64,000 nucleotides of DNA from Gammaproteobacteria bacterium (lineage in GTDB: Bacteria; Pseudomonadota; Gammaproteobacteria; Pseudomonadales; Azotimanducaceae), in contig JAPPGK010000101.1 in assembly GCA_028821405.1 (NCBI GenBank), forward strand, positions 1-64,000, read 5' to 3'. A model generated the notes under the pieces. It had not been told where the DNA came from. It was given only the letters and a program-made list of their open reading frames with translations, and made no database searches. Made by a program: the position numbers and the translations under genes. Below, one piece after another: positions 1 through 64,000 of this stretch. Every line of letters begins with the position of its first letter. Position 1 is the stretch's first letter.

Positions 1-50
1 GAGGAACACTCCGGCGACCACTGACGCGACGTTTGAGGGTTGACGTGACA

Positions 51-1197
51 CTAGGTGCCCGGCCCGCGGCGCGCCACGAGTTGCCGCTCGACAATCTCCT
101 CGTTGAGTTCGAGCCCCAGCCCCGGAGAGGTCGGCGGCTCGATGAAGCCGTTCTCGAACTTCACGGGCTCGACGAAGATCTCGTTGTGAAGGGGCCCGCC
201 GTTGTATTCCTGGATCAGGAAGTTCGGCGAGCAGGTGTCGAGGTGCACGGCCGCGGCGGCGGCGACCGGGCCGACGTACATGTGCGGCGCGATCATCGCG
301 TAGTGGCTCTCGGCCAGGCTCGCGATCTTCTTCGACTCCAGGATGCCGCCGCATTGGCCGACATCGAGTTGGATGATCTGCGCCGCCTGCTTCTCCAGGA
401 GGTGCGCGAACTCGTACTTGGTGACCAGCCGCTCACCGGTGGCGATGGGGATGCTGGTGTGGGCCGCGACACGCGCCATCTCCTCGACGTTCTCCGGCGG
501 CACCGGTTCTTCGAACCAGTACGGGTGGTACTCCTCGAACACCTTCGCGACCCGGATCGCACCGGCGGTGCTGAACTGGCCGTGGGTGCCGATGCCGATC
601 TCGAGTTCGTCGCCCACGGCGTCGCGGATGGCCTTGAAGATCTTCGCGGCGTGCTTGATCGTCTTCAGCGGGAAGTCCCGGGGCAGTGGGAAGTAGGGCA
701 TGAAGGGGTCGATCTTGCAGGCCGTGTTGCCCTCCTTCACGAGCTGCTCGGCGATGGTGCCGGCCTTCGTCGGATCTTCCCAGACGCCCCTCGTGGGCAT
801 GTACGCGTAGGCGCGCAGCTTCTCGTGGCAGCGTCCGCCGAGAAGGTTGTAGATCGGCTGGCCCGCGGCCTTGCCGACGATGTCCCAAAGCGCCATCTCG
901 ATCGCGGACAGGGCCGGGGTTCCGTAGAGGCTGGGATGCCGGTAGTCGTGGTTCGAGGCGTAGACCCGCTGCCAGGTGTTCTCGATCTCGAAAGGGCTGT
1001 GGCCGACGACGAACCGGTCGACGAGGTCGTGCAGGAGCGCTATTTGCGATCCGAGGTCGGGTGTGTGCCCCGTCGGACGTTCCCCCAAGCCCACGATCCC
1101 CTCGTCGGTGTAGAGCTTGATGAACAGCCACTGCCTGCCGCCGACGAACGGCGGGTTGTTGTTGAGCAGAATGGTCTCGACGCCGGTCACCTTCATC
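51..1197 (-). CDS. Mandelate racemase/muconate lactonizing enzyme family protein (enolase superfamily, galactonate dehydratase-like)
   Basis: MKVTGVETILLNNNPPFVGGRQWLFIKLYTDEGIVGLGE... with family motifs (KIDPF, GIGTHGQF, FEEPVPPENVEEMARVA, IATGERL, QLDVGQCGG). The ORF is open to 1403, but MKVTGVE at 1197 is the likely start. Confidence 0.9.
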
Positions 1198-1239
1198 GGG
1201 TGTCTCCTTTGGTATCGGTTGTCAGACGTTGGTTCCCTG

Positions 1240-1328
1240 ATCTCGGCCTCCGAAAACACCGCCCGGAGGTGCAGGTAGCCGTGTTCCTGGTAGAAGTCGA
1301 CCTGCGCGTCGGTTAGTTCGTGGCGCAT
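1240..1328 (-). pseudogene. N-terminal remnant of a phytanoyl-CoA dioxygenase (PhyH)-like gene
   Basis: MRHELTDAQVDFYQEHGYLHLRAVFSEAEI resembles a PhyH N-terminus, then diverges; lies directly upstream of and in frame with the MR/MLE gene. Confidence 0.55.
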
Positions 1329-1439
1329 CAACGCCGCTTCGGCCATCGCGGTTCCCCATCTCCGAACGCAGGACCATACCACTGTGGTGTGATCGCTCGA
1401 CACGTAGAATCCGGTCTGGGAAACACGAGGAGAGTGGGC

Positions 1440-2216
1440 ATGGGCAATTTCAGGCTCGACGGCAAGACGGCCATCGTTACCGGCGGTGCCGGCGGGCTGG
1501 GCCGATCAATGGTGCAGGCGTACGCCCGGGCGGGAGCGAACGTCGTCGTCGCCAGCAGGAACCGGGACAACATCGAACGCGTCGCCAACGGGATCAGGTC
1601 CAAGGGGCAGAGCGCAATCGCTCATCGAGTGGACATCACCGACGTGGACTCCGTTGACGCCTTGGTCCAGGCAACGGTGGATGCCTTTGGATCCCTGGAC
1701 GTGATGGTGAACAACGCCGGCCGCTGGGGACGCGGTCACGAGCCGGAGGACACGCCGATCGACGAGTGGCGCGATGTGGTGGAGCAGAATCTCACCGGGA
1801 TGTTCATCCCCTGCCTGGCGGCCGGGCGGCAGATGATCAAGCAGCAGTCCGGAAAGATCATCAATATCTCGTCCACCGCGGGCTCGAAGGGCAACCCCGG
1901 GCAACTCCACTACTCGGCGGCCAAGGCGGGGGTCATCAGCTTGAGCAACAACCTGGCCATGAAGTGGGCAAGGCACAACATCAACGTCAACTGCATCCTG
2001 CCGGGCTTGATCGCGACCGAGGAACTCAAGGGCTATGGGATCATTCCGCCCGCCATCGACAAGGAAGGCAACGCCGTGCCGCGGCTCAACCTGACGCCCA
2101 ACCCGGAAGACGTCGCCGACCTCGCCCTGTTTCTTGCCTCCTCGGCATCCGACGCGATGACCGGCGAACTCTTCCCGATCCGGGCCTGGCTTCGCTCGGA
2201 GCGGTTCTGGACGTAG
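1440..2216 (+). CDS. SDR family oxidoreductase
   Basis: TGGAGGLG cofactor motif, NNAG, S..YSAAKAG catalytic YxxxK. Confidence 0.92.
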   Translation: MGNFRLDGKTAIVTGGAGGLGRSMVQAYARAGANVVVASRNRDNIERVANGIRSKGQSAIAHRVDITDVDSVDALVQATVDAFGSLDVMVNNAGRWGRGHEPEDTPIDEWRDVVEQNLTGMFIPCLAAGRQMIKQQSGKIINISSTAGSKGNPGQLHYSAAKAGVISLSNNLAMKWARHNINVNCILPGLIATEELKGYGIIPPAIDKEGNAVPRLNLTPNPEDVADLALFLASSASDAMTGELFPIRAWLRSERFWT

Positions 2217-2259
2217 GGGCGGCCCTAACGCGCCCGCCACGGTGCGCGGACGCCTGGAA

Positions 2260-4131
2260 TCACGGGGTGTACCAGATCGGTGACGAGTACGCGCGTTCTC
2301 GAGTCAGGAGGGGCACCTTCTCGGGCAGCCCTTCGATGCCGTAGAACGCCGCGTCGTACGCGGTCCATCGGGGGGTGGGAATCTCCAATACCCGGACATA
2401 GTAGAACGCCGCCTCGTCGGCAACGAAGTCGGGGTCGGTCCACACCACCGCCAATTCGGCGGCCCCCACGCGGTTCGAGTACGTGGCTTTGGCGACGTCG
2501 ACGGTGGACTCGATGTCCTTCAATCCGCCTTCGCCCATGGCGCGGTCGCCGGACCACGCGACGTCGTAGATCCGCTCGTGAAGAGCGCCGTTCCCGTCCC
2601 GCCAACCCTTGATGACCTGAACGCGATCGAGGTTCGCACCGTCCGGATCCTTGACGGCGCGGATCAGGAAACGGGGCGGGGCGCCGCCCTCGGAACGGCT
2701 GAGGTCGCTTCCCATGGGCACGCCCTTGCGATAGCCGGCGGTGGCGAGGTCTGGCCGGGCGGCGTCTGCCTCGACGTAGTCCCAGCCGCCGAAGAAGCGC
2801 AGCACGATGCGCGGGCCGGTGGTCGCATAGACCTCGCGACGTTTGAATGCCGAGAATATCGCCTCGCGGGTATTGGCCTCGGCCCAGACGCCGGCATAGC
2901 CCGAAGCCGCGTAGTTCGATTGGGTGAAGGCGCGGAAGGGGTTCGGTTCGTTGCTTGCCATCTTGCCCCAGTAGTTGTCGTCATCGGCGGTGGCAAGACC
3001 GTTGTGGGAGTCGCTGCTGCCGATCAGGCCGAACTTGAACGGATTGACCCCGGCACCAGCCTCGACACCCAAGCCTCTCTTGAGCGCCGGGCGGACGTAG
3101 GAACTTCCCACCCAGGCGTCGGAGGCGCCGCTCTTGTCCGGGTTGCTACCGCCCCAGGTCTCGAAGTCCGCGAAGGGGTCGTCGGGCGAGGCCAGCGGAT
3201 GGGTCTCGCTGTCGCCTTTGATCTGGGTGACCTCCACGACGGGTTCGCGGTCGGCCCGAATGGCGGCGTATTCGGCGGTGATGGCGGTGCCGCCGTAGGT
3301 CTTGTCGGCGAACATCCCGCCGCGGCTCAGATTGCTGTTGTGCGGAATCGAGATGACGCCGCTGCCGGTACGGGCCTCGTAGTCGGCGAGGTACGCCCAC
3401 AGGTCCTCGGGGTTGGCGCTGTCATACTTGGAGAACGGGTAGGCCTGCCGGGTGTGTTCGGGATCGCCGGCGAACAGGACGTTGCGGTGCAGCATCGGGG
3501 GATTGCTGCTGTATTCGTACCCCGCGAAGGTCGTGAACGTGCCGGGGTCGTTGTGGCGCTCGGCGGCGTCGATGACCGCGTGCCAGACCTCGCGCCTGAA
3601 CGCGCTGTCGATGGCAAAATCGCTGTTCCACGCCGACTTCCCGGTCATTAGCACTGCCGAAAGGACATCGTAGGTATCGCCGTCCTTGGCGTTCAACACC
3701 TCGGGGAGCGGTGTGGCTTCGGTGAAGAACTTGCGCCACTTATGGCCGTCTTCGGTGGCAAGCAAACGCTCGTCGCCCGCCATGAGCCGGGGCAGGATGC
3801 CGACATTCTCGGCATGGTCGGAGATCATCAGGAAGTCCAAGGGGCGCCGCAGCCTGGCTCGCTTGCCCCCCGCCGAGACCACCTCCTCGCCCTTGGCGAA
3901 TCGGTACGCAGTGTCGGGGGTGGTTCGGTTGCCCATGCCGAAGGCATCCCCGGACAGGTAGGTGTGCACGTGGGTGTCGCCCCAGTACACGGTGTCCGGA
4001 AAAGTATTGCGGACGACCGGGGAATAGGCGTCTTCTTGAGCATGGCCTGCCAAGGCCGTGAGCAGCACGCCGATGATGGCGTTGGCGGGCGCGATGCGCC
4101 GGCGTGGTCGGGAGCGAGTCTCGGTCGGCAT
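2260..4131 (-). CDS. DUF3604 domain-containing exported protein
   Basis: VYWGDTHVHTYLSGDAFGMGNRTTPDTAYRFAKGE...LDFLMISDHAENVG...GLIGSSDSHNG; PHP-like metal motifs; signal peptide MPTETRSRPRRRIAPANAIIGVLLTALAGHAQ. Confidence 0.85.
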   Translation of the reverse strand: MPTETRSRPRRRIAPANAIIGVLLTALAGHAQEDAYSPVVRNTFPDTVYWGDTHVHTYLSGDAFGMGNRTTPDTAYRFAKGEEVVSAGGKRARLRRPLDFLMISDHAENVGILPRLMAGDERLLATEDGHKWRKFFTEATPLPEVLNAKDGDTYDVLSAVLMTGKSAWNSDFAIDSAFRREVWHAVIDAAERHNDPGTFTTFAGYEYSSNPPMLHRNVLFAGDPEHTRQAYPFSKYDSANPEDLWAYLADYEARTGSGVISIPHNSNLSRGGMFADKTYGGTAITAEYAAIRADREPVVEVTQIKGDSETHPLASPDDPFADFETWGGSNPDKSGASDAWVGSSYVRPALKRGLGVEAGAGVNPFKFGLIGSSDSHNGLATADDDNYWGKMASNEPNPFRAFTQSNYAASGYAGVWAEANTREAIFSAFKRREVYATTGPRIVLRFFGGWDYVEADAARPDLATAGYRKGVPMGSDLSRSEGGAPPRFLIRAVKDPDGANLDRVQVIKGWRDGNGALHERIYDVAWSGDRAMGEGGLKDIESTVDVAKATYSNRVGAAELAVVWTDPDFVADEAAFYYVRVLEIPTPRWTAYDAAFYGIEGLPEKVPLLTRERAYSSPIWYTP

Positions 4132-4380
4132 GGCGGCGGCTCTTTTTTGCGTTCGTGACACTTTAGCGCATGGCGCAGGTTCCTGGGGCGACCCTGAGAC
4201 CATATGCGATGCGTTGGGCGGGGGACGGGCATGGGGCGCGGGACGAAAATGGGCGGCGGGACGGGGAACCCCATCCTCTACGGCGTGGCACGGATTCGTA
4301 CGGGCGATCCTTGCGGTCGCCGGTCGGTCGCCGTCCGGGGTGGCAGAATTAGGGGGACGATGCGAAATCTTGGATCGACC

Positions 4381-5280
4381 ATGCCCACGGTATTGAAAGA
4401 CCCCCTCGCGCACTTCGTGGTGCTGGGGCTCGCCTTGTTCGCGCTTTTCGCCTGGGTGTCGGAGGACGAACGCACAGGCGACGACAGGATCATCGAGGTT
4501 GATCGCCAGGCCCTTCTGTCGTACATCCAGTACCACGCGCGCGCCTTTTCGCCACAAGTCGCGGCGGCCCACCTCGATGGCATGCCGCCGAGCGAGCTCG
4601 ACAGGCTCGTGGATGCGCATGTCCGCGAGGAAGCCCTGTATCGGGAAGCGCTTTCGTTGGGCATGGATCGGACCGACCATGTCATCAAGCACCGCCTGGT
4701 GCAGTCCATCGAGTTCATCACCGACGACCTGGCGTTGCGCACGACCCGGATCACGGACGACGACCTCGAAACCTACTTCGAGGCCAACCGGGAGCGCTAC
4801 CGCATCGAACCGACGGTCACCTTCACCCACGTGTTCTTCAACAACGAACGGCACGGCGTTCAGCAAGCGCGGGACCTGGCCGAAGAGAAGCGCGAGGACC
4901 TGAACGAGAACGGCGTCCCGTTCACGGGGGCGCCGGGACACGGCGACCGCTTCCTCTATCTGGTCAACTACGTCGAGCGCACGCCGGGTCTCGTCGCCAG
5001 CCACTTCGGCGACGGAATGGCCGACGCCGTCTTCGCGCTGGTCCCGGACGACGCCCGCTGGGTAGGGCCACTGGAATCCCGCTATGGACATCACCTCGTT
5101 CTGTTGACCGGGAAGGCGGCGGGACGCGATCCGGAACTCGCCGAAGTCGAGTCGCGGGTGCGTACCGACGCTGAGCGCGAAGCGGCCGAAGCACGCCGGG
5201 ACGCGGCCATTCAGGCGCTCATCGACACCTACGAGGTGCGCCGTCAAGTCCTTCGCGCGAACCCGGACCCGGCCGGATGA
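4381..5280 (+). CDS. Parvulin-type peptidylprolyl isomerase (PpiC-like), membrane anchored
   Basis: N-terminal TM, SurA/PpiC-like region FYLVNYVERTPGLVASHFGDGMADAVFALVPDDARWVGPLESRYGHHLVLL. Confidence 0.75.
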   Translation: MPTVLKDPLAHFVVLGLALFALFAWVSEDERTGDDRIIEVDRQALLSYIQYHARAFSPQVAAAHLDGMPPSELDRLVDAHVREEALYREALSLGMDRTDHVIKHRLVQSIEFITDDLALRTTRITDDDLETYFEANRERYRIEPTVTFTHVFFNNERHGVQQARDLAEEKREDLNENGVPFTGAPGHGDRFLYLVNYVERTPGLVASHFGDGMADAVFALVPDDARWVGPLESRYGHHLVLLTGKAAGRDPELAEVESRVRTDAEREAAEARRDAAIQALIDTYEVRRQVLRANPDPAG

Positions 5281-6359
5281 CCGTCGCGGAACAGGCGGGC
5301 GCGTCACGCGTGGGCGAGGCAACCCTCGCGGTCGAAGCGCGGGCCCGGGCATGGGGGGCTGGCCTGCTGGTCGCATTGGCCCTTGCCGGCGCGCTCGGGG
5401 TGCACGGCCACGATGCCAGGCCGAACACGGTGCGCATCGTCGAGACCGCCGAAAACGCCTACAGCGTGACGTGGAAAGTACCGGGGAGCATGGCGGTGGA
5501 CTCGCTGCCGTCGCCGACGCTGCCGGCGGATTGTGCCGCCGGGCAGGTGCCGGCCTGGCGAGCGACCGGTGGCGCCTACCTCGGCCACCAGACCTATCGA
5601 TGCACCCAGGGCCTACCCGGCCGGGTCGTCGGTATCGCCTATCCCGGCATCAACCCGGCTCTGCGGACCATCTATTCCGTGGAACTCGCCTCCGGCGAGG
5701 AGCACATGCGGATTCTCGGGCCGGACGAGGACGAGTGGCTCGTTCCGGCCGAGCCGGAGCCTTTCGCGGTCGCCATCGAGTACACGCGCCACGGCATCGT
5801 GCATATCTGGATCGGCGTCGACCACCTGCTGTTCGTCGCCTGTCTGCTGTTCATTGCGCGTACGCCCCGCCGGTTGCTGTTGACCATCACCGGGTTCACG
5901 GTGGCGCATTCGATCACCTTGGCGTTGTCCGCGCTCGATCTCGTCCAAGTGCCGACGCCGCCCGTGGAGGCGGCCATCGCCTTGAGCGTCGTGTTCCTGG
6001 CCTGGGAGATTGCCAGGAACGACACGACGTCGCTGACCCACCGCCTTCCCGTGGTCGTCTCGGTGGCGTTCGGACTACTGCACGGTTTCGGTTTCGCAAC
6101 GGTGCTGCGCGAGGTGGGGCTGCCGTCGAGCGAACTGCCGATCGCCTTGCTGTTCTTCAACGTCGGCGTCGAGATCGGCCAGATCCTGTTCGTGTTTGCC
6201 CTCTTCGCCGGGTACGCCCTCCTGCGCATCCTGCTCCGTTGGCGACGGTCGGGCGAGCGCGAGGCGGACGGCATGAGGCTGGCGGTACCGGCGAGCTACG
6301 TCATCGGCACCGTGGCGAGTTTCTGGATGGTCGAAAGGGTCGTCGGCTTTTGGGGATGA
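5277..6359 (+). CDS. HupE/UreJ family membrane protein
   Basis: HGIVHIWIGVDHLLFVACLLFIAR...TITGFTVAHSITLALS...FGLLHGFGFA; overlaps the upstream gene by 4 nt. Confidence 0.85.
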   Translation: MTVAEQAGASRVGEATLAVEARARAWGAGLLVALALAGALGVHGHDARPNTVRIVETAENAYSVTWKVPGSMAVDSLPSPTLPADCAAGQVPAWRATGGAYLGHQTYRCTQGLPGRVVGIAYPGINPALRTIYSVELASGEEHMRILGPDEDEWLVPAEPEPFAVAIEYTRHGIVHIWIGVDHLLFVACLLFIARTPRRLLLTITGFTVAHSITLALSALDLVQVPTPPVEAAIALSVVFLAWEIARNDTTSLTHRLPVVVSVAFGLLHGFGFATVLREVGLPSSELPIALLFFNVGVEIGQILFVFALFAGYALLRILLRWRRSGEREADGMRLAVPASYVIGTVASFWMVERVVGFWG

Positions 6360-6365
6360 ACAACC

Positions 6366-7547
6366 TCAGGCGTCGAATGGCAGGACACGCCGCAGGTAGT
6401 CATCGAAGAGCGGAACCGTAAACGCGGTGTCGCCATGGGCCGGGCTATAGACCATGCCCTTGGCGATGAGATTCGCCCGGGTTGGGGCAACCGCCCGTAC
6501 GGACCTGCCAAGCGTTTCCGCCACCTCGCCGGATCGATGCGGTCCGCTGCCACGTTCCGCCATCGCCCGGAGATATCGTTTCTCCGAGGGCGTGAGGCGA
6601 TCAAACCGCGCTCGGAAGAAGCTGGCGTCCAACTCGGCCTTCGCTAGCTTGCTGGCCACGTGCACATCGGTGGATGTGACCGGGGAGGAAGTCGCGCAGT
6701 CCCAACAGTGTTTGCCCCACTCCTGCAGGAAGTACGCGTAGCAGACCGTGTCCCGGAGCACCATCGACAGGGCATCCGGTTGGAATGCGACACCGAGACG
6801 CTTTGCAGGCGCTTCGATGGCCAGGCGGGCAGCGTCCGCGGTCAACGGGCCGATCTCCGGAAACGAGAACAGCCGCTCCGCATACGTCTTGGCCGATGCC
6901 GTTCGGGCAACGAGTTGGGGAATGCCGGCACCGACCAGCACGACGGGCAGCTGCCGCTGGCCGGCGCGGTGCAGGGCGGCGATGAGTGCGGCCAACTCGG
7001 CCTCGTCGACGTACTGGAGTTCGTCGATGAACACCGCCACCGCGGTGTCCTGCGTGCGTGCGGCCTCGCCTACGGACTCCAGCAATGCCGTCAAGTCCGA
7101 GGCGAGGTTGCCGCTGTCCGCGAGCCCGGGTTCGGGTGCCATATCCAGGCTGATGTTGATGTCCTCGTTGCCGATCTTGACGGCACCGACGAACCCCGCC
7201 AGAGCCCTCATCGCCCGGCGAACGGTTTGGTTGGCTGCCGCCCGGCGGCTCAGGCGAATGAGGGCGGCATGCAAAGGCGGGGCGAGTAGCGCAGGCAACC
7301 TTTGACCTTCCGGGGCTTCGAGTACGATGGTCGTGAAGCCGCGGCAACGGGCGTCTTGACTGATCCGGTTCAGCAAAACCGTCTTGCCGACCCCCCGCAG
7401 ACCGACCATGAGCATGCTCTTTGCTGCGAGACCGCGTCGGATGCGGTCGAGCGCGATTGCGGTCGACTCGATCAATTCGTCGCGACCGGCTAGCTCGGGG
7501 GGCGGAGTTCCGGCACCAGGGGCGTAGGGGTTGTCTCTCGGGTCCAT
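6366..7547 (-). CDS. AAA family ATPase with C-terminal winged-helix-like region
   Basis: Walker A GLRGVGKT, Walker B AVFIDELQYVD, C-terminal wHTH-like region. Confidence 0.8.
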   Translation of the reverse strand: MDPRDNPYAPGAGTPPPELAGRDELIESTAIALDRIRRGLAAKSMLMVGLRGVGKTVLLNRISQDARCRGFTTIVLEAPEGQRLPALLAPPLHAALIRLSRRAAANQTVRRAMRALAGFVGAVKIGNEDINISLDMAPEPGLADSGNLASDLTALLESVGEAARTQDTAVAVFIDELQYVDEAELAALIAALHRAGQRQLPVVLVGAGIPQLVARTASAKTYAERLFSFPEIGPLTADAARLAIEAPAKRLGVAFQPDALSMVLRDTVCYAYFLQEWGKHCWDCATSSPVTSTDVHVASKLAKAELDASFFRARFDRLTPSEKRYLRAMAERGSGPHRSGEVAETLGRSVRAVAPTRANLIAKGMVYSPAHGDTAFTVPLFDDYLRRVLPFDA

Positions 7548-7555
7548 TTCAACGG

Positions 7556-7630
7556 AAGTTAACCAAGGTTATCGTCAATCGCAAACTTTTTGCGGGATCG
7601 CGATTCAATCAAAGTTACCCCAGGTTAGCG
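7556..7630. promoter_or_regulatory. Two 19-bp operator-like repeats upstream of the ATPase gene
   Basis: AAGTTAACCAAGGTTATCG (7556-7574) and AAGTTACCCCAGGTTAGCG (7612-7630), each an imperfect TAACC..GGTTA dyad. Confidence 0.5.
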
Positions 7631-7739
7631 GAACAGGATAACTTTCCGGCCCGCAAGGATTCGCGTTCGCCCGTCACGACACCGCAACCGAAACGACGAT
7701 AATCGGTTCGTCCAACTAGGCAAGCTGGGACGAACTCAA

Positions 7740-9092
7740 GTGGAAATCGCGGAACTCGAGCCGGCCGAGCGGCTGAAGACCCTGGTCGCCAACGATCCGG
7801 ACGCGATCGACCGATACTTGGCGACGCTTTCCGGCGCGGACGTGGTGCGCGCCATGTTTCGCCTCGAATCGGAGGAACGGCACGCCATTCTGGTGGCGGT
7901 GGAACCGGAGACGGCGGCGGAGTTCATCGAGGACGTTCCCGACGAGGTGGCCGCGGATCTGATCGAGGCCTTGCCGGTGGCGGACGCGGCGTCCATCGTC
8001 ACGGCGTTGCCGAGCCACGAACAGGCGGACGTCCTCGCGGAGGTCGAAGACGAGGACATGCATCGCATCCTCGGCGCGATGACCCCGGAGTCGGCCCGGG
8101 AAGCCCGCGAACTGCTGAGCTATCCGAGCGAATCCGCCGGTGGTCTGATGGTGCGCCAGTATCTCGCGTTTCCGGCGTCCGCCACCGCCCGGGAAGTGCT
8201 GGAGGAGCTGACGTCCGGCGTTCGCGACCTCTCCAGGTACCTGCTTCAGTATGCCTACGTCGTGGCGCCGGACGGGATGCTTGCCGGCGTGGTGCGCACC
8301 CGCAACCTGGTGGCCGCAGAACCGACGTCGACGATCGGTTCGCTGATGTCGCGTCCCACCGCCGTCAACGCCGAAGCGGACTTGGCAACGGTCGATGCCT
8401 GCCTCGAGGAATCGGAGGTGCTGTCGCTGCCGGTGACCGACGACACCGGCAGGATGCTCGGCGTCGTGGAGCGGGAGCACGTCGACGACGCGCTGGTCGA
8501 GCGCGCCACCGACGACCACCTGAAATCCCAGGGCATTGTTGGCGGCGAGGAATTGCGCAGCATGCCGATTACCCAGCGTTCCGGGAGACGGCTGTCGTGG
8601 TTGTCCATCAACATCGTCCTGAACATGATCTCGGTGAGTGTCATCGCGTTGTTCGAGGAGACCTTGGCCGCCGTGATCGCCCTGGCGGTGTTTCTGCCCA
8701 TCGTTTCCGATATGAGCGGCTGCTCGGGCAACCAGGCGGTCGCGGTCAGCATGCGCGAGTTGACCTTGGGTGTGGTGGGTCCGCGGGATGCCCTGCGGGT
8801 CTGGTGGCAGGAGGCCAAGGTCGGCGTCCTGAACGGACTCGCGCTGGGCGTGCTCCTCGGCGCGGCGGCGTGGGCGTGGAAGGGCAATCCGGCGCTGGGT
8901 GCCGTCGTGGCCCTCGCGTTGGCGGTCAACACCGTGGTCGCGGTCTCCATCGGCGGCACGGTTCCGCTGTTGCTGAAACGCTTAGGCGCCGACCCCGCGG
9001 TCGCATCGGGTCCGGTGCTGACCACCGTCACCGACATGTGCGGTTTCTTCCTCGTGCTGGGGATCGCAACGCTGGCGTTGTCGTGGCTGTAA
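7740..9092 (+). CDS. mgtE: Magnesium transporter MgtE
   Basis: MgtE N domain, CBS pair, C-terminal TM domain with DMSGCSGNQAVAVSMRE; GTG start. Confidence 0.93.
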   Translation: MEIAELEPAERLKTLVANDPDAIDRYLATLSGADVVRAMFRLESEERHAILVAVEPETAAEFIEDVPDEVAADLIEALPVADAASIVTALPSHEQADVLAEVEDEDMHRILGAMTPESAREARELLSYPSESAGGLMVRQYLAFPASATAREVLEELTSGVRDLSRYLLQYAYVVAPDGMLAGVVRTRNLVAAEPTSTIGSLMSRPTAVNAEADLATVDACLEESEVLSLPVTDDTGRMLGVVEREHVDDALVERATDDHLKSQGIVGGEELRSMPITQRSGRRLSWLSINIVLNMISVSVIALFEETLAAVIALAVFLPIVSDMSGCSGNQAVAVSMRELTLGVVGPRDALRVWWQEAKVGVLNGLALGVLLGAAAWAWKGNPALGAVVALALAVNTVVAVSIGGTVPLLLKRLGADPAVASGPVLTTVTDMCGFFLVLGIATLALSWL

Positions 9093-9117
9093 GCCGCGGG
9101 GGTCCCCCGTGGCGACG

Positions 9118-9840
9118 CTAGGCCACGCGATAGACGGGCGGTGGGAACTCCCTTATCTCGCTGATGGTCAACACCCTGCGTACGCTGGCACCGTCCCAGC
9201 AATAGCGGAATTGCGCATTGCGGGCTGGAATCGATACCGCGGCTGGTCGGAATGCGCCGATGCACTCGCCGCCCGGACGCCTGGCGCTGGGATAGACGAG
9301 ACCCCAAGCTCCGGCGGCGTGACGTTCGCGGCCGAATGCCTGGCAAATGGGCCAAGTCTCGACGGGCCGTTGTCGAAGATGCCCGTAGGCATCACCTCGT
9401 AGGTCTTCCAAGGGTTTCTGCACCTCGCCGACGTAACTCACCATGTCGAACTCGATGGGATCCTCGTCGGTCGCGTCTAGGTGTCGCTCGGCGTGGAAGA
9501 CCGTCTCCGCGATCGCGGTTTCCGTGTCGAGGGCCGCGTAGAGCACGCCAAAGGAACCGTCGCTGAAACGACTTGGCTGTCCCAAAGCCCTGAACGGCGC
9601 CATGCGTACCGCGGCCTCGGGTTCCTGCGGGAGGGGCCGCGAATCCGAGATCAGTGCGTCGGTGCCTATCGCCATGACTTGCCGGGCCGCCTCTCGATCA
9701 TCGGGGTTGGCGAAGACCTCGGCGAGTGGCCGGTGACCTGGTGCCCGGACGATCCGGGTCCACGGTCGTCGGACCACGTCGAGGCTTAGGGAAGGTCTGA
9801 ACAAGACCTTCCCTAGCGCGGCACAGGGATGTGCCGCCAA
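9118..9840 (-). CDS. RES domain protein (predicted toxin of a RES/Xre TA module); 5' end altered by repeat insertion
   Basis: SRFSDGSFGVLYAALDTETAIAETVFHAERHL RES core. The first ~18 codons of the ORF are encoded by the repeat element. Confidence 0.85.
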   Translation of the reverse strand: MAAHPCAALGKVLFRPSLSLDVVRRPWTRIVRAPGHRPLAEVFANPDDREAARQVMAIGTDALISDSRPLPQEPEAAVRMAPFRALGQPSRFSDGSFGVLYAALDTETAIAETVFHAERHLDATDEDPIEFDMVSYVGEVQKPLEDLRGDAYGHLRQRPVETWPICQAFGRERHAAGAWGLVYPSARRPGGECIGAFRPAAVSIPARNAQFRYCWDGASVRRVLTISEIREFPPPVYRVA

Positions 9841-9928
9841 ATTCGATGGCGTAAGCCATTGAATTTGCGAGCGAAACTATTTGTTTCGCTACTGTTCAAG
9901 TCCAGGGACGGACTTGAACAGAGGTTTC
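9790..9928 (+). repeat. 139-bp multi-hairpin MITE-like element, copy A
   Basis: Identical to the reverse complement of 58291-58429; flanked by TTAG (9786-9789 and 9929-9932); five tandem stem-loops at 9787-9815, 9818-9837, 9839-9866, 9870-9890, 9892-9921. Confidence 0.9.
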
Positions 9929-9943
9929 TTAGAGGTGGATCGT

Positions 9944-10288
9944 TCAGGCAATCCACGATTCCAGCAGCCGTCGAACCTGGTAGAGGTGTTCGACACGACC
10001 GAGCAACATGACGTCGAGCGCCGACCGGCCACCAAACGTCTCATTGGGACGCTTCACCCACGCGTTGGCTCGCTCCGGAATCGGAAGCAGTACGTGCGTT
10101 GCATCTCGGATACCACTCAACACGCTGATCCGCTCCAACGTGTCATGGGGAAGATGGGCGATGTGACCGGATCGCCAGCGATAGAAGGTCCGTTCGCTCG
10201 GCGCCCCGAGCAGCGTGATCTGCTGGTTTCGGTTCAGCCCCCACTCCTCGGCGAGGCGGAAGAACATCTTGGTGGCCACGTTATTCAT
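9944..10288 (-). CDS. Xre/MbcA/ParS-type antitoxin (DUF2384-like) of the RES module
   Basis: MNNVATKMFFRLAEEWGLNRNQQITLLGAPSERTFYRWRSG...ERISVLSGI...WVKRPNETFGGRSALDVMLLGRVEHLYQVRRLLESWIA. The ORF is open to 10354, so the start is uncertain. Confidence 0.85.
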   Translation of the reverse strand: MNNVATKMFFRLAEEWGLNRNQQITLLGAPSERTFYRWRSGHIAHLPHDTLERISVLSGIRDATHVLLPIPERANAWVKRPNETFGGRSALDVMLLGRVEHLYQVRRLLESWIA

Positions 10289-10337
10289 TCGGGATCGGTC
10301 ATCGACTCCCGCGCGCGATCTTGACGAGCCAGTTGCC

Positions 10338-10384
10338 ATTGGGTCTTGTGCCAATATGCGGCCTTGGGTCTATTTTCTGCCAAT
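10338..10384. promoter_or_regulatory. Repeated ATTGG/CCAAT-type dyads upstream of the antitoxin gene
   Basis: ATTGGGTCTTGTGCCAAT (10338-10355) and CTTGGGTCTATTTTCTGCCAAT (10363-10384). Confidence 0.45.
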
Positions 10385-10460
10385 TGGCGAGTCGCTGCAA
10401 CGCAGGGCACGCGGCCTCTTGCGTTGACGGCGCGAGGTTGGTGAAGTAAACAGGAGGCTG

Positions 10461-11240
10461 ATGACCTACTGCTTGGCAATACGCGTCGACGAGGGCCTCG
10501 TGTTCGCCTCCGATTCGCGGACCAACGCCGGTGCGGACCACATCAACACCTACAGCAAGATGCACCGCTTCGGTGGCGACGGCGAGCGGACGTTGACCTT
10601 GCTGTCGTCCGGCAACCTGGCCACCAGCCAAGGCGTGGTCACGCGGATCCGACGCGACATCCGCTCTGCGGCCCGCACCAATCTCCTGACCGTTCTGGAT
10701 CTGCAGGCGGCTGCGGAGTATGTCGGCGGCATCAGCATGGAGGAGCAGGCGAAACACCGGGGCGTCCGGCCGGGCGCCGGCAGCGAGGAGTTCGTGCCCG
10801 AGGCCTCGTTCATCCTCGGTGGCCAGATTCGCGGCGACCGGCCTGGCATCGAGCACATCTACCCGGAGGGGAACTTCGTGCGCGCGTCGGTCTCGACGCC
10901 GTTCCTGCAAGTCGGGGAGGTCAAATACGGCAAGCCCATCCTGGACCGAATCATCGACCGGCGTACGACGCTGGATGCGGCGTTGAAATGCGCGCTCGTG
11001 TCCATGGACTCGACCATGCGCAGCAACGCGACGGTCGGCCCGCCCGTGGAATACCACGTCTACCGTACCAACACGTTCTCCCGCGGCACCCACCACGTGC
11101 TCCAGGAGGACGACGAATACCTGCTCAAACTGCGCCGCGAGTGGGGCGAGAACATCCGCACCGCCTTCGAGAATCTACCGAGTGCGCCGGTCGTTGAGGA
11201 AAACGAAACGACGGTTCAAATATCGCGTCGCCTCCGTTGA
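10461..11240 (+). CDS. Predicted proteasome-type protease (Ntn-hydrolase, HslV-like)
   Basis: MTYCLAIRVDEGLVFASDSRTNAGADHINTYSKMHRF...; AGGAGG ribosome-binding site upstream. Confidence 0.82.
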   Translation: MTYCLAIRVDEGLVFASDSRTNAGADHINTYSKMHRFGGDGERTLTLLSSGNLATSQGVVTRIRRDIRSAARTNLLTVLDLQAAAEYVGGISMEEQAKHRGVRPGAGSEEFVPEASFILGGQIRGDRPGIEHIYPEGNFVRASVSTPFLQVGEVKYGKPILDRIIDRRTTLDAALKCALVSMDSTMRSNATVGPPVEYHVYRTNTFSRGTHHVLQEDDEYLLKLRREWGENIRTAFENLPSAPVVEENETTVQISRRLR

Positions 11241-11360
11241 CGCCCCTTGAGCGACTGCCACGTCGGCGCGCGAACGTGCCCGACAGGGCGTGACTTGACG
11301 AACGGATCGAATCCGACAAACTTCTCTCAACCGATCAAGACGCGAAGGGCGTGCAATAGA

Positions 11361-12635
11361 ATGATCAAGGCACTAGCGAGCCGCATGGTGCGCAACGTCG
11401 TGGCGGGTATCGGCGACGCCACGCCTCTGCCGTTCCGGGCCGTGTTCCCCAACGGGGTCGAAATCGCCGGCGGTCAAGGCGAGCCCGCGGTGACCTTCCA
11501 CATAAAGTCCACGCGCGCGGCGCTGCGCACCGTGGTGTTCGGCCATGTCGGCTTCCTCGAGTCCTATTTCGATGGCGAGATCGACATCGATGGCGATCTG
11601 CGCAAGATCATGGCCATCGGATTCTCCTCCGGCTTCGACCGCTCGGCGGGACTGCTGATCGCCATCCGCAACCGCTGGCACGGCTTGAGGTTCAACAACC
11701 GGCCCAACGCCAGACCCAAGGAAAACGCCCGATTCCACTACGGGCTCGGGGCGGAGTTCTACTCGAAGATGCTGGACGATCCCTACCTCATGTACACCTG
11801 CGCCTACTACCGGCATCCGCAGCAGAGCATCCTCGAGGCGCAGATCGCCAAGATGGAACACGTCGCGCGCAAGGTCCAGCTTGCCCCCGGCGAGCACGTC
11901 ATCGACATGGGCTGTGGATTCGGTGGCTTCATGTTCTACGCCGCCGAGCAGCACGGCGTCCACGTAACAGGCGTCAACACGACGACTGAGCAGGCCGACT
12001 GGGTCAAGTCGAAGATCGCCGCCAAGGGTCTTGGCCACCTGCTCACCATGCACGAAGCGGACGTGCGGCAGGGCTTCGGCGTGTACGACAAGGTGGTCTC
12101 CATCGGGGTTCTCGAACACGCGGGCCGCCACCAACTGCGCGAAGTCATCCGCGCCCACGCCAACGCGCTCAAACCCGGTGGACTGGGACTGATTCACTTC
12201 ATCGGCCATGTCGGGGACCGCGACACCGACTTCTTCATCCGCAAGTACATCTTTCCGGGCGGCTGGATCCCGAGTCTCTCGAAGGCGCTGGACGCCATGG
12301 AAGCCGAGGGCCTGGAGATCCTCGACGTGGAGAACCTGCGGCGCCACTACGCACTGACGCTGGACGCCTGGACGGAGAAGTTCGACGCCAACTGGGAAGC
12401 CATTCGCGCCATGGACCCCGACCATTTCGACGAGCGATTCCTGCGCATCTGGCGCGCCTACCTGATCGGCTGTGCGGAAATGTTCCGGTCCAGTACGGCC
12501 CAGACCAATCTCTTCCAGGTGCTGTTCAGCAAGGGCAACGTCGACACCGCGTCCTATCCCATGACCCTCGAACATCTCTACGAGGATCCGAGTCCCCGGG
12601 GCGGCGAATCTTCGGCACCCCGGGCGGCGGGATGA
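11361..12635 (+). CDS. Cyclopropane-fatty-acyl-phospholipid synthase family methyltransferase
   Basis: FHYGLGAEFYSKMLDDPYLMYTCAYY, VIDMGCGFGGFMFYAAEQHGVHVTGV, SIGVLEHAG, IRKYIFPGGWIPSL. Confidence 0.9.
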   Translation: MIKALASRMVRNVVAGIGDATPLPFRAVFPNGVEIAGGQGEPAVTFHIKSTRAALRTVVFGHVGFLESYFDGEIDIDGDLRKIMAIGFSSGFDRSAGLLIAIRNRWHGLRFNNRPNARPKENARFHYGLGAEFYSKMLDDPYLMYTCAYYRHPQQSILEAQIAKMEHVARKVQLAPGEHVIDMGCGFGGFMFYAAEQHGVHVTGVNTTTEQADWVKSKIAAKGLGHLLTMHEADVRQGFGVYDKVVSIGVLEHAGRHQLREVIRAHANALKPGGLGLIHFIGHVGDRDTDFFIRKYIFPGGWIPSLSKALDAMEAEGLEILDVENLRRHYALTLDAWTEKFDANWEAIRAMDPDHFDERFLRIWRAYLIGCAEMFRSSTAQTNLFQVLFSKGNVDTASYPMTLEHLYEDPSPRGGESSAPRAAG

Positions 12636-14002
12636 TGGCGGCCGACGCAAGCGACTCGTTCGGTGCCGCAGACCACGATCGCCGGGCCCAGGCGTTCGCC
12701 GATGCCGTGGCCCGTGCGTGCGCACAGGATGGCGCCGAGAGGACGCTGGACAAGCCATTGTCCAACCTGTTCCGTGACCGCACCGTCAAGGAGGGAGGAT
12801 TGCCCGCAGGCGACCTGGTCCACGTGCTGGACGTCGATGTTGCCAAAGGCTGGGTCGACGTGGAGGGCATGACCCCCTACGACGCACTCGTCGAGGCCAC
12901 GCTGCCCCACGGGGTCATGCCACGGGTGGTGCCACAGCTCAAGTCCATCACCGTGGGCGGGGCCGTGGCCGGGATCGGCATCGAGGCAACGTCGTTTCGT
13001 CACGGCCTGGTTCACGAGACCGTGCTCGAAATGGATGTGGCGCTCCCGGACGGACGGATCGTCACCTGTAGCGCGGACAACGACCATGCCGACCTGTTCG
13101 CCGGCATGCCGAACAGCTACGGCACCTTGGGCTACGCCACCCGGCTGCGCATCGAGACCATGCCGGTGAAGAGCCACGTGGAGATCCGGCATCGCCGCTA
13201 CGAGGATCCCGGCGAGTTCTTCGCGGCGCTGGATGCGGGCTACGACGATGCCGACATCGACTTCCTGGACGGCGTGGCGTTCGGCGCCGACGATCTCGTG
13301 CTTACCAGCGGACGGTTCGTCGACAACGCGCCGCGGGTAAGCGACTACACCTTCGAGGACATCTACTACCAGTCGCTGCGCACCCGGGAGACGGACTACC
13401 TGACCGTGGCCGACTACATCTGGCGCTGGGATACCGACTGGTTCTGGTGCTCCAAGAACCTGGGTGCCCAGCAGCCCCTCGTCCGTCGGTTGCTCGGGAG
13501 GGAGCGCTTGGGATCCCGCTTCTATCAGCAGGTGATGCGTTGGAACAGTCGTTGGCGGCTGCTGGAGACCGCGGAACGGTTGGCGGGCTACCGGCGCGAG
13601 TCGATCATCCAGGATGTCGACCTGCCGCTCGCCACCGCGCCGGAGTTCCTCGCACTTTTCATGCGAGAGATCGGCATCGTGCCCGTTTGGATCTGCCCGG
13701 TTCGGGAGGTTTCGGGCGTTTCGTGGCCGTTGTTCCCCGCCCCCGCCGAGCGCTACGTGAACTTCGGTTTCTGGGACACGTTGCGATTCCGCATTGGCTA
13801 TCCCAAGGGACACTTCAACCGCGTCGTGGAACGAGCCGTGACCGACCTGGGCGGCATCAAGTCGTTGTATTCGTCGTCGTTCTACGACGAAGCGGAATTT
13901 CGCCGGATCTACGGGGGCGAGGCCTACCGGGCACTCAAGGAGCGTTACGATTCCGACGGCGCGCTCGGCGAGTTGTATGCCAAATGCGTGCGGGACCGGT
14001 GA
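12632..14002 (+). CDS. FAD-binding oxidoreductase (DHCR24-like)
   Basis: FAD_binding_4 type motif SITVGGAVAGIGIEATSFRHGLVHETVLEMDVALPDGRIV; starts inside the stop of the CFA-synthase gene. Confidence 0.85.
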   Translation: MMAADASDSFGAADHDRRAQAFADAVARACAQDGAERTLDKPLSNLFRDRTVKEGGLPAGDLVHVLDVDVAKGWVDVEGMTPYDALVEATLPHGVMPRVVPQLKSITVGGAVAGIGIEATSFRHGLVHETVLEMDVALPDGRIVTCSADNDHADLFAGMPNSYGTLGYATRLRIETMPVKSHVEIRHRRYEDPGEFFAALDAGYDDADIDFLDGVAFGADDLVLTSGRFVDNAPRVSDYTFEDIYYQSLRTRETDYLTVADYIWRWDTDWFWCSKNLGAQQPLVRRLLGRERLGSRFYQQVMRWNSRWRLLETAERLAGYRRESIIQDVDLPLATAPEFLALFMREIGIVPVWICPVREVSGVSWPLFPAPAERYVNFGFWDTLRFRIGYPKGHFNRVVERAVTDLGGIKSLYSSSFYDEAEFRRIYGGEAYRALKERYDSDGALGELYAKCVRDR

Positions 14003-14074
14003 CCTCGTCGGAGTCTGCTCCGCACCCGAAATCCACTAGAATCCGTCGAGTCTCAAGTTCGCCAAGATCTCCTC

Positions 14075-14926
14075 ATGGACAACCCGTCGGTTTTTGAAGT
14101 CGAATTGCCATCGTTCCAGAGCGATGTCGTGGAGCGATCCCGCCAGATTCCGGTCGTGCTGCTGTTCTGGACCGACCAGGTGGCCCCGGCGGCGGAGACC
14201 AAGGCTACGCTCGAACGACTTGCCGGACAGTACGGGGGCAAGTTCGCGCTGGCGTTGTCGGACGTCGCGAAGGACCAGACCTTGGCCCAGCAATTGCGCG
14301 TGCAGGGCATTCCGAGCATTCGCGTGGTCAAGGACGGCCAGTTGGCGGAGCAGATGGAAGGCCCCCAGGGCGAGAACGTCCTGCGCCAACTCATCGACCG
14401 CCTTACCCAATCACCGAGCGAAGCGCTGAAGACGCAACTCAAGGAGTATCTCGCGGGGGAGGACTTCGACGGGGCGCTTGCCGTCCTGAAGGAAGCCATC
14501 GCCCGGGAACCGAACAACGTGGGCTTCAAGGTGGAGTGGGCCGATGTGCTGCTCGTGAAGGGCGATGTCGATGGCGGTCGGACGGTGCTCGGCACCATAC
14601 CGGAGGATACCGACGAGCGGGAGCGTCCGGCCATGCGCTTGGAGATTCTCGAGGAGGCCGCCGGGATGGGGACTCTGCGCGATGCGCTCAACGAAACCGA
14701 GGCCGACGGCGCCGATCTCGACGCCCGCTACCGGGCGGCGGTATTGCTCGCTTCGGAACGCCGCTACGAGGAGGCGTTGGAGGAGGCGATGGCGATCTTG
14801 AGGCAGGACCGGGCGTACCGGGAGGACGCCGGACGCTTGACGATGATCCGCATCATGGCGCTCATGGAAAAGGGGTCCGATGTGGCGAAACGGTACCGTC
14901 GTCGGATGTTCAACTTCCTTCACTGA
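14075..14926 (+). CDS. Thioredoxin-fold/TPR protein (CnoX/YbbN-like)
   Basis: Trx-like IPVVLLFWTDQVAPAAETK...GIPSIRVVKDG followed by a TPR-like C-terminus. Confidence 0.82.
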   Translation: MDNPSVFEVELPSFQSDVVERSRQIPVVLLFWTDQVAPAAETKATLERLAGQYGGKFALALSDVAKDQTLAQQLRVQGIPSIRVVKDGQLAEQMEGPQGENVLRQLIDRLTQSPSEALKTQLKEYLAGEDFDGALAVLKEAIAREPNNVGFKVEWADVLLVKGDVDGGRTVLGTIPEDTDERERPAMRLEILEEAAGMGTLRDALNETEADGADLDARYRAAVLLASERRYEEALEEAMAILRQDRAYREDAGRLTMIRIMALMEKGSDVAKRYRRRMFNFLH

Positions 14927-15188
14927 ACCGAAACAATTGGGCTGCGATGTTAGCGGTCACTAACTCAGAGTTTGTCGTTATGCACATGCGCCGAACTGCC
15001 GGAGAACGGGTCCGTTATCTGGCACCTCATGATGCCCCAACCTGAAATTGTTCGTTAACTAGTTGAAAATATAGGATTATTTGAGCAGGTTGAACGAGGA
15101 GTGCCAAACTTGGGTGACATGCTCGACCGAAACGAGGCCAACCGGGGGGAAGTTATCCCAAAAGTTATCCACAGGTCGGATGTGAATC

Positions 15189-16556
<1,368 letters not shown>

Positions 16557-16593
16557 TGTCGCGTCAACCTTCAAGTGTCGCGTCGGCGTGATA

Positions 16594-17295
16594 ATGCGAC
16601 TGGGCATCCTGCAGGCCGATCATGTCGATCCCGAACCGCGTGCGTGTTTCGGGGACTTCGCGAACATGTTCGTGAGCGCCCTGGGGGGCGCGTTGGGGAA
16701 GGACACTTCCTTCGACTTCTACGACGTGCGCGGGGGTCGTTATCCGCGTCGTGTCGACGAATGCGATGGCTACCTGATTACCGGCAGCCGGGCCAGCGTA
16801 TACGACGACGAACCCTGGATCGCGAGACTTGCGGCGTTCGTCCGCGAGTTGCACGACGCCCGGGCCAGGACCGTCGGCATCTGCTTCGGACACCAGATGA
16901 TCGCTCACGCCCTGGGCGGCCGGGTCGGCTGCGCGGACGTGGGTTGGGGCGTCGGCGTCCATGCCTGGCGCCTTGTCGACGACCGACCGTGGCTACGCCC
17001 TCGGCTCGACGAATTCCGCCTGTTGGCGAGTCACAAGGACCAGGTCGAAGTCCTGCCCGACGGCGCCCGGCTGTTGGCGGCGAGCGACTTCTGTCCGCAT
17101 GCGGCGTTTTCGATCGATGACCATCTGTTCGCCTTGCAGGGCCATCCGGAGTTCACCCGGGCCTACGCCGAGTTTCTAATGCACAACCGGGAGGAGGAGT
17201 TGGGTGACGCCTTCGTACCGGGGCTTCAGTCGTTGGCAGAGCCCACGAACGAGGACGTCATCGCCCGATGGATCGCGGGCTTCCTGGCCGCCTGA
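16594..17295 (+). CDS. Class I glutamine amidotransferase
   Basis: DGYLITGSRASVYDD, VGICFGHQMIAHALGG, ALQGHPEF. Confidence 0.88.
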   Translation: MRLGILQADHVDPEPRACFGDFANMFVSALGGALGKDTSFDFYDVRGGRYPRRVDECDGYLITGSRASVYDDEPWIARLAAFVRELHDARARTVGICFGHQMIAHALGGRVGCADVGWGVGVHAWRLVDDRPWLRPRLDEFRLLASHKDQVEVLPDGARLLAASDFCPHAAFSIDDHLFALQGHPEFTRAYAEFLMHNREEELGDAFVPGLQSLAEPTNEDVIARWIAGFLAA

Positions 17296-17368
17296 CCGCA
17301 ACGCCGAACGTCGTACCTTGGCGGTCGCCCGTGGTGGAGGGCTAGCCCTTTCTCGGCCTTCGGACTCC

Positions 17369-17593
17369 TCAACCCGAGTAGTCGAGCACTTCCCGCGGCG
17401 GAAGCAGAATCCAGGCCACGATATAGGCAGCGATCACGATCTTCGGCGCGAAGACGGCGGCAATGACGACGCCGGCGCGAAGGAACCTCGGATCGATGTT
17501 GAAGGCATGCCCGAAGCCCGCGCAGACACCCCCGATCCACCCGTCTCGCGTGTCCCGGGCGCAGCGGTTGCGAATTCGGTCAAAGGTGGACAT
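17369..17593 (-). CDS. PspC domain-containing protein
   Basis: DGWIGGVCAGFGHAFNIDPRFLRAGVVIAAVFAPKIVIAAYIVAWILLP. Confidence 0.8.
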   Translation of the reverse strand: MSTFDRIRNRCARDTRDGWIGGVCAGFGHAFNIDPRFLRAGVVIAAVFAPKIVIAAYIVAWILLPPREVLDYSG

Positions 17594-17828
17594 GGCTGCC
17601 TCCGGTTCGACGGGCCAGGGCCACCAGCGCCACGCGGTCCGGCATCGCGCAGGTTTGCAGGCTTTCGGTCCCGTGTTGGTCGACGGTTTCGTTCGCCACC
17701 CGTGCGCCTTCGGCCGCCATGCCGTCCGCGCCGTCGATGAACACGCCGAAGCCCGTCATGACAACAACGAGGAGAGCGAACGCGGCGAGCGTCGCTCTTG
17801 GGGTACTGATACGGGAGATCCTAGTCAC
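17580..17828 (-). CDS. Small predicted membrane/exported protein upstream of pspC
   Basis: VTRISRISTPRATLAAFALLVVVMTGFGVFIDGADG...; hydrophobic N-terminus; overlaps the pspC start. The frame could be fortuitous. Confidence 0.4.
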   Translation of the reverse strand: MTRISRISTPRATLAAFALLVVVMTGFGVFIDGADGMAAEGARVANETVDQHGTESLQTCAMPDRVALVALARRTGGSHVHL

Positions 17829-18078
17829 GATGTTCTCAATATTGGGGTCTGGTACGGGGTTTTCAAGAGACGTGCCAACGGTGGTTTTCTTACAACTGTT
17901 TGATTTGAAAGACATCCGCCGAAGAAGTTCAATCAGATCGGCTTGGAGGGTTGGTCGTTCTGACCACTTCTGCTGGCGAATTTCGCCCCAACGGTCCAAG
18001 GGTCGTGGCCGGTCTCGGTTTGTTATCCGCTAGACTCGCCTGGGCACGGGGAACCGACACGGGAGGAGCAAACCCAAG

Positions 18079-19719
<1,641 letters not shown>

Positions 19720-19804
19720 GGAACCGGCTGTCCCGGCGTCGCCCGGATTCGTTCAACACACTCGGGCCGCGTAGGACGGATTGCGGCACATCGGCGTCGA
19801 CTGG

Positions 19805-19823
19805 GGACGGGACAAGCCCGACC
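19805..19823. repeat. REP-like hairpin with GTAG head (read on the minus strand)
   Basis: GGACGGG-ACAAG-CCCGACC followed by CTAC; one internal mismatch. Confidence 0.4.
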
Positions 19824-19836
19824 TACGGTGCTTGCG

Positions 19837-21171
19837 TTAATCGCGTGAGAACTCGAGGGCGGCGCCCATCGGGACGTCGCGCAACTGCCCGTCCGCGTAG
19901 GCGAGGTTGCCGTTTACGAAGGTGTGCGTGATTCGGGAACGGAACGTAAACCCGCGAAAGGGCGTCCAGCCGCACTTGGCGTGGACGGGTTCCTCGTCAA
20001 CCACGGTGTGCGCGCCCGGATCGACGACGGCGAGATCCGCGAAATAGCCCTCCCGAATGTAGCCCCGCTCGGCGATCTCGAACAGGGTTGCGGGCGCGTG
20101 CGCAGTTTTCTGGACGACCTGCTCGATGGTCATCTCACCTGCCTTGACGTGCTCCACCAGGGTCAACAGGGCGTGCTGCACCAAGGGTAGCCCGGCGGGG
20201 GCGTCGACATAGGGCGCGTCCTTCTCCTCTCTTGTGTGGGGCGCGTGGTCGGTGGCGATGACATCGATTCGATCCTCGACGACGGCGTGGCGAAGCGCGA
20301 GTTGGTCGGCCCGGGTCTTCACCGACGGATTGCACTTCAGATCGTTGCCCAGGGGCCCGTACCAGCTGTCGTTGAAGAACAGGTGGTGCACACAGGCTTC
20401 GGCGGTGATCCGCTTGCCGTCGATCGGGCCCGTCTCGAACAGGTCCATTTCCCGCGCGGTGGTGAGGTGCAGGACGTGCAGCCGGCTGCCATGGCGTCTG
20501 GCCAGCGAGACCGCCAGGGAGGACGACTTGTAGCACGCCTCGGCAGATCGGATGGCGGGGTGTTGCTCGATGGGAACCGCGTCGCCGAACTCGGCGCGCG
20601 CCCTCGCCTCGTTGGCGAGGATGGTCGGGGTGTCCTCGCAGTGCGTGGCGATGACGAGGGGACAGGATGCGAAGATGCCTTCCAGCGTGTCGGGGTCGTC
20701 GACCAGCATGTTGCCGGTCGAGGCGCCCATGAAGACCTTCACGCCGCAGGCTTTCGTGATGTCGACGCGCTTGATGGCTTCCAGGTTGTCGTTGGTGGCG
20801 CCGAAATAGAAGCCGTAGTTGGCAATGGAGCGGGGTGCGGCCCGGGTGTGTTTGTCGAGCAGGGCCTCGGGGGTCACGGTCTGCGGCACGCAGTTCGGCA
20901 TCTCGAGGTAGCTGGTGGTGCCGCCGGCGACTGCCGCCCGGGATTCCGTCGCGATATTGCCCTTGTGCTCGAACCCCGGTTCGCGGAAGTGCACCTGGTC
21001 GTCGATCATCCCGGGAAGCAGCCACGCGCCGTCGAGGTCGATATCCGTGGCATTCGGATCGGTGGTGGTGCCACCGAGGCGTTCGATGCGACCGCCGGCG
21101 ATCAGAACATCGGCCTCGAATGTGCGGCCTTCGTTGACGACCACGGCGTTCCTCAGGTTCCACGATGTCAC
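19837..21171 (-). CDS. pyrC: Dihydroorotase (class I type)
   Basis: LLPGMIDDQVHFREPGFEHKGNIATESRAAVAGGTTSYLEMPNC, VKVFMGASTGNM, ATDHAPHTREEK. Confidence 0.88.
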   Translation of the reverse strand: MTSWNLRNAVVVNEGRTFEADVLIAGGRIERLGGTTTDPNATDIDLDGAWLLPGMIDDQVHFREPGFEHKGNIATESRAAVAGGTTSYLEMPNCVPQTVTPEALLDKHTRAAPRSIANYGFYFGATNDNLEAIKRVDITKACGVKVFMGASTGNMLVDDPDTLEGIFASCPLVIATHCEDTPTILANEARARAEFGDAVPIEQHPAIRSAEACYKSSSLAVSLARRHGSRLHVLHLTTAREMDLFETGPIDGKRITAEACVHHLFFNDSWYGPLGNDLKCNPSVKTRADQLALRHAVVEDRIDVIATDHAPHTREEKDAPYVDAPAGLPLVQHALLTLVEHVKAGEMTIEQVVQKTAHAPATLFEIAERGYIREGYFADLAVVDPGAHTVVDEEPVHAKCGWTPFRGFTFRSRITHTFVNGNLAYADGQLRDVPMGAALEFSRD

Positions 21172-21257
21172 CGGCCACTCCCCCTTGATTTGTACTTGAG
21201 GATTATAGATGCCGCACGCCGTTGAGGCTGACGGGCAGTCGCGGGTAATGTGTCGCC

Positions 21258-21920
21258 ATGGATCTGCGGCAAGTCGCTGTATTCGTATGGGCTTTCAGTT
21301 GGCTGGGCATGTTCCTGGCCTACGGGGCATCCGCGGCGGGCGGTCATCTCGAGCCATGCGTGCCGCACCTCTCGGGCTGCGCCAGCATCAGCGCCAGCGG
21401 CCGCTACGGGGCCGGCTACTTCATCTTCAAAGGCCTGATGATCCCCGCGGGGGTGTTCTTCGCGGTCTACTGGATGCTGTGCGAACGCTGGCTTCAGGCT
21501 TGCGGGGACACCCACCTCGGCTGGCGTCGGGCGCTCCTGGTAGTCGGCATCGTCGGTGCCGCGTCATTCGTGCTCTACGCGACGTTCCTCGGCCATGAGG
21601 GCGACCTGTACCGGGCGCTGCGACGCTACGGCACGATTGTCTTCTTCGGCTTCACCTTCGTCGCGCAGTTGATCCTCGTCTACCGGGCCCAGGCGCTGTT
21701 CGGCAAGATCCCGCTCGTCAGGGCGAAGGTGGCGCTGTGCATCTTCATGCTGGCGGAGGGGCTCGCACTCGAAGCGTTCACCTACTTCATCGACAACGAT
21801 GCGTGGCTTGAGAACCTCACCGAGTGGCATGCCGCCACGGCGTTGTCCTTCTACCCGTTCGTCACCTGGCTGCTGTGGCGGCGAACGGGGTTCGTCGTCG
21901 ACTTCAAGCATCGGCCTTAG
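21258..21920 (+). CDS. Multi-pass membrane protein of unknown function
   Basis: Several hydrophobic segments over 220 aa; convergent with the next gene. Confidence 0.7.
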   Translation: MDLRQVAVFVWAFSWLGMFLAYGASAAGGHLEPCVPHLSGCASISASGRYGAGYFIFKGLMIPAGVFFAVYWMLCERWLQACGDTHLGWRRALLVVGIVGAASFVLYATFLGHEGDLYRALRRYGTIVFFGFTFVAQLILVYRAQALFGKIPLVRAKVALCIFMLAEGLALEAFTYFIDNDAWLENLTEWHAATALSFYPFVTWLLWRRTGFVVDFKHRP

Positions 21921-21939
21921 GGACGGGTCTATCCCGTCC
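21921..21939. terminator. Inverted repeat between convergent genes
   Basis: GGACGGG-TCTAT-CCCGTCC directly after the stop codon; no clear U tract. Confidence 0.45.
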
Positions 21940-21973
21940 GGTCTGGCCGGTACGGGCGACTGCGAGGGGCGCG

Positions 21974-23524
21974 CTAGACGATCCGACTGCCTGTCTTGCC
22001 CCAGTACTCGTCCTTCAACAGCCGCTTGTAGAGCTTGCCGGTGGGCAGGCGCGGCAGTTCGTCGCGGAAGTCGACGCTCTTCGGGGACTTGTAGTGCGCC
22101 AAGTGCTCCCGGGCGTAGGCGATGAGTTCGGCTTCCAGGTCGGCGTCGCCCCTCACGCCGTCCACCGGCTGCACGACGGCTTTCACCTCCTCTCCCATGT
22201 CCGGGTTGGGTACCCCGATGACGGCGACATCCATCACCTTGGGATGCACGATCAGGGCGTCCTCGATCTCCTGGGGATAGATGTTCACACCGCCGGAGAT
22301 GATCATGAACGTGGCCCGGTCGGTGAGGTAGAGATAGCCCTCGTCGTCGACATAGCCGACGTCCCCGAGTTTCGACCAGTTGGGATGCTCGGGATGCTGC
22401 GCCTCCTGGGTCTTGTCGGGATCCTTGAGGTACTCGAAGGGCATCGCCGGCATCTCGAAGTAGATGATGCCCGGTGCCCCGGCGGGTAGTTCCTTGCCGT
22501 CGTCGTCGCAAATGTGGATAACCCCCATCAACGGGCGGCCGACAGTACCGGGATGGGCAAGCCATTCGTCCGGCGTGCAGTGGGTGAAACCGTTCAACTC
22601 GGTGCCGGCATAGTATTCGTAGAGGATCGGCCCCCACCAGTCGAACATCTGACGCTTCACTTCCACCGATATGGGTGCTGCGGCGTGGATGGCGACCTTG
22701 TGGGAGGACAGGTCAAAGCCGCTACGATCCGCTTCGGGCAGCTTCAGCATGCGGGTGAACATCGTTGGTACCCACTGACTGTGCGTGACCTTGTGGTCCT
22801 CGATCGCCTGCAGTGCCTGGACGGGGTCGAAGCGCGTCATCACGACCGCCGTCCCACCCAGCGTCTGTACGGCCTGGCAGAAACCCACCGGGGCGGCATG
22901 GTAGAGCGGGGCGGGGGAAAGGTAGACAGTGTCCTGGTCGACTCCCCACACCATGTTGAGCAGTCCCACCGTCTCGGCGGGTTCGGTGATGGACGTGTCG
23001 GGCAATGGCCGCAGGATGCCCTTGGGTCGACCGGTGGTGCCGGAGCTGTAGAGCATGAATCCCCCGGCCGGCTCCTCGGCGAGGGGCGCCGCCGGGTACG
23101 CCGCGATGGCTTCCTCGAAATCCTCGAAACCGTCGACGGCGCCATCGACCATCAGGTAGGTCTTGCAGTTCGGCGCGTGGACGGGGACGTCCTCCGCGAT
23201 GTCGGCCACGCCCCGGGAGGCGACGAGAACCGAGGACTCGGAGTTGTCCACGATGTAGCCCGCTTCCTCGGCCGTCAGATAGCGGTTCACCGTCGTGAGG
23301 TAGAGACCGGAGCGCAGCGCTGCCCACACCACGTCGAAGTAGGCGAGGTGGTTCTCCATGAAGATGCTGATGTGGTCGCCACGCCGCAGCCCCTTGTCCC
23401 ACAAGAGCTGGGCGAGCCGGTTCGAGCGGTCGTTCAACTCGCCGAACGTGCGCACCGCACCCGTACCCGTGTCGATTGCGGCGGCCTTGTCCGGGAACAC
23501 CGTCGCCCAATGTCCTGGATACAT
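21974..23524 (-). CDS. AMP-dependent acyl-CoA synthetase
   Basis: MLYSSGTTGRPKGILRPL, YEYYAGTELNGFTH, LGDVGYVDDEGYLYLTDRATFMIISGGVNIYPQEIE, PTGKLYKR. Confidence 0.92.
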   Translation of the reverse strand: MYPGHWATVFPDKAAAIDTGTGAVRTFGELNDRSNRLAQLLWDKGLRRGDHISIFMENHLAYFDVVWAALRSGLYLTTVNRYLTAEEAGYIVDNSESSVLVASRGVADIAEDVPVHAPNCKTYLMVDGAVDGFEDFEEAIAAYPAAPLAEEPAGGFMLYSSGTTGRPKGILRPLPDTSITEPAETVGLLNMVWGVDQDTVYLSPAPLYHAAPVGFCQAVQTLGGTAVVMTRFDPVQALQAIEDHKVTHSQWVPTMFTRMLKLPEADRSGFDLSSHKVAIHAAAPISVEVKRQMFDWWGPILYEYYAGTELNGFTHCTPDEWLAHPGTVGRPLMGVIHICDDDGKELPAGAPGIIYFEMPAMPFEYLKDPDKTQEAQHPEHPNWSKLGDVGYVDDEGYLYLTDRATFMIISGGVNIYPQEIEDALIVHPKVMDVAVIGVPNPDMGEEVKAVVQPVDGVRGDADLEAELIAYAREHLAHYKSPKSVDFRDELPRLPTGKLYKRLLKDEYWGKTGSRIV

Positions 23525-23752
23525 CGTCCTCCCTCGTTGGTGGCTGTGTGTCGTGACGCAGGCTAGCAGCGGGGCACCGCCCGCGGCAATTGCGACGCGG
23601 ACGCCCCATAGCCGGCCCGGCCACACCGACCTCCCACCGAACAAACAGCCACGGTCCCAGGCTCCCTTTGGCGTTTGTTCCATGCTAGGGCTTGCCGTGC
23701 CCCAAGGAATTCCGACAAACTCGTGCGACAAGGGGTTCACGCGGGGATACCG

Positions 23753-24202
23753 ATGAAAACGGTCAACGACGTGATGCAGCACAAGCTGCGTGGCGGCGCC
23801 AGCGCGGAGGTGTTCTCCATCGCGCCCATCGCCAGTGTCTACGAGGCAATCGAGATGATGTCCGACTGCCACGTCGGTGCGTTGCCGGTGATGATCGACG
23901 ACAAGCTGGTCGGCATCGTTTCCGAGCGGGACTACGCCCGCAAGGTCATCTTGAAGGACAAGTCGTCCAAGCAGACCCGGGTCTCCGAGATCATGACCCG
24001 GGAGGTCGTCACCGTCACAGCCCGGGACCGGGTGTCGGATTGCGTGGACCTGATGACTAACCACCACATCCGCCACCTGGTAATCGTGGAGGAGGGCGTC
24101 GTGACGGGCATGCTGTCGTTGCGCGACCTGTTCAACGAGATCATCGACGAACAGAGCGAGACGATCGGCCAGTTGGAGGGCTACATCCGCGGCGGCCAGT
24201 AG
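23753..24202 (+). CDS. CBS-domain protein
   Basis: Two CBS motifs: MSDCHVGALPVMIDDKLVGIVSERDYARKV and MTNHHIRHLVIVEEGVVTGMLSLRDLF. Confidence 0.9.
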   Translation: MKTVNDVMQHKLRGGASAEVFSIAPIASVYEAIEMMSDCHVGALPVMIDDKLVGIVSERDYARKVILKDKSSKQTRVSEIMTREVVTVTARDRVSDCVDLMTNHHIRHLVIVEEGVVTGMLSLRDLFNEIIDEQSETIGQLEGYIRGGQ

Positions 24203-24223
24203 GGGACACCCTTGCGGTGTCCC
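24203..24223. terminator. Perfect 8-bp-stem hairpin after the CBS gene
   Basis: GGGACACC-CTTGC-GGTGTCCC immediately after the stop codon. Confidence 0.5.
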
Positions 24224-24267
24224 GCGCCCGCGTACGGGCCTAGGACACGGCAGACCGCAACGCCGGC

Positions 24268-24288
24268 GGGCGACGACAAGCGTCGCCC
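24268..24288. repeat. REP-like hairpin with GTAG head (read on the minus strand)
   Basis: GGGCGACG-ACAAG-CGTCGCCC followed by CTAC; perfect 8-bp stem. Confidence 0.5.
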
Positions 24289-24289
24289 C

Positions 24290-26113
24290 CTACGGGTCGT
24301 GTGTGTTCTGTGGCAGATCCCGCCAGACCCATTTCCCCTTAGCTTCGGTCAGCGCGTTGAAAGCGTCGTCGGTGGTCTGGAATACCCGCCCGGTAAGCCA
24401 GTCGTCCACGGCGGCGTGTTCGAGCTGGTCGCGAACGGGGCCCTTGATTTCGCTGAAGTGCAATGCGACGTTGCGACGGGCCAGGCGGTGAGTTAAGCGC
24501 TTGAGCATCTCGAGCCCGGTGGTGTCGATGAAGTTGACCGCGCTCATGATGATCAACAGGTGCTCGACAGCTGCTGCCTCGGAATCCCCCTCCTCGTCGC
24601 TTGGCGCTTGTTCGGGGTTGTCCACCAACTCCGCGAGCCGGCTTTCCGACGTGTCGGCATTGGCGAAGTAGAGACTCTCGTCCACGCGCGCCGCCACGAG
24701 GTGATCCCAGGTGCGCACGGGATAACGCTTGACGTTGCGGAAGTGCGGCGTCTCCCCGAGTCGGCCCACCACGGCGATGTGGGGACGGGCCGAACCGCGC
24801 ATGAACAGCACGATGGAGATTGCCACCCCGATCACCAGCCCGGCTTCCACGCCGACGAGGAGAACGCCGGCGAACGTCGCGAAGTGGGTCAGGACATCCG
24901 GCCGGTAGAAGCGCCAGTCCCGGGCAAGGGAACGGAAGTCGGCGAGCTCGAACACCGCCACCATGACGATGGCGGCGAGCACGGCGTGCGGCAGGTTTTC
25001 GAATAGCGGCGTGAGCCACAGGAGTGTCAACACGATTATCCCCGCGCACACGAACGCGCTCACGGGTGTGCGTGCACCCGACGCGTAGTTGATGCTGGAG
25101 CGGGTGAAGCTTCCGGCCACCGGATAGGCACCGGAAAACGCCGCGCCGACATTGGCCGCACCGAGGGCGAGGAGTTCCTGGTGGCTGTCGATCCGGCGTC
25201 GTTGGCGCGACGCAAGGGTCTTGCCGATGGAGTAGCTCTCCACGAACGCGACCAGCGCGATCAGGAGCGCATTGGGTAGGAGGTCCCACCACAGGCGGGC
25301 ATCCAGCACCGGCAAGGTGAGTTCGGGCATGCCAGCGGGCACGGCGCCCACCACACCGACATCGAGGCCGAATGTTGCGACCACGACGGTGCCGAGGATC
25401 GCCGCCAACACCGGACCGGCACGGGTCAGCGCATGACCGAGCTGCCCATCCCCGCCGTTCCGCGCGGGCTTTCGCGGGAGTAGCGCGGCACCCCAACGAC
25501 GAACTGCGCTCATCAGCAGCAGACCGCCGACGCCGAGACCCAGCGCCGTGGGATTGATCTCGACGATTGATCGGGCGAGGTCGGTCACCCGGGCGAGTGC
25601 ACCGTCGTCCAGCGCCGACGTGGTCGCGATACCCGTTAGCGGCGCCAGTTGGCTGACGATGATCAGGATGGCCGCGCCGTTCACGAACCCGGAGATCACC
25701 GGATGACTCAGCAGGTTTACGATGCCGCCCACCTGCAGCAGCCGCAGCAGCACGAGGATCACGCCGACCTGCAGGCTCAATACCGTGGTGATGCCGAGGT
25801 AGGCGTCGGAGTACGCCGGTGCGTGCTCTCCGACCGTGGATGCGACCATCAGGGCCGCGATGGCCACCGGGCCGACGATCAACTGCCGGGACGAACTCAG
25901 GACGGCGTGGATCAGCATGGGGGCTAGGCAGGCATAAAGCCCGGCTTCGGCGGGCAATCCCGCGAGCAGGGCGTAGGCGACGGCCTGGGGAACCGTGAGC
26001 ATGCCCACCGCCACGCCCGCAACGACATCGTGGGGCAGGTCCTCGCGACGGTAGCTCCGCGCCACGTCGATGATGGGCAGATAACTCGACAGGTTGCTGA
26101 TGCCGTTCGCCAT
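24290..26113 (-). CDS. SulP family inorganic anion transporter with STAS domain
   Basis: GVAVGMLTVPQAVAYALLAGLPAEAGLYA, NGAAILIIVSQL, C-terminal STAS VNFIDTTGLEML. Confidence 0.92.
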   Translation of the reverse strand: MANGISNLSSYLPIIDVARSYRREDLPHDVVAGVAVGMLTVPQAVAYALLAGLPAEAGLYACLAPMLIHAVLSSSRQLIVGPVAIAALMVASTVGEHAPAYSDAYLGITTVLSLQVGVILVLLRLLQVGGIVNLLSHPVISGFVNGAAILIIVSQLAPLTGIATTSALDDGALARVTDLARSIVEINPTALGLGVGGLLLMSAVRRWGAALLPRKPARNGGDGQLGHALTRAGPVLAAILGTVVVATFGLDVGVVGAVPAGMPELTLPVLDARLWWDLLPNALLIALVAFVESYSIGKTLASRQRRRIDSHQELLALGAANVGAAFSGAYPVAGSFTRSSINYASGARTPVSAFVCAGIIVLTLLWLTPLFENLPHAVLAAIVMVAVFELADFRSLARDWRFYRPDVLTHFATFAGVLLVGVEAGLVIGVAISIVLFMRGSARPHIAVVGRLGETPHFRNVKRYPVRTWDHLVAARVDESLYFANADTSESRLAELVDNPEQAPSDEEGDSEAAAVEHLLIIMSAVNFIDTTGLEMLKRLTHRLARRNVALHFSEIKGPVRDQLEHAAVDDWLTGRVFQTTDDAFNALTEAKGKWVWRDLPQNTHDP

Positions 26114-26136
26114 GGTTGTCGTTTCTTATCCTGTTC

Positions 26137-26309
26137 GGTGGGTGTCCCTTGCCCAGCACTCCTTGCCCGGTCCCTTGCCCGGTCCCCTTGCCCGGTACCC
26201 GGTGGGTGTCCCTTGTCCACTTGCTTGCCTAGCCCGCCCTTGCCTAGCAACCTGATGGATGTCCCTTGCCCAGGACGCAGGACGTGGTGGGTGTCCCTTG
26301 CCCAGGACG
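26137..26309. repeat. Degenerate tandem/interspersed repeat array upstream of sulP
   Basis: GGTGGGTGTCCCTTGCCCAG-type units at 26137, 26201, 26253 and 26286, with shorter CCTTGCCCGG units at 26161-26195. Confidence 0.75.
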
Positions 26310-26409
26310 TCGTCGCCATTGTAGCCTCGCGGGCATGGGGCGGCTTGGCGGGACGGAACTGTCCCCGGGCAAGGAGGCACATTTGCGTGGCACTCGAACG
26401 CCCGTTCCG

Positions 26410-27114
26410 ATGGAGGAAGCTGTGCCCAAGGGAATTGCCGCCGTGCTGGTCCTGTCTGCGTTGACTGCCGCCGCCGCCGAATACCCCGACCCCGAACGCT
26501 TCCGAGGCGCCATCGACGCCTTCCTCGCGGCCGACGCCCAGACGCCGCCGCCCAAGGGCGCGATCATTGCCACCGGCAGTTCCAGCATGCGCGGCTGGCA
26601 CGGCCGCATTGCCGAGGACTTGGCACCGCTCACCGTGATCCCCCGCGGCTTCGGCGGCAGCAACATGAACGACGTGCGCCACTTCCTGGATGAACTGGTG
26701 CTGCGCCACGCGCCCCGTGGCGTGCTGCTCTACGAAGGCGACAACGACACTGCGGCGGGAGCGACGCCTGCCGAGATTTTGGCGCACTTCGACGCCATCA
26801 CCGAGGGCATCCACGAGGTGTTGCCCGAAACACGCATCTACATCCTGGCGGTGAAGCCGAGCATCAGCCGCTGGCACCTGTGGGAGTCCATGTCGGCCAC
26901 CAACGCGATGCTAGCCGACCGGGCCGATGCCGATGCGCGGCTGGTGTTCATCGACATCGCCACCCCGATGTTGGGCGCTGACGGCGAACCCCGGCCCGAG
27001 CTCTTCGTTGCCGACAACCTGCACATGAACGGTGCGGGCTACGACATCTGGCGCGGCGCGGTGCGACCCGTGCTCGTGGCTGCCGAGAGGGCTCTCGAAG
27101 TCGGGGATCGCTGA
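26410..27114 (+). CDS. SGNH/GDSL-type hydrolase, exported
   Basis: Signal peptide; IIATGSSSMRGWHG; GFGGSNMNDV; LLYEGDNDTAAG; ADNLHMNGAGYDIWRGAVRP (D..H). Confidence 0.8.
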   Translation: MEEAVPKGIAAVLVLSALTAAAAEYPDPERFRGAIDAFLAADAQTPPPKGAIIATGSSSMRGWHGRIAEDLAPLTVIPRGFGGSNMNDVRHFLDELVLRHAPRGVLLYEGDNDTAAGATPAEILAHFDAITEGIHEVLPETRIYILAVKPSISRWHLWESMSATNAMLADRADADARLVFIDIATPMLGADGEPRPELFVADNLHMNGAGYDIWRGAVRPVLVAAERALEVGDR

Positions 27115-27164
27115 GTGTTGGTCGGGGTGGACGGAGCCAACGCCATAGGAGGGCTTGCGCGCTC

Positions 27165-27369
27165 CTGAATTCGATCGGCACATCGGGCCGGACGGTCTTC
27201 GCGGCGTCGTCCGGGATGTTCGTCGATTGGCTGGACGGCGACTGGGGCACCTTCTTCGTGATCACCACGCTGATGGTGATCCCGTCGCTGCTCTGCCTAT
27301 GGGCCATTCGCGCCAAGCTCGGTGACATGCTCGCCGGTGCCAGCGTTCGCCTGTTCGGCAAGCAAGTAG
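27165..27369 (+). pseudogene. C-terminal remnant of an AmpG-like MFS transporter
   Basis: LNSIGTSGRTVFAASSGMFVDWLDGDWGTFFVITTLMVIPSLLCLWAIRAKLGDML resembles the last TM region of AmpG-family permeases; no upstream portion present. Confidence 0.5.
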
Positions 27370-27424
27370 GCACAGGCAGATCACTGCGCCATTTGCTTTG
27401 GGTCCATTGCTTGCGCGACCATGA

Positions 27425-30272
<2,848 letters not shown>

Positions 30273-30326
30273 GCTGCGTGATGTTCGCGCAGCGTTGGAC
30301 CCGCGGGTTGCCCTCGAGCCGAAGGC

Positions 30327-31904
<1,578 letters not shown>

Positions 31905-31955
31905 CGTTGTGCGGCGTTCATCGGATGGCCCCTGAACACCACATGGGGAACCCGG

Positions 31956-32318
31956 TCAGTGGGTGGGGCCCGCGCCGGGAAGCGGGAACCGGGCGGGTTC
32001 CACCTCGGCACCGAAGAACACGACCCGGGTCAGCCAGGTGTAGTCGGATTCCATGGCCATCAGTCCGACCAGGAGGACGATCACCCCGGGCGGCAGCAGG
32101 AGCGCGTAGATGAGTGCCAAGCGCTCCCACTTGAGATGCATGAAGACGGCGACGATGTACCCGGCCTTCAAGAACATGAAGGCGAGGATGAGCGCCCAGC
32201 GCAGGTAGCCCGCATCCATGTAGTCGGTGAAGTAGGAGCCTGCGCTGACCACGAACAACAGCCCCCAGATCCAGAAATACAGGGAAAGCGGATGCTGCTG
32301 GCCGACCTCCGATGCCAC
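31956..32318 (-). CDS. Cytochrome c oxidase subunit IV family protein
   Basis: Small three-TM protein with AFMFLKAGYIVAVFMHLKWERLALIYALLLPP, at the end of a cox operon. Confidence 0.8.
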   Translation of the reverse strand: MASEVGQQHPLSLYFWIWGLLFVVSAGSYFTDYMDAGYLRWALILAFMFLKAGYIVAVFMHLKWERLALIYALLLPPGVIVLLVGLMAMESDYTWLTRVVFFGAEVEPARFPLPGAGPTH

Positions 32319-32333
32319 GGGACTTACCTCAAC

Positions 32334-33005
32334 TTACCAAAGATAGAAGAACGCGAAGATGAACACCCAGACGAGATCGACGAAGTGCCAGTAGAGCCCG
32401 GTGATCTCGACGATTTCGAAGTTGGTGTTGTCGTAGTAGCCCCGCCAGACGCGGTACGACACGATCAGAAGGTAGATCACCCCGCCGGTCACGTGCAGGC
32501 CGTGGAAGCCCGTGATCATGAAGAAGCAGGACCCGAACTGGGGCGCGCCCCAGGGGTTCCCCCAGGGCCTCACGCCTTCCTCGATCAGCTTGGTCCACTC
32601 GAAAGCCTGCATGCCGACGAACACCGCGCCGAAGAACGCGGTCGCAAGCATGAAGAAAATGGCCTTCTTCTTGTCCCGCCGGTAGCCGTAGTTCACTGCC
32701 AGGGCCATGGTGCCGCTCGACGTGATGAGGTCGAAGGTCATGATGGCGATGAGCAGGAGCGGCACGGCCTGGCCGAACATCGTCAGCGAGAACACCTCGC
32801 TGGCGTTGGGCCAGGCTTCCGCCGTGGTCGCCCGCACGGTCATGTAGCTCGTCAAGAAGATCGAGAAGATGAACGTGTCCGAGAGCAGGAAGATCCACAT
32901 CATCGCCTTCCCCCAGGGCACGCCCTTGAAGGTGGTGACGTCCGAAGACCAGTCCTTGGCGACCGACGCTAGGCCAGTGGATTCCGCCGCCGCTGCTTCC
33001 GCCAT
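32334..33005 (-). CDS. ctaE: Cytochrome c oxidase subunit III
   Basis: TFIFSIFLTSYMTVR, GFHGLHVTGGVIYLLIV, YWHFVDLVWVFIFAFFYLW. Confidence 0.93.
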   Translation of the reverse strand: MAEAAAAESTGLASVAKDWSSDVTTFKGVPWGKAMMWIFLLSDTFIFSIFLTSYMTVRATTAEAWPNASEVFSLTMFGQAVPLLLIAIMTFDLITSSGTMALAVNYGYRRDKKKAIFFMLATAFFGAVFVGMQAFEWTKLIEEGVRPWGNPWGAPQFGSCFFMITGFHGLHVTGGVIYLLIVSYRVWRGYYDNTNFEIVEITGLYWHFVDLVWVFIFAFFYLW

Positions 33006-33043
33006 TGCGGTTCCTTAACTCCTCATGGGTTGGGTGTCGTGCC

Positions 33044-34780
33044 TTAAGCTTCCGCCTTGCGAGGCACGTCCTGGGGGATGAAGTCCTTCTCTTCACCGGG
33101 CACGCTGTAGTCGTAGGCCCAGCGATGCACCGACGGCAGCCGCTCGCCCCAGTTGCCGTGCACCGGTGGTGTCTGCGGGGTGCGCCACTCCAGGCTGTTC
33201 GCCTCCCACGGGTTGTCGCCGGCCTCCCTGCCGTGCCGGTAGCTGACCACCAGGTTGTAGATGAACAGGAACTGGGCGACACCGACGATGTACGCCGTGA
33301 TCGTGATGCTCACGTTCAGCACTTCCATGCTCGGGGTCAGGATCGACGACTCGCCGACGTTGTACTCGTAGTAGCGTCTCGGTATCGCCAGGAAGTGCAT
33401 CGGGAAGTAGATGGCGTAGGTGCCGAGGAACGTGATCCAGAAGTGGATGCGGCCAATGGTGTCGTTCAGCATCCGCCCGGTGATCTTCGGGTACCAGTGG
33501 TAGATGCCGCCGAAGATGACGAGGATCGGCGCGACCCCCATCACCATGTGGAAGTGGGCGACCACGAAGTAGGTATCGGACAGCGGCACGTCGACGATCA
33601 CGTTGCCGAGGAAGAGTCCAGTCAGCCCGCCGACCACGAACGTCAGCACGAAGGCGATGGCGAACAGCATCGGCACCGTGAAGCGGATGTTGGCCCGCCA
33701 CAGGGTGAGCGTCCAGTTGTAGACCTTGATGGCCGTGGGAACCGCGATGATGAGCGTCGTGGTGGCGAAGAAGAACCCGAAGTAGGGGTGCATCCCGGCG
33801 ACATACATGTGATGGGCCCAGACGATGAACGAAAGGCCGCCGATGGCCACGATAGCCCAGACCATCAGCCGGTAGCCGAAGATGTTCTTGCGCGCGTGCA
33901 CCGAGATCAGGTCGGAGACCACGCCGAACGCCGGCAGCGCCACGATGTAGACCTCCGGGTGGCCGAAGAACCAGAACAGGTGCTGGAACAGGAGCGGGCT
34001 GCCGCCGGCGTACTCCTCGCCGGCCTCGAAGGCCGAGTTGATGGCCGGCATGAAGAAGCTGGTGCCGAGGACGTTGTCGAGCGTCATCATGATGGCGCTC
34101 ACGAACAGTGCCGGGAAGGCGAGCAGGCCGAGCACCGTGGCCATCCCGATGCCCCAGATGGATAGCGGCATGCGCATCAGCGTCATGCCCCGGGTGCGCG
34201 CCTGCAGGATCGTGGTGATGTAGTTGAGGCCGCCCATGGTGAAGGCCACGATGAACACCGCAAGCGATGCCAGCATGGTGAGGATGCCCCAATCCGCGCC
34301 CGGCGTACCGGTGAGGATCGCCTGCGGGGGGTACAGCGTCCAACCGGCCCCCGTGGGTCCTTCCATCCCCGGAACGTACCCCAGCATCAGGATGAGGACG
34401 CTGGCGAGGTAGACGTGGTAGCTGATCATGTTGACGAACGGAAACACCATGTCCCGGGCGCCCAGCATCAGCGGTACCAGGTAGTTCCCGAAGCTTCCGA
34501 GCAGGAACGCGGTCAGCAGGTAGATCACCATGATCATGCCGTGCATGGTCACCGACTGGTAGTAGATCTCCGGGGTGATCCAGTCGACGGCCCCGGGGAA
34601 ACCGATCTGCGTGCGCATGATCCAGGACAGGACGAGCGCCACGAGACCCACGGCGATCGCCGTGATGCCGTACTGGACCGCGATCACCTTGTGGTCCTGG
34701 CTGAACCAGTACTTGGTGATCCAGGAATGCGGATCGTGAAGCGGAATGGCTTCCTGATAGGGTATTTCTGCCTGTGCCAT
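33044..34780 (-). CDS. ctaD: Cytochrome c oxidase subunit I
   Basis: FQHLFWFFGHPEVYIVALPAFG, WAHHMYVAGMHP, DTYFVVAHFHMVMGV. Confidence 0.96.
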   Translation of the reverse strand: MAQAEIPYQEAIPLHDPHSWITKYWFSQDHKVIAVQYGITAIAVGLVALVLSWIMRTQIGFPGAVDWITPEIYYQSVTMHGMIMVIYLLTAFLLGSFGNYLVPLMLGARDMVFPFVNMISYHVYLASVLILMLGYVPGMEGPTGAGWTLYPPQAILTGTPGADWGILTMLASLAVFIVAFTMGGLNYITTILQARTRGMTLMRMPLSIWGIGMATVLGLLAFPALFVSAIMMTLDNVLGTSFFMPAINSAFEAGEEYAGGSPLLFQHLFWFFGHPEVYIVALPAFGVVSDLISVHARKNIFGYRLMVWAIVAIGGLSFIVWAHHMYVAGMHPYFGFFFATTTLIIAVPTAIKVYNWTLTLWRANIRFTVPMLFAIAFVLTFVVGGLTGLFLGNVIVDVPLSDTYFVVAHFHMVMGVAPILVIFGGIYHWYPKITGRMLNDTIGRIHFWITFLGTYAIYFPMHFLAIPRRYYEYNVGESSILTPSMEVLNVSITITAYIVGVAQFLFIYNLVVSYRHGREAGDNPWEANSLEWRTPQTPPVHGNWGERLPSVHRWAYDYSVPGEEKDFIPQDVPRKAEA

Positions 34781-34846
34781 CGGTCTTCCCCTACGGTCCG
34801 GGCCTTAAGACGTTAGTTTACGCGAATGTCTGACGGGCGAGGTCGA

Positions 34847-35992
34847 TCACGGGGTGGTGGTCTCCGCCGGAGACGCCCCCTCGACTTCCTCTTTCATGAG
34901 CGCGACCAAGGCCGCGATCTCGTCGTCGGTAACGGTGTCTTCGTCGTAGGCGATCATCACCGGCGAAAAGCCTTCGACGACCTTGACACCGGGTTCCCGG
35001 ATCGACTCGGCCACGTAGGCTTCGTCCACCGTGGCGGTCGTGCCATCGGTCATGGTTCGCGTCGAACCCCATAGATTCAGCCAGGTGGGTCCGATCACGC
35101 CCGATCCGTCGAGCGAGTGGCAGGCGCTGCAACCCTCGTCCTCCCAAAGCTCGCGCCCCCGCCGCGCTTCGGCACTATAGGCCTTGGGCGTGATGCCCGC
35201 CTGCACCTGCGCCCAGGTGGGCTGCGAAGCGAGCCAGGCCTGGAAGTCGTCTTCGGCGTCCACCTTCACCCGGCCGCGCATGGTGTAGTGGCCCTGGCCG
35301 CAGAGTTCGGCGCAGACGATCTCGTAGGGTTCTTCCTGGATGCGCGTGGGCGTGAACCAGAAGTAGGTCACCATCCCGGGTACGGCGTCCATCTTGGCGC
35401 GGAACTCCGGCACCCAGAAATCGTGCAGGACATCGTTGGAACGCAGCAGGACCTTGTAGGGTTGATCGACGGGCAGATGCAGCGTGGTGCCGTCGACGAG
35501 GACGTCGTCATCGCCGTTGGGATCGGCCTTGTTCATGCCGAACGGGTTGTCCGAGCGGATGTTCTCGACGTGGACGGTGCCGAACCTGCCGTCCTCGCCG
35601 GGGAAGCGGAAAGCCCAGCCCCACTGCTTGGACAGCACCTCGACCTCCTGCGCGTCGTCAGGCGGGTTCACGAAGTCGTTCCAGACGATGAGCCCCGGTG
35701 CCAGCATGGCGACGACCCCAATGGTGGTGACGATGGTCAGCCACCACTCCAGTTTCGGGTTTTCGGGCTCGTAGTCGGCCCGGGCGTCCTCGCGATAGCG
35801 AAACTTCCAGGTGGTGTACACCATGAACACGCCGATCAGGGCGAAGACGACGCCGCAGATCCAGAAGGTGAGGATCACCGTGTTGTCGATGTGGCCCCAG
35901 TTGGAGGCGATCTCCGTGAACTTCCACGGGCTGAAGAACGACAGCAGCACCGACACGATGACGATGATGAGAAGAACGATCGCTACAGCCAT
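34847..35992 (-). CDS. ctaC: Cytochrome c oxidase subunit II with C-terminal c-type heme domain
   Basis: CuA motif CAELCGQGHYTM and heme motif CSACHSLDGSG. Confidence 0.93.
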   Translation of the reverse strand: MAVAIVLLIIVIVSVLLSFFSPWKFTEIASNWGHIDNTVILTFWICGVVFALIGVFMVYTTWKFRYREDARADYEPENPKLEWWLTIVTTIGVVAMLAPGLIVWNDFVNPPDDAQEVEVLSKQWGWAFRFPGEDGRFGTVHVENIRSDNPFGMNKADPNGDDDVLVDGTTLHLPVDQPYKVLLRSNDVLHDFWVPEFRAKMDAVPGMVTYFWFTPTRIQEEPYEIVCAELCGQGHYTMRGRVKVDAEDDFQAWLASQPTWAQVQAGITPKAYSAEARRGRELWEDEGCSACHSLDGSGVIGPTWLNLWGSTRTMTDGTTATVDEAYVAESIREPGVKVVEGFSPVMIAYDEDTVTDDEIAALVALMKEEVEGASPAETTTP

Positions 35993-36620
35993 GTTGCCCC
36001 TGTCCTGGCCCGTGTGGTCAATGTCGGAACGCGTGCGCCACCGACGGCAGACGCCCGTGTCCACCGGCATGCAATGGCGCCCCTGCGGCCCGCCAAAGGT
36101 TCGTTACCGCGCACTATTGCCGGGATTACCGGGCACCGCGCAACGCGCACTGACTCTTCCCTAACCAATCCTTCCGCTGTCCGTTGAGCAGGATCAGGGA
36201 AGACGGCGCGCATTTTCCGACAAAGGCGACGATGGAATCAAGGACTGGTGCCGCGGGTGGAGCAAACACGGTCGGGCGAACCGAACGTGCACAGGGCGAC
36301 GATGGCCGCCACCGCCACACGGCCCAGTCCCCCCGCCGACCTGACGGCGGGTGAACTCGTCGATCTTGTCGTCCGGTCCTCTTGGGAACTCGTCGTTGGA
36401 ATTGCGACCGCGCACCCGCAGCGGGGTCTGGATCAGGCACTCGATTCCACCCGGTACTTGGGTGGAATCCAGCCAGTATCCGTCTATTTCAGCAAGCATT
36501 CTCCATCTGGAACGCACAATTCGCGCCAACAAAGGTGGGTTCTTGCCAAAACGGCGTCATAGAATCCGGCTACGGCTGAAGACCAGCCAAACCTGTAGTA
36601 CCTTCTGGAGCAGTAGTACC

Positions 36621-39600
36621 ATGTCCAAGACACTCACGTTGTTGGGCGTCGCGGCGTTCGTCGCCGTCGTCGCCTATCTGATGTCCTCCGTCGGCGAACG
36701 CCAGCTCGATCTCCCGGCATCCGACACGGCGCTCGACGAAGCAGCCAAGAACCAACTCGCCGCCAAGGCGTCGATCGCGCAAATCGCCGCCGAGAGCGAG
36801 GCTATCGACGCACCCGCCACCGGCGAGGAGGCGCCGCCCGTGCAGGCCGAGGCGCCGCCGGGTTTCGTGCCGGCGCCGGTCGCGCACCAGGCCACGCCCC
36901 CTGAGGGCTATTCCTTCGCCTCGCACCACGAGGTTGCGCGGGGGCCCATGACCGAACATGACATCGACCCCGCGCAGCGACCGGCGGATCTCCCGGCCTG
37001 GATGGTCCATGGCGAGGCGAACCTCGGCGTTCAGGCCTCGGCGGCAGGACGCGACTGGTCCTTCGGCTGGGTCAAGCTGTCCGAAGGTGCGGACCTCGAA
37101 GACCTCCGGGATTTGCTGGCGGCGTACGGGGGAGAAGCCCTAGGCCAGGCGGCGGATCTCGTCCGCGCGCGCCTGCCGGGCGACCCGGCGAGGCTCGAAG
37201 CGATCGCTAGGGCGGGCTCGGTGGCGGGCGTAGGGGCACTCCCGCCGGGGGATAAAGTCGCGGGCGGGCTTGCCGAAGTCCAGGCGAATGGCAACGACCT
37301 CCCCGTGTGGATCACGCTCATGTCCGACGACCCGGACGGTCAGTGGCGGCGGGCGCTGCAAGGTCTCGGTGCGGAGGTAGGCCGGTTCGATCCGGCGCTC
37401 CGTTCCTACGCGGCCACGATACCGGCAGTCGCGCTGGGGCCGATTTCGCAAGCCGACTACGTGCTCGCCGTCGAGTCCATCGGCCGGGTCGAGCCCACTC
37501 TCGAGATCGCGACCACCGTCATGGGGGCGGACTCGGTGCGCAGCTACGACGCGGGGATGGACACCTTCGTCGGGACGGGCGGCGCGTCGGTGACGGTCGG
37601 CGTCATGGACACCGGGCTCAACGTTGACCACCCCGACATCTCGTCGAACCGCCGGAGCATCTGCGGCGCCAATTTTACCGTTGCCTTTGACCGTCGAAGG
37701 GACGACCAGGCTCTCTGGTTCGACCCCCCCGGTCATGGCACACACGTCACCGGCACCCTCGTTGGCAACGGGGCCGTTCAACGCAACCGCGCCGGCATGG
37801 CGCCGCTGGTTCAGGACATCCGCTTCGCCAAGGCTATCGACACGTTTGGCAGTGCGTCCGCATTGGCCTGGAACCGGGCCATGGACTGGTTCGCCACGCC
37901 GACCGCGTGCGGCGGCGATGGCGTCGCGCGCAAGGCGCTGGTCATCAACTCGAGCCTGGGCGTGCCCGGGGCCTACTGGGTTGGCCGCTCGATCGGCGAG
38001 CGCAAGATCGACGCATCGGTCTGGGCGGCTCGGCAACTCTTCGTGACGTCCACCGGCAACTCGGCATCTGCCGCGTCGTCGAGCATGGCGGGGGCGAAGA
38101 ACGCATTGACCGTCGGCGCGGCGAGCAATATCGGCGACATCGCCGGTTTCAGCAGCCAAGGGCCGACCGACGACGGCCGGCTGATGCCGAAGGTCGTCGG
38201 CACCGGGGTGCGGGTTTTCGCGGCACTCGGCAGAGGGTCCACGCGTGGGTACTTTTCGGCTTCCGGCACCAGTATGGCGGCGCCCTCGGTCGCGGGCGTG
38301 GCGGCGCTCGTCATGGACGCGATACCGGAACTCAAGGAGGAACCGGCCGCCCTGCGCGCGCGGCTCATGGCGAGCGCGATCAAGCCCGACGCGTTCCTGG
38401 GTGATGATGCCGCGTTCCCGCTCGACAACACCAACGGGCCCGGGACGTTGAACAACGCCTACGGCCTGGGCAAGGTGTCCGCGCGTACGGCGGTCCTAAG
38501 CCGGGACGACGAGGACGGTTGGATCGGCGGCAGCGCCTCGTTCGACATCGATGGGGACAGCCACGCCTACCACGACATCGTCGTGCCCGAAGGCGCAAGC
38601 CGGCTGGACATCGTCATGACCTGGGACGAGCCGCCCGCGGAAGTGATCACGACGCCTGTCCTGCACGACCTCGACCTTTGGGTAGATCGCGGCGCGTCCT
38701 GCGGCGACGTCGCCCGCTGCGGGCACTACTCGTCCCGCTCGCGGATCGACAACGTCGAGTGGGTCATCGTCCCGAACCCGCCGGCGGGCGTCTACCGGCT
38801 GAAGGTGCTGCCGAACCGCATCTACGGCCCCGCACCGCGCGCGGGCTTGGCCTGGACCGTGATCCGCGGCGACTCCTCGCCGTCGCTGGGCGTCGCCCTT
38901 GACCGCGAGGTCATCGAGGTCGCCCCCGACGTGCCGTTCGAGGTCGACGTCACAGTCTCCTCGGACGCCTACGTGTCGGCTGGCGCGACCCTTCGCGTCG
39001 AGTGCCGGGCCGCAGTGGGCTCTGCTGCGTGCGACGCGTTCATGCTGGAGGGTGCTCAATTGCCTTTCGCCGCCGACGATAGCTCGTTGGTTCGCGAGGA
39101 CGCGCTGGACCGCTCGCTCGCCCGGGACATCTTGATCGCGTTGGGCGAACTCGGTCCCGATGAGCAACAGAACGTCTCGCTCAAGTTCGCGGGACAGCCC
39201 GAGGGCAGTTTTCGGCTTCACATCGCGGCGGCCAGCTGGAACGGGGCAGGGGGAGACGCCTCCTTGGCCGTGGTCGTTGGCGATTCGGACATGCCGGCGC
39301 CCGCGCAACGACCGCCGAACGACGACTTCGCCATGGCGATCGAACTCGACCCCGAGGGCGGGGAGACCACCTTCGACCTCATGGCGGCGACCCCGGACCC
39401 GGGCGAACCGACACTGGATTTCGGAACCGGGCCAGAACGGCCCCGTTCGCTCTGGTATGTCTGGACCGCGCCGGAGACCGGACTGGCGGCGTTCTCCGTC
39501 GCCCGTTCGACACCGGATGACCATTCCGACCTCGTGGTGGTCGATGTCTTCCGGGATGCCCCGGTAGCCGGCTTAAGAGTCATCGGCGACACGCAACTCG

Positions 39601-42086
39601 GCGGCGGCAAGGTCTTTTTCGCAGAGCGAGGCGAGACCTACCGCATACGCCTCAGCGCTGCCACGCTGGTATTGTTCTTGACGCCCCCATCGAACCAGCC
39701 TCTGCAGGAACAGCGGCCGTTGGATTACCCCGAACTCGTGCTCCGTTGGGGACCCGGAAAGCGACCCGACAACGATGACTATGCCTTCCCCGCCGACCTA
39801 CAGGGCGAGAGCGGCGTCGTAGCCGGGACCGGGCAGGGCGCGACCACGGAGCCGGCCGAGTTCATGGGCCACGCCAACTCGGACCATCCAGACGACCGAG
39901 GCGGTTGGTTGTCGAGCGTGTGGTACCGTTGGACGGCACCGTCGACCGGCGACTACGCCTTCTACACCAATCGGGCCAGCCAGGTCGTCGCCGTGTTTGC
40001 GGGAGATAGCCTGGCCGGGGCCAGAATGGTCTCGGGCGCACCGTATTTCGAGGTTGCCTTCCCCGCGACCGAAGGCGTCGAGTACCGGATTGGCGTCGCC
40101 AACCACGATGCCGACTGGGCCGGCACCGACTTCGAGCTGGGGTGGGAACCCGGCGATCGCATGAACCCGGGCAACGACGACTTCGCCGCTGCTCAACAGA
40201 CGTTTGGCGACTCCGCGTTTTCCCTGGTCGACTTCAACACCAAGACCGTGGAGCATGGCGAACCGGGTGCGTCGGGCGTGCGCACCGCCTGGTGGGTTTG
40301 GCAACCGTCGGCCGACGGGCGCTACACGTGGCTGGCCGCACGCGTGGGCGGGATCCCAAGGGACGACGCACCGCTCAAGGGGTCGGTATTCGCAGGTGAC
40401 GGACTGGACAACCTCGAGGCGGTGGCCGCGGCCGAAGGCGGCGGAGGGCTGGAACGGCAGTGGGTATTCGATGCCCGTGCCGACACGTCCTACCGCTTCG
40501 CCCTGGGACTGCCGCGCGATGCGGCGCAGGCTCCGCTGAGACCGGGGTACGTCTCGATGGCCTGGGGGCCCACGCCTGAGAACGACGACCTCGCAAATGC
40601 CGCCGCGCTCACCGGGATGAGCGGGTCCGTAAGCGGCTCGAACCAGTTCGCGACGAACGAGATGGGCGAGCGCACGGGCACGCTTGGCGACTCGTCCTTG
40701 TGGTGGACGTTCCAGTCCGACGAGAGCGGCTGGGTCCGTTTCGCGGTCGACGGCCCGCCCGGGTCGAAGCTCGCGATCTACAGGATGAATGCGGACGCGG
40801 ACCTGGAACTTCTGCGGATCAGTCGGGATCTGGGCGAGGTCGCTGCGACCATCCGCGTGGAGGCGGGCGAGACGTACGTCGTCCGCTTGGGTTCCTACTA
40901 CTGCGATGCCGATGGCTGCGGCACCGGCTCGCGCGGACCGTTTGAAATCGCTTGGCGCCCGGCGGACCCACCCGCCTTGCTCCGCTATGTAGGTAGCGTA
41001 GTGGGTGAGGCCGCCCCACAGGACGGCTCGGTCATCGAACTCGCCACCCTCGGCGATCAAGCCTTCAACGGCGATGGCAGCGAACTCTACGTGGCATCGG
41101 ACGCCGGTCTCGTGGTCTTCGAGCGGGATCCCGAGACCGGCGACCTAACGAGGGTGGAGACGGTCGCCCGAGGGTCGGTGGATTCGTACACAGACCTGAT
41201 CTGGGACGAGACCGGCAACGCTCTGCTCGCCGTTTCCTGCAACGCCTGGCTCAAGTTCAGCCCGGCCGAGCACGGCGGCGTCGAGCATGTCGGCGACATT
41301 GCCGGCGCCCCGTGCCCCCTGGGCGACGTGCTGGTGGCCGGGGACTTCGTACACCACGTGATGGCGCCGTGGATGATCGAGACGTTGCGGTTCGACGAGG
41401 ACCGCGAATCCTTGAGCGCGGTCGGCGTCAATACCATCCCCGACATCGCGCGCGCCGCGATTACGGCCGACGGTGGCAACGTCTATGCAATCACCAACGA
41501 CCGGGGCGAGTACGGGCTCGTCGCGTTGGAGCGCGATGCGGAGACCGGTTCGCTTCGGATTACCGCGATTCTGAAGGAAGGTAGCCCGACGGGCGGCGCC
41601 GCCGAAGGCGTCGTCGAAGGGCTCGTGAACGTGGCGGCGCTGGCCGTTCACGGTTCGCACCTTTTTGTCTCGGCGGGCGACCGGGCGGCGACCACGCTGG
41701 TCTTCGACCTCGCCGACCGCGCTAGTCCGGTATTTCTGGGCAACTTGCGGTTGAACCAGCGCAACCACGGAACCTGCGGCCGCGGAGCGGCAAGGCACGA
41801 CGTCTCCGCCCTGGACATCGCTTGCGTGGTTGGCGAGTGGTTCGTGGTGCAAGTCGGCGCCGACGGCTCGGTGTTCACGTCGGACCTCTTGCGGTCCCGC
41901 GCCACCGACTCCTTTGGCAACGTGCTGCCCCCCAACGCGGAAGTCGCTTCGTTCGTGGCGAGCCCCGACGGTCGTCATGTCCATATGGCGGGTGCGAACA
42001 GCTACTTCGAGTTCGTCCCGCCTGGCACTTTCCGCTTCGGGACTCGGAATCAAATATTCGTGTTCGAACGCGTATACGGGGATTGA
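36621..42086 (+). CDS. Very large S8 (subtilisin-like) serine protease with repeated C-terminal beta domains
   Basis: Catalytic motifs VGVMDTGLNVDHPDI, GHGTHVTGTLVG, SGTSMAAPSVAGVAAL; about four downstream repeats each starting NDDF/NDDY/NDDL and containing a W-x-W element. Confidence 0.9.
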   Translation: MSKTLTLLGVAAFVAVVAYLMSSVGERQLDLPASDTALDEAAKNQLAAKASIAQIAAESEAIDAPATGEEAPPVQAEAPPGFVPAPVAHQATPPEGYSFASHHEVARGPMTEHDIDPAQRPADLPAWMVHGEANLGVQASAAGRDWSFGWVKLSEGADLEDLRDLLAAYGGEALGQAADLVRARLPGDPARLEAIARAGSVAGVGALPPGDKVAGGLAEVQANGNDLPVWITLMSDDPDGQWRRALQGLGAEVGRFDPALRSYAATIPAVALGPISQADYVLAVESIGRVEPTLEIATTVMGADSVRSYDAGMDTFVGTGGASVTVGVMDTGLNVDHPDISSNRRSICGANFTVAFDRRRDDQALWFDPPGHGTHVTGTLVGNGAVQRNRAGMAPLVQDIRFAKAIDTFGSASALAWNRAMDWFATPTACGGDGVARKALVINSSLGVPGAYWVGRSIGERKIDASVWAARQLFVTSTGNSASAASSSMAGAKNALTVGAASNIGDIAGFSSQGPTDDGRLMPKVVGTGVRVFAALGRGSTRGYFSASGTSMAAPSVAGVAALVMDAIPELKEEPAALRARLMASAIKPDAFLGDDAAFPLDNTNGPGTLNNAYGLGKVSARTAVLSRDDEDGWIGGSASFDIDGDSHAYHDIVVPEGASRLDIVMTWDEPPAEVITTPVLHDLDLWVDRGASCGDVARCGHYSSRSRIDNVEWVIVPNPPAGVYRLKVLPNRIYGPAPRAGLAWTVIRGDSSPSLGVALDREVIEVAPDVPFEVDVTVSSDAYVSAGATLRVECRAAVGSAACDAFMLEGAQLPFAADDSSLVREDALDRSLARDILIALGELGPDEQQNVSLKFAGQPEGSFRLHIAAASWNGAGGDASLAVVVGDSDMPAPAQRPPNDDFAMAIELDPEGGETTFDLMAATPDPGEPTLDFGTGPERPRSLWYVWTAPETGLAAFSVARSTPDDHSDLVVVDVFRDAPVAGLRVIGDTQLGGGKVFFAERGETYRIRLSAATLVLFLTPPSNQPLQEQRPLDYPELVLRWGPGKRPDNDDYAFPADLQGESGVVAGTGQGATTEPAEFMGHANSDHPDDRGGWLSSVWYRWTAPSTGDYAFYTNRASQVVAVFAGDSLAGARMVSGAPYFEVAFPATEGVEYRIGVANHDADWAGTDFELGWEPGDRMNPGNDDFAAAQQTFGDSAFSLVDFNTKTVEHGEPGASGVRTAWWVWQPSADGRYTWLAARVGGIPRDDAPLKGSVFAGDGLDNLEAVAAAEGGGGLERQWVFDARADTSYRFALGLPRDAAQAPLRPGYVSMAWGPTPENDDLANAAALTGMSGSVSGSNQFATNEMGERTGTLGDSSLWWTFQSDESGWVRFAVDGPPGSKLAIYRMNADADLELLRISRDLGEVAATIRVEAGETYVVRLGSYYCDADGCGTGSRGPFEIAWRPADPPALLRYVGSVVGEAAPQDGSVIELATLGDQAFNGDGSELYVASDAGLVVFERDPETGDLTRVETVARGSVDSYTDLIWDETGNALLAVSCNAWLKFSPAEHGGVEHVGDIAGAPCPLGDVLVAGDFVHHVMAPWMIETLRFDEDRESLSAVGVNTIPDIARAAITADGGNVYAITNDRGEYGLVALERDAETGSLRITAILKEGSPTGGAAEGVVEGLVNVAALAVHGSHLFVSAGDRAATTLVFDLADRASPVFLGNLRLNQRNHGTCGRGAARHDVSALDIACVVGEWFVVQVGADGSVFTSDLLRSRATDSFGNVLPPNAEVASFVASPDGRHVHMAGANSYFEFVPPGTFRFGTRNQIFVFERVYGD

Positions 42087-42224
42087 AGGCCGGAGATCGC
42101 GAGACGCCGAGGCGAACATCGGCAGAGACGGGCGGGGGCCGTCCTTGGACCCCGCCTGTCACATCACGGGTTGTAAGGTGACGCAACGTTCATACCATGA
42201 ACGTACACTGCCGTCCTGGATTGG

Positions 42225-42911
42225 ATGGCGGATCGCCGCGACATGGAACTTCCCCGCGCATTGGTCGCCGAAGGTCTCGGTACGCTGCTGCTGCTTGCCA
42301 CCGTGGTCGGCTCCGGGATCATGGCCGAGAACCTGGCCGGCGGCAACGACGCCGTGGCACTGCTCGGCAACACGCTCGCCACCGGCGCAATCCTCGCGGT
42401 GCTGATCACCATGTTGGCGCCGCTTTCGGGCGCGCACTTCAACCCGGCGGTGACGATCGCATTCCTGGTCCGCCGGGAGGTCCGCGTCAGCACGGCGGCG
42501 GCGTACATCGGGGTACAGGTCGCAGGCGGTCTGGCTGGCGCGGCGCTTGCCCACGCGATGTTCGACATGGACCTGGTCCAGGTTTCGACCCAGGCGCGGA
42601 CCGGGATGGGTCAGTGGCTGGCGGAGGCCGTGGCGACGTTCGGGCTGGTGGCGACCATTCTCGCGACCTTGAAGGCGCGCCCGTCGGCCCTCGCGGCGAT
42701 GGTTGGGCTCTACATCAGCGCCGGGTACTGGTTCACCGCGTCGACATCCTTCGCCAACCCCGCCGTGACCATCGCCCGGTCGTTCACCGATACCTTCAGC
42801 GGGATCGCGCCCGCCGACGCCCCGGCATTCATCGTCGCGCAGTTCGTCGGTGCCGTTCTCGCCACCGGCCTGATGGGGTGGCTGCTTGGGGATCGCCGGT
42901 CGTCCACATAG
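42225..42911 (+). CDS. MIP/aquaporin family channel
   Basis: SGAHFNPAVTIA and SFANPAVTIARS NPA boxes; six TMs. Confidence 0.92.
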   Translation: MADRRDMELPRALVAEGLGTLLLLATVVGSGIMAENLAGGNDAVALLGNTLATGAILAVLITMLAPLSGAHFNPAVTIAFLVRREVRVSTAAAYIGVQVAGGLAGAALAHAMFDMDLVQVSTQARTGMGQWLAEAVATFGLVATILATLKARPSALAAMVGLYISAGYWFTASTSFANPAVTIARSFTDTFSGIAPADAPAFIVAQFVGAVLATGLMGWLLGDRRSST

Positions 42912-43020
42912 ACGCTCTCGAGCGCACGCCAGTCAATAACCGTCTCGTTGTCGAATTGCTGGCACCCGTGGGTCGTCTCGCTAGGTGGTACCATCCCGCC
43001 TCCAACCTCGGAGGATCACC

Positions 43021-43566
43021 ATGAAGCACAGTCGATTCGCCCTGCTGGGCGTCCTGTTGGGCCTTGCCCTTGGCGCAAACGCCACCGAACTCAAGGTTGG
43101 CGACAAGGCACCCGCCTTCAACCTGGAGTCGACGCACGGCGGCACCTACCAGCTCGGCGAAAAACCCGTCGTGCTCGCCTGGTTCCCGAAGGCTTACACC
43201 CGGGGCTGTACAATCGAGTGCAAGTCGCTGGCGGAGAACGGCCATCTGATCGAGGCCTTCGACGTCGACTACTTCATGGTCAGCTGCGACGCCATCGAGG
43301 ACAACAAGGGTTTCGCCGCCGAGAACAATGCCAAGTTCCCGTTGCTGTCCGACCCCACCAAGGAGACCGCCACGGCCTACGGCGTGTTGAACGAAAGGGG
43401 CGTGCCCAGCCGGCACAACTACTACATCGCTGCCGACGGCACCATCCTTGCCATCGACCGGATCGTCAACCCGGCAACTGCCGCGGAGGATATCGCCGCC
43501 CGGTTGGCCGAACTGGACATCCCCAAGGTCGCCAAGGAAGCGGCGGAGGCCGACACCGACACCTGA
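43021..43566 (+). CDS. Exported peroxiredoxin (Bcp/AhpC-TSA type)
   Basis: Signal peptide; KVGDKAPAFNLEST; WFPKAYTRGCTIECKSLAE. Confidence 0.88.
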   Translation: MKHSRFALLGVLLGLALGANATELKVGDKAPAFNLESTHGGTYQLGEKPVVLAWFPKAYTRGCTIECKSLAENGHLIEAFDVDYFMVSCDAIEDNKGFAAENNAKFPLLSDPTKETATAYGVLNERGVPSRHNYYIAADGTILAIDRIVNPATAAEDIAARLAELDIPKVAKEAAEADTDT

Positions 43567-43625
43567 CCGCTTGACGGCGGGCGGTCCGCCCCTGGACGCG
43601 CGAAGAGGCCACGAAGGAGAACGCC

Positions 43626-45098
43626 ATGAAGGCCGTCATGGTCATGTACGACTCGCTGAACCGGCACATGCTGCCGAACTACGGCTGCGACTGGACCCTG
43701 GCGCCGAACTTCATCCGTCTCGGCGAACGCGCGGTCACCTTCGACAACCACTACGTGGGCTCCATGCCCTGCATGCCGGCGCGGCGGGAACTGCATACCG
43801 GCCGGCACAACTTCCTGCACCGCTCCTGGGGACCCTTCGAGCCTTTCGACGACTCCACCTTCACGATCCTCAAAGAGAACGGCGTCTACACCCACCTGGT
43901 CTCGGACCACTACCACTACTGGGAAGACGGCGGCGCCACCTACCACCATCGCTATTCGAGCTGGGTGAACGTCCGTGGCCAGGAGGGCGACACCTGGAAG
44001 GGCGAAGTGGCGGACCCGGACATTCCGGAGCACCACGGTCGGATCGTGCGCCAGGACTGGATCAACCGGAAGTACATGGATCAGGAACACCTAACGCCCC
44101 AGGCGCGCACCTTCGCCGAGGGCCTCGAGTTCCTCGAAACCAACCGCGACCAGGACAACTGGTACCTGCAGATCGAGACCTTCGATCCCCACGAGCCGTT
44201 CTTCACCCTGAAACAGTGGAAGGATCGCTATAACTTTTTCCGCGCTGAGGGCTCCGAGTGGGACGGGCCCCACTTCGACTGGCCCAAGTACGAACGCGTC
44301 AGCGAAGATCCCGACGCCGTCGAGTACCTGCGCTACCAGTATGCCGCGTTGCTCACCCAATGCGACCACTACCTGGGCCGGGTCATCGACTTCATGGACG
44401 AACACGACATGTGGCGCGACACCATGCTGCTCGTGGTCACCGACCACGGCTTCCTGCTCGGCGAGCACGACTGGTGGGGCAAGGCGCGCATGCCCTGGTA
44501 CAACGAGACCGCGCACATCCCGTTCTTCGTCTGGGATCCGCGCACCGGCGTCAAGGACGTCCATCGCCGTAGCCTCACGACCACCATCGATGTCGGCCCG
44601 ACGCTGCTCGACTATTTCGGGATGACGCCGCCGCCGGACATGGACGGAAACCCGCTTCGCGCGACCGTCGAGGACGACACCAAGGTGCGGGATGTCGCGA
44701 TCTACGGCATGTTCGGCGCCCACGTGAACATCACCGACGGCCGCCACGTCTACATGCGCGGTCCGGAGGACGACAACCAGCCGCTCAACCAATACACCCT
44801 GATGCCCACGCACATGAGAAGCCCGTTCTCGCCGCAGGAGCTTGCGGACATGCAATGGAACGAACCCTTGGGTTTCACCAAGGGCTGCCCGGTGATGCGC
44901 ATCCCGTCCCGGGGCATGGGTCGATTCGCCGAGGTCTTCAAGACGCAGCTCTTCGATCTCGCCACCGACCCGGGCCAGACCAACCCGATCGAGGATGCCG
45001 CCGTCGAGGCCCGGATGACGGCGGCGTTGGAGGGCGCCTTGGCCGAACACCAGGCGCCCGTCGAACAGTACGAGCGGCTGGGCTTGTCTCAGCCCTGA
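43626..45098 (+). CDS. Sulfatase (formylglycine-type)
   Basis: MYDSLNRHMLPNYG, active-site CMPARRELHTGR (CxPAxR), LVVTDHGFLLGEHDWWGK. Confidence 0.9.
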   Translation: MKAVMVMYDSLNRHMLPNYGCDWTLAPNFIRLGERAVTFDNHYVGSMPCMPARRELHTGRHNFLHRSWGPFEPFDDSTFTILKENGVYTHLVSDHYHYWEDGGATYHHRYSSWVNVRGQEGDTWKGEVADPDIPEHHGRIVRQDWINRKYMDQEHLTPQARTFAEGLEFLETNRDQDNWYLQIETFDPHEPFFTLKQWKDRYNFFRAEGSEWDGPHFDWPKYERVSEDPDAVEYLRYQYAALLTQCDHYLGRVIDFMDEHDMWRDTMLLVVTDHGFLLGEHDWWGKARMPWYNETAHIPFFVWDPRTGVKDVHRRSLTTTIDVGPTLLDYFGMTPPPDMDGNPLRATVEDDTKVRDVAIYGMFGAHVNITDGRHVYMRGPEDDNQPLNQYTLMPTHMRSPFSPQELADMQWNEPLGFTKGCPVMRIPSRGMGRFAEVFKTQLFDLATDPGQTNPIEDAAVEARMTAALEGALAEHQAPVEQYERLGLSQP

Positions 45099-45143
45099 GC
45101 GGTTCGCCGCCGACAGCTAGACGCTCGTTCGGCGGCATGAGCA

Positions 45144-47096
45144 ATGACTGACGTCCCCGTTGTGGGCGAGACCACTCGAACCGACGACCTGAACTTCCGT
45201 CGGGTCGTCCACATCTTTGTGCGCACCTGGCCCTTCATCCGGCCGGCCGTCAAGCATCTCGTGATCTTCGTCGCGGTGTCGGTGGCCATCGCGGTCTACA
45301 GCGCCGTACTGGTGTTCATCATCACTGGCCTCATGAACGGCGGCATCGTCGCGGGCAGGCCGTTGGGCCAACTCCATGTCGCCATCTACGGTCTGGATCC
45401 TGCTGTCTACGTGAACGTCGAGTCCCTGTCGGACGAAGCCCGGCTGTCCCTTTGCTGGCCGGTCATCCTGAGCACGACACCGCTGCTGCTGGTCGCCGTC
45501 GGCGGCGCCTTGATCCTCCTCTACTACGGCATCTGGATCTTCCAGGGCATCAACCAGCGCATGCGCGTCACCTTGATCGACCGCCTGCAGGCGCAATCGC
45601 TGGCCTTTCACGCGTCCGCTCAAACGGGGGACGCCATCTACCGGGTCTACCAGGACAGCGCCATGGTGACTTCCATCATCCGGGCGATCTTCCTCGAGCC
45701 GCTGATGTTCATGGGGCGCCTACTGTTCGGCGTCGCGGTCATCGCGGCATTCGACCCGTGGTTGGCGCTGATGCTTGCCGCAACGGTGTTTCCGATCCTC
45801 TACTTGGGTCTCAAATTCTCGTCGCGACTCAGGATCGCGTTCCGGCGTGCCCGGGAGACCAACAGCCGGTTGACGTCGTGGATCCAGGAAAGCGTACTCG
45901 GCGTGCGTGTCGTCAAGGCGACGCTGGGCGAGGCGGCGCGGGAGCAATCGTTCCGGGACCACTCCATGACGGCCTTCGATGCCGCGTTCCGTGCGCGCAC
46001 GCTGCTTACCGTGATGGGCATCCTCGCTTTCGCGATCATCGCCGCGACGGTGCTGGCCACCCAATCCACCGCCGCGATGTACGCCAACTCGGGTGCCGAG
46101 ACGTTCGCCCGGAACCTGCTGCTCGGCTTCGGCTTCGCGGTCTGGAACCTCGGTTCGTTTACGGCCGCCACCGGGCGCATCGGGGACGGATTGGGCTCGA
46201 TCAACGCCTTGATTTCCATTTGGGGGCGCGCCCAGGACATGGCGATCGGCCTCGGCCGGGTATTCGAGATCCTGGATCTTGAGCCCGACATCGAGGACGC
46301 GCCGGGTGCCCGGGCCATGGCGGACTTGCGCGAAGACGTCGTATTCACCGGTGTCGCGTTCGGCTACCAGCCGGGTCGACCGGTCCTGGCCGAAGTCGAC
46401 TTGGCCGCTCGGCGAGGGACGATCACCGCCGTGGTGGGCCCCACGGGCGCCGGCAAGTCGACGTTGATGGCCCTGCTGCTTCGACTTGCCGATCCGGACT
46501 CCGGCCGCGTCGAGATCGACGGGTCCGACATTCGCACCCTCACCGTCGACTCCCTACGCGCCAACATCGCGTTGGCGACCCAGGAGAACGTGCTGTTCTC
46601 CGACACCGTGCTGGAGAACATCCGCTACGCCGCGCCCGGCGCCTCCCGGGCCGCAGCCGTCGCGGCCGCCAAGGTGGCGTGCGCCGACGAGTTCATTTCC
46701 GCCTTGCCCCAGGGCTACGACACGCCCTTGGGAGAACGGGCCGCCAAGCTGTCGAGCGGTCAGCGGCAACGCCTGGTCATCGCCCGAGCGGTAATCAAGG
46801 ATGCGCCGATATTGATCCTCGACGAGCCCACCGCCGCCCTGGACGCCGAGACCGAGCTCAAGGTGCTGGACAACCTCAAGGCCTGGGGTCGGGACCGTTG
46901 CATCTTCCTGGTCACCCACCGTCTGTCCACGGTGCGTCGGGCTGACCGAGTCGCCTACCTACGCGACGGGCGGATCCTCTCGTGGGGCGGCCACGACGAG
47001 CTGATGGCCGAAGACGGCGCATACGCGCGGTTCGTGAACGCCGAAACGCATGCCGTCCAGATCGCCGGGGAATCCGCCATGGCGGACGACGAATGA
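45144..47096 (+). CDS. ABC exporter half-transporter (TMD-NBD)
   Basis: Walker A GPTGAGKST, signature LSSGQRQRL, Walker B ILILDEPTAALD. Confidence 0.93.
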   Translation: MTDVPVVGETTRTDDLNFRRVVHIFVRTWPFIRPAVKHLVIFVAVSVAIAVYSAVLVFIITGLMNGGIVAGRPLGQLHVAIYGLDPAVYVNVESLSDEARLSLCWPVILSTTPLLLVAVGGALILLYYGIWIFQGINQRMRVTLIDRLQAQSLAFHASAQTGDAIYRVYQDSAMVTSIIRAIFLEPLMFMGRLLFGVAVIAAFDPWLALMLAATVFPILYLGLKFSSRLRIAFRRARETNSRLTSWIQESVLGVRVVKATLGEAAREQSFRDHSMTAFDAAFRARTLLTVMGILAFAIIAATVLATQSTAAMYANSGAETFARNLLLGFGFAVWNLGSFTAATGRIGDGLGSINALISIWGRAQDMAIGLGRVFEILDLEPDIEDAPGARAMADLREDVVFTGVAFGYQPGRPVLAEVDLAARRGTITAVVGPTGAGKSTLMALLLRLADPDSGRVEIDGSDIRTLTVDSLRANIALATQENVLFSDTVLENIRYAAPGASRAAAVAAAKVACADEFISALPQGYDTPLGERAAKLSSGQRQRLVIARAVIKDAPILILDEPTAALDAETELKVLDNLKAWGRDRCIFLVTHRLSTVRRADRVAYLRDGRILSWGGHDELMAEDGAYARFVNAETHAVQIAGESAMADDE

Positions 47097-49066
47097 CGGA
47101 ATCGGCGCCGCAAGAGATGCGCATTACCAGCCGGGAGACTTTCGTCCTGCTGGGCCGTTCGCTGCAATTCGTGTGGCCCTATCGGCGCCAGATCGCCGTC
47201 AAACTCGGACTGACCCTGGTCGGCTTGAGCGTGGTGCTGTTCCTGCCCTGGCCGATCAAGATCCTGATCGACCACGTTGTCGAAGGTCTTCCGGTGGGGT
47301 CGTCGCCCACGCCCTATCCCCCCTACGTAGCCTGGTTCGTCGACCTGCTGCACGGGCTGACGCCGTTCGAGATCGTCTGGGCGATCGTCGGCGTGTGCGT
47401 GGTCGGCATCGTCCTGATCGGTGGTTTCGGCGGCGGCGTTGCCCGTGACAACGCCGGCGGGGGCCTCGCCGAGGGTCTCGATACGGCGACCCAGAGCGAG
47501 AACCAGGCCAACGAGTCCGGCAGCCGGGTCAGCGGACTGCTCGGCCTCTACGAGTTCCGCTACCAGCTTCGCATCACCCATCGCATCAACCACGCCTTGC
47601 GCACGCTCCTGTTCGGAAGGGTCATGTCCTGGCCGATGGTGCGGTTCGCGGACGCGAGCGTCGGGGATGCCGTGTACCGGACCATGTACGACACGCCGGC
47701 CATCTCGCGGGTCTGCTACGACATCCTGGTGCTGCCCATCGCCAACCTGTTCGTGATCGCGACGGTGATCTGGACCACGGCGCATAGCTTCAGCGCGGTG
47801 CCCTCGGTGGTTGTCGTGGCCTGCCTCGCGGCCCCCATGGTGCTCCTCTCGACGCTCGTGATGACGGGCATGACCCGGCGCCGGGCCCTCGCCAGCCGGG
47901 AGGCCGGCGCCGTCACCACCGCCACCGTGGAGGAGGGTGTGGCCAACGCGGTCGCGGTGCAGGGTCTCGGTGCCAGCCAACGCCAACGCGACGACTTCGC
48001 CGGCGACAGCGAGACGTCGTTCAAGCGTTTCCGGGCCTACATGGTGATGTTCCTCCTGATGCTCCTGGTGCAGGCCACGGTCGGCACGGTTCTGGTTTTC
48101 TACGTCTTCTTCGACATCTGCGCCGCCGTCGTGGAGGGGCGCATGTCGGCGGGGGACTTCAGCGTGGTCTACGCCTACTTCGTGCAGTTGGTCACCAACG
48201 TCAGTGGCCTGGGCGCGATGTGGTTCAACCTGCAGAACAACGTGTCGGGCATGCGCCGGGTATTCGAAGTCGCGGACTCGACGGTGGATGCGGACTCGCA
48301 GGGAGATCGAGCCGTCGAGAAGCCCGTCCAACATGTCCGCGTGGAACGAGCCACGTTCCGGTATCCGGACGGCACGGACGCGGTGCAAGACGTGGATCTC
48401 GAAGGGCGCGTCGGCGAGGTGGTCGCCTTGGTGGGTGCCACGGGTGCCGGCAAGAGCACGTTGGCCTACCTGGTCGCCGGCTTTGTCCAGCCGACCGGGG
48501 GCGCTGTCCTCTACGACGGCGTCGATGCCCGGAGGCTGCGCGCGGATGCGGTGCGCGCCCAGGTCGCCTTCGTGTTCCAGGAGCCGTTCGTGTTCGACGA
48601 CACGGCGGCCGCCAATATCCGCATGGGCTATCCAGCCGCTTCGGATGCGGAGATCGCCGCGGCGGCGCGCACCGCGGGCGCGTTGGATTTCATCGAAGCG
48701 TTGCCGGACGGCTTCCAGACCCGTTTGGGCCGTGCGGGAGCGCGACTCTCCGTCGGTCAGAAACAACGCCTGGCAATCGCCCGGGGACTGGTGAGTCCCG
48801 CGCCCATTCTCGTGCTGGACGAGCCGACGGCCGCTCTCGATCCCGAGACCGAGAACGCCCTGGTCGAAGCCCTCAAGCCCGAGCGGTCGCGACGACTGCT
48901 GATCGTCATCGCCCACCGCTTGAGCACCATCCGAACCGCGGATCGCATCTGCTTTCTGGACGAGGGTCGCATTGTCGAGACCGGCAGCCACGACGAACTG
49001 ATGGCGAAGCCGAACGGCGCGTACAAGCGGTTCGTGGATCTGCAGGTTGATGCGGTCGTTGCCTAG
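47093..49066 (+). CDS. ABC exporter half-transporter (TMD-NBD), probable partner of the upstream gene
   Basis: Walker A GATGAGKST, signature LSVGQKQRL, Walker B ILVLDEPTAALD; 4-nt ATGA overlap with the upstream gene. Confidence 0.93.
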   Translation: MTESAPQEMRITSRETFVLLGRSLQFVWPYRRQIAVKLGLTLVGLSVVLFLPWPIKILIDHVVEGLPVGSSPTPYPPYVAWFVDLLHGLTPFEIVWAIVGVCVVGIVLIGGFGGGVARDNAGGGLAEGLDTATQSENQANESGSRVSGLLGLYEFRYQLRITHRINHALRTLLFGRVMSWPMVRFADASVGDAVYRTMYDTPAISRVCYDILVLPIANLFVIATVIWTTAHSFSAVPSVVVVACLAAPMVLLSTLVMTGMTRRRALASREAGAVTTATVEEGVANAVAVQGLGASQRQRDDFAGDSETSFKRFRAYMVMFLLMLLVQATVGTVLVFYVFFDICAAVVEGRMSAGDFSVVYAYFVQLVTNVSGLGAMWFNLQNNVSGMRRVFEVADSTVDADSQGDRAVEKPVQHVRVERATFRYPDGTDAVQDVDLEGRVGEVVALVGATGAGKSTLAYLVAGFVQPTGGAVLYDGVDARRLRADAVRAQVAFVFQEPFVFDDTAAANIRMGYPAASDAEIAAAARTAGALDFIEALPDGFQTRLGRAGARLSVGQKQRLAIARGLVSPAPILVLDEPTAALDPETENALVEALKPERSRRLLIVIAHRLSTIRTADRICFLDEGRIVETGSHDELMAKPNGAYKRFVDLQVDAVVA

Positions 49067-49083
49067 GGAGTGCGTCCACCATT

Positions 49084-49114
49084 GACTCATGATGAATGAG
49101 TCGTTCAGACTCAT
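49084..49114. promoter_or_regulatory. Operator-like array of three GACTCAT half-sites before a vapB-like gene
   Basis: GACTCAT at 49084, ATGAGTC at 49096, GACTCAT at 49108: alternating orientation, 12-bp spacing. Confidence 0.55.
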
Positions 49115-49115
49115 C

Positions 49116-49364
49116 ATGATGACTAAACGCATGCAAGTTCTATTTGACGACGAGGAGTATCGGGGGATACAGCGCGTCGCACGCGAGTGCCATATGACCG
49201 TGGCTGAGTGGGTGCGCCAGTCTCTGCGCGAAGCGCGGATGACCCGGCAGTCGGTCGCACAGGCCAAACTGCGGGCCGTGGATGAAGCGACTCGCCATAG
49301 TTTCCCCGTTGGCGACATCGAGACGATGCTTCGGGAAATCGAAGCGGGCCGGTTGCCGGAGTGA
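49116..49364 (+). CDS. VapB-like ribbon-helix-helix antitoxin
   Basis: MMTKRMQVLFDDEEYRGIQRVARECHMTVAEWVRQSLREAR. Confidence 0.8.
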   Translation: MMTKRMQVLFDDEEYRGIQRVARECHMTVAEWVRQSLREARMTRQSVAQAKLRAVDEATRHSFPVGDIETMLREIEAGRLPE

Positions 49365-49756
49365 TCTTCGTCGACTCCAACGTCCCCATGTACCTGGTCG
49401 GCGCGGAACACCCTAACAAGGTCCGGGTGAGCGAGCTTCTCGCACAGTTCATTCGCGAGAACGAGCGTCTCGTGACCGATGTCGAGGTCTATCAAGAGGT
49501 GCTGCACCGATACGTGTCGATCCGTCGCCATGACGCGATCGACCCGGCTATCGCCAGTCTTGATGGGATCGCCGACGAGGTGCTGCCGGTCAACATTGCC
49601 GATATCCGGGCTGCCCGACAGCTGATCGCGTCGGTCGATGGCATCTCCGCCCGGGACGCCCTCCATGCCGCCGTGATGCGAAACGCGGGCATCGACCGGA
49701 TCTTCAGCCTTGATGGCGGTTTCGACGCCGTTCCCGGGGTGGTGCGGCTGGCGTAG
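49361..49756 (+). CDS. VapC-like PIN domain toxin
   Basis: MIFVDSNVPMYLVG...SARDALHAAVMRNAGIDRIFSLDGGFDAVPGV; overlaps the antitoxin by 4 nt. Confidence 0.85.
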   Translation: MIFVDSNVPMYLVGAEHPNKVRVSELLAQFIRENERLVTDVEVYQEVLHRYVSIRRHDAIDPAIASLDGIADEVLPVNIADIRAARQLIASVDGISARDALHAAVMRNAGIDRIFSLDGGFDAVPGVVRLA

Positions 49757-49789
49757 CGACGGACATGTGCGGCTGTGCCCTCACGGGGG

Positions 49790-49966
49790 GATCGCCTGAC
49801 CATCGTCGTCGCGCACCGGTTGTCGACCATCGAACGCGCCAATCGCATCGTGTATCTCGACCAGGGTCGGATCGTCGAAACCGGAAGCCACGACGAGTTG
49901 ATGGCGAAGCCCTACGGCGTGTACAAGCGGTTCGTGGATCTGCAGGTCGGCACGAGCGCCGCCTAA
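49790..49966 (+). pseudogene. Orphan 3' fragment of an ABC-transporter ATPase (copy 2)
   Basis: [58 protein letters not shown] aligns without gaps to the last 58 aa of the 47093-49066 product. Confidence 0.85.
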
Positions 49967-49974
49967 GGACGGTC

Positions 49975-52665
49975 ATGAATTTTCGGTGGGGCGGAGTGGT
50001 ACGAGTCGTCGCGCTGGGTGCCTGCGCTGCGGTGAGCGGGGCCGATTGGGTGGAGCAACGCACCGCCCATGATCGCGCCGGCACCTACAACGGCAGACTG
50101 GTCGTGCGCGTGCTGGATCTCTGGGATGAGCCCGTGGCAACGACGGTTAATGTCCCGGGGGTTGGCGAGGCCGAGACCGACGCGAATGGCCGCGCGGAGA
50201 TGCACGGCGTTTTCACTCGCCACGGCTTGTCCGTCGTCGTTGGTGGTACTGACGGCCTGAGACCGAACTACCAGCGCGTGAGGGGCACCTCGAACGGGGT
50301 CGTCGATCTGGGTTTGGTGAGGCTCGAACCCAATTTCGTGGTCACGGGTGTGTTGTTGCAGAAGGACGTTGACGGAGTACTCAGACCGAGGTCGGACTAC
50401 GTGACAGTGGAGTTGCGCGGCCCGTTGAGGGGGCGCTACGGTCACGTCCGTGCACATGACCGAGATCGGCGCGAGGGCGTCTTCCGGGTGGAGGACTTCG
50501 ACATCGAGCCGGACCTCTACATCGAAGTCAGTTGGTGGTCGGATGAACAACGCGACTCGATCGTTCACAGGGTACCGTTTGCCGTGGATCCGGCGCGGCC
50601 CCATCGACACTTGCTCGTGACCCTGCCCGAGGAAGACGCCGAAGATCAATCGATCGACGTGCAGGAGAGCGTTTGGCCCGCTGGTGTGCCAGAGAAACGG
50701 CCTTTGATGCGATTTGCAGGCCGATTGGTCACGTCCGGAGGACGACCGTTGGCTGGTCTGCCCGTGAGGGGGTGGCAACAGACTGTCTACACCGACGAGG
50801 ACGGGCGCCTCGAGTTGGCGGCGCCCTTCATGATCGACGACCTCACTATTCCGACGCCGTCGGGCGAGCTCTACATCTCGTCGAGACCGTGGTTCGGCGG
50901 GGTGGATCTTGACACCCTCCCGGCGCACTACAACGTGGACGCAGACACGCTGCCGCCGCGGTTCGTCGTCGATTTCAGCCGGCCGTTCGAAGCCAACTTC
51001 AACACCGCGAGGCAGCTCCGCCTCGCCGTCAGGGGCGAACGCGAGGACCGAATCGACTACCACTGGCTCGACGGGAACGACTGGCGCCCGACGTCGGCGG
51101 ATCTGTTGCGCCGCGTGCTGGGAAAGTCAGACGAGCGCACGTTGGTTCGCGCGAGAGTCCCGGGTCGTCTCGACCGTTTCGTCCCCTACCCGCCGCAGGA
51201 TTCGAGCCTCGTGTTTGACTTCCGCAACGACGAGCCGCACGGCCTTGTGGTCGTCGACAAGGGCAAACCTGTGGCAGGTGCCAACGTGGACATCGTCGAT
51301 GTCGCCACGCCGTTGACGTTGCGGCTACGCCGCGAAGACCCGCACGCTCCTATTCTCCTGACACGCGACGCCACCGATTCCGAGGGCCGCCTGAGCCTCC
51401 TCGGCGACCCGGACGGTCTCTATGTGGCCTATGTCTATGTCGACGGGTATGAACCCGCCCGGGTTCGGCTGTCGGCGGGTGTCGACAAACTCGTCGAGCT
51501 CGTGGCACGTGACGTCGACGTGCGCTTCAAGGGTCTCCTAGTCGGCGAGCTGTTGCGGACCAAGATCGGGGCCAGCGACTCGCTTGTGGCCGTCGTGCGC
51601 GGTGTCGAGAACGAACCGGTCGCCGCCCGGTTGGCCCCGGGATCCTACGATGCGACGGTCGAGAACGAGGCCGGCGAGATCGTGTCCGGAACCACCTTTA
51701 CGGTCGCGGGTGCCCCGCAGGTCGTCGATCTACTCCGGGACAACCGTCCCGAGGTTGTTTTGCATCTGCCTGAGGGTCGGAAGTCGCGCGGCTGGTTCGT
51801 GGGCGCTACCCGCCGTACGCTCCCACACAGGAGTCTCGGTATTCCGCGCTATTTCTGGGAGTGGCGGGACCATGTCGTCGGGGAAGGGCCGGCACAGGTG
51901 GAATCGGATGGCGATGCTAGGCGTGTCCTGCGGTTCCCCGGGTCGGGTCGCTGGAACGTCCACATAGGACAGTCGTGGATTCAATCGTTCTTCATCGAGT
52001 TGGATCTCGTTGCGGGCGACGTGCGGGAGCTGCGCCTGCCGCCTCTCGATGCCTCCCTCGAAGGCACAATGACCTACGAGCCGGACCTTGGCGACGACGT
52101 GGTGAACTATCACTGGGTCGACGGTCCCAGGATGATGCTGCTGTCGATGGACGCCCCCGGTGAGGGTTGGAATGTGATGTACAACCTCCCTCGACCGGAT
52201 GAGGAGGCTGGTCGGAAGCCGCACACCTTCGCCCTGACCGACTTGCCGGCCGGCGACTACCATCTCTTCCACCATCTTGCGGATCGCCAGGCCTGGGGCG
52301 GTCGGGAAGTCACCCTTGTCGCCGGCGCGACTACCCGCGTGGAAGGCCTCGGTTCCGACCAACCGGGGCGTCTTGTCGTCGAAGTCGTGGACGCGGACGG
52401 TCAGCCGATCCGGAACCGCACCCTCCGGGTTATCGATCGAATGTACAAGGAGTGGACCGAGCCCGGCAGGATCATCATCACGAGCGGCCCGGTCGAGCCG
52501 ATTCCCTTGCCACCGGCCGTCCGTCTCGAAGGGGCGCCCGTCGTTTTGGAGCGGATCCGTCCGGGCTGGCTCGAACTCGTCGTCGACGACCCTGCTGGAG
52601 ATGCTCAGCACTACCTGCGCAAAGTCGAACCCGGCAAGACACTTCGCTTGGTAGTTGAATCGTAG
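49975..52665 (+). CDS. Large exported protein with repeated carboxypeptidase-regulatory-like beta domains, function unknown
   Basis: Continuous 897-codon frame after a signal-like N-terminus; repeated segments of the type G.P..G..V......T...G...; internal echo DYHWLDGNDW / NYHWVDGPRM. Confidence 0.75.
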   Translation: MNFRWGGVVRVVALGACAAVSGADWVEQRTAHDRAGTYNGRLVVRVLDLWDEPVATTVNVPGVGEAETDANGRAEMHGVFTRHGLSVVVGGTDGLRPNYQRVRGTSNGVVDLGLVRLEPNFVVTGVLLQKDVDGVLRPRSDYVTVELRGPLRGRYGHVRAHDRDRREGVFRVEDFDIEPDLYIEVSWWSDEQRDSIVHRVPFAVDPARPHRHLLVTLPEEDAEDQSIDVQESVWPAGVPEKRPLMRFAGRLVTSGGRPLAGLPVRGWQQTVYTDEDGRLELAAPFMIDDLTIPTPSGELYISSRPWFGGVDLDTLPAHYNVDADTLPPRFVVDFSRPFEANFNTARQLRLAVRGEREDRIDYHWLDGNDWRPTSADLLRRVLGKSDERTLVRARVPGRLDRFVPYPPQDSSLVFDFRNDEPHGLVVVDKGKPVAGANVDIVDVATPLTLRLRREDPHAPILLTRDATDSEGRLSLLGDPDGLYVAYVYVDGYEPARVRLSAGVDKLVELVARDVDVRFKGLLVGELLRTKIGASDSLVAVVRGVENEPVAARLAPGSYDATVENEAGEIVSGTTFTVAGAPQVVDLLRDNRPEVVLHLPEGRKSRGWFVGATRRTLPHRSLGIPRYFWEWRDHVVGEGPAQVESDGDARRVLRFPGSGRWNVHIGQSWIQSFFIELDLVAGDVRELRLPPLDASLEGTMTYEPDLGDDVVNYHWVDGPRMMLLSMDAPGEGWNVMYNLPRPDEEAGRKPHTFALTDLPAGDYHLFHHLADRQAWGGREVTLVAGATTRVEGLGSDQPGRLVVEVVDADGQPIRNRTLRVIDRMYKEWTEPGRIIITSGPVEPIPLPPAVRLEGAPVVLERIRPGWLELVVDDPAGDAQHYLRKVEPGKTLRLVVES

Positions 52666-52825
52666 GGCGCGTTGGGGAGAAGCGTTCAGGGACACCCACC
52701 CTTGACCGAGGCAAGGCGTTCGGGCAGAGGCGTTCAGGGACACTCACCCTCACGAGAACGTTCGGCGGCACAGAGTGGAGCAGAAGGAATTTTCGCCGAC
52801 AACGGTCAGGGATGGCGGATAGACC

Positions 52826-52972
52826 TTGAGCCAGCCCATCGAACGCGCCGACCGCGTCGTCTACCTGGACGAGGGGCGAATCGTCGAGACCGGCAGCCCC
52901 GACGAGTTGATGGCGAAGCCGGACGGCGCGTACAGGCGGTTTGTGGAGGTGCAGATCGGCGCGGCTGCGTGA
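52826..52972 (+). pseudogene. Orphan 3' fragment of an ABC-transporter ATPase (copy 3)
   Basis: [48 protein letters not shown]. Confidence 0.8.
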
Positions 52973-53051
52973 GTTCGGGAACTCGGCTTGGAGGCGACAC
53001 TGTGGCGATTCGGATGGCCAACCGCATCCTTGATCGATTGCTCGACGTGGG

Positions 53052-53492
53052 TTAGCCCGCGGTCGATGCGAACGGGTTGGTCACGGTGACGATGCCGTAC
53101 AACCGGCCATGCTGGAAATCCTCGGAAACCAGTTCCTCGAGCCCGTGGACTTCGGCATACGCCCACATGTGCGCATCAAACCAGGACATCCCGTAAGCTG
53201 CCGCCCCTCGAAGCGCGGTCCGCAACACGGCGTCGTTGGGATAGATCACCGGGAACTGGGCCATGAGTTCCTCTGCCTCACGGCGCGCCTCGCTTGGTTC
53301 GAGCAGCCAGCTTTCCGGACCACCACGCGTCGCCGCAGCCACGAACTCGACGAGGGCCTGGTGCGCGAGCCGGGCGCCACCGCTGGCGATGCCGTCGCGG
53401 AGTACGTCCTCGGCGATCGATTGCTTGTCCGGGAACCGAGGGTCGTAGCGATAGACGAGGATGTTCGTGTCAATCAGGCTGCGGGTCGCCAC
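53052..53492 (-). CDS. PIN domain toxin (VapC-like)
   Basis: RSLIDTNILVYRYDPRFPDK...GMSWFDAHMWAYAEVHGLEELVSEDFQHGR. Confidence 0.87.
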   Translation of the reverse strand: MATRSLIDTNILVYRYDPRFPDKQSIAEDVLRDGIASGGARLAHQALVEFVAAATRGGPESWLLEPSEARREAEELMAQFPVIYPNDAVLRTALRGAAAYGMSWFDAHMWAYAEVHGLEELVSEDFQHGRLYGIVTVTNPFASTAG

Positions 53493-53766
53493 GCCGGTAC
53501 AACTCCTCGCGCGTCCAACCGCGCGTTGCCGAGCGCTCTCGACTACCCACGCTCATCCGGGCACGCTGTCGGGCGGACGCGGCATCGAACAGTGCGAGCC
53601 GCTTTTCTGTTTCGAGGGGTCCGGCCGGCACATCGGCACTCGGCGGCACCACGCGAATGACCTCGCCGGATGGCTCGAAGCGGATGTCGTCGCCCGGGCC
53701 GATGCCGTATTCCCGCGCGATGGCCTTCGGCACCGTGACCTGCAGCTTACTAGTGACCTTGCTCAT
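53470..53766 (-). CDS. AbrB/MazE-type (SpoVT-AbrB fold) antitoxin
   Basis: MSKVTSKLQVTVPKAIAREYGIGPGDDIRFEPSGEVIRVVP; overlaps the PIN gene. Confidence 0.87.
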   Translation of the reverse strand: MSKVTSKLQVTVPKAIAREYGIGPGDDIRFEPSGEVIRVVPPSADVPAGPLETEKRLALFDAASARQRARMSVGSRERSATRGWTREELYRRGDPQPD

Positions 53767-53808
53767 GTCCTTACTCTAGCAAGGAACAGATCCTTGTCAA
53801 CCGGACCC

Positions 53809-54393
53809 TCAGCGCCTATCCAGCGTCCAGATAAACGCCTCAACCGGCTTCTTCAGCCACAATCCTCCGCCGACGGGCTCGAAATGACGCCCAAGTCGAC
53901 GCCGGTACCAGCGATTGGCGCGTAGGTACACGTCGGTGTCAGTGCGCACCGGGTCGCACAGTTCGCGATCTTCGAGGGTCAGCGCACCGAAGTAGAGCGC
54001 CCGTCGCGTGAGCCGCCCGAGGGTCTTGATGGACTCGGCGGCCGGGTGGTCTTCCAGGTAGGACAGCACGTCGTAGCAGATCACAAGGTCGTAGTGCCGC
54101 AGGATTGGAAAGTCTGGCAGCGATCCGGCTTCCCAGCCCATGGCTTCACAAAGATACGGGCTTGACTCGACGCCCACCGCCCGGGCTTTGGGAAACGCCG
54201 CCGACAGTGCGGCCAGCAGCCGCCCGAGCCCGCAACCGATGTCGAGCACGCTCTTCACGGGGACTTCCAGGTGGCGCAGGTAGGCCGCGATGAAGTCGCC
54301 TTGGCGTTGGACTTCCCGAGGACTGCAGACCCGGGTGGCGGGATTACGGTAGTAGCGGTCGTAGTAGGCCTTGTCGAAGCGGTTCGGCTTCAC
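53809..54393 (-). CDS. Class I SAM-dependent methyltransferase
   Basis: VKSVLDIGCGLGRLLAALSAAFPKARAVGVESSPYLCE. Confidence 0.85.
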   Translation of the reverse strand: MKPNRFDKAYYDRYYRNPATRVCSPREVQRQGDFIAAYLRHLEVPVKSVLDIGCGLGRLLAALSAAFPKARAVGVESSPYLCEAMGWEAGSLPDFPILRHYDLVICYDVLSYLEDHPAAESIKTLGRLTRRALYFGALTLEDRELCDPVRTDTDVYLRANRWYRRRLGRHFEPVGGGLWLKKPVEAFIWTLDRR

Positions 54394-55160
54394 GGCCTTC
54401 GCCGGAGTAGTTCCGGGTTCTCACGTTCCAGCCGGGCCCGGTCGAGCCTTGCCAGGAGTCGTTCCTTTTCGGGGTCGCGCGGTCGCCTTCCGGGACGTCG
54501 TCCCGGTGGCTCCGAGGCGAGGATCTTCGCCCAACGGTCCCGCTTGCGTCGCCTGACCTCGGCTTGGAAATCATCGTAGTCGATCACCTGCCGGCCCTCC
54601 TCGGCGAGTTGGGCCACCGCATCGACCTCTTCAGGGAGGTGCTTGGTGCGGTCGCGCAGGTACTGCCAGTCGATCCGATCCGCGTGGAGGAGCGCCAGCC
54701 GACGGGCCCAGCGTTCGTCCTCGCCGCTTTGCCAATGGACCCAGGCGCGCAGGCGATCGAGCAGCAGGTCTTCGATGCCGATGACGACCACGCGCAGACC
54801 GTCGACCTCGACCTCGGTTCGCGACGCGTTCTCGCCCGGTAGACCGGCCGGGGCCGGTGCTTCGAATAGCAGGTCGAGATCGTCCCGAACCCAGTACCGT
54901 CCTTCCTTCGAGAAACCCATCTCGGCGAATGCCGCATCGACTTCAGGACCCGAGGGCAAGGCCAAATCGACGTCGCTGGTGGCGTACCCGCCCGCCGTGT
55001 AGAACTCCAACGCGCCACCGCCGACGAGGACGGGCTCGATGCCGTGCGGCGCGAGCGCCCTCGTTAGCACCCCGAGTGCGATCATGCGTCGCCTTCTCGG
55101 ATCGTCTACGTTGCGTAGACCGTCCAGGAGGGCTAGCGCTTGGCTCATCGGGGTCCGCAT
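54390..55160 (-). CDS. Nucleotidyltransferase-like protein (DUF6036-type)
   Basis: PVLVGGGALEFYTAGGYATSDVDLALPSG NTase-like motif; C-terminal basic region; 4-nt overlap with the methyltransferase. Confidence 0.7.
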   Translation of the reverse strand: MRTPMSQALALLDGLRNVDDPRRRRMIALGVLTRALAPHGIEPVLVGGGALEFYTAGGYATSDVDLALPSGPEVDAAFAEMGFSKEGRYWVRDDLDLLFEAPAPAGLPGENASRTEVEVDGLRVVVIGIEDLLLDRLRAWVHWQSGEDERWARRLALLHADRIDWQYLRDRTKHLPEEVDAVAQLAEEGRQVIDYDDFQAEVRRRKRDRWAKILASEPPGRRPGRRPRDPEKERLLARLDRARLERENPELLRRRP

Positions 55161-55173
55161 GGTGGGTTGGGAT

Positions 55174-56205
55174 CTAGAGATCCGGAACGTTTGCCCAGCG
55201 TCCCGGATCCGTGTGCCGCAGGACCGCAATGGTCTTGACGACGTCCGGATTGGTGAGGCCGTGGGGTTTCTTGCCTTGCAGCACGAAGATGACGTTCTCG
55301 GCCTGCATGACCGCCGTCTCGGCGACGAAAACGGACGACATCGCGGCGACGTGCGGCGTCACGTAGCAGTTCGGCAGTTTGAGCAGCCGGCTGGAGGACG
55401 CCAGCGGCTCGACCTCGGTCACGTCGACGGCGGCCGCCTCGATCTCGCCGGCCTCGAGGGCGTTGGCAAGGGCTTCCTCGTTCACGATGGGCCCGCGTGC
55501 GGTGTTGATCAGGATCGCGGTCGGCTTCATGCGGTTGAACGCCTCGGCATCGAAGAGATACTGGGACTCGGCGGTCGCCGCACTGTGGATGCTGATGTAG
55601 TCGGCCTCCCGGGTCAGCGTCTCGAAATCCACCATCTCGACGCCGTACAGGTCGCCGGCAAGCTGTCTGACGTAGGGGTCGAAGGCGAGTATCCGGCTGA
55701 CGCCGAAGCCGCGCATCCGGGTCGCGAAGGCGCGCCCGATGTTGCCGAAGCCGACGATGCCCACCGTGTGTCCGGTCAGGCGGCGCATCCGGGGCGCGAA
55801 GCGCATGGCGCGCGGATTGTCGGCCCAGTTGCCGGCGCGGGTGTTGGTGACGCCCTCCACCACTTGCCGGGTTACCGACAGCAGGAGCGCCGCGGCGTGG
55901 TCGGCGACCTCGGTGGTGTTCGAGCCGGGCACGTTGCATACCATCACGCCGAGTTCAGTCGCGGCGTCGTGATCGATGGAGTCCACGCCGACCCCGAAGC
56001 GGCTGACGGCCTTCAGGTTCGGGCAGCCTTCGAGCACCCGTCGCGAGGTCAGCGGCCAGATGCCCACCTGGGCCCCGTCGGCATCGCCGATCAGTTCGAT
56101 CATGTCGTCCTCGGTGCGGCAGCCGCCCTCGACGATCTCGATGCCGGCTGCTTCGTAGAGCTCCCTTTGCCGCCCCTGGGCGCGACCCTGCAACGCTACT
56201 TTCAC
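55174..56205 (-). CDS. D-isomer specific 2-hydroxyacid dehydrogenase (SerA-like)
   Basis: TVGIVGFGNIGRAFATRMRGFGVSRILAFDPY, NTARGPIVNEEAL; GTG start with GAGGA upstream. Confidence 0.9.
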   Translation of the reverse strand: MKVALQGRAQGRQRELYEAAGIEIVEGGCRTEDDMIELIGDADGAQVGIWPLTSRRVLEGCPNLKAVSRFGVGVDSIDHDAATELGVMVCNVPGSNTTEVADHAAALLLSVTRQVVEGVTNTRAGNWADNPRAMRFAPRMRRLTGHTVGIVGFGNIGRAFATRMRGFGVSRILAFDPYVRQLAGDLYGVEMVDFETLTREADYISIHSAATAESQYLFDAEAFNRMKPTAILINTARGPIVNEEALANALEAGEIEAAAVDVTEVEPLASSSRLLKLPNCYVTPHVAAMSSVFVAETAVMQAENVIFVLQGKKPHGLTNPDVVKTIAVLRHTDPGRWANVPDL

Positions 56206-56330
56206 TTGTTTTCCTCGATGGGTGAAAGGGCGCAATTGTGCCTTGATTCAGCATCGAACGCGCCACTTCGTCCGACTGTCCCGGTCCCGCTCGGTGTAGT
56301 CTAGGCGCGGGTGATCTGACGGGACCGAAC

Positions 56331-57716
56331 ATGGACGACCTTCTCGCAACGCTCGCCAAGGTCGTCGGGATTGGCGGGATGCTGACCGGGACCGATGTCT
56401 CCTCCCGCGCCAGCGGCATCTGGCGTAGCCAAGGCATCGAGGCGAAAGCGATCCTGCGACCACGTACAACGGCGGAGGTGAGTCGCATTCTCGCCATCTG
56501 CAACGCGGCAGGACAACCGTTGGTCGCACAGGGCGGGTTGACGGGGCTGGTAGAGGGTCACATCACCCAAGCCGGCGAGATCGTGCTCTCCCTCGAGCGG
56601 ATGAACGCCATCGAGGAAGTCAATCCGGTCGAACGCACCATGACCGTGCAGGCGGGGGTAGTCCTCGAAGCCGTCCACAACGCTGCCGAGGCGCACGGCC
56701 TCATGTATCCGCTCGACATCGGAGGTCGCGGCAGTTGCACTTTAGGCGGCAACATCGCGACCAACGCGGGCGGCAACCGGGTGATCCGCTACGGCATGAC
56801 GCGGGACATGGTGCTCGGCGTCGAGGCGGTGCTGGCGGACGGCACCGTGGTGTCGTCCATGAACCGCATGATCAAGAACAACGCCGGCTACGACTTGAAA
56901 CAACTGTTCATCGGCACCGAAGGCAGTCTCGGGATCGTCACCCGGGCTGTTCTGCGCCTGCGCGAAAAGCCGCGGAGCCAGGAGACGATGTTCGTCGCGG
57001 TGTCCGACTTCGACCGGGTGACCGCGTTGCTGAAGGCGATGGATGCCGGCCTCGGCGGTACGCTGTCGGCGTTCGAGGTGCTGTGGAACAACTTCTATCG
57101 GCTGGTGACGACCCCGCCGGCCACCCAGAAGCCGCCGCTCCCGCAGGACTATCCCTTCTACGTGCTGGTCGAGGCGATGGGCGGCGATCCGCAGTCCGAC
57201 CATGCCCGCATCGAACAGGTCTTCGCCGAAGCCCACGAATCCGGTCTGATCGAGGACGCCGTCATCGCCACGAGCGAAGCCCAGCGGCTGGAACTCTGGG
57301 CCATGCGCGACGACGTGGAACAGGTGCACCAGTACAAGCCCGTGTTCATCTTCGACGTGAGCTTGAGGGTCTCCGACATGGATGCCTACGTCGCGCAAGT
57401 GAACCGGGGCCTCGAGGCCACGTTCGGCGAGTACACCAACTTCGTGTTCGGCCACATCGGTGACGGCAACATTCACTTCGCGGTCGCGGCGGGCGAGGAC
57501 GACGGGGCCCAGGACGGCGTCAAGCAGGCTGTCTATCAGCCGCTTGCGTCCATCGGCGGCTCGGTGTCCGCGGAGCACGGCGTCGGGCTCGACAAGAAGA
57601 AGTACCTCCGTCTGTCCCGCAACGACGAGGAAATCGCGCTGATGCGAACGCTAAAGCAGGCACTGGATCCGAACGGGATACTCAACCCGGGCAAGATCTT
57701 CGACGCGGCGGCGTAG
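56331..57716 (+). CDS. FAD-linked oxidase (D-lactate/D-2-hydroxyglutarate dehydrogenase type)
   Basis: GGRGSCTLGGNIATNAGGNRVIRYGMTRDMVLGVEAVLADG; SVSAEHGVGLDKKKYL; NPGILNPGK-like C-terminus. Confidence 0.92.
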   Translation: MDDLLATLAKVVGIGGMLTGTDVSSRASGIWRSQGIEAKAILRPRTTAEVSRILAICNAAGQPLVAQGGLTGLVEGHITQAGEIVLSLERMNAIEEVNPVERTMTVQAGVVLEAVHNAAEAHGLMYPLDIGGRGSCTLGGNIATNAGGNRVIRYGMTRDMVLGVEAVLADGTVVSSMNRMIKNNAGYDLKQLFIGTEGSLGIVTRAVLRLREKPRSQETMFVAVSDFDRVTALLKAMDAGLGGTLSAFEVLWNNFYRLVTTPPATQKPPLPQDYPFYVLVEAMGGDPQSDHARIEQVFAEAHESGLIEDAVIATSEAQRLELWAMRDDVEQVHQYKPVFIFDVSLRVSDMDAYVAQVNRGLEATFGEYTNFVFGHIGDGNIHFAVAAGEDDGAQDGVKQAVYQPLASIGGSVSAEHGVGLDKKKYLRLSRNDEEIALMRTLKQALDPNGILNPGKIFDAAA

Positions 57717-57822
57717 CGCCATTCGGCGGCGCCTTGACGGTTCCTTAGCGCGGGTCTTCGATGACCGGAACCCGGCCGTTCCGACCGAGTCAAAGTGGGT
57801 GTTGCGACGATCGGAGTTGACG

Positions 57823-58290
57823 ATGGTGAACGATGGCTACATGCGCCGGGCGGTTGAACTCGCCCGCGAGGGCGTGGAGCAGGGTCGCGGCGGGCCGTTC
57901 GGCGCCGTCGTCGTCAAGGACGGTGTCGTCGTAGGGGAAGGCTCGAACGAAGTCCTGATGTCCCAGGATCCGACATGCCACGCGGAGATGGTCGCCATCC
58001 GGGATGCCAGCCGCCGACTCGGATCGTTTTGCCTTGCCGGGTGCGAGATCTACGCGAGTTCGGAACCGTGTCCCATGTGCCTGGGCGCGATCTACTGGTC
58101 ACGCATCGACAGGGTCTGCTTCGCCAATGGCCGGGATGTCGCGGCGTCCCACGGTTTCTTGGACGAGTTCATCTACGACGAACTTGCCAAGCTGCCCGAC
58201 GCGAGAGACTTGACGATGGTCCGCGTACCGTCGCCCGGCGCCGAGGAACCGTTTGCCGCTTGGGAGCGCAAACACGCGACCAACTACTAG
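57823..58290 (+). CDS. Nucleoside deaminase (guanine deaminase-like)
   Basis: CHAEMVAIRDA and EPCPMCLGAIYWSRI zinc motifs. Confidence 0.9.
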   Translation: MVNDGYMRRAVELAREGVEQGRGGPFGAVVVKDGVVVGEGSNEVLMSQDPTCHAEMVAIRDASRRLGSFCLAGCEIYASSEPCPMCLGAIYWSRIDRVCFANGRDVAASHGFLDEFIYDELAKLPDARDLTMVRVPSPGAEEPFAAWERKHATNY

Positions 58291-58429
58291 GAAACCTCTG
58301 TTCAAGTCCGTCCCTGGACTTGAACAGTAGCGAAACAAATAGTTTCGCTCGCAAATTCAATGGCTTACGCCATCGAATTTGGCGGCACATCCCTGTGCCG
58401 CGCTAGGGAAGGTCTTGTTCAGACCTTCC
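58291..58429 (-). repeat. 139-bp multi-hairpin MITE-like element, copy B
   Basis: Reverse complement identical to 9790-9928; flanked by CTAG (58287-58290 and 58430-58433). The left CTAG contains the deaminase stop codon. Confidence 0.9.
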
Positions 58430-58479
58430 CTAGCACTCGCTCGTCGGGCAGTTTGGCAGCGACATCATCGCCAACTCCC

Positions 58480-60354
58480 CTACTTCCCGGCGAGCCACGG
58501 GCGCATGCCGTCGGTTGCCATCCAGACTCCCCGCATGGCCTCCCGGTACAGCCAGGCTTGGTCTTCGCCACCTATCTGGACCCTGAATTCGTCTAGTTCG
58601 GGTGCGTTGACTCGTTGGCGCAGCAGGTACTCGGGCACCAACGGCAGGTCTCGCCTTGCGTCCTCGAGCGCGGCGGCGGCCTCATCCAGTCGGCCAAGGC
58701 GATACAGGGCGAGTACACGACCGTAGGGCAGTTCCACGTGCATGTCGCCGGGGTAGCGCTCGGCGATTGCGAGCGCGTCGGTGTCCCGCCCCTCGGCAAG
58801 CAGGCGGTTGACCATCGGCGCGCGAATCCCGTGGTTGTCGTTCGGGTTGAGGCGAAGGTAGAGCCGCTCGAAACGCTCCAGGCGCACCGGGGAGTCGTCG
58901 CGGATGCGTTCGATGTATAGCCAGAGAAGGCGCAATGCGGGTCGGTTCTCCTCGAACAACCATGGCAATGTGCCCTTCTTCGTCGGTGGCCAGCCCTTGG
59001 CGAGTACTGCGGCAGCGCGGGCAAGCAGCGCCATCGTCCAGCGGCTGTCTTCGGCACCTAACTCCGGTTCGAGCCAGACCAGGAGTCGGACGATGTCGTC
59101 GAGGATGGAGAGGCTGTCCAGAGCCTCACGATTCGCGTCGAGCCATGGCAACCAGTCGTCGATGTCCTCCCATCCATCGCTCTCCGTGCCGGAGAGCGGA
59201 TCGGTGGAGAATGGCTTGTCGATCCCCGAGAGCTTGCCCCAGCGCCTCTCGAGCGCGCGCGACTTGGCGGGCACAAGCGGCAGGTGCGCGCCCAGGAGAT
59301 TCTCGTCCTGCGCTTCGTTTCGGACACGTCGCCAGCGCAAGGTGGGGTGCCTGCGGTCGATGTGTTCGTCGATCCAGTCCAACAAATCGTTTGCGTCGTC
59401 GGGCAGGGTCAGACGGTAGTATTCGTCCCGACCGCGCTTCGGGTCGTCGCGAAAGGTCCTGATTGACGTTAGCGCCTGCTCGGGGGCAAGCGGGTTCCGG
59501 CCAACGCTCCGAAGCCAATAGGCGGCCCGGTCGGGGATCCTGTCGAAACGCCGCTCCGCACAGAGCATCGTCAATTCGATCAGGGCTGTCATGGGCTCGC
59601 CGGGCACGTCGCGCTCGGCCGCTTCGATGGTCCGCCAGGCCTCGTCGCGCTGGCCCTGGTCGTGCAACCACGAGGCCAGATGCTGGTTCGCCACGCACCG
59701 GATCGGCGCCCCGCGGTCCCGTACTAACCGACGCAGCAGCTCCTCCTTGTGTTGCGGTGTGTCGTTCAGCGCATCGTAGGCTTCGCAGAGGAGGGGAATC
59801 ACATCCGCGAGCGCCTCGTCGATCCCGCGTCCTGGCATGAACGATGGTTCGGCCAGGTCCACGATGTCCTCCCAGAGACCCGCTTCGAAGAGGAAGTCGG
59901 CGGCATGCACGATCCCCGCCGGCGGCAGGCGGCCCTTCCGGGATGCGGCGATCCAGTACTCATGCGGTCGGGACTGCACCAGGGCGGGCCAAAGGACGTT
60001 CTCGGGAAGCTCGTCCAGGGGCACCCAAGGCTCGCAACACATTCTGAAGAGGTCGCCCGATCCACAAGGACAGGGCTCGTCGCTCTTTGGAGGCGGCAGC
60101 GGCGACGGCCGGAACCCGTTCGACTCAAGGGGAATCGCATTCCAGAACTGGCGCGCGAACCAGTAGGCAAACTGTTCGTGGTTTTGCCCGCCCTCATCGA
60201 ACAACCTGAGCTCCTTCAACATCGAACGCATCCACGCAAAGAACGAATCTCGGTCCTCGCCGACATCCTGAAGGTGCAGGAAGATCGCATGCTGCAGCGC
60301 GGCCACGGCATCGATGTCCGACGGCGAAACCTCCGGCCGCGGTTCTTTCGTCAT
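58480..60354 (-). CDS. SEC-C motif protein with TPR-like region
   Basis: SDEPCPCGSGDLFRMCCEPW SEC-C zinc motif within a 624-aa frame. Confidence 0.78.
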   Translation of the reverse strand: MTKEPRPEVSPSDIDAVAALQHAIFLHLQDVGEDRDSFFAWMRSMLKELRLFDEGGQNHEQFAYWFARQFWNAIPLESNGFRPSPLPPPKSDEPCPCGSGDLFRMCCEPWVPLDELPENVLWPALVQSRPHEYWIAASRKGRLPPAGIVHAADFLFEAGLWEDIVDLAEPSFMPGRGIDEALADVIPLLCEAYDALNDTPQHKEELLRRLVRDRGAPIRCVANQHLASWLHDQGQRDEAWRTIEAAERDVPGEPMTALIELTMLCAERRFDRIPDRAAYWLRSVGRNPLAPEQALTSIRTFRDDPKRGRDEYYRLTLPDDANDLLDWIDEHIDRRHPTLRWRRVRNEAQDENLLGAHLPLVPAKSRALERRWGKLSGIDKPFSTDPLSGTESDGWEDIDDWLPWLDANREALDSLSILDDIVRLLVWLEPELGAEDSRWTMALLARAAAVLAKGWPPTKKGTLPWLFEENRPALRLLWLYIERIRDDSPVRLERFERLYLRLNPNDNHGIRAPMVNRLLAEGRDTDALAIAERYPGDMHVELPYGRVLALYRLGRLDEAAAALEDARRDLPLVPEYLLRQRVNAPELDEFRVQIGGEDQAWLYREAMRGVWMATDGMRPWLAGK

Positions 60355-60364
60355 GACTCTCGAC

Positions 60365-62026
60365 CTACGCAGCGCTACGCAGGATCCGCCCCGGTCGATT
60401 ACCCGTGTGCTCGTCGTCGCGCAGGATCATTTGCCCGTTGACGACGGTGGCGTGGTAGCCGACGGCACGCTGGACCAGGCGGCTCTTGCCGTGGGGGAAG
60501 TCCCGCACGACCGTGGGCTGGCGCTCTTCGACGCGTTCCGGATCAAGTACGTTGATGTCGGCCTTCATGCCGGGTGCCAGGTTGCCCCGGTCCTTGAGGT
60601 CGAGAACCCGCGCGGCAGCGCTGGTCATGCGCCGGATCGCCTCCGGGAGCGGCACCTTGCCCTGGTCGCGCACCCAGTGGCTGAGCAGGAACGAAGGCCA
60701 GCCGGAGTCCATGATCTGGGACACGTGGGCACCGGCGTCGCCGAGACCCGGCACCACCCAGTCACGTTGCATGAGCGATTCCACGGCGTCGAACTTCATG
60801 TTGAAGAACGGCCGGTGGAATACCGCGCCACCGTCGCTGTCGAGGGTTAGCTTAAGCCAGGTCTGGGCCGGGTGTTCGCCGGCGGCTTCGGCCAATGCAT
60901 TGAGATTGTCTTCCGGCGGCTTGGTGTAGACCGGTCGTTCGGCGTCGCCCATCCAGCGCAGGCCCCGGGCGAACGGAATGCTTGCCGGATCGGCCTTCGC
61001 CGCTTCGATCAGTTCGAGCCGGAACGCCTCGTCGCGGATAGCCGGGAGGCGTTCGTCGATATCCATCGCGCGGAGTCGCGCCCACGCGGGGAAGAGAATG
61101 TTGGTCTTGAGCGTCGAGACGAAACCACCCGGTCGGGGCACGGTGACGCCGTAGATCTCGGCACCCTCTGCGCGGAGATCCTCGACGATCTGGTGGGGAT
61201 CGTCGAACCGGAAGCTCTCGGTCTCCACGACACTGAACAGCACGCGACCGCGCCCCGCCCGGGCCTGCCGCCCCAGCAGGGCGAGATCCTTCTTGATGGC
61301 GTTCGGGTTGTAGGAGGGAACGTTCTGCATCAAGCCGTTGTGGCTGCCGACCTCGTGGGCGATGGCTTCGAGTTCCTCCGCTTCGGCGAACGTGCCGGGA
61401 ATCGACCGTCCGTCCGGCAACCGGTGTCCTGGCAGTCGGTTGGTGGAGAACCCGATCGCGCCGTCCTTCACCGACTGGCCGGCAACCTTCGCGATCTCGG
61501 CGATTTCGTCGGGTTTCGGGTTCTCGTCGATGCCCCTGTGGCCCATGACGTAGAACCGCACCGCGCCGTGGCCGACCATGCCGGTGACGTTGATCGCGGG
61601 GTGCATCGAATCCAGGGCGTCGAGATATTCGCCGTAGGTCTCCCAGTTCCAGGGCAGCCCGGACAGGATGGCCTCGCGCGGAATGTCCTCGACGGTCTCC
61701 ATCATCTCGGCGAGGAACTGCCTATCGGCAGGCTTGCAGGGGGCGAACGTGACGCCGCAGTTGCCCAGCAGGGCGGTGGTGACGCCGTGCCAGGAGATGG
61801 GCGTGAGCATCGGATCCCAGCCGATCTGCGCATCGAGGTGGGTATGCAGATCGATGAACCCGGGCGTTACCGCGAGCCCGTCGGCGCGAATCTCCTCCTT
61901 GCCGCGCCCGTCCACCTTGCCGATGGCGGTGATGGTGTCGCCGTCGATGGCGACATCCGCGGAAAACGCTGCGGCGCCGGTGCCGTCGACGATTCGGCCG
62001 TCGCGGATGACGAGGTCGTGGCTCAT
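60365..62026 (-). CDS. N-acyl-D-amino-acid deacylase/amidohydrolase family protein
   Basis: DGLAVTPGFIDLHTHLDAQIGWDPML...GNCGVTFAPC...GDAGAHVSQIMDSGWPSFLLSHWVRD. Confidence 0.88.
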   Translation of the reverse strand: MSHDLVIRDGRIVDGTGAAAFSADVAIDGDTITAIGKVDGRGKEEIRADGLAVTPGFIDLHTHLDAQIGWDPMLTPISWHGVTTALLGNCGVTFAPCKPADRQFLAEMMETVEDIPREAILSGLPWNWETYGEYLDALDSMHPAINVTGMVGHGAVRFYVMGHRGIDENPKPDEIAEIAKVAGQSVKDGAIGFSTNRLPGHRLPDGRSIPGTFAEAEELEAIAHEVGSHNGLMQNVPSYNPNAIKKDLALLGRQARAGRGRVLFSVVETESFRFDDPHQIVEDLRAEGAEIYGVTVPRPGGFVSTLKTNILFPAWARLRAMDIDERLPAIRDEAFRLELIEAAKADPASIPFARGLRWMGDAERPVYTKPPEDNLNALAEAAGEHPAQTWLKLTLDSDGGAVFHRPFFNMKFDAVESLMQRDWVVPGLGDAGAHVSQIMDSGWPSFLLSHWVRDQGKVPLPEAIRRMTSAAARVLDLKDRGNLAPGMKADINVLDPERVEERQPTVVRDFPHGKSRLVQRAVGYHATVVNGQMILRDDEHTGNRPGRILRSAA

Positions 62027-62274
62027 GAAACCGCCTTGACGATCTTCAACCCCGAGAATCGCATGAAATCGCGGTCGGTAGTAGCGATTGTCGCACCGCC
62101 GTAAGCGTAGAGCCGCACAATGGCGTCGACGAGTGTCTCACCGCCGCGACACACCGTCCTGGGATTCAAGCTACTTGGCTCCGTCACCGCGCGATGCCGT
62201 GTCGCGGACAACCAGAACTCGGTCATTGTTCCTCGTCTGCACGTCCCTCCGAATCTCCCTTCACCAAGTCCCAA
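62023..62274 (-). pseudogene. C-terminal remnant of a PIN-domain (VapC-like) gene
   Basis: Ends ...LVDAIVRLYAYGGATIATTDRDFMRFSGLKIVKAVS, typical of VapC C-termini; the upstream PIN core is not recognisable. Confidence 0.5.
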
Positions 62275-62628
62275 CGGATGCGTACCGGTCGTTCAATGGC
62301 GAGTCCGCTGATCCCCTTCTTGGCGCGCTCGCCGTCGATCGTGAGCGCCCAGAATGTGCCGCTGGTTGCCGCGACACCACATAGGCTGGTGACGAAAACG
62401 CCCAAACCGGGATAGCGACGGTATTCCACATCGACGACTTCGTTCATGAAGTCGACACCATCAGTGCCCCTCTCCACCCTCCGACGGATCGAGACCTCGA
62501 GGTCGCTGCCGGTCAGTTCATCGCGAATCTCGAGATGAACGGCGACCTGCTGTGCTTCTTCGGCTAACGCGGAGAGCGCAAGGAGGAGCCAAGCGCCATG
62601 GACGAGGGTCCAGACCCGCGGACGCATA
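62223..62628 (-). CDS. DUF4430-like exported protein
   Basis: Signal peptide; VDFMNEVVDVEYRRYPGLGVFVTSLCGVAATSGTFWALTIDGERAKKGISGLAI. Confidence 0.65.
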
Positions 62629-62634
62629 GCGTCT

Positions 62635-63174
62635 CTAAACGTGTGCGGTTCGGATGGTCGGCGCGATACGGCGACCGAGGATTCCATAGGCACCGAACAG
62701 AACCGCCGTGTAGGAGACGTTTCCGAGAAGCGTCCACTTCAGGAACGGCAAGCCCGCGACATAGCTGGCCGCGAGACCGTCAAGGGTTGGTGGGTACGTG
62801 TTCGTGAAGAACCATACCGCCGCATTCGTCGTGAGGTAGAAACCAACCCCCGAGAGCACGGCCACCGCGCCTAGGCGAAGCGCGTTGGGCTTGCCCAAGA
62901 AACGTCGGGCGGCGAGCGGCATCAGCAAGGACGCGTAGACGGTCAGCATGATCCCGGTGTCGTAGAAACCGATGAACCAGTCGCCGACGATCATCGCCAG
63001 GACGACCACGGCACCGGCATGCCAGCGCCGTGAGAAGAACACGCACCCGAACAGGGCAACGGCGGTTGCCGGTGCGAAGTTCGGCGGGTGCGGCAGCAGG
63101 CGCGCCACGACGCACAGGGTAATCAACGCGACCGCAACGCCGAGGAGGGTTTTCTGCTGCGAGTTCAGAGTCAC
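62635..63174 (-). CDS. DUF6580-like (ECF S-component-like) membrane protein
   Basis: LLPHPPNFAPATAVALFGCVFFSRRWHAGAVVVLAMIVGDWFIGFYDTGIMLTVYASL; multiple TMs. Confidence 0.7.
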   Translation of the reverse strand: MTLNSQQKTLLGVAVALITLCVVARLLPHPPNFAPATAVALFGCVFFSRRWHAGAVVVLAMIVGDWFIGFYDTGIMLTVYASLLMPLAARRFLGKPNALRLGAVAVLSGVGFYLTTNAAVWFFTNTYPPTLDGLAASYVAGLPFLKWTLLGNVSYTAVLFGAYGILGRRIAPTIRTAHV

Positions 63175-63243
63175 GGGCCGACTCCCGAGTCGTGTTCGGT
63201 CGAAATCATAGCCCAGCCCTTGGTTCGCGGTATTGGCCGATGC

Positions 63244-64000
63244 TCATTGGAACGTGCACAGGCCTTGGTCGATGACCACGTCGCCGTCCTGGTTGGTGGT
63301 GCGGAACAACGCCTGGTTGCCGTCGGCCCACATCGAGACGGTTAGCGTGTCGCCGGGAATGACGGGTCTTGAGAACCGTCCGTTCATGGACCGGAACCGC
63401 GAGGGGTCGCCGCCGCACAGGCTGTGCAGCAGCGCCCGCCCCGTGAAGCCGTAGGTGCACAGTCCGTGCAGGATGGGCTTTTCAAATCCGCCGCGGGCCG
63501 CGAACGCCGGATCCGAATGCAGGGGATTGCGGTCGCCGGAAAGGCGGTACGTGAGCGCCTGGTCCTCGCGGGTTTTGTAGGTGACTTGGTGGGTCGGCTC
63601 GTCGTCCGGGTATTGCAACCGCTCCGAGGGGCCCCGGTCGCCGCCCCAGCCGCCTTCGCCGCGGCAGAACAGCATCGAACGGGTCTTCAAGAGCGGCTTC
63701 CCGGTCGCCTTGCTCACGGACTCGGACTCGAACTCGAGCACGGCGGCGCTGCCCTTGTCCCAGATGCCGGCGATCCGCCCACGGCTCTCGACCTCGCCGT
63801 CCGGCGGAATCTCGTCCAAAAGTTCGATGCCTTGCTCGCCGTGGACCATCAGCGCGGGGTTGAAGCTTCCCACCTTGTTCATCGGCGTGCCGCCGCCGCC
63901 GATGATGACGGCGAAAGTCGGGAACACGCGCTGCGCAACGCCGTGGGTGTTCTCGGTGGTGAACGGCAGTTCGTCGGTGCCGCCGCCGATGCCGACGGCA
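63244..64000 (-). CDS. MaoC/hydratase-2 type enoyl-CoA hydratase, 5' end outside the window
   Basis: YKTREDQALTYRLSGDRNPLHSDPAFAARGGFEKPILHGLCTYGFTGRALL; frame open to the window edge. Confidence 0.88.
   Translation of the reverse strand, partial: AVGIGGGTDELPFTTENTHGVAQRVFPTFAVIIGGGGTPMNKVGSFNPALMVHGEQGIELLDEIPPDGEVESRGRIAGIWDKGSAAVLEFESESVSKATGKPLLKTRSMLFCRGEGGWGGDRGPSERLQYPDDEPTHQVTYKTREDQALTYRLSGDRNPLHSDPAFAARGGFEKPILHGLCTYGFTGRALLHSLCGGDPSRFRSMNGRFSRPVIPGDTLTVSMWADGNQALFRTTNQDGDVVIDQGLCTFQ

Follow-up and report, generated by a model that had tools for sequence, protein, structure and literature searches.

A 139-bp element between the genes of an apparent toxin–antitoxin operon

The window, by which we mean the whole stretch of 64,000 nucleotides that was analysed, carries an RES-domain toxin gene (9118 to about 9777, − strand) and an Xre/MbcA/ParS-type antitoxin gene (9944–10354, − strand), and between them lies a repeated element, copy A, whose 139-bp body occupies 9790–9928 on the + strand as delimited from the sequence and from matches in the same genome. 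An apparent RES–Xre toxin–antitoxin operon is in this way split by 139 bp of hairpins. The second copy in the window, copy B, lies at 58291–58429 on the − strand. As the preliminary description had stated, 9790–9928 is identical to the reverse complement of 58291–58429 over all 139 bp, and the identity extends to 142 bp (9787–9928) because the TAG of the flanking tetranucleotide is common to both copies.

The TTAG/TTAG flanks reported earlier for copy A are confirmed by the sequence, with the left target-site duplication at 9786–9789 and the right one at 9929–9932. Copy B (58287–58433 with its flanks) sits between CTAG at 58287–58290 and a second CTAG at 58430–58433, and the TAG of the former is the stop codon of a deaminase gene (57799–58290, + strand). 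The left terminal inverted repeat, GGAAGGTCTGAACAAGACC (9790–9808, + strand), is an IS5-type end that matches a transposase-bearing end, TTAG-GGAAGGTCTGATTAAGTCC, in a congener; the right one, GAAACCTCTGTTCAAGTCC, is read on the − strand at 9910–9928. The element thus ends in GGAAGGTCTGAACAAG and GAAACCTCTGTTCAAG, which we take to resemble IS5 ends. Another dispersed repeat, of about 57 bp, stands at the start of the contig (window 1–54), where it breaks the assembly; it recurs at the ends of contigs C40, C77, C96 and C110 and at 115953–116009 of the same contig.

Predicted fold

Folding reproduces all five stems of the preliminary description on the + strand of copy A. Hairpin 1 (9787–9815) has a 12-bp stem that includes part of the duplication and a GAACA loop. 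Hairpin 2 (9818–9837), GCGGCAC-AGGGAT-GTGCCGC, is supported both by folding and by the masked-model search described below, and presents a CsrA/RsmA-type ANGGAN hexaloop at 9825–9830. Hairpin 3 (9838–9867), CAAATTCGATGGC-GTAA-GCCATTGAATTTG, contains a G·U pair that is conserved in the family alignment, and hairpin 4 (9870–9890), AGCGAAAC-TATTT-GTTTCGCT, is a shortened form found in this genome, the stem in most relatives being 11–13 bp long with the loop YCRCRY. Hairpin 5 (9892–9921), CTGTTCAAGTCC-AGGGAC-GGACTTGAACAG, presents a second ANGGAN hexaloop at 9904–9909. The corresponding loops of copy B lie at 58394–58389 and 58315–58310, and the terminal inverted repeats fall within hairpins 1 and 5. 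The minimum free energy predicted for 161 nt is −92.6 kcal/mol, compared with −44.9 ± 4.0 kcal/mol for dinucleotide shuffles (z = −11.8), and 0 of 200 shuffles folded as well. By eye, no U-run follows any of the hairpins, nor did we recognise a promoter inside the element.

Across the family, the loop of hairpin 4 keeps roughly the form YCRCRY (CCACGC, TCACAC and TCGCAT, for example at L093, L095 and L149), and AAG is kept 3′ of the loop of hairpin 3; we recognised no known ligand for these conserved features of the two hairpins. At five loci from Pseudohongiella/Pseudomonadales metagenome-assembled genomes (MAGs; L103, L106, L136, L153 and L159), the loop of hairpin 3 holds an extra insert of 70–100 nt with hairpins of its own.

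Copies, target sites and a matching transposase

The host genome (122 contigs, 4.77 Mb) contains 38 matches to the element, 29 of them full length and 95–100% identical. With their flanks the full copies measure 146–147 bp, and they contain neither an ORF nor a transposase gene. YTAG stands on both sides in 29 of 29; the left and right tetranucleotides are equal in 28 (25 CTAG/CTAG and, in either orientation, 3 TTAG/TTAG), and the remaining copy is mixed, CTAG/TTAG. Judged from the identical copies, the activity of the element is very recent. Partial copies often start or stop at hairpin boundaries, with hairpin 1 missing, hairpin 1 alone, or hairpins 1, 2 and 5 retained (G000:C11:159397-159508, C15:16759-16875, C21:13922-13987, C45:21172-21205 and C69:68484-68570), a pattern that suggests loss of whole hairpins.

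We sought unoccupied sites by searching the joined flanks of the host's own copies against the genus. At one site (L022), which reads CTAG-element-CTAG in the host, three congeners (G002, G003 and G011) have a single CTAA with continuous flank homology, reading CCCCTAACC. At the site of copy B, congeners that lack the element have an intact deaminase coding end with the stop codon in the same place. In a congener that carries the element, an IS5-family transposase gene (NF033581, PF01609+PF05598) adjoins TTAG-GGAAGGTCTGATTAAGTCC (L216), the one end present, the other lying beyond the contig; a complete 1158-bp IS with TTAG/TTAG flanks and GGAACCTCTGATTAATTC ends is found in the same order (L215). 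On the combined evidence of the YTAG duplications, the uninterrupted site in relatives and the matching ends of IS5-family transposases, one in a congener and one elsewhere in the order, the 139-bp unit is a mobile IS5-type miniature inverted-repeat transposable element (MITE). The preliminary description had judged this plausible from a YTAR-type duplication and the terminus, and its reading is borne out by the 4-bp YTAG duplication, by the single, unduplicated site in relatives and by the same-ended transposases, as well as by the many further copies in related genomes.

A search of the 122-contig assembly, of a type that often misses multicopy insertion sequences, found no PF01609 gene in the host genome, and the end pattern matches only the MITEs there. 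The missing gene may reflect loss, mobilisation in trans or an assembly gap; a MITE need not share its genome with the cognate transposase, because it may be moved in trans or have been moved in the past.

Genome G009 holds a second MITE, about 150–165 bp long, that shares the CTAG duplication and the ends (GGGAAGCTCTGAACAAG) but has a different interior (GTAGGGGCGACCCTTGTGGTCGCCC), at L196:458-609, L200:317-483, L201:263-414 and L207:2900-3065; its hairpins have no ANGGAN-type loops. One transposase probably moves both MITEs. The copy at L050 (G059:C37) lies between ATAA and ATAA, and this change of flank is mirrored in the inner arm of its hairpin 1 (TAAGGAA/TTCCTTA); it looks as though template switching had rewritten the hairpin from the target site.

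Insertion sites and orientation

In 15 of the 29 full copies in the host genome, the stop codon of a flanking ORF is the TAG or TAA of the duplicated YTAG. For comparison, 6 of the 40 CTAG sites in the window are stop codons. The choice of YTAG sites together with the loss of intragenic insertions would explain most of this preference for stop codons. Among 122 copies from many genomes, gene contexts are convergent in 30, tandem sense in 16, tandem antisense in 23 and divergent in 13, counts that rest on ORF-based gene calls and are approximate. Relative to tandem genes these 122 copies show no orientation bias (16 sense vs 23 antisense), so that systematic read-through in the sense of the GGA strand is not indicated, which argues against a simple 3′-UTR role.

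Distribution of the family and covariation in its stems

BLAST finds diverged copies in three congeners and also in two other genera. A 28-base pattern built on hairpins 2 and 3 occurs in at least 100 stretches of public genome records among the matches listed, which come mostly from gammaproteobacterial MAGs, with one labelled Rhodospirillaceae. Our covariance model consists of hairpins 2–4, with the loop of hairpin 2 masked by N and hairpin 5 left out. Within the class it detects the element in 55 of 387 evenly drawn genomes and 41 of 289 genera, and in a sample of the phylum in 42 of 399 genomes, which mostly lie beyond the class, with a concentration in a single family (f250). A repeat present in about one in seven of the genomes sampled from the class is absent from Rfam.

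Compensatory changes are abundant in the stems: positions pair in 88% of cases vs 77% after shuffling, and the covariation score is 0.311 vs 0.145, with 0 of 500 shuffles as high. The model was itself built from these sequences, which makes the result supporting rather than independent evidence. As far as the aligned copies tell, the fold is kept by compensatory change.

Tandem arrangements also occur. At L274 (G116:C1:2569000-2569600), three units of hairpins 2–5 repeat with a period of 124 bp and place seven GGA hairpins within about 500 nt, an array that, by analogy, looks like a CsrB-type sponge. Another pair of elements, 140 bp apart, is found on G266:C159.

ANGGAN loops as candidate CsrA/RsmA sites

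Because the loop of hairpin 2 is masked in the search model and hairpin 5 is absent from it, the two loops provide an unbiased read-out of what the family conserves. In 27 genomes of the class, the successive positions of the hairpin 2 loop are A (27/27), N (17 G, 5 T, 3 C and 2 A), G (27), G (26), A (26) and N (14 T, 5 A, 4 G and 4 C). A-N-GGA-N stands in register in 26 of the 27, and a one-base deletion leaves A-GGA in the other; GGA stands in or at the loop of hairpin 5 in 26 of the 27. Among 26 loci that the phylum search yielded, 25 of which lie beyond the class, ANGGAN is found in hairpin 2 of 22 (two of which have a T-A closing pair and were read from the sequence, the script counting C-G closure only) and GGA in hairpin 5 of 21, on hairpin 2 stems as different as GCAGGCC, ACGGCCC, GCGGGGC and CCGAAAT.

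The SELEX consensus for CsrA is RUACARGGAUGU, in which ACA and GGA are invariant and which usually lies in a hairpin loop of six bases (PMC7652899). The ANGGAN loops that RsmN and RsmE bind stand above a G-C pair (PMC3791407). Hairpin 2 of the element, ACANGGANGU, matches the SELEX site ACARGGAUGU. The window contains 207 hairpins with a 7-bp stem and a hexaloop, and ANGGAN occurs in only four of them, hairpins 2 and 5 of both copies. The key feature of the element, missed by the preliminary description, is probably the C-ANGGAN-G of hairpins 2 and 5, which is the recognition loop of CsrA/RsmA. That description had pointed instead to GNRA-type tetraloops, an argument that fails because the first of the four positions of GGGA takes all four bases across the family; we rejected this reading in favour of the family motif ANGGAN, hairpin 2 being better read as the hexaloop AGGGAT closed by C-G.

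Several observations count against the CsrA reading, among them the lack of orientation bias and of a promoter recognised by eye within the element. The element's stems, at 7–8 bp, are longer than those of most SELEX hairpins, and the loops of hairpins 3 and 4, which are unrelated to CsrA, are partly conserved too, which points to some constraint on, or shared descent of, the whole sequence. A comparison with Rfam gave nothing at the gathering threshold and only sub-threshold matches to RsmV (E 0.055–0.55); membership of the CsrB/RsmY/RsmZ/RsmV clan was rejected on the lack of a match above threshold.

Strand asymmetry and host CsrA

We counted wobble pairs in one element per genome, scoring G·T and A·C alike. 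Read on the GGA strand, G·T outnumbers A·C by 68 to 15 in 47 genomes, with 32 genomes favouring G·T and 5 favouring A·C. For the 22 genomes that were gathered without reference to structure the counts are 36 and 8, and with three positions of hairpin 3 (4–6) removed from this structure-blind set they are 19 and 8 (p = 0.05). This bias in the family's sequences supports the view that selection acts on the GGA strand in single-stranded form, for which RNA is the simplest candidate and single-stranded DNA the alternative. What the earlier suggestion that the element may act as a structured RNA gains from this is a direction only: the wobble asymmetry and the conserved loops both point to the + strand of the element.

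In the class, csrA is found in 51 of 55 carriers vs 281 of 332 non-carriers, and the four carriers with no CsrA match are MAGs of 75–95% completeness. Among further carriers CsrA is found in 45 of 47, including all 30 of good quality. This co-occurrence is weak evidence, since CsrA is common in the class anyway. The predicted CsrA of the host is canonical; over 58 residues it is almost the same as that of E. coli, with L4 and R44 retained.

A candidate mobile CsrA-binding RNA and its alternatives

We consider it fairly likely that the element is a non-autonomous IS5-type MITE with a structured RNA as its cargo, and that two of the five stem-loops of this RNA carry the CsrA/RsmA loop C-ANGGAN-G. 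From its sequence, the RNA payload looks made to bind CsrA/RsmA. Transcription would reach the element from an adjacent gene by read-through or would start at a promoter that the insertion site provides, and the RNA would bind CsrA dimers through two sites about 78 nt apart, acting as a dispersed CsrA decoy or as a local CsrA-recruiting UTR module. Selection at the level of the element or of the host may keep both loops intact during spread. The function could lie in the decoy, in local UTR control or in help to the element itself, or else in a role at the DNA level.

The chief alternative, which we regard as unlikely though worth weighing, is an ordinary IS5 MITE, with stem-loops that either serve transposition or arise as by-products of palindromes and with ANGGAN loops that are inherited and have no role in CsrA binding. 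The position of the terminal inverted repeats inside hairpins 1 and 5 would fit this, as would copies that land anywhere with no orientation bias and the conservation of hairpins 3 and 4 alongside the others. Template switching at quasi-palindromes can, moreover, homogenise stems and so mimic compensation, and the L050 copy, in which the inner arm of hairpin 1 follows a changed YTAR flank, would be of this kind. Template switching does not protect loops, however, and it is in the loops that A and GGA are fixed, against variation across genera and classes at both N positions and in the stems. The ordinary-MITE account also leaves aside the favouring of one strand by wobble pairs, and such loops are missing from the hairpins of the other, same-ended MITE of G009.

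In our judgement it is improbable that the structured RNA has a function apart from CsrA, for example as a 3′-UTR stabiliser or, in the manner of BIMEs, as an insulator or bidirectional terminator where genes converge. Convergent contexts are indeed the commonest (30 vs 13 divergent), the structures are very stable, and a flanking ORF ends in the duplicated site of 15 of the host's 29 copies. Yet the lack of a U-run after any hairpin means that none is an intrinsic terminator, the stop-codon preference stems largely from YTAG targeting and the loss of intragenic insertions (cf. 6 of 40 CTAG sites), and the fixed ANGGAN loops on one strand go unexplained. A REP/RAYT-type element or an integron attC-like site moved as single-stranded DNA, which the strand-specific hairpins adjoining a conserved tetranucleotide and the G·T preference (equally fitting for a single DNA strand) might recall, is highly implausible given terminal inverted repeats at both ends, the duplicated YTAG, DDE (IS5) transposases with the same ends and the single site left in relatives.

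If the CsrA/RsmA reading is right, it would mean that transposons distribute binding sites for a highly connected bacterial post-transcriptional regulator, would give mobile DNA a direct route to rewire or buffer the Csr/Rsm network, and would explain why the intricate fold of a noncoding element is kept over long evolutionary distances. We are evenly divided on a broader proposal, that a phylum-wide transposable-element family preserves a regulator-binding RNA, each transposition scattering paired CsrA/RsmA hairpins, with copy number and insertion site tuning the free pool of CsrA/RsmA or its local action, so that the element would amount to a mobile sponge for CsrA or a plug-in CsrA module. 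The CsrA reading yields a simple prediction, namely GGA-dependent binding of CsrA.

Comparison with known systems

Searches of the open-access literature on CsrA together with MITEs, REPs or multicopy repeats turned up no description of the element, which is no proof of novelty, and its ends, sought there as letter strings, return chance primer matches only. CsrA goes unmentioned in a 2024 review of prokaryotic MITEs, which does mention sRNAs encoded by MITEs in Coxiella (PMC10969869), and Alcanivorax CsrR1 and CsrR2 are ordinary single-locus CsrA sRNAs (PMC9788540).

REP/BIME elements resemble the element as hairpins dispersed in intergenic, often 3′, regions, but the element has terminal inverted repeats and a target duplication and is linked to an IS5-type transposase, where those elements have a Y1 RAYT; the target duplication argues against placing it in the REP/RAYT group. 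With IS5-family MITEs (IS5/IS5_4 transposase group) it shares its shortness, the lack of an ORF, IS5-like ends (GGAAGGT..GAACAAG), a YTAR-type 4-bp duplication, high copy number and a same-ended IS5-family transposase in relatives. It differs from them in its five serial hairpins with loop motifs fixed across genera and classes, where the interior of ordinary MITEs holds a single dyad or no structure that is conserved. The MITE-derived sRNAs of Coxiella burnetii (QMITE1/2; Cbsr3, Cbsr13 and Cbsr16) resemble its predicted RNA as stable folded products of a non-autonomous element, although their duplications and ends are different and CsrA is unmentioned (PMC5896051, PMC10969869).

Compared with the CsrB/C, RsmX/Y/Z and RsmV sRNAs, the element is dispersed, mobile and multicopy, normally has two GGA hairpins per unit, and is without a recognised promoter or terminator of its own and without an above-threshold Rfam match. 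Yet it resembles them in its several stem-loops, in the ANGGA in its loops and in its csrA-bearing hosts, and at least two ANGGA motifs in hairpin loops, a trait of sRNAs that antagonise CsrA/RsmA, are found in its hairpins 2 and 5.
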